A DNA stretch of 32,730 bases from an uncultured Bacteroidia bacterium. GTDB lineage: Bacteria; Bacteroidota; Bacteroidia; Bacteroidales; UBA932. Location of the stretch: NCBI GenBank assembly GCA_902779785.1, contig CACZDC010000018.1:1-32730 (forward strand), given 5' to 3'. Positions 1 through 32,730 of the stretch are shown one piece after another (the first letter of the stretch is position 1; every line of letters begins with the position of its first letter). The position numbers were made by a program, and so were the translations under genes. The notes below the pieces were generated by a model that searched no databases, was not told the origin of the DNA, and saw nothing but the letters and a program-made list of their open reading frames with translations.

Positions 1-196
1 CCGAAGGCGCGGGGGCCAGTCAGCGGCCGAGCAGCACGGCAAAAAGCGGCAGAAAGGCGAGATGACCGGCGTAGGCGGGCGGGCAGGATGGTGGAGCCGA
101 GGGCTCCCGGGCGAAGCCGACCATTTTCCGGTCGGCAAGGCCGGCGGCCCGAAGACGCGATGGCCGAAACGCCGGAAACCCCGAAGGCCGACCGGG
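1..196 (+). repeat. GC-rich dispersed repeat, copy A (window starts inside it)
   Basis: Intergenic GC-rich DNA seen again at 14641-14776 (inverted) and 16121-16290 (same orientation). Two parts are recognisable. Positions 1-56 match the tail of the 16.2-kb copy (CCGAAGGCGCGGGG, then GCAGCACGGCAAA). Positions 82-150 match the core, with the hairpin GCCGACC-ATTTTCC-GGTCGGC at 115-135. The repeat runs up to the stop codon of the permease gene at 197. Open frames through it (for example 62-244) are repeat translations, not genes. The function is unknown; a REP-like or terminator-like role at gene ends is inferred from position only. Confidence 0.75.
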
Positions 197-1195
197 CTAC
201 TCCGCCCTGACGGTCCTGGCGGGATCGACGCGAGAAATAAATAGAGAAGGGATAAGCAGTATCAGCATAATGGCCGCATAGGCGATCAGATCGGCCGCAA
301 GCACGGAAAAGACATTCACGTGGACCGGAACGAAAGACACGAAATAATTGGCCGGGTCCAGAGGAATCAGATGAGTCGTCCCCTGCACGAGACAGAAAAG
401 CAGCGCCAGCACATTCCCCGCAAGCATCCCCTTCAGCACCACCGAAGAAGACAGCAGGAGAAAGACCTTGGCTATCCCCCGGTCGGACATTCCGAGAGTC
501 TTGAGCGTCCCGATGGTAGAAATATTGCGGAAAAGAACAATAAGAAGCCCGCTTACCATATTGAATCCCGCCACCAGAATCATCAGCAGAAGGATGAACA
601 AAACATTGAAATCCAGCAGGTCTAGCCAGTCAAAGAGCTGAGGATAGGCAGACACGGAAGACTGCACATACAAGTCCTCCTCCTCGTCCCGGCCGCTGAG
701 CGACAGAATGGAGCCTATGCGCCCGCGAAGTTCTTCCATCGCCGGGGCGGAACGCATCTCACTCCGGAGCGAAACCTCGATCGCCGAAACTCTGTCCTCA
801 CCCAGCTGAGAAAGCCGCTGCATATCCTCCAGACGGGCATAGACCAGAAGATTGTCGTCCATATCAAGGATGTCACGATGGATTTCGCTCACGCGGAAAC
901 GCCTCACCCTGACCTTCTCGCCGACGAAATAAGTGGTCATCTCATCCCCGACGCCAAGCCCCGTAATTTCGGAAAGGCGCTGAGGAATGCTGACGCAGAG
1001 AGAAGAGTCAATCCTGTCGGGAACACCCTTGACCACAACCCCGTGGATCACATCCCCGGAACGGACTATTCCCTGACGGACGACGACCCCCGTCATCGCC
1101 CTGACCCCCGGCAGCGAAAGGATCTCCTCCTCCGAAGGCAGGCTGGAAGGGATGTCAGCGCCGCTGACGTGCTGGATCCTGAGGTCGCCGGTCAT
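197..1195 (-). CDS. N-terminally truncated FtsX/LolC-LolE-type ABC transporter permease (likely pseudogene)
   Basis: The 332-residue frame resembles the lipoprotein-releasing (LolC/LolE) permease family. It has a periplasmic domain (about residues 1-195), then three hydrophobic segments (about 200-225, 240-270 and 290-320), and ends in the family-typical SRVDPARTVRAE. Family members are usually about 400 residues and begin with an arm and a first membrane helix that anchors the periplasmic domain. That part is absent here. The frame is open 12 codons upstream of the ATG (ALRNEVRDGVAE, typical of the residues just after the first helix) and then meets TGA and the TAA of the M13 peptidase gene. 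The missing 5-prime end therefore appears deleted right at the neighbour's stop codon. Without helix 1 the product is unlikely to assemble normally. No promoter or ribosome site is visible. A misassembly at this point is an alternative explanation. Confidence 0.75.
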   Translation of the reverse strand: MTGDLRIQHVSGADIPSSLPSEEEILSLPGVRAMTGVVVRQGIVRSGDVIHGVVVKGVPDRIDSSLCVSIPQRLSEITGLGVGDEMTTYFVGEKVRVRRFRVSEIHRDILDMDDNLLVYARLEDMQRLSQLGEDRVSAIEVSLRSEMRSAPAMEELRGRIGSILSLSGRDEEEDLYVQSSVSAYPQLFDWLDLLDFNVLFILLLMILVAGFNMVSGLLIVLFRNISTIGTLKTLGMSDRGIAKVFLLLSSSVVLKGMLAGNVLALLFCLVQGTTHLIPLDPANYFVSFVPVHVNVFSVLAADLIAYAAIMLILLIPSLFISRVDPARTVRAE

Positions 1196-1234
1196 TTCCG
1201 CGACCCCGTCCCGGACCTCATTCCTGAGGGCTCA

Positions 1235-3244
1235 TTACCAGATATGGACACGCTCCTCCTCAGGACGGAACATCGGGTCACCCTCCTTGATGTCGAAGGC
1301 ATCGAAGAAGGTCTGGAAGTTGCGCAGGGACACGTTGACACGGTTCACGGCAAGAGAGTGAGGGTCGGTGTTGGTGCGGAGAGCCTTCTCCTGGTCGGTG
1401 ATGTTCTGGGCCCAGATGATGCCATAGCTCAGATAGAAGCGCTGGGCGGGAGTGAAACCGTCGATAAGGCCCTGCTCCTTACCCTTGAGCGCGTTGAGCA
1501 TCGCGGAATAAGCGATGGACAGACCGCCGTGGTCGCCGATATTCTCGCCGAGGGTGTAACGGCCGTTGGCGTGGACTCCGGGAAGGACCTCGACCGCATC
1601 GAACTGGGCGACGAGCTTGTCGCCGAGAGCGTCGAACTTGGCCTTGTCCTCCGCAGTCCACCAGTTGCTCATATTTCCATTTGCGTCAAAGAGGGAGCCC
1701 TGGTCGTCGAAGCCGTGGGACATCTCGTGACCTATGACCACGCCGATGCCGCCGTAGTTGACGGGAGCGTCCGCATCCGGATCAAAGAAAGGCTTCTGGA
1801 GAATGCCGGCAGGGAAGCAAATCTCATTGGTGGTGGGATTGTAATAGGCATTCGTAGTCTGGGGAGTCATACCCCACTCAGTCTTGTCGGTAGGCTTGCC
1901 GAGCTTCTGGATATTGTCCTGGACATACCAGGCGCTGGCATTGCGGAGATTCTCGTAGTAAGTGTTCTCCGGGTCGATGTCGAGGGTGGAATAGTCCTTC
2001 CACTTGTCAGGATAGCCGATCTTGACAGTAAATGCAGCGAGTTTTTCGCGGGCACGGACCTTTGTCGAATCGCTCATCCATTCCAGGGAATCGATGTGCT
2101 CGCCGAGGGCGACACGGAGATTCTCGACCAGCTCGAGCATCTTCTTTTTTGAAGATTCCGGGAAATAACGCTTGACATACATCTCGCCGACAGCCTCGCC
2201 GAGGATGCTGTTCGGAACCTGCATAGCACGTTTCCAGCGCGGTTTCTGCTCCTGAGCGCCACTCATCTGATGGGAGAAGAATTCCCAGGAAGCCGTGTAG
2301 AACTCATCGGAAAGGGCGCCTGCACTGCCGCTGACGAACTGAGTGAGGGTATAGGCCTTGAGAGTCTCGATATCAGTCTCGGCAAAAAGCGAGTTGAGGG
2401 CATCGAAGTAGCTGGGTTGCTGGACTATGATCTTCTCGGGCACGGGAATGCCGAAACTTTCGCAGAAGAGGTTGAAACGAAGTTCAGGCCACTTTGCGAC
2501 GACTTCCTCTCCGCTCATCGGATTGTAGATGGCCTGCATCACGCGGTTCTGCTCGCGGGACCAGAAAGCCTGGGCCATAGCGTCTTCGACCTGGAGGTCC
2601 TGCTCAGCGACGGCAGCGGCGTCCGCAATGCCGGCAAGGCTGAGAACCTTCTCAAGATAAGCCTTGTAGCCGGCCTTTAGCTCTGCATTCTTTTCAAGCA
2701 GATAATAGTCGCGGTCGCCCATTCCGAGACCGCCCTGTCCAAGATAGAAAACCTGCATATCACTGTCGGCAAGGTCAGCCTCGACTCCGCCGCCGAAGAA
2801 ACCGCCGTCGCCGACGAGGTTCATCTTACCGAGCTGACGCACAAGGCCTTCCTTGTCACTGACGGCGAGGATTTCGGCGATGTACGGCTGGATGGGTTCG
2901 GCGCCGAGTTCATTCCTCTTCACGGAATCTAGAGCCATCTTGTAAAGGTCGGAAATCTTCTGGTCCACAGAGCCTTTCGCAGCCTTCATCGTGGTCATAC
3001 TCTCGAAGAGGGCGTTCAGGTTCTCCTGAGTCCTCTCTGCAATGGCGTCGAAAGAGCCGAAGCGGGAATACTCGGGTTTGAGGGGATTCTTGGCCTGCCA
3101 TCCTCCGGTAGCATACTGGTAGAAATCCACTTTCGGACTCACCGTGGTGTCAAGGTCCGTAAGGTCCAGGGCCGGGACAGCGCTTCTGCGGGCACAGCCG
3201 GCAAGGGCAAGAAATGAAATCATAACAAGTGTAATCTTTTTCAT
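1235..3244 (-). CDS. pepO: M13 family zinc metallopeptidase (neprilysin/PepO-like), lipoprotein
   Basis: 669 residues. It starts with a lipoprotein signal (MKKITLVMISFLALAGC, lipobox LAGC), so it is probably exported and lipid-anchored at the cell envelope. The M13 signature is complete: the zinc motif HEMSH near residue 505, the second metal ligand in GENIGDHGG near residue 566, the substrate-binding NAYYNPTTNEICFPAGI segment upstream, and the family-typical C-terminal RVHIW. Family members cleave oligopeptides. The ATG at 3244 is preferred over an upstream in-frame start at 3286 because it begins the signal peptide exactly and leaves room for the promoter box at 3274-3281. It is transcribed away from the YczE-like gene. 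The truncated permease follows in the same frame after TAA-TGA. Confidence 0.93.
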   Translation of the reverse strand: MKKITLVMISFLALAGCARRSAVPALDLTDLDTTVSPKVDFYQYATGGWQAKNPLKPEYSRFGSFDAIAERTQENLNALFESMTTMKAAKGSVDQKISDLYKMALDSVKRNELGAEPIQPYIAEILAVSDKEGLVRQLGKMNLVGDGGFFGGGVEADLADSDMQVFYLGQGGLGMGDRDYYLLEKNAELKAGYKAYLEKVLSLAGIADAAAVAEQDLQVEDAMAQAFWSREQNRVMQAIYNPMSGEEVVAKWPELRFNLFCESFGIPVPEKIIVQQPSYFDALNSLFAETDIETLKAYTLTQFVSGSAGALSDEFYTASWEFFSHQMSGAQEQKPRWKRAMQVPNSILGEAVGEMYVKRYFPESSKKKMLELVENLRVALGEHIDSLEWMSDSTKVRAREKLAAFTVKIGYPDKWKDYSTLDIDPENTYYENLRNASAWYVQDNIQKLGKPTDKTEWGMTPQTTNAYYNPTTNEICFPAGILQKPFFDPDADAPVNYGGIGVVIGHEMSHGFDDQGSLFDANGNMSNWWTAEDKAKFDALGDKLVAQFDAVEVLPGVHANGRYTLGENIGDHGGLSIAYSAMLNALKGKEQGLIDGFTPAQRFYLSYGIIWAQNITDQEKALRTNTDPHSLAVNRVNVSLRNFQTFFDAFDIKEGDPMFRPEEERVHIW

Positions 3245-3273
3245 ATAGCTGTTTGTATTTAGTTTCCAATTTG

Positions 3274-3281
3274 CAAATTTA
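3274..3281 (-). promoter_or_regulatory. minus-7 box of the M13 peptidase gene
   Basis: TAAATTTG on the minus strand matches the Bacteroidota TAnnTTTG consensus. It lies 29 nt upstream of the ATG at 3244. I see no clear minus-33 TTG at the standard distance. Confidence 0.6.
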
Positions 3282-3293
3282 CACAATTATATG

Positions 3294-3301
3294 CATCTTT
3301 G
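3294..3301 (+). promoter_or_regulatory. putative minus-7 box of the YczE-like gene
   Basis: CATCTTTG is one base from TAnnTTTG and sits 16 nt before the ATG at 3318. It forms a compact divergent promoter region with the minus-strand box at 3274-3281. Confidence 0.4.
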
Positions 3302-3317
3302 AAGACTTTTTGAAAAA

Positions 3318-3986
3318 ATGAACATCAAAGATATCACCCGCCGCTACGGCATCTCCACCCTGGGCCTGGCCCTGATAGCTTTCGGAGTGGCCCTGTCCAT
3401 CAAGTCGAATCTGGGAATCGCGCCTCCTTCCTGTCCGCCCACAATTTTTGGCCTTAAGTGGCCGGTCCTCTCGGTAGGGACCTATATCTGGATGTTCAAC
3501 GCCCTGTTCATCATCGGCCAGGTCCTGATCCTGAGGAGCCGTTTCAAGGCCGAGGACCTGCTCCAGATTCCGGCAATCCTTATTTTCGGCTATCTCTGCG
3601 ACGCGGGGATATGGGCTCTGGACGCCCTGGAGGCTCCTGCGACGAATTATGCAGTCCAGCTGCTGCTAAGCCTTGCGGCTGTCCTCGTGACCGCAGTCGG
3701 CATACATATAGAGGTCATAGGGAACGGCTGGATGCTCTCAGGGGACAAACTCCTCAACGTCATAGAAGGAGAGACCCACTGGCGCTTCAGCACGATGAAA
3801 ATCGTCTTCGACATCCTGCAGGTAGCGCTGACCGCGCTGCTCGCCTGGATATGGTTCTCCACCCCCGGCGGCAACGGGGAAACTATGGTCATACGCGAAG
3901 GGACACTTATCCTGATGGTCGCGACAGGCCTCTGTATGAAACTTACCGACCCGCTCATCGACAGGATTTTCAATGCGAAAGTTTGA
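3318..3986 (+). CDS. YczE/DUF6198-like integral membrane protein
   Basis: 222 residues with about five hydrophobic segments (approximately 13-30, 50-72, 84-104, 112-134, 163-182). The N-terminal pattern GLALIAFGVALSIKSNLGI, followed by a PP/T-rich turn and a SVGTY segment, is the hallmark of the YczE/YitT-related membrane family (DUF6198), whose substrate is unknown. It is transcribed divergently from the M13 peptidase. The start codon of the BASS-like transporter gene lies inside its last 14 bases, so the two are co-transcribed and probably translationally coupled. A transport role is plausible from context but not shown by the sequence. Confidence 0.75.
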   Translation: MNIKDITRRYGISTLGLALIAFGVALSIKSNLGIAPPSCPPTIFGLKWPVLSVGTYIWMFNALFIIGQVLILRSRFKAEDLLQIPAILIFGYLCDAGIWALDALEAPATNYAVQLLLSLAAVLVTAVGIHIEVIGNGWMLSGDKLLNVIEGETHWRFSTMKIVFDILQVALTALLAWIWFSTPGGNGETMVIREGTLILMVATGLCMKLTDPLIDRIFNAKV

Positions 3987-4923
3987 AGAAATAATACGTG
4001 ACTGGCTGCTCCCGGGGGCTATCGTCTTCGGGATAAGCCTTTACCTTTTCTACCGCTACACCTCTTTCCTGCATCCCTGGGGCCATTTTCTCGGAGTAGC
4101 GGCCTCAGAGGGACAGCGGCTGGTGATTTTCACCCTCCTTTTCTTCCAGTTCGTCAAAGTGTCGCCCCACGACCTGGGGATAGTCCGCTGGCACTACAAG
4201 GCGCTGCTTTTCCAGATACTCAGTTTCTCCCTTCTCGCCGTGCTGACCGTTTTCACCAAAGGCGACGGGAAAATGCTGCTGGAATGCGCGATGATCTGCC
4301 TGATATGTCCCACGGCCTCCGCAGCCGGAGTAATCACCGAAAGACTGGGCGGAAAGATCAATGAAAACGTCAGCTATCTGGTCCTCATCAACCTTGCCGC
4401 GACCTTCCTGATTCCTATGGTCATTCCTCTGATCAGCCCTTCGGACGAGCTCAGTTTCTGGGCCTATGTCGGCCACCTTGCGCTGAAAGTCTTCCCTATG
4501 CTGATCCTTCCCTGCGCCCTGGCCTGGCTTATCCGCTACACCGCTCCCCGTCTCCAGCGCAAGTTGATGCGGCTCAGCCGCTATGCATTCTATGTATGGG
4601 GCGTCGGCCTCACCCTGGCTATGGTAATGTCCACCAGGGCCCTCCTGCTGAGCCAGCTTTCCGCCGGGGCCATTGCAATGATAGTAGTCGTATCGATGGC
4701 GGCCTGTTTCGGACAGTTCTTCCTAGGCCGAAAGAGCGAAAAAGACCGTGTCGAAAGCCTGACTGCGGGCCAGGCTATGGGCCAGAAGAACACCGGATTT
4801 ATGATCTGGCTGGGCTATAACTACCTCACCCCCGTCACCTCGGTCGCCGGCGGCCTCTATGCCATCTGGCAGAATCTATTCAATTCCTGGGAGTTATACC
4901 GCAAGGAGCATCCTAAATCCTAG
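3973..4923 (+). CDS. BASS-family (bile acid:sodium symporter-like) transporter
   Basis: 316 residues with eight to nine hydrophobic segments, typical in length for the bile acid/sodium symporter superfamily. Two conserved stretches are visible: CPTASAAGVITERLGG near residues 112-127 (first crossover region) and TAGQAMGQKNTGF near residues 263-275 (second crossover region). Family members couple sodium to uptake of organic anions such as bile acids, pantothenate or ketopantoate. The substrate here cannot be read from the sequence. The gene overlaps the upstream membrane protein gene by 14 bp. Its last 11 bp overlap tail-to-tail with the Nudix gene, so no terminator separates the two. Confidence 0.85.
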   Translation: MRKFEEIIRDWLLPGAIVFGISLYLFYRYTSFLHPWGHFLGVAASEGQRLVIFTLLFFQFVKVSPHDLGIVRWHYKALLFQILSFSLLAVLTVFTKGDGKMLLECAMICLICPTASAAGVITERLGGKINENVSYLVLINLAATFLIPMVIPLISPSDELSFWAYVGHLALKVFPMLILPCALAWLIRYTAPRLQRKLMRLSRYAFYVWGVGLTLAMVMSTRALLLSQLSAGAIAMIVVVSMAACFGQFFLGRKSEKDRVESLTAGQAMGQKNTGFMIWLGYNYLTPVTSVAGGLYAIWQNLFNSWELYRKEHPKS

Positions 4924-5524
4924 CCTCGCGGAAAACCTCCTGGATCGACGGATAGGTGTTTTTCAGGAAGGGAGGAAGGGAGGATTTGGCGACCCAGGCC
5001 GCCTTGGTTATGTCTTCTTCCCTCTGCGGAGTCAGATTCACCGGATTGGTGTACAGCATATCGTACCACCAGGTATGTTTCAGATGCCACACTCCCCCTC
5101 GAAGGTAAACGTGGTCGGTTATGCAGATAAGCCGGCGCAGCTGAAGTTCGTCCACTCCGGTCTCCTCCTGAACTTCGCGAAGGGCCGTGACCTCTATGTC
5201 CTCCCCGGCCTCCTGATGTCCTTTCGGCAGGTCCCACAGACCGCTTCTGGAGATAAGAAGGAAGTCTCCACGGCGGTTCGAAACCAGCCCTCCGGCGGCA
5301 TTCACTTCCTTGAATTCCAGACAGATACGGCGATAGGTCTTTTCGATGTCGTCCGTAGGGATATAGATGCGCGAAAGGCTGTCCTGGACTTCGAACATCC
5401 TCACAAGGGCGTGTATGTCTATACGCTCTCCGGGATGGAACTCGACGGAGTTCGGGTCGGAAAGGGCTTCCTCGGAAGGGTCGCAGATTACGATACACCT
5501 CTTCTCGAAATAAATCTTCTGCAT
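4913..5524 (-). CDS. Nudix hydrolase
   Basis: 203 residues. The Nudix box is complete (GHQEAGE, seven residues, then REVQEETGV) around residues 101-123, so a metal-dependent nucleoside-diphosphate-linked hydrolase activity is expected. The substrate is not predictable. The N-terminal 75 residues lie before the Nudix fold and contain no motif I recognise. They make the protein longer than a minimal Nudix enzyme (about 150 residues). It is driven by a divergent promoter region shared with the SRPBCC-like gene and converges on the BASS transporter gene with an 11-bp overlap. Confidence 0.9.
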   Translation of the reverse strand: MQKIYFEKRCIVICDPSEEALSDPNSVEFHPGERIDIHALVRMFEVQDSLSRIYIPTDDIEKTYRRICLEFKEVNAAGGLVSNRRGDFLLISRSGLWDLPKGHQEAGEDIEVTALREVQEETGVDELQLRRLICITDHVYLRGGVWHLKHTWWYDMLYTNPVNLTPQREEDITKAAWVAKSSLPPFLKNTYPSIQEVFREARI

Positions 5525-5533
5525 AATATTTCT

Positions 5534-5541
5534 TATATTTG
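5534..5541 (+). promoter_or_regulatory. minus-7 box of the SRPBCC-rsmF-TPR operon
   Basis: TATATTTG is a perfect TAnnTTTG, 22 nt before the ATG at 5564. It overlaps the untranslated leader of the divergent Nudix gene, so the two promoters may compete. Confidence 0.6.
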
Positions 5542-5548
5542 CAAGTTA

Positions 5549-5556
5549 CAAAGATA
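5549..5556 (-). promoter_or_regulatory. minus-7 box of the Nudix gene
   Basis: TATCTTTG on the minus strand is a perfect TAnnTTTG, 24 nt before the ATG at 5524. It is interleaved with the plus-strand box at 5534-5541. Confidence 0.6.
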
Positions 5557-5563
5557 GACAATT

Positions 5564-6010
5564 ATGACTGAAATAGAAAGTAAACACGGTCTGGTTTCAC
5601 GCCAATGTTATGAATTATATATGGCTTTCGCGGACCTGCGCAACTTCAAGGCTATGCTTCCCGAGGACAAGAAAGATATGGTCACGGCCGAATACGACAC
5701 TCTGACCGCGACCGTCCAGGGTTTCAACGTAGGGGTGAAGGTCCACGAAAGGGTGCCCTATTCCCGCATTGAACTGGTGGACTACGGCGCTCCGCTTGCC
5801 TTCCACATCGTGATCCATTTCGACCCCGCGGCCTCCGACCCGTACAAGACCGATTTCCATATCAAGGTGGAGGCGGATCTCAACCTTATGATGAAAATGA
5901 TGATTGGCGGCAAGATCAAAGACGGCCTGGACAAGATCGTAGACGGCATCGTGGACGCCTCCAACGGCAAGATGCCGGAAGGATTCGATCCCTCGAAGTT
6001 CAATGTTTGA
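5564..6010 (+). CDS. SRPBCC/START-like domain protein
   Basis: 148 residues, no signal peptide. It begins with an N-terminal segment rich in charged residues, then alternating strands (YDTLTATVQGFNVGVKV, SRIELVDYG, FHIVIHFDP, FHIKVEADL), and ends in a long helix (MMKMMIGGKIKDGLDKIVDGI). This is the pattern of small helix-grip (SRPBCC) proteins that hold hydrophobic ligands. The assignment rests on pattern, not on a catalytic motif. The gene is first in an operon and its last 8 bp overlap the RsmF-like methyltransferase gene, which implies translational coupling. Its biochemical role is unknown. Confidence 0.6.
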   Translation: MTEIESKHGLVSRQCYELYMAFADLRNFKAMLPEDKKDMVTAEYDTLTATVQGFNVGVKVHERVPYSRIELVDYGAPLAFHIVIHFDPAASDPYKTDFHIKVEADLNLMMKMMIGGKIKDGLDKIVDGIVDASNGKMPEGFDPSKFNV

Positions 6011-7136
6011 CGCCGAGTTCATAGAACTGCTGGAAGAGTCCGTCGGCGAATATGCCCCCGGAGTCGTCGAGGCCCTGGGCAAGGAGGCTTCGGTCTCGCT
6101 GAGGCTGAACCCGTCCAAACTCAGGGACTGCCCTTTCGAAGAGGCCGAGGCTCTGGACTGGAGTCCCTATGGATACCTGCTGCCCCAAAGGCCGAATTTC
6201 ACCCTTGACCCACTGTTTCACGCCGGAGCCTACTATGTCCAGGATTCTTCCGCGATGTTCGTCGGAACCTTGCTGAGGAAGGTCCTCGGGGAGTTTTCGC
6301 CGGGACTGAGAGTACTGGACCTGTGCGCCGCGCCAGGCGGGAAGACTACGGACGCGGCGGCCTCCCTCAGAGAAGAGTTCGGAGAGCGTTTCTCGCTGAT
6401 TTCCAATGAAGTGATGCGGAAGCGTTTCAATGTCCTGAGGGGGAATGTCCGAAGCTGGGGAGACAGCCGCGTGGGAGTTGTCTGCCGGGATCCGTCCGGC
6501 TTCGGAGACAGACCGCTCTTCGACATAATCCTCGCCGACGTGCCCTGCTCCGGCGAAGGTATGTTCCGCAAGGACGAAAAGGCCGTGGAAGACTGGTCTC
6601 CGGACACCGTCAAACTCTGCGCAGCACGCTCCAGGCGCATCATTTCCGATATCTGGCCGACTCTGAAAGGCGGCGGAATCCTGATTTATTCCACCTGTAC
6701 CTTCAATCATTTTGAGAATGACGACACGGTCTTATGGATTGCGGAGACACTCGGGGCCGAAATTATGGACCTCGGGGAGATTGCCCCCTCCGTCAGGACG
6801 AAGGCCGGATATGCAATGCTGCCAGGGCTGGTCCCCGGCGAAGGCCAATGGGCCTCGCTCTTGAGGAAAAAGGGCGAAGGAATAAGTGAGGGAGATCCTT
6901 TCCGGATACTTAAGGCCGAAGTTCCCGCGGAAGTTTTCCCGGATTATCCACGCGTCGGACTGAGCCGCGCCGATGCGCTGAAATATCTCCACGGAGATGC
7001 CCTCAGGCTAGAAGGCGCCCCTCTGGGCCCTATTGTCGTGACCTATTGCGGACTGCCGCTCGGTCCGGCTAAAAACCTCGGCAGCAGGTGCAACAATCTA
7101 TATCCTAAAGAGCGGCGAATCAGGATGGACGTATAA
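6003..7136 (+). CDS. rsmF: RsmF-like rRNA cytosine-C5 methyltransferase (NOL1/NOP2/Sun family)
   Basis: 377 residues. Motifs in order are YVQDSSAMF near residue 78, the SAM-binding loop DLCAAPGGKT near 104-113, DVPCSGEGMFRKD near 179 (cysteine that releases the product) and STCTF near 229 (nucleophilic cysteine). The region after about residue 270 resembles the RsmF/YebU C-terminal RNA-binding part. The enzyme should methylate cytosine C5 in rRNA (16S C1407 in the E. coli homologue). The exact site here is inferred, and tRNA substrates are possible in this family. It overlaps the SRPBCC-like gene by 8 bp, and the next gene starts one base after its stop. Confidence 0.88.
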   Translation: MFDAEFIELLEESVGEYAPGVVEALGKEASVSLRLNPSKLRDCPFEEAEALDWSPYGYLLPQRPNFTLDPLFHAGAYYVQDSSAMFVGTLLRKVLGEFSPGLRVLDLCAAPGGKTTDAAASLREEFGERFSLISNEVMRKRFNVLRGNVRSWGDSRVGVVCRDPSGFGDRPLFDIILADVPCSGEGMFRKDEKAVEDWSPDTVKLCAARSRRIISDIWPTLKGGGILIYSTCTFNHFENDDTVLWIAETLGAEIMDLGEIAPSVRTKAGYAMLPGLVPGEGQWASLLRKKGEGISEGDPFRILKAEVPAEVFPDYPRVGLSRADALKYLHGDALRLEGAPLGPIVVTYCGLPLGPAKNLGSRCNNLYPKERRIRMDV

Positions 7137-7137
7137 A

Positions 7138-8022
7138 ATGAAAAGAATATTATTTGCCATATCTCTCTGGGCTCTCGTTTCGGCATCCTGCCTCGCCCAG
7201 CCCCTTTCCAAGGAAGAATACAGAGCGAAGCACCAAAGGGTGACTTCGCGGGTCGGAGTATCCGGAGTCGGGGTGGAAACACTTATAGACCAATGGATTG
7301 AAGCCTGGCCGGACGACCCTATGGCCTATCTGGCGCAGTTTTCCTATTATTATGAAAAGTGCCAGAGCACAAAGGTTATAAAGCTTCCGCAGGAGCGCTA
7401 TCTCGGGAAAAAGCCCTTGCTGCCGATGAAAGACTCCTCCGGGAGGGCGAACAATTTCTTCGAGGACATCATCTACGACGACGCCCTCTATGCAAAGGCG
7501 GAAGGGGCCGTATCGAAAGCCATCTCGCTTGAGCCTCTCCGCCTGGACTGGCGCCTTGCAAGGATTACCGCGATGACCGCTTATGAAAAAGGCAGTCCAG
7601 ATATGGCCCTTATGGAACTTAAAGCCCTGGCGGACAAGAACTTCAACGAAGGTCCAAAGTGGTCGTACGAAGGCGTGGACAAAATTGGCGAGGAGGAATT
7701 CAAGGCCCTTGTCCAGGAATATTGCTATACTTTCTTCCGCCTCGGCACTCCGCAGGCGGCGGAGGCTTTCCGAGAACTCAGCGAGCATATGTTGAAGTAT
7801 TGCAAGGACGATTCTCTCTATCTCAACAACCTCGGCTCTTACTATCTCGTATTCAAAAAAGACGGTAAAAAAGCTCATAAGTATTACAAGCAGGTACTCC
7901 GCAAGCATCCGGACGACCTCACGGCACTGCAGAACTGCGTCCTGATGGCGAAAAACGCCAAAGACGCCAAGCTCGAGAAGAAATACCAGGACAGGCTCGC
8001 AAAGGTCCGTGCAGGCAAATGA
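7138..8022 (+). CDS. secreted tetratricopeptide-like repeat protein
   Basis: 294 residues with a cleavable signal peptide (MKRILFAISLWALVSASCLAQ), so it is exported to the periplasm or beyond. The cysteine before LAQ could suggest a lipoprotein, but the AQ cleavage pattern fits signal peptidase I better. The mature protein is helical. Paired helices near residues 60-80, 115-150 and 200-260, with the pattern LYLNNLGSYYLVFKKDGKKA and YYKQVLRKHPDD, look like degenerate tetratricopeptide repeats, which bind peptides or proteins. No enzyme motif is visible. It is third in the operon with SRPBCC and rsmF, one base after rsmF. Confidence 0.65.
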   Translation: MKRILFAISLWALVSASCLAQPLSKEEYRAKHQRVTSRVGVSGVGVETLIDQWIEAWPDDPMAYLAQFSYYYEKCQSTKVIKLPQERYLGKKPLLPMKDSSGRANNFFEDIIYDDALYAKAEGAVSKAISLEPLRLDWRLARITAMTAYEKGSPDMALMELKALADKNFNEGPKWSYEGVDKIGEEEFKALVQEYCYTFFRLGTPQAAEAFRELSEHMLKYCKDDSLYLNNLGSYYLVFKKDGKKAHKYYKQVLRKHPDDLTALQNCVLMAKNAKDAKLEKKYQDRLAKVRAGK

Positions 8023-8070
8023 AACTATTTTCAAAAATCCTCCGTATTATAAGAGTATATTGTTGAAAAT

Positions 8071-9120
8071 ATGAAACTATCACAATTCAGTTTTGAACTG
8101 CCTCAGGAGCAGATTGCCACGGCTCCGCCGAAGTGGAGGGACGAGGCGAAACTTATGGTCCTTCACAAGGACACGGGAGAAATCGAGCATAAAATCTTCA
8201 AAGACATAGTCCAGTATTTCGGCAAGGGCGATACCTTTGTGCTGAACGACACCAAGGTTTTCCCAGCCAGGCTTTACGGCAAGAAAGAGAAGACCGGGGC
8301 AGACATTATGGTCCTGCTGCTGAGGGAACTAAACCGCGAGCAGCGCCTCTGGGATGTCATAGTGGACCCGGCCCGCAAGATCCGCATAGGCAACAAACTC
8401 TATTTCGGTGAGGATGAAAGCCTTGTGGCCGAGGTGATTGACAACACCACTTCCCGCGGACGCACCCTGCGTTTCCTCTTCGACGGCTCTTACGAAGAGT
8501 TCAAGGAGACCCTCTTCCATCTCGGCGAACCCTTCATCCCGGAGTGGGTGAAACTGAAGGTCGACCCCGAGGACAGCGAGAATTACCAGACGATTTTCGC
8601 TGCGCACGAGGGCGCGGTTTCAGCCCCCGCCGCCAGCCTGCATTTCTCTCGCGAACTGTTCAACAGAATGATACTGAAAGACATAGACAAGGCATTCATC
8701 ACTGTCCATATGGGCATAGGCCACTTCCGCAAGGTGGATGTCGAAGACTTGTCGAAGCATCGTATGGACTCGGAAAGGGTGATTATCGGACCCGAAGCCG
8801 TAGCGAAAATCAACAAGGCCAAGCGCAGCGGCAACAAGGTCGTGGCCGTCGGCGTCACAGTGATGCGTGCCCTGGAGACTTACGTCACCACCACCCACGA
8901 GGTCAATGTCTATGACGGATGGACCAACAAGTTCATCTTCCCTCCCTACCAGTACTCCATTCCGGACGCAATCGTTTCCAATTTCCACCGTCCCCAGTCA
9001 ACGATGCTGATGGCGGTCGCGGCATTCGGCGGATACAAGCAGACGATGGAAGCCTACCGTGTCGCCCTCGAGGAAGGATACAAGTTCGGCCCCTACGGAG
9101 ACGCCCTGCTTATCCTGTAA
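8071..9120 (+). CDS. queA: S-adenosylmethionine:tRNA ribosyltransferase-isomerase
   Basis: 349 residues, full family length. QueA transfers and isomerises the ribosyl group of SAM onto preQ1-modified tRNA to give epoxyqueuosine at the wobble base. Conserved blocks are visible: LNDTKVFPARL near residue 58, DPARKIRIG near 98, EGAVSAPAASLHFSREL near 180, VHMGIGHFRKVDVEDL near 208, GWTNKFIFPPYQ near 285, SNFHRPQSTMLM near 302 and GDALLIL at the end. Some usually invariant positions differ (see findings). It stands alone between a 48-bp gap and a clear terminator. I see only a weak promoter-like sequence upstream (TATATTG near 8058). Confidence 0.93.
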   Translation: MKLSQFSFELPQEQIATAPPKWRDEAKLMVLHKDTGEIEHKIFKDIVQYFGKGDTFVLNDTKVFPARLYGKKEKTGADIMVLLLRELNREQRLWDVIVDPARKIRIGNKLYFGEDESLVAEVIDNTTSRGRTLRFLFDGSYEEFKETLFHLGEPFIPEWVKLKVDPEDSENYQTIFAAHEGAVSAPAASLHFSRELFNRMILKDIDKAFITVHMGIGHFRKVDVEDLSKHRMDSERVIIGPEAVAKINKAKRSGNKVVAVGVTVMRALETYVTTTHEVNVYDGWTNKFIFPPYQYSIPDAIVSNFHRPQSTMLMAVAAFGGYKQTMEAYRVALEEGYKFGPYGDALLIL

Positions 9121-9152
9121 AATACCCCCGGAAACATTTATTTACATAGTGA

Positions 9153-9192
9153 AACAGCAGAAGTTATCAACAACTTCCGCTGTTTTTCTTTT
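9153..9192 (+). terminator. intrinsic terminator of queA
   Basis: The stem AACAGC-A-GAAGTT and AACTTC-C-GCTGTT, with loop ATCAAC, is followed by a T-rich tract (TTTTTCTTTT). It is the strongest rho-independent terminator in the window and starts 32 bases after the queA stop. Confidence 0.85.
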
Positions 9193-9200
9193 ATTCGCCC

Positions 9201-9208
9201 TATCTTCG
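9201..9208 (+). promoter_or_regulatory. putative minus-7 box of dprA
   Basis: TATCTTCG is one base from TAnnTTTG. It lies just after the queA terminator and 15 nt before the dprA ATG at 9224. Confidence 0.45.
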
Positions 9209-9223
9209 CCGCAAAAACGGCAA

Positions 9224-10306
9224 ATGGAAAAGAGAATCGGCCTGTGCGCCTTGAACCGTGCGCTGGGATACCGGCCAGCGACGGAAAAGAAAATACTTGA
9301 AAACCCGGAATCGTTCCGGCGTGCAGTGGAGGGACTTTCCCGGGAGGACCTCCTCTGGGCGGAAAAGGAACTGGAAGCGCTCCGGGATAGCGGCGACCGC
9401 TTCATAGGACTCGGTGACGATGACTATCCAGCCCTGCTCTCCGAATGCCCCGACTCGCCCGCAGGACTGTATTTCCGCTCCTGCAGCACCCCTGCCGAAG
9501 TGTTCGGGCTCCGCAGCGCAGTGGCGGTCATCGGTACGCGGGACCTCAGCCCCTATGGCCGGGAATGGTGCGAAAGGCTGGTCAGGGCTATGGCCGAGGC
9601 GCAGAATCCGCCTCTTGTAATAAGCGGCCTTGCCTACGGAGCCGACGCCGTCGCACACCGGACCGCCCTCGAGGCGGGAATACCTACAGTCGGAGTGATG
9701 GCCACAGGAATAGACGCCGTCTACCCCTGGCGCCACCTGGACCTCGCGGCGAAGATACGATCCACGCCCTTTTGCGCCCTCGTAACTGACTATCCCAGAG
9801 GCACCGAGCCAGTGGCCCTCAATTTTATGCGCCGCAACCGGATAATCGCCGGACTGGCCTCTGCGACCATAGTCATAGAGAGCAAGACCAAAGGCGGCAG
9901 CCTGATTACCGCGAAGTATGCCAACGACTACAACCGGGACGTTTTCGCCCTCCCCGGCCGGGCTGATGATCTCAGGTCTGAAGGCTGCAACTCATTGATC
10001 CACGCACATATGGCTGAAATCATAAAAGATCCTGAGGATCTGGTGGAGAGGCTTGGCCTGGGGGTGCCCGGGAAAGGGAGGAAGGCCGGACTGAAAGAAT
10101 ATCTCGAGAGAAAATACGGCCCCGGAGACGACAGGACTCTCTTCGCACTTCAGGTCAAGGAGGAAAGGGGTATCGACTGTGAGCAGGCCTGCAGACGACT
10201 CGGATGGAGCTGGGAAAGGACCCAGGCCGTCGCAGGGATGCTGGAAATGGACGGAATCATCACGAGAGACCTTCTCGGGCGATGCAGAATACAGAAAATT
10301 ATGTAA
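9224..10306 (+). CDS. dprA: DNA-processing protein DprA (DNA protecting/Smf family)
   Basis: 360 residues. The central Rossmann-like DprA domain shows AVIGTRDLSPYG near residue 105, SGLAYGADAVAHR near 136 and NRIIAGLASATIVIES near 205, followed by KGGSLITA. The C-terminal 65 residues look like the winged-helix domain found in many DprA proteins. DprA binds single-stranded DNA and loads RecA during natural transformation, and it is kept in many bacteria not known to be competent. The open frame extends upstream to 9059, but that stretch covers the queA end and the terminator. The ATG at 9224 therefore fixes the start, behind its own promoter box. Confidence 0.92.
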   Translation: MEKRIGLCALNRALGYRPATEKKILENPESFRRAVEGLSREDLLWAEKELEALRDSGDRFIGLGDDDYPALLSECPDSPAGLYFRSCSTPAEVFGLRSAVAVIGTRDLSPYGREWCERLVRAMAEAQNPPLVISGLAYGADAVAHRTALEAGIPTVGVMATGIDAVYPWRHLDLAAKIRSTPFCALVTDYPRGTEPVALNFMRRNRIIAGLASATIVIESKTKGGSLITAKYANDYNRDVFALPGRADDLRSEGCNSLIHAHMAEIIKDPEDLVERLGLGVPGKGRKAGLKEYLERKYGPGDDRTLFALQVKEERGIDCEQACRRLGWSWERTQAVAGMLEMDGIITRDLLGRCRIQKIM

Positions 10307-10311
10307 ATTTG
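10304..10311 (+). promoter_or_regulatory. minus-7 box of tatD, overlapping the dprA stop codon
   Basis: TAAATTTG is a perfect TAnnTTTG whose first three bases are the dprA stop codon. The tatD ATG begins only 5 nt after the box, so a transcript from here would be leaderless or nearly so. Confidence 0.55.
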
Positions 10312-10316
10312 CACCT

Positions 10317-11081
10317 ATGCTGATAGACTCTCATACTCATTTCTACGACGAGCTGCTGCTCCCGGACGCCGAGGATGCCATTGGCCGCGCTCTGGAGGCG
10401 GGGGTCGTGAAAATGGTCCAGGCAGACGTAGACAACCACGAAAGAGAGGCGATGTGGGCCATAGGCAAGGCCCACGAGGGGGTCCTGTTCCAGATGCTCG
10501 GCCTCTATCCGGGCTCTGTGGACCAAGGCTGGCGGGAGGAGATGGACGCTCTCGAGAAGTGGAAGGGCCATCCGGTCGTCGCGGTCGGGGAAATAGGCCT
10601 GGACTATCACGAAGGCAAACAGTTCGCCGCAGAGCAGAAGGAGGTTTTCAGGCTCCAGCTGGAGATGGCCGCGAAGATGGATCTTCCTGTCAACATCCAC
10701 CTCAGGGATGCCTGGGAGGACTTTTTCAGCATCATCTCCGACTGCCGCCACCTGGGTCTCAGAGGCTGCCTGCACTGTTTCTCCGGGAGCATTGAGATAT
10801 TTGAAAGAGTCAGCCGGATGGGCGACTGGATGGTCGGGATAGGAGGCGTAGTTACCTTCAAGAACGCCTCCCTGGCCGAAACCGTCCGGCAGATTCCCCT
10901 CGAGCGGATAATGCTGGAAACCGACGCCCCGTATCTCGCCCCTGTACCGCACAGGGGACAGCGTAACGAAAGCGCATATCTTCCGCTCGTCGCACAGAAA
11001 ATCGCCGAGATCAAGGGAATCAGTTTCGAACAGGTCGCAGAAGTCACGAGTCACAATTCAGAGCAATTCTACAATATATGA
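10317..11081 (+). CDS. tatD: TatD-family metal-dependent deoxyribonuclease
   Basis: 254 residues, full length for the TatD family of TIM-barrel metal hydrolases. Metal ligands appear in order: DSHTH at residues 4-8, GEIGLDYH near 90, NIHLRDA near 126, HCFSG near 154 and ETDAPYL near 200. Family members have 3-prime to 5-prime exonuclease activity on DNA. The frame is open upstream into dprA, but the ATG at 10317 begins the conserved MLIDSHTHFYDE and follows the promoter box. It shares ATGA with the asparaginase gene (4-bp overlap). Confidence 0.92.
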   Translation: MLIDSHTHFYDELLLPDAEDAIGRALEAGVVKMVQADVDNHEREAMWAIGKAHEGVLFQMLGLYPGSVDQGWREEMDALEKWKGHPVVAVGEIGLDYHEGKQFAAEQKEVFRLQLEMAAKMDLPVNIHLRDAWEDFFSIISDCRHLGLRGCLHCFSGSIEIFERVSRMGDWMVGIGGVVTFKNASLAETVRQIPLERIMLETDAPYLAPVPHRGQRNESAYLPLVAQKIAEIKGISFEQVAEVTSHNSEQFYNI

Positions 11082-12103
11082 GCTCATCCATTCTGATCAT
11101 CTACACCGGAGGCACCATCGGAATGAAACAGGATCCCGTGGACGGGACCCTCAAGCCTTTCGATTTCAGCCAGATCCACGAGGAAGTGCCGGAACTCGGC
11201 AAATTCAATGTCCGGATCGACACATACACCTTCAATCCCCTGATCGACTCCTCCGACGTGGAGCCCGGGATGTGGGTCTCCCTTGCGGAACTCATACAGG
11301 AGAACTATGACGACTACGACGGTTTCGTAGTCCTGCACGGGACCGACACAATGGCCTACAGCGCCTCCACCCTGAGTTTTATGCTCAAGAACCTGTCCAA
11401 ACCTGTGATTTTCACCGGAAGCCAGCTGCCCATAGGCACCCTCCGCACCGACGGGAAGGAGAATCTTGTCTCTGCCATAGAGATTGCCGGCGCAAAGGAC
11501 GCCGAGGGGCGCGCTATGGTCCCGGAAGTGGCTATCTTCTTCGGGGCCAAGTTGTTAAGGGGGAACCGGGCCACCAAGATGAGTTCAGACAGTTTCGATG
11601 CCTTCGACTCCCCGAACTGCCCTCCCCTCGCCATCGCAGGAATAGACATACGCTACAATCCATCCGTAATCGTGGCCCCCTCCCCTGGCTCGCTTAAGGT
11701 CCAGCTCAAACTGGACACGAGGGTTTCTTTCCTGAGGCTCCATCCCGGAATCACCCCGCAGGTAGCCAGAAACATTGCCTGCGGCGAAGAGACCCGCGCC
11801 GTCATCCTCGAAACCTACGGCTCCGGCAACGCCCCGTCAAAACCCTGGCTGATGGACATTATCCGCGAGGCGGTCGATATGGGCAAGATTCTGGTGAACA
11901 TAAGCCAGTGCAAGAAAGGCCGGGTTAATATGGACCTTTATGCGACCGGACGCAGCCTGAAGGATGCCGGAGTCGTGTCCGGGGACGACCTCACCCCGGA
12001 GGCCGCACTGGGCAAACTGTTCACCTTGATGGGCCTTTCGGACAACAATTCTTGGGTAAAATCTCGTTTTTCTGAGGACCTTAGAGGGGAAATAAGTAAA
12101 TAA
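11078..12103 (+). CDS. ansA: type I (cytoplasmic-type) L-asparaginase
   Basis: 341 residues with no signal peptide, so cytoplasmic. It hydrolyses L-asparagine to aspartate and ammonia. The catalytic threonine sits in YTGGTIG near residue 12, the second threonine-aspartate pair in HGTDTM near 87-92, and the catalytic lysine in RTDGKENL near 126. It overlaps tatD by 4 bp (ATGA), so the two are coupled. Asparagine synthetase (asnA) and asparaginyl-tRNA synthetase (asnS) lie 4-5 kb downstream. There is no terminator after it before the exb promoter region. Confidence 0.93.
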   Translation: MSSSILIIYTGGTIGMKQDPVDGTLKPFDFSQIHEEVPELGKFNVRIDTYTFNPLIDSSDVEPGMWVSLAELIQENYDDYDGFVVLHGTDTMAYSASTLSFMLKNLSKPVIFTGSQLPIGTLRTDGKENLVSAIEIAGAKDAEGRAMVPEVAIFFGAKLLRGNRATKMSSDSFDAFDSPNCPPLAIAGIDIRYNPSVIVAPSPGSLKVQLKLDTRVSFLRLHPGITPQVARNIACGEETRAVILETYGSGNAPSKPWLMDIIREAVDMGKILVNISQCKKGRVNMDLYATGRSLKDAGVVSGDDLTPEAALGKLFTLMGLSDNNSWVKSRFSEDLRGEISK

Positions 12104-12129
12104 AACAAGGATTATTGAAAATAATTTGC

Positions 12130-12137
12130 TATCTTGC
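12130..12137 (+). promoter_or_regulatory. putative minus-7 box of the exb cluster
   Basis: TATCTTGC is an imperfect TAnnTTTG within TTTGCTATCTTGC. The same 13 bases occur upstream of the TGS-kinase gene. If used, the exbB leader is about 80 nt long. Confidence 0.35.
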
Positions 12138-12143
12138 GGAGAA

Positions 12144-12168
12144 TTTCCGGGAGCGATATCCCCGGAAA
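12144..12168 (+). promoter_or_regulatory. hairpin in the exbB leader
   Basis: TTTCCGGG (12144-12151) pairs perfectly with CCCGGAAA (12161-12168) across a 9-nt loop. No T tract follows, so it is more likely an mRNA stabiliser or regulatory stem than a terminator. It lies 55 nt before the exbB ATG. Confidence 0.55.
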
Positions 12169-12223
12169 GAGAACGAAAACTATTTACAATTAACTATTTA
12201 TAACTAACACACAAAAAACTATT

Positions 12224-13024
12224 ATGAAAAAGTTTTTAATGTTTTTGGCAGTTGCAGGTGCTCTCACCTTCTCCGCTACAGTTGCTTTCGCTCAGGACGA
12301 AGCCGCACCTGAAGCCGCTGAACAGAATGCTCCTGAACAGGAAGCCGCAGCTCCCGCTGAAGTACAGAACCTTTTTGCCGGCACCGGTGAGGACGTTCCT
12401 CTGAACCAGGCCCTCAAGACCAAGTTCATCGAAGGTGGCGCAGGCTTTATGAGCCTCGTTCTCATCTGCCTCATCCTCGGTCTCGCCCTTTCAATCGAGC
12501 GTATCCTCTATCTTGCATTCTCCAAGACCAACACGAAGAAACTCCTCGAGGATGTCGAGAAGGCTCTCGCCGAAGGCGGCGTTGAGAAAGCCAAGGAAGT
12601 CTGCCGCAACACCCGCGGTCCTGTCGCTTCGATCTTCTATCAGGGTCTGCTCCGTATGGACCAGGGCGTCGATGTCGTCGAAAAGACCATCGTTTCCTAT
12701 GGTTCCGTGCAGATGAGCCTTATGGAAAAAGGCCTCAGCTGGATTTCCCTGTTCATCGCCATCGCCCCGTCCCTCGGATTCCTTGGAACAGTTATCGGTA
12801 TGATCCAGGCCTTCGACGCCATCCAGGCTGCCGGTGACATCTCCCCGAACGTCGTTGCAGGAGGTATGAAGGTCGCCCTTATCACCACCGTCGGCGGTCT
12901 TATCGTCGCTATGATCCTTCAGGTCTTCTACAACTACATCCTCAACAAGATCGACACTCTGACAATCGATATGGAAGACGCTTCCATCCGCTTCGTCGAC
13001 ACCATCACCAAGTACAACAAGTAA
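12224..13024 (+). CDS. exbB: MotA/TolQ/ExbB-type proton channel protein
   Basis: 266 residues. A signal-like first helix (MKKFLMFLAVAGALTFSATVAFAQ) is followed by an Ala/Glu/Pro-rich linker (about residues 25-48). The MotA/TolQ/ExbB domain follows, with three hydrophobic segments near 74-95, 170-195 and 215-240. The conserved channel stretch GFLGTVIGMIQAF lies near 185-197 and MKVALITTVGGLIVA near 217-231. It forms the proton channel that drives TonB- or Tol-linked energy transfer across the envelope, together with the ExbD-type proteins downstream. The N-terminal extension is common in Bacteroidota ExbB proteins. It is first in a four-gene cluster ending at a terminator. Confidence 0.92.
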   Translation: MKKFLMFLAVAGALTFSATVAFAQDEAAPEAAEQNAPEQEAAAPAEVQNLFAGTGEDVPLNQALKTKFIEGGAGFMSLVLICLILGLALSIERILYLAFSKTNTKKLLEDVEKALAEGGVEKAKEVCRNTRGPVASIFYQGLLRMDQGVDVVEKTIVSYGSVQMSLMEKGLSWISLFIAIAPSLGFLGTVIGMIQAFDAIQAAGDISPNVVAGGMKVALITTVGGLIVAMILQVFYNYILNKIDTLTIDMEDASIRFVDTITKYNK

Positions 13025-13050
13025 TCAGAACCTGATAATCCCCATTTACA

Positions 13051-13503
13051 ATGGAAAAACAGTTATACGCTAATATATTCAAGTGGGTATCCTGGGCGTT
13101 GCTGATTGTCAGTGTCGTGCTTCTGCTTGTCGCCTTCCCGAAATTCGGGGGTGGAGACGCCAAGGAAGAAGGTGCAGTGACAATGCTGCTGAACTGGGCA
13201 TACGTGATGCTGGGCCTCGCCCTCGTCTCGGTACTCTGCGTAGGACTGTACGTCTCCGCCGTCACCAATCCCAAGAGCCTGATCACCATAGGCATTGTGA
13301 TTGTCGGCGCCGTTGTCGTAGTCCTCGTGGCATACCTGCTTGCGTCCGGTTCACAGCCGCTCGCATACAATGGACCCGAGCCGTCAGCAGGTGAACTCAA
13401 ACTGACGGATACAGTTCTGAATCTTACCTACGGACTTGGCATCGCAGCAATCCTTGCCATCATCGTAGGAGAAATAATGGGCTTTATTCGCAAAAAAGCA
13501 TAA
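13051..13503 (+). CDS. small conserved membrane protein of the exb cluster
   Basis: 150 residues with four hydrophobic segments (about residues 12-29, 44-68, 75-97 and 122-142) and a short lysine-rich tail. I recognise no enzymatic or binding motif. Its place between exbB and two exbD genes, 26 bp after exbB and 3 bp before exbD, makes it a likely accessory subunit of the proton-channel complex. That role is inferred from position only. Confidence 0.7.
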   Translation: MEKQLYANIFKWVSWALLIVSVVLLLVAFPKFGGGDAKEEGAVTMLLNWAYVMLGLALVSVLCVGLYVSAVTNPKSLITIGIVIVGAVVVVLVAYLLASGSQPLAYNGPEPSAGELKLTDTVLNLTYGLGIAAILAIIVGEIMGFIRKKA

Positions 13504-13506
13504 AAC

Positions 13507-14085
13507 ATGGCTAAGAAAAAAACACCGGAGATCAATTCCAGCTCGACAGCGGACATCGCGTTCCTGCTGCTGTGCTACTTCCTGATGACCACCACTATGG
13601 GTGAGCAGTCAGGTCTGCAGCGCCGGCTTCCTCCCATCCCGGACAAGGATGTGAAGGTCGAAGACCAGAAGGTCAACCGCCGTAATATCGTCATCGTACG
13701 TATCAATTCTGCAGACAAGCTCTTTGCCGGTAACGAAGCCATGGACATTAACTTCCTCAAAGAGAAGATGAAGGTGTTCCTCTCCAACCCTAACAACGAT
13801 CCGTCCCTCCCTGAAAAGGAAGAGAAGGAGATCGAGGGCAAGACCTATCTGGTCTCGAAGGGCGTCATCTCCCTGCAGAACGACCGCGGTACAAGTTACG
13901 AGGCCTATATTGCAGTGCAGAATGAGCTCGTGAAGGCGGTGAACGAACTTCGTGATGAATTCTCCGTAGCCCAATTCGGCCGGAAGTTCTCTCTTCTGAC
14001 GGAAGATCAGCAGAACATCGTCAAGAAGGCTGTGCCTCAGAACATTTCCGAGGCTGAGCCGAAAGACACTGGAAAGAAGAAATAG
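13507..14085 (+). CDS. exbD: ExbD/TolR-family protein 1
   Basis: 192 residues with one membrane helix near residues 15-30 (STADIAFLLLCYFLMTT), preceded by a short cytoplasmic tail (MAKKKTPEINSSS). The aspartate in STADIAF is the conserved proton-carrying residue of ExbD/TolR. The periplasmic part is longer than usual (about 160 residues) and lysine/glutamate-rich. The second exbD starts 12 bp after this gene. Confidence 0.9.
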   Translation: MAKKKTPEINSSSTADIAFLLLCYFLMTTTMGEQSGLQRRLPPIPDKDVKVEDQKVNRRNIVIVRINSADKLFAGNEAMDINFLKEKMKVFLSNPNNDPSLPEKEEKEIEGKTYLVSKGVISLQNDRGTSYEAYIAVQNELVKAVNELRDEFSVAQFGRKFSLLTEDQQNIVKKAVPQNISEAEPKDTGKKK

Positions 14086-14097
14086 GAGGATAGAATT

Positions 14098-14571
14098 ATG
14101 TCAAAATTCGGAGGTTCAAATAGTAAGAAGAACGTTCCCGGCATTTCCTCGGGTTCTCTTTCCGATATCGTGTTTATGCTCCTGTTCTTCTTTATGGTGA
14201 CTACCCAGTTGCGTGAGACCGAGAACAAAGTCATCGTCAAGCTGCCCGAGGCAACGGAGGCCGCCAAACTCGAGAGAAAGGACCTGTCCGCCAATATCAA
14301 TATCGGCACCCCGGTCCGTCATCTCCAGAGCCAGTTCGGTACCGATGCCCGTATCCAGCTGAACGATTCTTTCAAGACGGTCGACGACATCCGCGACTTC
14401 ATCGCCGCCGAGCGCGACGCTATGAGCGAGGCTGAAAGGTCCCTTATGACGGTCAACCTTCGCGTGGACGAGGATGTGCGTATGGGTATCGTTTCCGACG
14501 TGAAACAGGAACTCAGGCGCTGCTCTGCGCTGAAGATAATGTATGCTTCCCGCAAGCCCGGTAATGACTGA
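14098..14571 (+). CDS. exbD: ExbD/TolR-family protein 2
   Basis: 157 residues with an N-terminal tail (SKFGGSNSKKNVPGISSG), then one membrane helix containing the conserved aspartate (SLSDIVFMLLFFFMVTT), then a periplasmic domain ending in LKIMYASRKPGND. An AGGAGG-like purine-rich stretch lies 11-15 bases before the ATG (AGGAGGATAGAATT), unusual here because most genes in the window lack one. A strong terminator follows 25 bp after the stop. Paired ExbD proteins may form heteromeric complexes with ExbB. Confidence 0.9.
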   Translation: MSKFGGSNSKKNVPGISSGSLSDIVFMLLFFFMVTTQLRETENKVIVKLPEATEAAKLERKDLSANINIGTPVRHLQSQFGTDARIQLNDSFKTVDDIRDFIAAERDAMSEAERSLMTVNLRVDEDVRMGIVSDVKQELRRCSALKIMYASRKPGND

Positions 14572-14595
14572 TGACATTACCCTTGCCTTTTGAAA

Positions 14596-14625
14596 GGCCG
14601 GCTCCTTCTGGGGGCCGGTCTTTTT
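14596..14625 (+). terminator. intrinsic terminator of the exb cluster
   Basis: A 10-bp GC-rich stem (14596-14605 with 14611-14620, two G-T pairs), loop TTCTG, then TTTTT at 14621-14625. It closes the exbB-exbD-exbD unit and isolates it from the repeat-bounded island. Confidence 0.85.
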
Positions 14626-14640
14626 GTTTGCCCACGGACA

Positions 14641-14776
14641 CAGCTGATCCCCCGCGCCTTCGGGCCGCCGGCTGTCGCCTTCGGACTGCTGGCCGTCACG
14701 CCTTCGGGCCGCTGGCCTCGCCGACCGGAAAATGGTCGGCTTCGCCCAGGAGCCCTCGGCTCCACTATCCTGCCCG
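14641..14776 (-). repeat. GC-rich dispersed repeat, copy B (inverted)
   Basis: On the minus strand it reads GGGCGGGCAGGAT, GTGGAGCCGAGGGCTCC, the hairpin GCCGACC-ATTTTCC-GGTCGGC (14720-14740), then three CCGAAGGCG units spaced 22-23 bases apart, ending in CGCGGGGGATC. The core matches copies A and C almost base for base. It is inverted relative to copy C, 1.35 kb away. Open frames across it (for example 14571-14840, 14577-14765) are translations of the repeat and not genes. Confidence 0.8.
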
Positions 14777-15178
14777 CCCATGCTTTACTTTCACTCGCAT
14801 TTTCGGCATTGCAGGCAATGTGTCTTTTTCATTGCACTAGAATTACTCTAGCCTAACATATATCCTATACTCTGTTGGAGACTTGTACTGTGTCACTTAA
14901 ACATTTTATATTTTCCATAGTTAGCAAACCTGTGCTGTTCATTCGCAAAAAGCAATTATTATCTTTCATTCAAATAGCCAACAGAGCATCTCCTGGCGAT
15001 ATATAAATTTGTGCGACCTACATAATTACTTAATAATCAAAAATTTAATATGAAAGATTTTTGTCAGTCGATTTTAGCTTAACAAACGAAAAAAACACGT
15101 TAATTTACAGACGAAATCAATTATTATCAATTCGCCTATGCAAAATAAAATCTTTCTTAGTGTAATAAAGGTAATGAG
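14777..15178. other. AT-rich stretch without a recognisable gene
   Basis: About 400 bases of strikingly AT-rich DNA between repeat copy B and the promoter of the structured RNA. No open frame above about 20 codons looks coding and there is no tRNA. One perfect minus-7-like box (TAAATTTG, 15004-15011) could start a transcript. A ten-codon frame at 15050 follows it but nothing else supports that frame. A short inverted repeat, CTAGA-ATTAC-TCTAG, lies near 14838-14852. The base composition suggests imported or degenerate DNA. Confidence 0.5.
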
Positions 15179-15210
15179 TTTGCCTCTTTAAAAATTATTA
15201 TTTAAATTTG
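15179..15210 (+). promoter_or_regulatory. promoter of the structured RNA
   Basis: TTTG (15179-15182), a 20-nt spacer and TAAATTTG (15203-15210) match the Bacteroidota minus-33/minus-7 promoter exactly in sequence and spacing. Transcription should begin near 15215-15218. Confidence 0.75.
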
Positions 15211-15214
15211 TAGC

Positions 15215-15373
15215 AACAACACTGTAACCCCTGTTTTATCCTCGCGAAGTCGGAACTTCATTTACGGATGAATAAATAGGTAAGGAATAGAGGCTGACTG
15301 TTAGGCACAGGCAGCTCATTACCTATTGGGTATTCCGACACCCGCGAGGATTGATCTGTCGGTGCCTTTTTTT
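15215..15373 (+). ncRNA. candidate structured RNA (leader/attenuator or small RNA)
   Basis: A transcript of about 160 nt is bounded by a textbook promoter and a seven-T tract (15367-15373). Pairings visible by eye are: P1 ATCCTCGCG 15238-15246 with CGCGAGGAT 15343-15351 (9 bp, perfect); P2 GTCGGAA 15249-15255 with TTCCGAC 15333-15339 (7 bp, perfect); a small hairpin TTCAT-TTACGG-ATGAA 15257-15272; P3 AATAGGTAA 15275-15283 with TTACCTATT 15319-15327 (9 bp, perfect); and an apical stem GAG-CTG-CTGT with ACAG-CAG-CTC (15290-15317, loop TAGGC). Together they form a three-way junction. CCGACA 15335-15340 can alternatively pair with TGTCGG 15357-15362 just before the T tract, forming a terminator-like hairpin that excludes P2. 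The gene downstream starts immediately after. I recognise no known riboswitch core. A 6S-like RNA was considered but cannot be confirmed. Confidence 0.6.
15335..15373 (+). terminator. candidate conditional terminator of the structured RNA
   Basis: CCGACA/TGTCGG stem (6 bp, 16-nt loop), then TGCC and seven T. It is weaker than P1 plus P2, which use the same CCGAC, so it would form only when that structure is disturbed. The T tract ends two bases before a possible start codon at 15375. Confidence 0.4.
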
Positions 15374-15374
15374 A

Positions 15375-16061
15375 ATGACACCGATAATGGAAAAACTGTT
15401 GACTGGCATTTGGACCTGGCCATCATTTCTTTCACTGACAATACTTGTTTGTGGATTCGTCCTTTTTAGACTAATAATCAATAAGAAAGACAAGGCACTG
15501 GCGCTTGCTGCTCGAAGCCTGGATGAAAAGGACAAGACAATAGAATCGTTGAAAGAGAATCTTCGGCATAGCAAAAACAGAATAGAAATGCAGAGGATGA
15601 AGATCAGGCACTTGGAAGAAATAAACTGCAAAATGAAAGAGAGGGACTTGTTGCTGTTCCGCAGCCAGTTCTCCGATATCTCACTTCTTCTCCATAACAG
15701 GACTTTCTCCTTAAGTAGAAGTCACCCGGAAGAGTATCTGGCTCAAAAAGTTGATATTATGCTCGAGAGAATAACTGGCGGGAGTGACGGACTGGGCGAA
15801 CTGGTCAATTGCATAAACAAGCATTTTGACAATGTACTTGTCCGTCTGAAAGATGACATCCCCAATATGACGACTGTGGATTTCAAGATGTTCTGCTATT
15901 ATTGCATCGGGCTCCTCCCGGAACAGATATATCCACTTCTAGGCCTTAACAACGCCTCCACTCTATATCTCCGAAAGAAGCGTCTGTCCGACAAAATCAA
16001 GGCGCTTGGGCCTGACCATTCTGACCTCTACCTTGCACTTCTGAATCCCTGCCACGTGTAG
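15375..16061 (+). CDS. membrane-anchored coiled-coil protein with C-terminal HTH-like domain
   Basis: 228 residues from the ATG at 15375 (MTPIMEKLLT); the ATG at 15387 is an equally possible start. An upstream TTG lies inside the RNA structure and is unlikely. One membrane helix (about residues 13-32) is followed by a basic stretch, then a charged coiled coil (about 35-90: SLDEKDKTIESLKENLRHSK) and a soluble domain. That domain contains TVDFKMFCYYCIGLLPEQIYPLLGL and LYLRKKRLSDKIKALG, the pattern of the DNA-binding end of Bacteroidota regulators that usually carry N-terminal tetratricopeptide repeats before the membrane helix. Those repeats are missing, so it is a short stand-alone form or a decayed remnant. 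It is more AT-rich than its neighbours. DNA binding is inferred. The stop lies about 60 bp before repeat copy C. Confidence 0.7.
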   Translation: MTPIMEKLLTGIWTWPSFLSLTILVCGFVLFRLIINKKDKALALAARSLDEKDKTIESLKENLRHSKNRIEMQRMKIRHLEEINCKMKERDLLLFRSQFSDISLLLHNRTFSLSRSHPEEYLAQKVDIMLERITGGSDGLGELVNCINKHFDNVLVRLKDDIPNMTTVDFKMFCYYCIGLLPEQIYPLLGLNNASTLYLRKKRLSDKIKALGPDHSDLYLALLNPCHV

Positions 16062-16120
16062 CCCGAAAACGGCAATCAGTGCAATATGCACCGACACGCG
16101 GTAACGGAGCGGGGCCGAGA

Positions 16121-16290
16121 AAGGATGGTGGAGCCGAGGGCTCCTGGGCGAAGCCGACCATTTTTCGGTCGGCAAGGCCAGCGGCCCGAAGGCGCGGGGC
16201 CGAACAGCGGCAAAGCAGCACGGCAAAGCAGCACGGCAAAAGGCGTCCCGAAGGCGCGGTGGACGGACCGCCACGCGCCCCAAAAGCCAA
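16121..16290 (+). repeat. GC-rich dispersed repeat, copy C
   Basis: Contains the shared core GGATGGTGGAGCCGAGGGCT, the hairpin GCCGACC-ATTTTTC-GGTCGGC (16152-16172), CCGAAGGCGCGGGGCC, two tandem copies of AAAGCAGCACGGC and a further CCGAAGGCG. It ends within a few bases of the asnA stop codon (16296-16298), just as copy A ends at the permease stop codon at 197. It separates two converging genes and could act as a bidirectional transcription barrier. That role is inferred. Confidence 0.8.
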
Positions 16291-16295
16291 CGCAG

Positions 16296-17303
16296 CTACG
16301 CCAGGAAGATGCCGGCGTCCCGGCAGGCGCGGAGCATTTCGGCGGGCCAGATGGAGGACTGGATCTCGCCGATGTGGGCCTTACGGAGAAGGAACATACA
16401 GAGGCGGGACTGACCTATGCCGCCGCCGATGGTCTGCGGCAGCCTGCCCTCCAGCAGAAGGCGATGGAAATACAGTTTCTCCTTGTCAAGCTGTCCCCTT
16501 GCGGCAAGCTGCCTGTGCAATGCAGCCGCATCGACACGGATACCCATACTGGAGATTTCGAAAGCACTCTCAAGCACCGGATTCCACAGCAGGATATCCC
16601 CGTTAAGGGACCAGTCGTCATAGTCCGCCGCCCTGCCGTCGTGGGGTTCCCCATTTGAAAGGACCTCGCCGATCCCCTGGACAAAAACTGCCCCATACTC
16701 CCGTGTAATGGCATTTTCACGCTCCTTGGGAGACAAGCCGGGATAGCGCTGGAGCAGCTCTTCCGAAGAGATGAAGAAAATCTCATCCGGCAGTCTGGGA
16801 ACAATCTGCGGAAACTCCACATAGAGTTTGTTCTCAGTCACTTTCACAGCCTCATAGATACGCCGGACAGTCCGGCGAAGAAACTCTGTCGTACGCTCCG
16901 AGTCCAGCATTACTTTCTCCCAGTCCCACTGGTCCACATAGATAGAATGGATATTGTCCAGCTCCTCGTCCGGCCTCAGGGCATTCATATCGGTATAAAT
17001 GCCCCTCCCGGGTTCCACGCCCAAGGCCGCAAGTTTCAGACGCTTCCATTTAGCCAGGGAATGGACCACTTCAGCTGGCGCGTCATCCAGGCTTTTGACG
17101 GGGAAACGCACCGGACGCTCCACGCCGTTGAGATCATCGTTCAGGCCTTGCCCGGACGGGACAATCATAGGCGCAGTCACCCTGAGCAGCGCAAGCTGGG
17201 CGCTGAGATTGGTCTGGAACATATCCTTGACGGCCTTGATGGCCTTTTCCGTCTGCTCGGGGCCGCCAAGCAGATCCTTATAGTGCTTAGGAATATACAA
17301 CAT
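16296..17303 (-). CDS. asnA: aspartate--ammonia ligase (ammonia-dependent asparagine synthetase)
   Basis: 335 residues, the standard AsnA length. The enzyme makes asparagine from aspartate, ammonia and ATP and is structurally related to class II aminoacyl-tRNA synthetases. Visible family segments are LNGVERPVRF near residue 60, GIYTDMNALRPDE near 102, SIYVDQWDWEK near 120, DEIFFISSEELLQRYPGL near 178, DYDDWSLNGDILLWN near 228 and GGGIGQSRLCMFLL near 293. The ATG at 17303 (MLYIPKHYKDLL) is preferred to a TTG three codons upstream. The minus-7 box lies only 6 nt before the ATG. It is divergent from asnS. Confidence 0.94.
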   Translation of the reverse strand: MLYIPKHYKDLLGGPEQTEKAIKAVKDMFQTNLSAQLALLRVTAPMIVPSGQGLNDDLNGVERPVRFPVKSLDDAPAEVVHSLAKWKRLKLAALGVEPGRGIYTDMNALRPDEELDNIHSIYVDQWDWEKVMLDSERTTEFLRRTVRRIYEAVKVTENKLYVEFPQIVPRLPDEIFFISSEELLQRYPGLSPKERENAITREYGAVFVQGIGEVLSNGEPHDGRAADYDDWSLNGDILLWNPVLESAFEISSMGIRVDAAALHRQLAARGQLDKEKLYFHRLLLEGRLPQTIGGGIGQSRLCMFLLRKAHIGEIQSSIWPAEMLRACRDAGIFLA

Positions 17304-17309
17304 CGCCTG

Positions 17310-17317
17310 CAAAGTTA
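17310..17317 (-). promoter_or_regulatory. minus-7 box of asnA
   Basis: TAACTTTG on the minus strand is a perfect TAnnTTTG, 6 nt before the ATG at 17303. It predicts a leaderless or nearly leaderless mRNA, and it argues against the upstream TTG start, which lies inside the box. Confidence 0.55.
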
Positions 17318-17356
17318 CAAAGTTTTTCCGAAGATGCCCCTCCCGACGCCTTCAGG

Positions 17357-17388
17357 TTTGCTGAATTGGACAAGAAATGCTATCTTTG
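17357..17388 (+). promoter_or_regulatory. promoter of the asnS-udk-tonB-like operon
   Basis: TTTG (17357-17360), 20 nt, TATCTTTG (17381-17388): full minus-33/minus-7 promoter with consensus spacing, 28 nt before the asnS ATG. Confidence 0.75.
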
Positions 17389-17416
17389 TACGATTTAGAG
17401 CCAAGAATAAGCAATT

Positions 17417-18820
17417 ATGGATAAATTGAAAAGAACCAAGATCAAGGCACTGCTCAATCAGGAGCCCGGCGCCGAGGTGCTCGCCAAAGGATGGGTACGC
17501 ACAAAAAGAGGAAACAAACAAGTCAAATTCATCGCCCTCAATGACGGTTCCACAATCAATAATATCCAGATTGTCGCCGCTGCTGAAAGCTTTGACGAGG
17601 AACTCATAAAACGCATAACCACTGGCGCTTCCCTCTCCGTCCGCGGCAAGCTCGTGGAATCCGTGGGCAGCGGACAGGCGGTCGAGATCCAGGCTGAAGA
17701 GATCGAGGTGCTCGGCGAGTGCGACCCTATGCGCTTCCCCCTCCAGAAGAAAGACACCACTCTGGAATATCTTCGCAGCGTAGCCCATATGCGCCTGAGG
17801 ACCAATACTTTCGGCGCGGTCCTGAGAATCCGCAACGCGATGGCCTTCGCGATCCATAAGTTCTTCAACGAGAAGGGCTTCGTCTATCTCCATACTCCGC
17901 TGATCACCGAAAGTGACGCCGAGGGAGCGGGCGATATGTTCCAGGTCACTACTATGGACCTAAAGTCCATTCCCCTTGACAAGAAGGGCAATGTCGATTT
18001 CAGCAAGGATTTCTTCGGCAAAAAGACCTCCCTGACGGTATCAGGCCAGCTTGAAGGCGAACTCGGCGCCACTGCAGTCGGCGAAATCTACACCTTCGGC
18101 CCGACCTTCCGCGCTGAGAACTCCAACACTCCGAGACATCTCGCCGAGTTCTGGATGATCGAGCCGGAGATGGCTTTCTACGATATCAACGACAATATGG
18201 AACTCGCCGAGGAATTCGTCAAATACCTGGTGCAGTATGCCCTTGACAACTGCCTGGACGACCTTAAGTTCCTCAATGACAAATACGACGACGGCCTGAT
18301 CGAAAGGATGCGTTCCGTCCTTGGAATCGCCTTTGAGAGAGTAACTTACACGCGTGCCGTGGAAATTCTGGAAGAGGCCGTGAGAAACGGTGTCAAATTC
18401 GAATATCCCGTCCACTGGGGCACCGATTTCCAGAGCGAGCACGAGCGTTATCTGGTCGAGAAACATTTCCAGAAGCCGGTCATCCTCATCGACTTCCCCA
18501 AGGACATCAAGGCCTTCTATATGAAGCAGAACGAGGACGGGAAGACTGTCCGCGGAATGGACGTCCTTTTCCCGAAGATCGGCGAAATCATAGGCGGAAG
18601 CGAGCGCGAGGCAGACCTGAACAAACTCGAAACCCGTATCGACGAACTTGGAATGTCGAGAAAGAATCTCGAATGGTACATAGATACCCGTCGCTACGGA
18701 AGCGTTCCCCACAGCGGCTTCGGCCTCGGCTTCGAGCGCCTGCTGCTCTTTGTCACCGGTATGGCCAACATCCGTGACGTCATCCCCTTCCCGAGAACAC
18801 CCAAAAACGCTGAATTCTAA
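17417..18820 (+). CDS. asnS: asparaginyl-tRNA synthetase
   Basis: 467 residues, the usual bacterial AsnRS length. The N-terminal OB-fold anticodon-binding domain (about residues 15-105) contains [20 protein letters not shown]. The class II catalytic core follows, with motif 2 as [20 protein letters not shown] near residues 227-246 and motif 3 as [15 protein letters not shown] near 437-451. It charges tRNA-Asn with asparagine, consistent with asnA next door supplying the free amino acid. The stop codon TAA overlaps the udk start by one base (TAATG). Confidence 0.95.
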
Positions 18821-19452
18821 TGTTAGTAATTGGTATCGCCGGGGGCTCAGGCTCCGGAAAAACAACGGTCGTAAAGGCTATCACCGAGCAGCTTAACGGC
18901 AAAGTCGTGGTCATTCCGCAGGACTCCTACTACAAGGACTCCAGCCACGTGCCTGTCGAGGAACGCAAGAATATCAATTTTGACCATCCCGACGCCATCG
19001 ACTGGAAATTGATGTGCCAGCAGATCCGGGAGCTCAAGGCCGGAAGGACCATAGAGCAGCCGGTCTATTCCTATATCACCTGCTCCCGCTCGACCACCGA
19101 GACAGTTACCGTAGAGCCCGCCGAGGTGATAATAGTCGAAGGAATCCTTATTTTCACCTGCAAGGAACTCCGTGACCAGCTGAATATCAAGATTTTCGTC
19201 GATGCCGATGACGACGACAGGGTACTCAGGATCATTGTCAGGGACATAGCAGAACGCGGCAGGAACATAGATACGGCCATAGAGCATTACTGCGACACGG
19301 TCAAGCCTATGCACCTCCAGTTCATCGAGCCTTCGAAGCGCTATGCCGACATCATCGTTCCCCAGGGCGGCCATAACAAAGTGGCCATCGACGTCCTGAC
19401 CACTACGGTCCAGGAGGCGCTTGAGAGAAAGCAAAGGCCTCGCAAGAAATGA
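18820..19452 (+). CDS. udk: uridine kinase
   Basis: 210 residues. P-loop GGSGSGKTT at residues 8-16, the uridine kinase segment PQDSYYKD near 34-41, NFDHPDAID near 54-62 and VEGILIF near 106. It phosphorylates uridine and cytidine in pyrimidine salvage. It starts one base inside the asnS stop codon and shares ATGA with the tonB-like gene, so three genes are coupled. A second protein with a uridine kinase domain lies at 28426-30102. Confidence 0.93.
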   Translation: MLVIGIAGGSGSGKTTVVKAITEQLNGKVVVIPQDSYYKDSSHVPVEERKNINFDHPDAIDWKLMCQQIRELKAGRTIEQPVYSYITCSRSTTETVTVEPAEVIIVEGILIFTCKELRDQLNIKIFVDADDDDRVLRIIVRDIAERGRNIDTAIEHYCDTVKPMHLQFIEPSKRYADIIVPQGGHNKVAIDVLTTTVQEALERKQRPRKK

Positions 19453-20153
19453 AGCTCTCCCCCGACCAGAAAGCCGGACTTCTTATCACCGCGATCTTCC
19501 ATCTCGCGGTGATTATCGTTTTTCTGGCAGTCCAGGTCGGTTTCCAGATAAAGAAAGAGAACAGTTTCGTACTGGATTTCACCCAGCAGGAGAAGAAAGA
19601 GAAGGAGGAAAAGCAGATTGAGCTGAGACGCAGCGCCCTGGAAAAGCTGGAGGAAATGATTGCCGCCTCCCAGGGCGTTCCGGTCCGCAATATCGCAGTC
19701 AACCGCAGTCAGCTCAAGGATGACCGCGGCACAGACGCAGACAAGCTCTATGAGGACGCGGAGCGACTCGCGAAGGAACTCAGGGACGGGCAGAACCGTC
19801 CTGCCGACGACCCGGACGAGGTCAGCATTACAAAGAAAACTCCGGACAAGCCCGCGCAAAAAAAGGCCTACACGGGCCCTTCCGTGCTCTCGTGGATGCT
19901 TGAGGGCCGACGGGCCTCGAGGCTGCCGATTCCTGCCTACAAGTGCATAGGAGCCGGAAGAGTGACCGTCCTTATCGCCGTAAATAACCAGGGAAATGTC
20001 GTAGACGCGAAAATCGACGACGCATCTTCATCCCAGGACCATTGCCTCCGCTCCTTCGCCCTCCAGGCCGCACGCCTCAGCCGCTTCTCCGTTTCCGAGA
20101 CCGCTCCCGCCCGCCAGGCAGGCAGCATCACCTACGCCTTTATTGCTCAATAG
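19449..20153 (+). CDS. TonB-like energy-transducing protein
   Basis: 234 residues. A single membrane helix near residues 9-31 (AGLLITAIFHLAVIIVFLA) is followed by a long charged periplasmic stretch rich in K, E, D and R (about 40-145). A C-terminal domain of about 75 residues (GRVTVLIAVNNQGNVVDAKI onward) has the TonB-like strand-helix-strand pattern. It probably spans the periplasm, but the usual proline-rich spacer is replaced by a Lys/Glu-rich one. The family transfers energy from the ExbB-ExbD motor to outer membrane receptors; the exb cluster lies 5 kb upstream. It overlaps udk by 4 bp and converges with the S41 protease gene (14-bp overlap). Confidence 0.72.
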   Translation: MKLSPDQKAGLLITAIFHLAVIIVFLAVQVGFQIKKENSFVLDFTQQEKKEKEEKQIELRRSALEKLEEMIAASQGVPVRNIAVNRSQLKDDRGTDADKLYEDAERLAKELRDGQNRPADDPDEVSITKKTPDKPAQKKAYTGPSVLSWMLEGRRASRLPIPAYKCIGAGRVTVLIAVNNQGNVVDAKIDDASSSQDHCLRSFALQAARLSRFSVSETAPARQAGSITYAFIAQ

Positions 20154-21705
20154 CGACCTTGACAGTAGTGTCTACCGGAAGATAGTACTTGTAGAAAGCG
20201 TTCTCGCCGAGGCGGGAATAGCGTGAGATCAGCGCCTGAAGTTGAGGAACAAGGTATGGCGCCGACTCATCCCACTCCATCTCCGTGCACTTGATTCCGT
20301 CCTTGGAAAGGGCATAAGCCGGGAACTCCACCTTCAGATTGAGCCCCGAAAGGAAACGGTCCATTGCAGGATAAGTGTCGATATTTCTCAGACGGGCGCC
20401 ATAACGGTCGAAGACCTCGGAAGCGAACCTCATCTGGGTAGCCTTGCGGTTGCAGGCAAGATAAAAAGCGCTTGCCCGGGTGGTGTCAATGGGCACGAAA
20501 ACATCCGGCATAATCCCTCCCCCTCCGTAGACCAGACGGCCGGAGCGGGTATGATGGACATCGGTAGTGTCCAGACGGACGCTGTCGCGGGAAAAGACCT
20601 CGCCGTCCACATAGCGGTTGTAGATATCGTAGTCATAGTCCCGGTAGGGCTTCTGGATACAGCGTCCGGAAGGAGTGTAATAGCGGGCTACGGTGATACG
20701 TATCCCGGAGCCGTCGGTGAAATTCAACGGTTCCTGGACCAGTCCCTTTCCGAAGGAACGGCGGCCCACGATCCTGCCGCGGTCATTGTCCTGGATCGCT
20801 CCGGCAAGTATCTCGCTGGACGAAGCTGAATTCTCGCTTATCAAAAGGACCAGATCCACATCCTTCAAACGCCCCCGTCCGTCGGCACGGAAAGTCTCGC
20901 GGGAACGATGCCTTCCTTCCATATAGACGATGGTATCTCCACGGGAAAGGAACTCGTTGGAGAGCAGGAGCGCCTGGTTCAGATAGCCGCCGGAATTGTC
21001 CCTGAGATCGAAAACCAGCTTCTGCATACCCTCTTTGAGCAGGGCTTCGGAAGCAGAGGAGAACTCCTCGAACGTCGACATCGAGAACTTTGCGAGACGG
21101 ATGTATCCGGTAGTGTCATTGAGCATAAAGAAGGCGTCGACACTGTGCAGCGGAATCTTGTCACGGACAATCTCGAAGGGAATGACCTCCGAGCCGCGAC
21201 GGACGGTGATGGTCACCTTAGTACCTGCCGGACCTCTCATCCTGCGGACCATACTGTCCTGGGGGCATTTCACGCCGGCTATGACTTTGTCGTCAACCTT
21301 CAGTAAACGGTCTCCGCTCAGCAGTCCCGCCTTCTCGGACGGTCCTCCGGCAATAACCTCAAGCACTATGGCGGTGTCATTGGGAACATTGAACTGAATT
21401 CCTATTCCCTCGAAATTGGCGGAGAGTTCCTCGTCAGATTCCTCCAGCTTGACAGGAGGAAGGTAAATAGAATGGGGGTCCAGCTTGGCCAGAGCGGCGG
21501 AAACCGCGGCATCTGTCATAGCGCTGCGGTCCAGAGTATCCACGTAATTGTCCTCGACCGCCCCAAGGATGAAATTGAGTTTCTGCCAGTTCTCATAACG
21601 AACTTTCCTCAGCCCATTTTCCTCCCGGTAACGGACCACGCAGAGAGTCAGCATCACGCCAAGAGCAACGCCTCCGAGCACTTCCAAAAAACGCCCAAGC
21701 TTCAT
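20140..21705 (-). CDS. S41 family carboxy-terminal processing peptidase
   Basis: 521 residues. An N-terminal membrane anchor (residues 6-24) is followed by a PDZ domain (about 93-170, starting NFEGIGIQFN). The tail-specific protease core follows, with the catalytic serine in ENSASSSEILAGA near residue 292 and lysine in FGKGLVQEP near 319. Such proteases degrade or trim envelope proteins in the periplasm. The 150-residue C-terminal part is helical and common in Bacteroidota members. It is last in a four-gene minus-strand operon, and its start overlaps the dCMP deaminase gene by 4 bp. Confidence 0.92.
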   Translation of the reverse strand: MKLGRFLEVLGGVALGVMLTLCVVRYREENGLRKVRYENWQKLNFILGAVEDNYVDTLDRSAMTDAAVSAALAKLDPHSIYLPPVKLEESDEELSANFEGIGIQFNVPNDTAIVLEVIAGGPSEKAGLLSGDRLLKVDDKVIAGVKCPQDSMVRRMRGPAGTKVTITVRRGSEVIPFEIVRDKIPLHSVDAFFMLNDTTGYIRLAKFSMSTFEEFSSASEALLKEGMQKLVFDLRDNSGGYLNQALLLSNEFLSRGDTIVYMEGRHRSRETFRADGRGRLKDVDLVLLISENSASSSEILAGAIQDNDRGRIVGRRSFGKGLVQEPLNFTDGSGIRITVARYYTPSGRCIQKPYRDYDYDIYNRYVDGEVFSRDSVRLDTTDVHHTRSGRLVYGGGGIMPDVFVPIDTTRASAFYLACNRKATQMRFASEVFDRYGARLRNIDTYPAMDRFLSGLNLKVEFPAYALSKDGIKCTEMEWDESAPYLVPQLQALISRYSRLGENAFYKYYLPVDTTVKVAIEQ

Positions 21706-22109
21706 ATTTCAATCTTTTCGACTTCGATACCGGCACGGCGGAGCAGGTCCACCCCGTCCGTCAGCCGGTACTCGTCGCTATAGACTACACGGCGGATCCC
21801 GGACTGGATTATCAGTTTGGAGCACTCCAGGCAGGGGGAAGCCGTCACATAGAGAGTGGCCCCCTGGCTTGAATTGCCCGATTTCGCAACCTTGGTTATG
21901 GCATTGGCCTCGGCGTGGAGCACATAGGGTTTGGTCACCCCGTTCTCGTCCTCACAGACATTCTCAAAACCGGACGGAGTCCCATTGTAGCCGTCGGAGA
22001 TAATCATCCTGTCCTTGACGATCAGAGCGCCTACCTGACGCCTCTTGCAATAGGAATTCCTGGCCCATATCGTGGCCATTTCCAGATAACTGCGGTCGAA
22101 TTTTTCCAT
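21702..22109 (-). CDS. dCMP deaminase family protein (ComEB-like)
   Basis: 135 residues. The zinc-binding cytidine/deoxycytidylate deaminase motifs are HAEANA near residues 62-67 and SPCLECSKLI near 90-99, with the N-terminal segment YCKRRQVGALIVKD typical of dCMP deaminases. It converts dCMP to dUMP for dTTP synthesis. It lies directly against the acyl-CoA synthetase gene (no spacing: TAA then ATG) and overlaps the protease gene by 4 bp. Confidence 0.92.
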   Translation of the reverse strand: MEKFDRSYLEMATIWARNSYCKRRQVGALIVKDRMIISDGYNGTPSGFENVCEDENGVTKPYVLHAEANAITKVAKSGNSSQGATLYVTASPCLECSKLIIQSGIRRVVYSDEYRLTDGVDLLRRAGIEVEKIEI

Positions 22110-23768
22110 TTAGCGCTGATACAGATAACGTTTGATACTCTTCTTCGGCGTGCGCTCGAAGTCTTCCGGCATAAACTCTATCTTCTTGATACGGGCATAG
22201 TTGGGAAGCTCATCGTTGATCTGCGGAAGAGCCTCACGGATACGTGCCTCCAGCCCCTCGCGGCTGAAGCCGTCCAGAACGCCCTGGTGCCAGTCGGGAT
22301 AGATGAGCGCGGTCAGGCCGCCGTCATCCTCGATAACGAGGGAATCGACCACATAGTTGTAGTTGTTGATGACGGCCTCCAGTTCCTCAGGATAGATATT
22401 CTGGCCGGAAGGACCGAGGACCATACATTTCGAGCGGCCGCGAAGGAAGAGATAACCGTCCTCGTCGATCACGCCCATATCTCCCGTACGGAACCATCCG
22501 TCCTCAGTGAACGCCGCTGCCGTGGCCTCTTCGTTGCGGTAATAGCCGAGACATACGTTCGGCCCCTTGACCTGGACCTCGCCCGGTATGGTGCGGGGGT
22601 CGGAAGAATCTATGCGGATCTGCATATTCAGCGCGGCCCGGCCGGACGATCCGACCTTGACCTTGTCCCAATGGGCATAGCAGATAATGGGGGCGCACTC
22701 AGTCATTCCATAGCCGACGGTATAATGGAAACCGATCTTGTGCAGGAAGCGCTCGACCTCGGGATTGAAGGCCGCTCCGCCGAGGATCACCTCCTCGAAC
22801 TTTCCGCCGAAAGAGGTCGTCAGCTCGCTGCAGAAACGCTTTGCTATGGCCTTGTCCAGCAGAGGAATGTTGAGCAGATACTTGATTCTGTTCTTGTCCA
22901 GGATAGGCTTGAGCTTGGACTTATAGACCTTCTCTATCACCAGCGGCACGGCGATGATGATGTCAGGATGGATCTCTGCGAAGGCCTGCATTATGATCTT
23001 CGGGCTCGGGACGCGGCTCAGGAAATGGACGTGCATTCCGATGGTCATCTCGAAGAGGAATTCGAACATCATTCCGTACATATGGGCGGAAGGCAGCATC
23101 GAGACCACACTGTAGCCGGGCTTCAGCATAGGGCAGGCGTCCTTGGCGGCGAACTCGATGTTGGAGTAGAGCGCCCTGTACGGAATCATCACGCCCTTCG
23201 AAAAGCCTGAAGTACCTGAGGTATAGTTGATTATTGCGAGCTCATCCGCACTGTCCTCATAGTAGTCCAGGTCTTCCGGCCCGAAAGCGTTAGGATAACG
23301 GGCGCCGAACGACTCGTTGAGATGCTCACGCACATTGTTGTACTCATCCTTGGCGGTATAAAGGAACTTGAAGGTATTGACTTGGACGACTACGGCCAGT
23401 CCGGGCATTTCCTCAGGAGACAGGCCCTCCCAGATGACATCGTCCACGAAGAGGACGCGCGACTCGGAATGGTTCACAAGGAAATGGATGTTCCCGGCCT
23501 TGAATTCGTGCAGGATAGGGACGGCGACTGCGCCATAGGTTATGGCCGCAAGGAAACTCACCCCCCAGTTGGCCTGGTTGCGTGAGCAGATCGCGACTTT
23601 GTCACCTTTCCGGAGGCCGCACTGGTCAAAGGCTATGTGCAGTTTGGCGATACGCCTCGCCACCTCACGGTAGGAAAGGGTGACACCCTGGTAATTGGAC
23701 AGGGCGGAACGGTCCCAGTTCTGCTGGAAACTCTTTTGGAGAATCTTGTTGACAGATTGGAATTCCAT
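22110..23768 (-). CDS. AMP-dependent long-chain acyl-CoA synthetase/ligase
   Basis: 552 residues. Adenylate-forming enzyme signature: YTSGTSGFSKG near residue 178, VGYGMTECAP near 348, DGWFRTGD near 420 and the C-terminal lysine segment RTPKKSIKRYL at the end. It activates fatty acids or related carboxylates to acyl-CoA via an acyl-adenylate. The precise chain length cannot be read from the sequence. It lies 4 bp after the DUF3352-like gene and abuts the dCMP deaminase gene, within a single operon. Confidence 0.9.
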   Translation of the reverse strand: MEFQSVNKILQKSFQQNWDRSALSNYQGVTLSYREVARRIAKLHIAFDQCGLRKGDKVAICSRNQANWGVSFLAAITYGAVAVPILHEFKAGNIHFLVNHSESRVLFVDDVIWEGLSPEEMPGLAVVVQVNTFKFLYTAKDEYNNVREHLNESFGARYPNAFGPEDLDYYEDSADELAIINYTSGTSGFSKGVMIPYRALYSNIEFAAKDACPMLKPGYSVVSMLPSAHMYGMMFEFLFEMTIGMHVHFLSRVPSPKIIMQAFAEIHPDIIIAVPLVIEKVYKSKLKPILDKNRIKYLLNIPLLDKAIAKRFCSELTTSFGGKFEEVILGGAAFNPEVERFLHKIGFHYTVGYGMTECAPIICYAHWDKVKVGSSGRAALNMQIRIDSSDPRTIPGEVQVKGPNVCLGYYRNEEATAAAFTEDGWFRTGDMGVIDEDGYLFLRGRSKCMVLGPSGQNIYPEELEAVINNYNYVVDSLVIEDDGGLTALIYPDWHQGVLDGFSREGLEARIREALPQINDELPNYARIKKIEFMPEDFERTPKKSIKRYLYQR

Positions 23769-23772
23769 TGGT

Positions 23773-25785
23773 TTATAGGTTTTTAGTAGCTTTCAGAATT
23801 TTTGAACTTTCTTTTGCGCCGAGAGGCTTGCCTCCGTAGAAAGCATAGAGGAAGTCTCCGCCGGAAGTAGGGACCAGCCAGTAGTGCTTCCCTCCGGAAA
23901 CAATCATTTCAGGCAGCGAGCGGATGACCTCGTCGGAAGTAATCCCCTCCCAGGCCGACGGTTTCTGCCCGTGAAGGTTGTACATACCTATGCTGTTGTC
24001 CTTGTGCAGAACCAGCACGTTGTAGCCGCCTGCGCCAGTCAGGTCGAAGACCTTGGGGCCGAGACGCACCGGCTTTGGCAGCTGGACGGGGAAACCGTTG
24101 ACGATACGGCCCAGACGGTCCAGAAGGTACAGCGAACTCCCGGCTGCAAAAAGGAACTGGGTACGGCCATTCTGATAGTAGTCGATATTCTCCACGGCTC
24201 CGCAGATAGGCTCGCGGAAAGGTATGCCCCACACGCCCTTGCCGTTCTCGTCCTTCAGACAGATGGACAGATGTTCGTTCTGGTACAGGAAATTGTCTTT
24301 CTTGCTGTCAGAATTGTAAACTTTGAAAAGGCCGGTAGGGACGATGACAGTAGTGTCCTTCAGGAAAGTGGCCATCTTTTCGCCCTTTTCCATCCTCCTT
24401 GAAAGAGAGACAGATATCGACCTGACCCCGTCGGAGAGGACTGTGGAAGCCCATAGAGGGGCATATACCGCGCCCGTGACATAACGCTCCAGGCTCCTTG
24501 CCGGAGCAGCGGCGAGCAGTTCCCCGGCGAAGGCCGGACAGTCAGACAGGGAAGCATACATCGAAAAACCCTGAGGGACACGCACTTTCGCATCATCCAG
24601 ACGCTCTTTCAGGCTCATAGAAGGAGCCTTCTCCAGCGCTGCGACAGCCGAGGAGGAGCCGAATACCATCCATTTCCCGGGCAGCACGGCGATAAGTGAA
24701 TCATTCTGCGGGAAGGAAGGGCCGAAGAGTTTCCGGACATAGCCCCGGTATGGATTGGGGCCGGCTGCAGAGGGCTTCTCTTCCTTTGAAATTTTCAGGA
24801 CAACAGCCTCCTCGCTTCCGGAAGCGGTGGCAAGCGTGACACGGGCAGTCTCGCTGACGCCGAGTCCTGTCGCCCACTCCATCGGAGAGAGAGCCTCGCT
24901 GCCGGAGCTGTTCACATCCCGGTCAAAGGATTTCACCCTGCCCCACGCATCTTCGAAATCCCGGCGGCAGTCAAGATAAGTCCGGATATCCCCGAAAGGC
25001 ATAAAAACGGCGCTGAGGACATCGTACGGGAGTATTTCCGGAGCCTGGGCCGTGCGGGAAGGCAGGGCCGCAAAGGAGGAGAACACGCTCTGATGGCTGC
25101 CCGCCGGAGACGGGAAGCCCTTCATAGACAACTCCTTGTCACCGGCGTCAAGGATGAAGCCGGTCCAGTCGGAGCTTGTCTTCAGCAGGGAGCTGTACGA
25201 GCGCATCCTCGGTGCGGCGAACATCTGCAAAAGCTTCGAGGACTGCTGGTTCGCAAGGAAAAGCGCCGGGCCAGACTTAAGTTTGGCACATAGTTGAAGA
25301 AGGCCTTCTGTCCCCAGTATGGACATTCCCTCATCAAGGTGGCGCAGAGAAGCTCCGAGGAGAGTTTCTGAAGGAGACGCAAGCAGGAGGCCGTCCCTAG
25401 TGGCCGACTCAAGTTTCCCGACATTGATGCTGTCGCCGGGAGAAACGGCGATTGCGACCAGAGGCACCAGCATACCGCTGTTGTGCAGCGACACCGCCAG
25501 CGGCCTCCCGGCATTTTCCTGAATCAGGGGGAACACCTCTTTGGGGATGAACGCTGAAAGTACTGCGGCGGAATCCGACAGCACCTTCCTGGACGCACGG
25601 GAACCGTCAAAACTGAAAACGGCCACCGCATCCACAGGAACAGCCCTCAAAAGCGGAAAATCCGAAGACTGAGGCAGTTCGGGGGCCTTTTCGTCGTCCT
25701 TGTACAGTCTGGTGACCGCAAACACGATGCCTGCCAGCATAAGAGCCAGCAGTGCAACCAGTATGGCGGTCAGGCGTTTGTTCAC
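23773..25785 (-). CDS. membrane-anchored DUF3352-like protein with C-terminal repeat domain
   Basis: 670 residues with an N-terminal membrane anchor (residues 5-26) and a large periplasmic portion. The first 450 residues (AVPVDAVAVFSFDGSRASRK, later DSLIAVLPGKWMVFGSSSAV) resemble DUF3352-type proteins of unknown function. The last 200 residues (LYLLDRLGRIVNGFPVQLPKP, NVLVLHKDNSIGMYNLHG) look like beta-propeller blades. No catalytic motif is visible. It has its own promoter box (25809-25816) and is first in the operon with the acyl-CoA synthetase, dCMP deaminase and S41 protease genes. The function is unknown. Confidence 0.65.
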   Translation of the reverse strand: MNKRLTAILVALLALMLAGIVFAVTRLYKDDEKAPELPQSSDFPLLRAVPVDAVAVFSFDGSRASRKVLSDSAAVLSAFIPKEVFPLIQENAGRPLAVSLHNSGMLVPLVAIAVSPGDSINVGKLESATRDGLLLASPSETLLGASLRHLDEGMSILGTEGLLQLCAKLKSGPALFLANQQSSKLLQMFAAPRMRSYSSLLKTSSDWTGFILDAGDKELSMKGFPSPAGSHQSVFSSFAALPSRTAQAPEILPYDVLSAVFMPFGDIRTYLDCRRDFEDAWGRVKSFDRDVNSSGSEALSPMEWATGLGVSETARVTLATASGSEEAVVLKISKEEKPSAAGPNPYRGYVRKLFGPSFPQNDSLIAVLPGKWMVFGSSSAVAALEKAPSMSLKERLDDAKVRVPQGFSMYASLSDCPAFAGELLAAAPARSLERYVTGAVYAPLWASTVLSDGVRSISVSLSRRMEKGEKMATFLKDTTVIVPTGLFKVYNSDSKKDNFLYQNEHLSICLKDENGKGVWGIPFREPICGAVENIDYYQNGRTQFLFAAGSSLYLLDRLGRIVNGFPVQLPKPVRLGPKVFDLTGAGGYNVLVLHKDNSIGMYNLHGQKPSAWEGITSDEVIRSLPEMIVSGGKHYWLVPTSGGDFLYAFYGGKPLGAKESSKILKATKNL

Positions 25786-25808
25786 TTCAAATCAAAGGCT
25801 AAAACGTG

Positions 25809-25816
25809 CAAATATA
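25809..25816 (-). promoter_or_regulatory. minus-7 box of the DUF3352-like operon
   Basis: TATATTTG on the minus strand is a perfect TAnnTTTG, 23 nt before the ATG at 25785. Confidence 0.6.
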
Positions 25817-25836
25817 CGTATAATTCCTGAAAACTA

Positions 25837-28419
25837 TTATATAGTTTTGCTCAAGTGCCAGTTTCCGGGGCCATAAACAGTCTCTTCGCTCTCGCCGGGG
25901 AGGCACACGCGGGCCTTGGTCCCTTCCGGGATGCTGAAATTCCATTCCCAGATATCCCCGTTGAACTTCCACGAACTCTTGACGGGGCCATAGACCGTAT
26001 TATACTGGGCCTTGACATAGCCGAGCCTGCGGTCAGGGACGGGCTTCATCACAATTGTCCTGAAACCGGGATCCGAGACATCCGAAGAAATACCTGCCGC
26101 AGTTTTCCAGATCCACGCACAGACGCAGCCATAGGCATAATGGTTGAAACTGTTCATACCCTTCGGACCCATTCCGCTTTCAAGAGTATAGCTGTTCCAA
26201 CGCTCCCAGATAGTAGTCGCGCCATTGTCGACGGAATAGAGCCAGCTGGGGTTTTTCCTCTGGAACAGAAGCTCATAGGCTATGTCTTCCATCCCGTTCT
26301 CCGTCAGGGTGTCCATAAGGATGGAAGTCCCGAGGAAACCGGTCTGCAGGCAGTTGTCGTGGGCGGCGAAATTCTCCCTCAGACGGGCAATCATCACCTC
26401 CTTGTCATCCCCTTCCACTAGTCCGCACTTGAGGGCGAAGAGGGCGGGAGTCTGCATAGTATTGAGTATTTCGAGTTTGAAGGCCCCGTCGTCAAGGAAG
26501 GTTTCCTCGAGGTATTCGCGGGCTTCATCGGCCATTTCGGCATAATGGGCAGCATCCTCATCCTTGGCAAGGGCAAGGGCCATATCACGCATCATTTCAG
26601 CGTCCAGGACCCAATAACAGGCTCCGAGATAGTTCCAATAGACAAGGGACTCGGGTAGAGGGACTTTAGGCCTGACACCCGGGACAAAAGCCCCGTTCCC
26701 ACAACTCTCAAGCGGCTCGTAGCTCAGCCAGTCTGCCCATTGGTAATTGCCGCATTCACCGGCGATTACGCCCATATTGAATTTAGTTTCGGTGACGTGG
26801 GCCATATAGCGCTCCATCGACTCCCAATTCTCCGAGATTATGCCAGTGTCACCGAAGTGCTTCCATACCGTCCAGGGGACGATCACACCGGCGTCGGCCC
26901 AGCCCAGGCGCATCATACTGCCGCCGTACTGGGCGGTAGGGGCGACTCCTGGGTAGGAGCCGGTCTCGCTCTGGCTGTCCCTCATATCCCGCATCCACTT
27001 GTGGAAGAAGCTGCGGGTATTCGCAAAGAAAGCGCCGGTCTCCGTAAATACCTGAGTGTCAGCAGTCCAGCCAAGGCGTTCGTTACGCTGGGGGCAATCC
27101 GTCGGGACGGAAAGGTAATTGGAACGCTGGCCCCATACAGTATTAGAGATAAGCTTGTTGATCGATTCGTCTCCCGTCTCGAGAGTGCCACTTTCAAGTT
27201 CTTTAGAAATAGAGCTTAGCGGGATAGAAGCGATCTTGCGGATCTTTACCGGCGCGTTCACGCTGATGGACACGAAACGGTAACCGAAGAAGGTACAGCG
27301 GGGATAATAGGAAACGAAATCCTTGGACGCGCCGAAGATGTACTTCAGTATAAAACCGTCTTCGGGAATCCTGAGGTTGGTGCGGTGGACACTGCCTTCG
27401 GGGCCGTCCATTCCGCGGGAAAGGGCGCCGTTGCCGTCGTTCAGCAGTTCTCCGGGCAGGCAGGTCAGCTCAGTCCCTTCCGCAGCGGAAAACTCAAAGT
27501 ATGGTACTGCGGCCGCATTCTGCCCAAAATCGACTACCAGCGTATCTCCGGGGACGATTTCAATCATTTTTCCGGAGGCGAATTCCTTTTTCTTGACCAC
27601 CTTTCCGAAAGCCTCGTCGCTCTTGCCTTCGACTTCGCTCCAAGTATAGGCGAGCACCGGGGAGAGGGTCAAATCCTTGCGGAGATAAATCTCAGCGCCC
27701 TCGGAAGGGAGGATCTCTCCGTTGAACTCCCTGTTTATCTCGGGGGTTCCGAGTTTTTCCGGAGTGAGATAGCCAGGAAGCTCGCGGGCATCGTAGGTCT
27801 CCCCGTCGAAAATGGCGGCGTGCTTGACCGCTCCGGCGATTCCGGCCTTCCAACTGAGTGAGTCTGTGCCGAAAAAAGCCCTGCTTCCATCATCATAAGT
27901 CAGAGCCAGAACAGCCCTGAAAGCACATTTCCGGCCCACCATCCCTTCGTGGCCGCCGGGAGTGACAATCTTGTCTCCCCACCAGCCCGGGGTAAGCCGG
28001 GCGGAGAACTGATTGATTTTCCCTTCACCCTTCGCGATTGCATCGGTCACATCGTAAGTGAATGAACGCTTGGTCTTTTCGTAATGGGTGAAACCCGGCT
28101 TGAGAATCTCCTCGCCGATGATTTTACCGTTGACATAGATATCATATACGCCGAGTCCGGCAGTCATCCAGACGGCCTGGGTGACAGGCCTTTCATTCTC
28201 TACGGAGCCGACAAACCACGAGGCTCCGTCGGCGGCGCGGCAGTTGACTTTTGAATGGACACTCCCCGTTACGACGGGGGCGTCGGCTGCGGAAATCCAC
28301 TGGGACTGCTCCCAGACGGAATTCGGGAGCGCTTCGCTGCGGACTCCGTAATAGTCTTTGTGTGACTTGCAGGAAATGACGGCGGCAAGCGCCAAGAAAA
28401 GGATAGCAGTTTTTTTCAT
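25837..28419 (-). CDS. GH78 alpha-L-rhamnosidase, lipoprotein
   Basis: 860 residues. Lipoprotein signal MKKTAILFLALAAVISC, so envelope-anchored. N-terminal beta-sandwich domains (about residues 40-400) include the segment VYDIYVNGKIIGEEILKPG. The (alpha/alpha)6 catalytic barrel follows, with the family signature DCPQRNERLGWTAD near residue 440, which carries the acidic catalytic residues, then GWADAGVIVPW near 503 and NSFNHYAYG near 755. It should release terminal alpha-L-rhamnose from plant or bacterial glycans. It starts 6 bp after the TGS-kinase stop codon, so it is probably co-transcribed with it. No SusC/SusD pair is present in the window. Confidence 0.9.
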   Translation of the reverse strand: MKKTAILFLALAAVISCKSHKDYYGVRSEALPNSVWEQSQWISAADAPVVTGSVHSKVNCRAADGASWFVGSVENERPVTQAVWMTAGLGVYDIYVNGKIIGEEILKPGFTHYEKTKRSFTYDVTDAIAKGEGKINQFSARLTPGWWGDKIVTPGGHEGMVGRKCAFRAVLALTYDDGSRAFFGTDSLSWKAGIAGAVKHAAIFDGETYDARELPGYLTPEKLGTPEINREFNGEILPSEGAEIYLRKDLTLSPVLAYTWSEVEGKSDEAFGKVVKKKEFASGKMIEIVPGDTLVVDFGQNAAAVPYFEFSAAEGTELTCLPGELLNDGNGALSRGMDGPEGSVHRTNLRIPEDGFILKYIFGASKDFVSYYPRCTFFGYRFVSISVNAPVKIRKIASIPLSSISKELESGTLETGDESINKLISNTVWGQRSNYLSVPTDCPQRNERLGWTADTQVFTETGAFFANTRSFFHKWMRDMRDSQSETGSYPGVAPTAQYGGSMMRLGWADAGVIVPWTVWKHFGDTGIISENWESMERYMAHVTETKFNMGVIAGECGNYQWADWLSYEPLESCGNGAFVPGVRPKVPLPESLVYWNYLGACYWVLDAEMMRDMALALAKDEDAAHYAEMADEAREYLEETFLDDGAFKLEILNTMQTPALFALKCGLVEGDDKEVMIARLRENFAAHDNCLQTGFLGTSILMDTLTENGMEDIAYELLFQRKNPSWLYSVDNGATTIWERWNSYTLESGMGPKGMNSFNHYAYGCVCAWIWKTAAGISSDVSDPGFRTIVMKPVPDRRLGYVKAQYNTVYGPVKSSWKFNGDIWEWNFSIPEGTKARVCLPGESEETVYGPGNWHLSKTI

Positions 28420-28425
28420 TATGCA

Positions 28426-30102
28426 TTAAAGTTTTTGTCCACCGATAAATTCGCGCAGGATCGAGGTCGGAGGTATTCCGGATATTTCCTCAGGAGTGAG
28501 CGCGACTATGTAATCAAGGAATTTCAGCAGGCGCACCGCGTCGGTATAGGCCTCGGAAGAAGGATGGATACGGCGCAGCAGGGGCTCCGCATAGTATTTC
28601 AACATAGGAAGTTCATACAGGATGGCCGAGTTGAACTGGGCGTCGGCATTTTCCTGGAAGGGGAAGATGTAGCGGACTTCGCCGCGGCGTACCGAGCGCC
28701 AGCGGAGAATCGTGTCCTCGGGAGTGATGCCCCTTACCCGGTTGTCACGGACCATACGCCTGAGCAGCCGGTTGTCAGTAGTTGATATACAGCAGTTTTC
28801 GTCTAGTTTCAGGGAAGTCAGCGCAGAGGCGTAGATACGGAAGATGCGGCTCTGGTCGACGGACGGGACCATTGCCGGGTCCAGGGCGTGGATGCCCTCC
28901 ATCACCAGGATGTCATTCTCCTCCAACTGCATCATATTGCCCTCGAAGAAAGGCCGTCCCTGCTTGAAGTCGTAGCGGGGAATCTCCACCTCCCCACCAT
29001 CGAGAAGAGTATTCAAGTGCTCTCCAAGAAGCTGAAGGTCCATAGCCTCCAGCGCCTCGAAATCGTAATTGCCGTCCTCGTCCTTCGGAGTGCGCTCCCT
29101 CGACACGAAATAATTGTCCAGTTCTATTACTTTCGGATTGAGTCCAAGAACCTTGCACTGCTGAGCCACGCGCAGCGAAGAAGAAGTCTTCCCGCTGGAA
29201 GATGGTCCAGCGAGGAAAACTATCTTCAGCCTCTCCCTCTCGGCGTAGATCTTGTCGGCGATTTCCGCGAACTTCCGTTCCTGACGCGCTTCGCAGAGGT
29301 TGATGAGTTTCTCCGCGCCGCCGTCAAGGAGACAGTGGTTCAGGGCTCCTACACTCACTATCCCGGTGGTCTTGCACCAGGCACCGTAGTCCTTCAGGGT
29401 GGTGATGAGTTTCATCTGCTTGACCCTCGGGAGGGTCTTGGTAATATCCTCATCCGAAGGGTACTGGAGGCAGAATCCGTGATGGAAGGGCATCAGGTCA
29501 AAGACCTTGAGGGAACCGGTAGAACTGACCAGGGGGCCGTGGAAGGAGTCGTCCACCCCGTCCAGGGTATAGACGCTCCAGAAATAGCGCCCGAGGGAAT
29601 GGATGAGCTCGGCCTTGAGGGGCTGATCCTGGGAACGGAAGAGTTCCTCGGCCTCGGAAGAAAGAATCTTGCGCTTTGAAAAAGGCAGGTCCGCCTCGAT
29701 GAGACGGCGCATCTCCTCGCGCAGACGCAGGATTTCCTCGTCGCTGATACGGCAGCCCCGAAACTTGCAATACATCCCGCTCGGAAGGGAATGATTGATT
29801 TTCAGCTTCTTGTCCGGGAAAAGACTCCTTACAGCCCTCTGCAGGACGAAGGCCAGGGAACGGACATAGGTCCGCCGTCCGTCTGCGTGGTTAAAGCCGA
29901 TAAACTCCACCTCGTGGGGATAGAATATATTGAAATCCAGGGACTTGAGCTTATGGTCCACAAGGGCCGCAAGGACAGGATAGCGTTTCCCGCTCTTTCT
30001 GTCCACGACCTCGCCGCCGACTCTTGCCGAGAGTTCCTTCAGGGAACTTCCTTCCGGGACCTCATATTGCGCTCCGTCGTTGATGCAATGAATCCTAATC
30101 AT
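28426..30102 (-). CDS. TGS-domain/uridine kinase-like nucleoside kinase fusion
   Basis: 558 residues from the ATG at 30102 (MIRIHCINDGAQYEVPEG). An upstream frame to 30150 is ignored because it covers the promoter. The N-terminal TGS domain (about 1-62) and a threonyl-tRNA-synthetase-like second domain (about 63-240) are followed by a phosphoribulokinase/uridine kinase domain with P-loop GPSSSGKTS near residue 299, ELDNYFVSRERTP near 328 and VMEGIHALDP near 400. This fusion is widespread in Bacteroidota and Firmicutes and is annotated as a nucleoside kinase. The substrate is not established by sequence. It lies upstream of the rhamnosidase gene in one transcription unit and diverges from the GH31 gene. 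Confidence 0.88.
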   Translation of the reverse strand: MIRIHCINDGAQYEVPEGSSLKELSARVGGEVVDRKSGKRYPVLAALVDHKLKSLDFNIFYPHEVEFIGFNHADGRRTYVRSLAFVLQRAVRSLFPDKKLKINHSLPSGMYCKFRGCRISDEEILRLREEMRRLIEADLPFSKRKILSSEAEELFRSQDQPLKAELIHSLGRYFWSVYTLDGVDDSFHGPLVSSTGSLKVFDLMPFHHGFCLQYPSDEDITKTLPRVKQMKLITTLKDYGAWCKTTGIVSVGALNHCLLDGGAEKLINLCEARQERKFAEIADKIYAERERLKIVFLAGPSSSGKTSSSLRVAQQCKVLGLNPKVIELDNYFVSRERTPKDEDGNYDFEALEAMDLQLLGEHLNTLLDGGEVEIPRYDFKQGRPFFEGNMMQLEENDILVMEGIHALDPAMVPSVDQSRIFRIYASALTSLKLDENCCISTTDNRLLRRMVRDNRVRGITPEDTILRWRSVRRGEVRYIFPFQENADAQFNSAILYELPMLKYYAEPLLRRIHPSSEAYTDAVRLLKFLDYIVALTPEEISGIPPTSILREFIGGQKL

Positions 30103-30110
30103 AATAGTCT

Positions 30111-30127
30111 GCAAGATAGCAAATATC
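30111..30127 (-). promoter_or_regulatory. promoter region of the TGS-kinase gene
   Basis: Minus strand reads GATATTTG (30127-30120, one base from TAnnTTTG) and directly after it TATCTTGC (30118-30111). Either could be the minus-7 box. The ATG is at 30102. Confidence 0.45.
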
Positions 30128-30150
30128 CCTCTCTTTTTCAAAAAAAACAT

Positions 30151-30158
30151 TATCTTTG
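30151..30158 (+). promoter_or_regulatory. minus-7 box of the GH31 gene
   Basis: TATCTTTG is a perfect TAnnTTTG, 7 nt before the ATG at 30166, which predicts a very short or absent leader. Confidence 0.6.
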
Positions 30159-30165
30159 TTTTGTT

Positions 30166-32559
30166 ATGAAAAAACTTGCAATCCTTCTTTCGTTCCTGCT
30201 TCCCTCAGCAGTTTTCGGGGCAGAGAATAATCCCGTGGCAAAGCCCGAGGCCGTCGTAGTCAGCGGCAACGCCCGTTTCACAGTCCTTACCGACAGGCTT
30301 ATCCGTATGGAGTGGGCCGCGGACGGCGTTTTCGAAGACAATGCGACGCTCGCCATCGTCAACCGGAACCTCCCGGTCCCGGCTTTCAAGAAGTCAGAAA
30401 AAGACGGTGTCCTGAGTCTGAAAACTGACAAGCTCAGCCTTACTTACAAAGGCGGACGCTTCAGCGCCGACAATCTTTCCGTAAAGTTCAAGATGAACGG
30501 AAAGAATGTAATCTGGACCCCCGGAATGGAAGAAAGCGGCAACCTTCTCGGCACGACTCGCACTCTTGACGGCAGCGACGGCTTCGAAAAGCTGAGCAAG
30601 ACCGAGACTAAGATGGAAAACGGCATCCTCTCCCGGGACGGCTGGGCCATCGTGGACGAGAGCGCGAGGCATCTTCTGGTCAAGGATGGCTCCGACTGGG
30701 GAGAATGGGTGGCAGAGCGGAGCGAATCTGACCGCCTGGACCTCTATATCTTTGCCTATGGCCACGACTACAAGGCAGCCCTCTCCGATTTCTCGAAGGT
30801 AGCCGGAAAGATTCCCCTGCCGCCGAAATACACCCTCGGCTACTGGTGGAGCCGCTATTGGATCTATACCGACGACGAGATTATGGAGCTTGCTAAGACT
30901 ATGAGGGAGAGGCAGATACCTATCGATGTCTTCATCATAGATATGGACTGGCACCTGACCTGGAAGGAACTTGACAAGCGCTGTGGCCACGACGAATTCG
31001 GCCAGAGACGAGGCTGGACGGGATATACCTGGAACCGGGATCTTTTCCCGAATCCGGAAGGGACGCTGCACGACCTCCACGCGATGGGTCTGAAGACTTC
31101 GCTGAACCTTCACCCGGCTTCCGGAATCCGCCCGCTGGAAGACTGCTATGAGCGTTTCGTGGAAGACTATCTCTCCCGCACCAACGACTATGACGGCCCG
31201 AAGGATTATGTCTATGACGGCCTCTGGCAGTTCAAGGGCGTGGACAAGGCGGTCGGAAAAGCAGGCCACCGCGCTCCGGTCCCCTTCCGCCTCTCGCAGC
31301 AGGCCTGGGCCGACGCATACTTCAATTCCGTCATCCATCCCCTTGAGCGTCAGGGAGTTGACTTCTGGTGGCTGGACTGGCAGCAATGGAGGGAAGACCG
31401 CTACGTGAAGGATCTGTCCAACACCTTCTGGTGCAACTTTACCTTCTTCAACGACAAGGTCCGCCAGAGCAAATCCCTCGGCCTCGACGCTCCCCGTCCG
31501 CTTATCTATCACCGCTGGGGCGGCCTCGGAAGCCACCGCTACCAGCTCGGCTTCAGCGGCGACACATACGAGGAATGGAAAGTCCTGGCCTTTCTGCCCT
31601 GGTTCACGGCCACGGCCTCCAATGTCGGCTACGGCTACTGGGGCCACGATATCGGCGGGCACCAGCAGCACGGCGGCAACAAGCACCGCTCCGACCCGGA
31701 ACTCTTCACCCGCTGGATCCAGTACGGAGTCTTTACCCCGATTTTCAAGACCCATTCCACCCAGAACGCCAACCTGGACCGCCGTATCTGGGCCTATCCC
31801 GAGCACTATCCTTATATGAAGGCAGCGGTGGAACTTCGCTATGCCCTCACTCCTTATATCTACGATGCGGCGAGGGAGGCTTTCGACAGCGGTATAAGTA
31901 TCTGCCGCCCGCTCTATTACGAGTATCCGGAGCAGGAGAATGCCTACAGTTGGAAGGAAGAGTTCTTCTTCGGTGACAAGATTCTCGCCACCGCCCTCTG
32001 CCAGCCTATGGACAAGGCGAGCGGCAAGACCGAGCGCAAGATGTGGTTCCCAGCCGGAAACGACTGGTACGATATGGCAAAGCACAAGATGCTCAAGGGC
32101 GGGTCCATCCAGACTCTCTACTATGGAATCGACGAGAATCCCTGGTACGTCAAGGCCGGAAGCATAATCCCGCTTGCCGCCGAAGGCATCCAGAACCTCC
32201 AGGATCCTACCGATGCTTGGCGCATCCTCATCATCCCCGGCAACGGAAAATCCTCCTACGAGCGCTATGAGGACGACGGTCTGACACAGAACTATGTCAA
32301 CGACTACGCCACTACCCTCATCACCAAAGAGGCCTCCTCCTCCCGGATCCGGGTCCACGTCGCCCCCCGCAAAGGCTCCTATGCCGGCGCCCCCGCCACC
32401 CGCAGCCTCAGCCTCGTTTTCGAAGGCGTGACAAAGGCGCCGAAGAAGGTGACAGTCAACGGCGCTGCCGTCAGCTCTTCCCTTGACGGCACAGCCCTGA
32501 AAGTCGACCTCGGCAAGCGCAGCGCCTCCGAGGAGCTGGACATCATCGTGCTGCGCTGA
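30166..32559 (+). CDS. GH31 family glycosidase (alpha-glucosidase/alpha-xylosidase-like), secreted
   Basis: 797 residues with a signal peptide (MKKLAILLSFLLPSAVFGAE), so periplasmic or secreted. An N-terminal galactose-mutarotase-like domain (about 25-215) is followed by the GH31 barrel: LGYWWSRYWIYTDDEIMELA near residues 223-242, VFIIDMDWHLTWKELD near 258, the nucleophile aspartate in DFWWLDWQQW near 404, and the acid/base aspartate in GFSGDTYEEW near 466. The HDIGGH stretch near 495 is also family-typical. A C-terminal beta domain ends the protein. The open frame continues upstream to 29791, but that part is antisense to the kinase gene. Substrate specificity cannot be assigned. Confidence 0.9.
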   Translation: MKKLAILLSFLLPSAVFGAENNPVAKPEAVVVSGNARFTVLTDRLIRMEWAADGVFEDNATLAIVNRNLPVPAFKKSEKDGVLSLKTDKLSLTYKGGRFSADNLSVKFKMNGKNVIWTPGMEESGNLLGTTRTLDGSDGFEKLSKTETKMENGILSRDGWAIVDESARHLLVKDGSDWGEWVAERSESDRLDLYIFAYGHDYKAALSDFSKVAGKIPLPPKYTLGYWWSRYWIYTDDEIMELAKTMRERQIPIDVFIIDMDWHLTWKELDKRCGHDEFGQRRGWTGYTWNRDLFPNPEGTLHDLHAMGLKTSLNLHPASGIRPLEDCYERFVEDYLSRTNDYDGPKDYVYDGLWQFKGVDKAVGKAGHRAPVPFRLSQQAWADAYFNSVIHPLERQGVDFWWLDWQQWREDRYVKDLSNTFWCNFTFFNDKVRQSKSLGLDAPRPLIYHRWGGLGSHRYQLGFSGDTYEEWKVLAFLPWFTATASNVGYGYWGHDIGGHQQHGGNKHRSDPELFTRWIQYGVFTPIFKTHSTQNANLDRRIWAYPEHYPYMKAAVELRYALTPYIYDAAREAFDSGISICRPLYYEYPEQENAYSWKEEFFFGDKILATALCQPMDKASGKTERKMWFPAGNDWYDMAKHKMLKGGSIQTLYYGIDENPWYVKAGSIIPLAAEGIQNLQDPTDAWRILIIPGNGKSSYERYEDDGLTQNYVNDYATTLITKEASSSRIRVHVAPRKGSYAGAPATRSLSLVFEGVTKAPKKVTVNGAAVSSSLDGTALKVDLGKRSASEELDIIVLR

Positions 32560-32567
32560 TCAGCCCG

Positions 32568-32590
32568 CATCTCACGCGGAGCGTGAAATG
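32568..32590 (+). terminator. hairpin after the GH31 gene
   Basis: CAT-C-TCACGC-GGA-GCGTGA-A-ATG: a 9-bp stem with one mismatch, 9 bp after the stop codon. It has no T tract, so it is a weak terminator candidate or a 3-prime mRNA stabiliser. Confidence 0.4.
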
Positions 32591-32639
32591 CAAGCACCTG
32601 ACTTGTAGACACTTACTAAAAATCGTCTATGTGATTTTA

Positions 32640-32730
32640 GGTTCTTCGTCACTTTTGGTGCAATTTAGCCTGTTTTGGAGAGTGACATTTTAAGCATTAG
32701 GAGACGGTAGTCGGCCCTTCCGTACATCTG
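32640..32730 (-). mobile_element. end of an insertion sequence, probably ISL3-like (cut by window edge)
   Basis: GGTTCTTCGTCACTTTTGG begins at 32640 and resembles the GG-TCTT-type terminal repeats of ISL3-family elements. The transposase reading frame on the minus strand ends 25 bases inside it. The other end lies outside the window, so neither the terminal inverted repeat nor a target duplication can be checked. Confidence 0.45.
32665..32730 (-). CDS. transposase, C-terminal fragment (partial, runs off the window)
   Basis: The minus-strand frame from the window edge reads QMYGRADYRLLMLKMSLSKTG and then TAA at 32667-32665. The QMYGRA-x-x-x-LL pattern is what I expect at the C-terminus of ISL3-type transposases. 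Only 21 residues are visible, so the family call is tentative. Confidence 0.45.
   Translation of the reverse strand, partial: QMYGRADYRLLMLKMSLSKTG

Follow-up and report, generated by a model that had tools for sequence, protein, structure and literature searches.

The RNA encoded at positions 15216-15373 of the window (the whole stretch of 32,730 nucleotides analysed here) is best explained as the 5′ leader of the gene that starts at position 15375 and as a member of a family of cis-acting, two-state leader RNAs of Bacteroidota, a reading to which we assign a probability of about 0.6. Comparison of family members supports both sets of helices from which the two states are built, as well as the promoter motif and the orientation with respect to genes. 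Judged by sequence, the family is phylum-wide and uncatalogued in Rfam 15, and it probably switches the genes located downstream on and off.

The promoter, helices, apical stem and seven T listed in the initial annotation are all present in the window as described. These elements and the gene that follows them are given below.

15179-15210, forward strand: Bacteroidota-type promoter, TTTG-N20-TAAATTTG, found by pattern search
15216-15373, forward strand: the whole RNA, consisting of leader, P1-P4 core, tail and U7; supported by the fold, covariance models R1 and R2, and covariation
15238-15246/15343-15351, forward strand: helix P1, 9 bp, present in the fold and covarying in relatives
15249-15255/15333-15339, forward strand: helix P2, 7 bp, the most variable and best covarying helix
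15275-15283/15319-15327, forward strand: helix P3, 9 bp, from the fold and covariation
15293-15315, forward strand: apical hairpin P4 (15293-15296/15312-15315 plus 4 inner bp)
15304-15314, forward strand: 3′ half of P4, GGCACAGGCAG, which also pairs with the tail
15367-15373, forward strand: U7 run, read from the sequence
15375-16061, forward strand: open reading frame of 228 aa; long N-terminal helix and all-helical C-terminal domain

The TTTG-N20-TAAATTTG pattern has 2 matches in the 32.7-kb window, with 0.25 expected by chance, and transcription would start near position 15216. The minimum free energy (MFE) of the RNA is -48.2 kcal/mol (z = -2.68; 3 of 200 shuffles were as good), a clear but modest signal from this single sequence; the decisive evidence that the structure is real is the covariation in relatives, over the fold energy of one sequence. 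A terminator-like local hairpin (loop 3-8) was not found directly 5′ of the U-run in the window, and the strand adjoining the run pairs at a distance, not locally. A three-way junction had been put forward as a core feature of this RNA. By eye, the hairpin that forms it (15257-15262/15267-15272) is present in the MFE folds of only 2 of the first seven members, the window RNA and L003, which places it outside the family core.

Relatives of the RNA were not retrieved by the BLASTN-type search that the initial annotation had proposed; they were reached through homologues of the 15375 frame and with covariance models. At the nucleotide level, the window RNA matched its own genome only among 61 genomes. 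Of the 400 genus genomes searched, 222 contained a match at E ≤ 1; the window aside, the matches listed were short pieces, the best of which falls in the AT-rich promoter. The 15375 frame has relatives in 20 of the 61 genomes (E ≤ 1e-3) and in 21 of the 400 genus genomes (E ≤ 1e-15), its own genome being counted in both cases. Upstream DNA of 12 loci encoding short homologues was inspected: six carry the same RNA layout with largely different letters (L003, L062, L063, L065, L067 and L069), and the other six lack the RNA. The congeners L064, L022 and L017 possess a regulator homologue without the RNA. When the window sequence was aligned with the six loci, P1-P4 fell in the same or neighbouring columns, and 20 of 27 pairs were changed on both sides (score 0.508 versus 0.228 for shuffled and at most 0.222 for slid controls; 7 sequences).

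Covariance model R1 gave 25 matches in 22 of the 400 genus genomes at E ≤ 0.1 (own genome included), the weakest of them due to chance; weak matches L100, L101 and L102 were not used. R1 matches precede genes of short regulators, TPR-like regulators of about 500 aa and DNA methylases. Model R2 had matches in 14 of 40 genomes at E ≤ 0.5, 11 of these below 1e-3, with 16 copies in genome G051 and 6 in G047, both from other families of the order, and one good copy in the window's own genome. A pattern built from R2 copies retrieved at least 119 stretches from named genomes; among the named-genome loci listed, R2 matches 78 of 80 (all except L169 and L172), and R2 scores P1-P3 too, while the scan pattern contains none of P1-P3. 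The listed loci come from, among others, Prevotella disiens, Hoylesella buccalis, Alistipes muris, Bacteroides muris, Dysgonomonas, Mariniphaga, Sunxiuqinia, Pedobacter and Chryseobacterium. A strictly filtered survey of the phylum detected the RNA in 23 of 296 genomes and in 12 of 140 genera. The later sets exclude L167, which is cut off, and a weak second match in L166; L106, the same as L152, was dropped from them but is counted among the 105 hits of the ORF-distance tally below.

Phage records contained no match for the RNA region or two related RNAs, plasmid records none for the 15375 protein or two related RNAs (three different related RNAs in all), and a scan of named genomes with the 15375 protein returned no relative. 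A prophage origin was considered and rejected, the pattern (a pattern match, not a model match) being present in only 5 viral contigs.

The rod-like fold made of P1-P4, state A, is strongly supported by covariation. In an alignment of 22 members, which was fitted to the model, the score is 0.768 versus 0.217 shuffled and at most 0.135 slid, and 25 of 26 pairs are changed on both sides. For 95 members aligned with MAFFT by sequence alone, with the structure read from one member, the values are 0.528, 0.193 and at most 0.117, with 29 of 36 pairs changed on both sides. In the latter set P1 is 91.9% and P2 94.8% paired, both being widely variable, and P3a is 77.1% paired; P2 has 316 both-side-changed cells against a permutation maximum of 147, and its 5′ strand occurs in 37 different versions. 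P4 is 96.6% paired but mostly conserved there (2 of 9 pairs changed on both sides) and varies on both sides in the 22-member set. As aligned, then, P1-P3 covary massively and P4 less. The initial annotation, which regarded this as a real structured RNA, had named a lack of compensatory changes in P1, P2 or P3 as evidence against it; homologues were examined for such changes, and they were found in all three helices across relatives. The idea that P2 serves as an insulation code between paralogues was discarded, as copies in one genome share P2 (7 different versions in 10 G051 copies).

The same RNAs can be folded in a second way. In the model that we propose, four strands swap partners: L in the leader, X (P3/P4 5′), X′ (P4/P3 3′) and Y, the tail strand preceding the U-run; L is similar to X′, and Y to X. 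State A would be one rod in which X is paired with X′ and P1-P3 zip the 5′ half to the 3′ half, without a terminator stem. State B would consist of two hairpins, with L paired to X, and X′ paired to Y right before the U-run so as to form a terminator. Three of the pairings involved, P0, P6 and T, had been overlooked in the initial annotation. The elements specific to state B are as follows.

15230-15241, forward strand: leader strand L, pairing with 15266-15271 and 15275-15280 (helix P0); from prefix folds and permutation
15246-15259, forward strand: hairpin P5, GAAGU/ACUUC, with part of the P2 5′ strand exposed in its loop; from prefix folds
15328-15343, forward strand: hairpin P6, GGGU/ACCC, a competitor of P2 whose 8-nt loop contains the P2 3′ strand
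15356-15366, forward strand: tail strand Y, CTGTCGGTGCC, forming helix T with 15304-15314 and adjoining the U-run
15379-15384, forward strand: alternative, weaker partner of tail strand Y, beside the start codon

Permutation tests were carried out with 34 representatives less than 75% alike, thinned from 122 usable members. Both T (z 9.4) and P0 (z 6.7) were matched by none of 2000 permutations. Two control pairings were slightly above permutation, leader with tail (z 2.1; 56 of 2000) and another (z 1.4; 188 of 2000), the former not being a clean control because the four-strand model predicts some complementarity there. When strands were swapped between clades in 27 members, T scored 27.4 with its own strands and 16.3 with swapped ones, and 22 of the 27 members beat 90% of swaps (13 with a shortened tail strand, 22 with the full one); in the window, 1 of 44 swaps was as good. 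An ungapped swap of the leader against the P3 5′ strand gave 22.1 versus 16.5, with 12 of 27 members supporting the pairing. For the window's own P0, 29 of 44 swaps did equally well, and the ungapped comparison lends it no support; the helix has a 3-nt bulge there.

Pairing of the tail with the 5′UTR is moderately supported by the same kind of comparison (z 3.5, 0 of 2000 permutations; 16.0 versus 13.8 for swaps); in 49 of 123 members, no more than 5 of 50 shuffles equalled the native pairing. For the window pairing CACCGA/UCGGUG, 3 of 50 shuffles and 4 of 76 swaps were as good.

Scored jointly over the set of 95 members, P0, T and P6 reach 0.198 versus 0.150 shuffled and at most 0.112 slid, and 8 of 19 pairs are changed on both sides, a count reached by 13 of 500 shuffles. 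Taken singly, P0 has 30 both-side-changed cells (permutation maximum 17), the P5 family stem GAAA/UUUC has 13 (maximum 9), and the P6 family stem AGGU/ACCU, which is 95.0% paired in the 95 sequences, has 7 (maximum 5), so that all three exceed all 200 permutations. The P6 variants GGCU/AGCC and AGCU/AGCU were recognised by eye in L062 and L067. Helix T shows no covariation beyond permutation within this set (2 both-side cells, maximum 2) and thus rests on differences between clades. Leader-GCG, X′-extension and U-run/A-run pairings were not above permutation in the 95 members. The full rod leaves no room for P5 or P6, which speaks for selection acting on the second fold as such. An H-type pseudoknot of P2 and P6 was rejected, there being no linker that spans P2; mutually exclusive pairing or kissing fits.

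Folds were computed for 8 members. In 7 of them the rod is the minimum-energy structure; the exception is L093, of the methylase subfamily described below, where a local terminator hairpin takes the place of P1 and the minimum falls short of the full rod. When T was imposed as a constraint, the leader hairpin arose in the 5′ half of all 8 members with no further constraint. Imposing T costs 3.7 kcal/mol relative to the minimum for the window, 2.1 for L062 and between 8 and 23 for the other six; being less stable in every case (2.1 to 23.3 kcal/mol), the terminator state would depend on kinetic trapping or on a factor. The prefix folds of the window RNA are equilibrium folds and not kinetics; in them, the 5′ hairpin (P0 with P5 inside) appears first, P4 and P3 follow, and the rod is seen only once most of the P1 3′ strand is out.

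From these pairings we infer termination, switching, the direction of control and kissing in the following way. During transcription the 5′ hairpin would form first. Should X′ be caught by Y, transcription would stop and the gene would be off; should the rod zip up, polymerase would read through and the gene would be on, so that the outcome would control the next gene's expression. In transcripts that have been read through, the tail may additionally pair immediately upstream of the start codon. Each P2 strand lies in a hairpin loop (P5 or P6) in state B, and a loop-loop contact could therefore start the rod. Candidate triggers are a ligand, an RNA-binding protein, polymerase pausing, and loop kissing within or between transcripts. 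A more specific reading, which we hold tentatively and with somewhat more doubt than belief, is that the class toggles between the rod and two hairpins with complementary loops through intramolecular kissing, which would turn the terminator into read-through, and that it is re-coded at P1-P3 from locus to locus. On the same tentative reading, it would be a common, possibly stochastic, on-off switch in front of surface, secretion, TPR-regulator and methylase genes.

The surroundings of the family members agree with a role as leaders. TAnnTTTG precedes 103 of 127 members, where shuffles predict 13.7. Of 97 members, 84 have their next downstream gene on the same strand and 7 on the opposite strand, and 6 have none; for the nearest upstream gene, the figures are 55, 48 and 3 of 106. 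Without the seven members that had been found through the gene, the downstream figures are 78, 6 and 6 of 90. Orientation was judged by a simple longest-ORF rule, for which 97 of 125 members had enough sequence (900 nt or more) on the downstream side. An ATG-initiated frame of at least 90 aa begins within 520 nt in 80 of 105 hits (median start +72). A same-strand gene that consistently comes next and a promoter motif upstream are what one would look for in a cis-regulatory leader, and the family has both.

The initial annotation left the choice between a cis-acting leader of the 15375 gene and an independent small RNA, with a 6S-like rod as one possibility. The former is the better option because a same-strand gene comes next in 84 of the 97 members. 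An independent RNA that acts in trans via its loops or tail and merely adjoins genes would have its own promoter motif and U-run, as is the case here, and mutually complementary hairpin loops could kiss between molecules. We nevertheless consider it improbable given the gene orientation and the median start at +72, the tendency of the tail to find a partner in the 5′UTR of its own mRNA, and the fact that P1, unlike a shared trans seed, differs among copies: P1 is different in all 10 of the G051 copies compared (of 16), in 6 of 6 in G047 and in 7 of 10 in a Dysgonamonadaceae bin. 6S RNA is a stand-alone gene present in few copies and not a leader of varied genes. The proposal of a 6S-like RNA is not supported: the window RNA has no match to a 6S-type Rfam model, there are 16 copies in one genome, and varied downstream genes follow, on the same strand in 84 of 97.

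That the family could be a dispersed DNA repeat, such as a MITE- or REP-like palindrome, without RNA function is highly improbable. Conserved wobbles, U-G in P4 (columns 106/128; 74 of 95) and G-U in T (columns 129/217; 52 of 95), accompany the compensatory changes and point to an RNA, not a DNA dyad; the promoter motif and the orientation to genes also speak against a mere repeat. The copies are indeed palindromic and multiple, most G051 loci resemble one another only in the RNA and in at most about 130 adjacent nt, and some share other short repeats (L131 and L132 share related genes), but at about 73-85% identity the G051 copies are not a recent burst.

At least five T are found at the 3′ end of 102 of 127 members, and 25 have no such run, so termination cannot account for everything. 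These 25, the tail-5′UTR complementarity and the position of the window CACCGA (15379-15384) just inside the reading frame would all suit a leader that acts mainly at translation, through pairing of the tail near the start codon, and not at termination. We regard this as unlikely, as the T run follows directly upon the helix-T strand in 102 of 127 members, and T is better supported than the 5′UTR pairing (z 9.4 versus 3.5).

Members from Dysgonamonadaceae bins (L136, L144, L168, L197, L198, L201, L204, L208 and L213) often lack the U-run after the tail and keep the tail strand, mostly CCCACGC. A tail retained without a U-run may serve a purpose other than termination.

Pfam was run on 64 of the 80 downstream frames, hand-chosen and mostly with the nearest starts. 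Among the best 25 of 62 families were Fib_succ_major (5), LRR_8 (3), OMP_b-brl (3), HlyD_3 (2), BACON (2) and EcoRI_methylase (1). The regulon thus looks accessory and largely outward-facing, with no evident common pathway. This bears on whether a small molecule, bound by a P1/P2/P6 core, decides between rod and terminator. A metabolite-sensing riboswitch of this kind would explain the short, highly conserved segments GAAA, AAUUU, GGU and ACC around the variable P2, the multi-copy regulon (16 copies in one genome) and an expression platform of the type typical for riboswitches; still, we find it rather unlikely, as no pathway evidently unites surface lipoproteins, LRR, OMP and HlyD proteins and an EcoRI-type methylase, the conserved GAAA/UUUC and GGU/ACC are already accounted for as the P5 and P6 stems, and the central helix P2 varies widely (37 different 5′ strands in 95).

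The RNA subfamily L093, L094, L099, L103, L104, L105 and L110 is distinct and precedes frames resembling EcoRI-type adenine methylases or another N6-methylase, of which one EcoRI_methylase is confirmed by Pfam and the rest were named by eye. The next gene in L104 looks DUF262-like, and the loci are possibly restriction or defence loci. By eye, the L093 5′UTR beyond the U-run repeats strands of the RNA (CCGGATAAG..CAAATGCC) with a fit to the leader; its last element, at the start codon, is a hairpin whose loop GCGCAG fits CUGCGC in the tail. L103 has a stretch similar to that of L093 after its U-run, again by eye.

The 228-aa product of the window gene has an N-terminal helix with a hydrophobic segment followed by a coiled coil (by eye), and its structure model has a pLDDT of 85.3. 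Pfam assigned it no family at E 0.001 (best NARF, E 0.058), and a fold search found nothing significant (best E 0.57). Its C-terminal domain is common to the C-terminus of open frames of about 550 aa, one of which has weak TPR and DUF6377 matches. A DNA-binding role of the product is a guess.

The RNA-regulator pair is located between exbB/exbD-type genes and asnA plus a tRNA-synthetase-class gene (12224-14571, 16296-18820). Inverted repeats of 86 nt (14686-14771 and 16122-16207; 90% complementary, 1350 nt apart) flank this island, and a third copy lies at 93-127 of the window. Allowing up to 3 mismatches, a 27-nt probe from the repeat matches this genome at 16 sites, of which 14 are listed as forward and 2 as reverse. 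Downstream of the exbD-type genes, 14655-14719 consists of GC-rich imperfect tandem repeats (three 21-nt copies). In the congeners L062, L063 and L067, a frame like that at 17417 of the window follows the regulator.

The expectation that the RNA has no Rfam family was borne out by a covariance-model search with Rfam 15. There were no matches over the window at the gathering threshold, and two, far below threshold, for 15100-15450 at E ≤ 10. Twenty related loci gave 6 matches at E ≤ 5, all far below threshold, and 15 further loci gave two tRNAs and nothing else at the gathering threshold.

To our knowledge, few cis-regulatory RNAs of Bacteroidota are known, and these bacteria are abundant in guts, mouths and the environment. 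The family often stands before genes of outer-surface or secreted proteins, which makes a shared RNA switch for surface make-up directly testable, and it occurs in several named strains, among Prevotella, Hoylesella, Alistipes, Bacteroides, Dysgonomonas, Chryseobacterium and Pedobacter records. Compensatory re-coding of copies within one genome is a clean evolutionary test of the design.

In the parts of the open-licence literature available to us, PMC8040213, PMC11697453 and PMC2864571 included, no description of this RNA family was recognised. Only HMP2_4205 might represent an earlier sighting; it is a 'palindromic' candidate of 132 bp, with a predicted terminator, found near TPR genes in Bacteroidetes (PMC8040213). 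Compared by description only and not by sequence, it fits part of the family in length, palindromic nature, terminator, phylum and TPR neighbours; the available text of PMC8040213 gives no two-state model, regulon or mechanism. FopS/GibS of Bacteroides thetaiotaomicron likewise form a multi-copy Bacteroidota RNA family connected with surface proteins, and FopS has canonical Bacteroidota promoters (PMC11697453). According to the part of that text available, FopS RNAs are about 65-70 nt long, target susC mRNAs in trans, carry an R1 seed and come from intergenic, antisense or 3′UTR positions; in length and location they differ from the present family, as judged from the text and not from sequence comparison (PMC11697453).

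The window RNA shares with attenuators and riboswitch expression platforms the position as a 5′ leader with its own promoter and the mutually exclusive, conserved folds, one of which would place a stem right before the U-run. Attenuators and riboswitch platforms are terminator/antiterminator leaders with mutually exclusive folds and a stem before a U-run. The window RNA differs from them in that it would refold as a whole and not merely in a 3′ platform, in that the 5′ arm of its putative terminator is the 3′ half of the apical hairpin, and in that it carries complementary sequences in two hairpin loops; searched with Rfam, it showed neither a leader peptide nor a known aptamer. For an attenuator, a design in which four strands exchange partners and hairpin loops are complementary would be unusual. 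Kissing hairpins of the CopA/CopT and RNAI/RNAII types have complementary loops and can progress to an extended duplex. The window RNA resembles them in having two complementary-loop hairpins able to extend into a duplex, the difference being that here both hairpins are located in one RNA, within which they may kiss.
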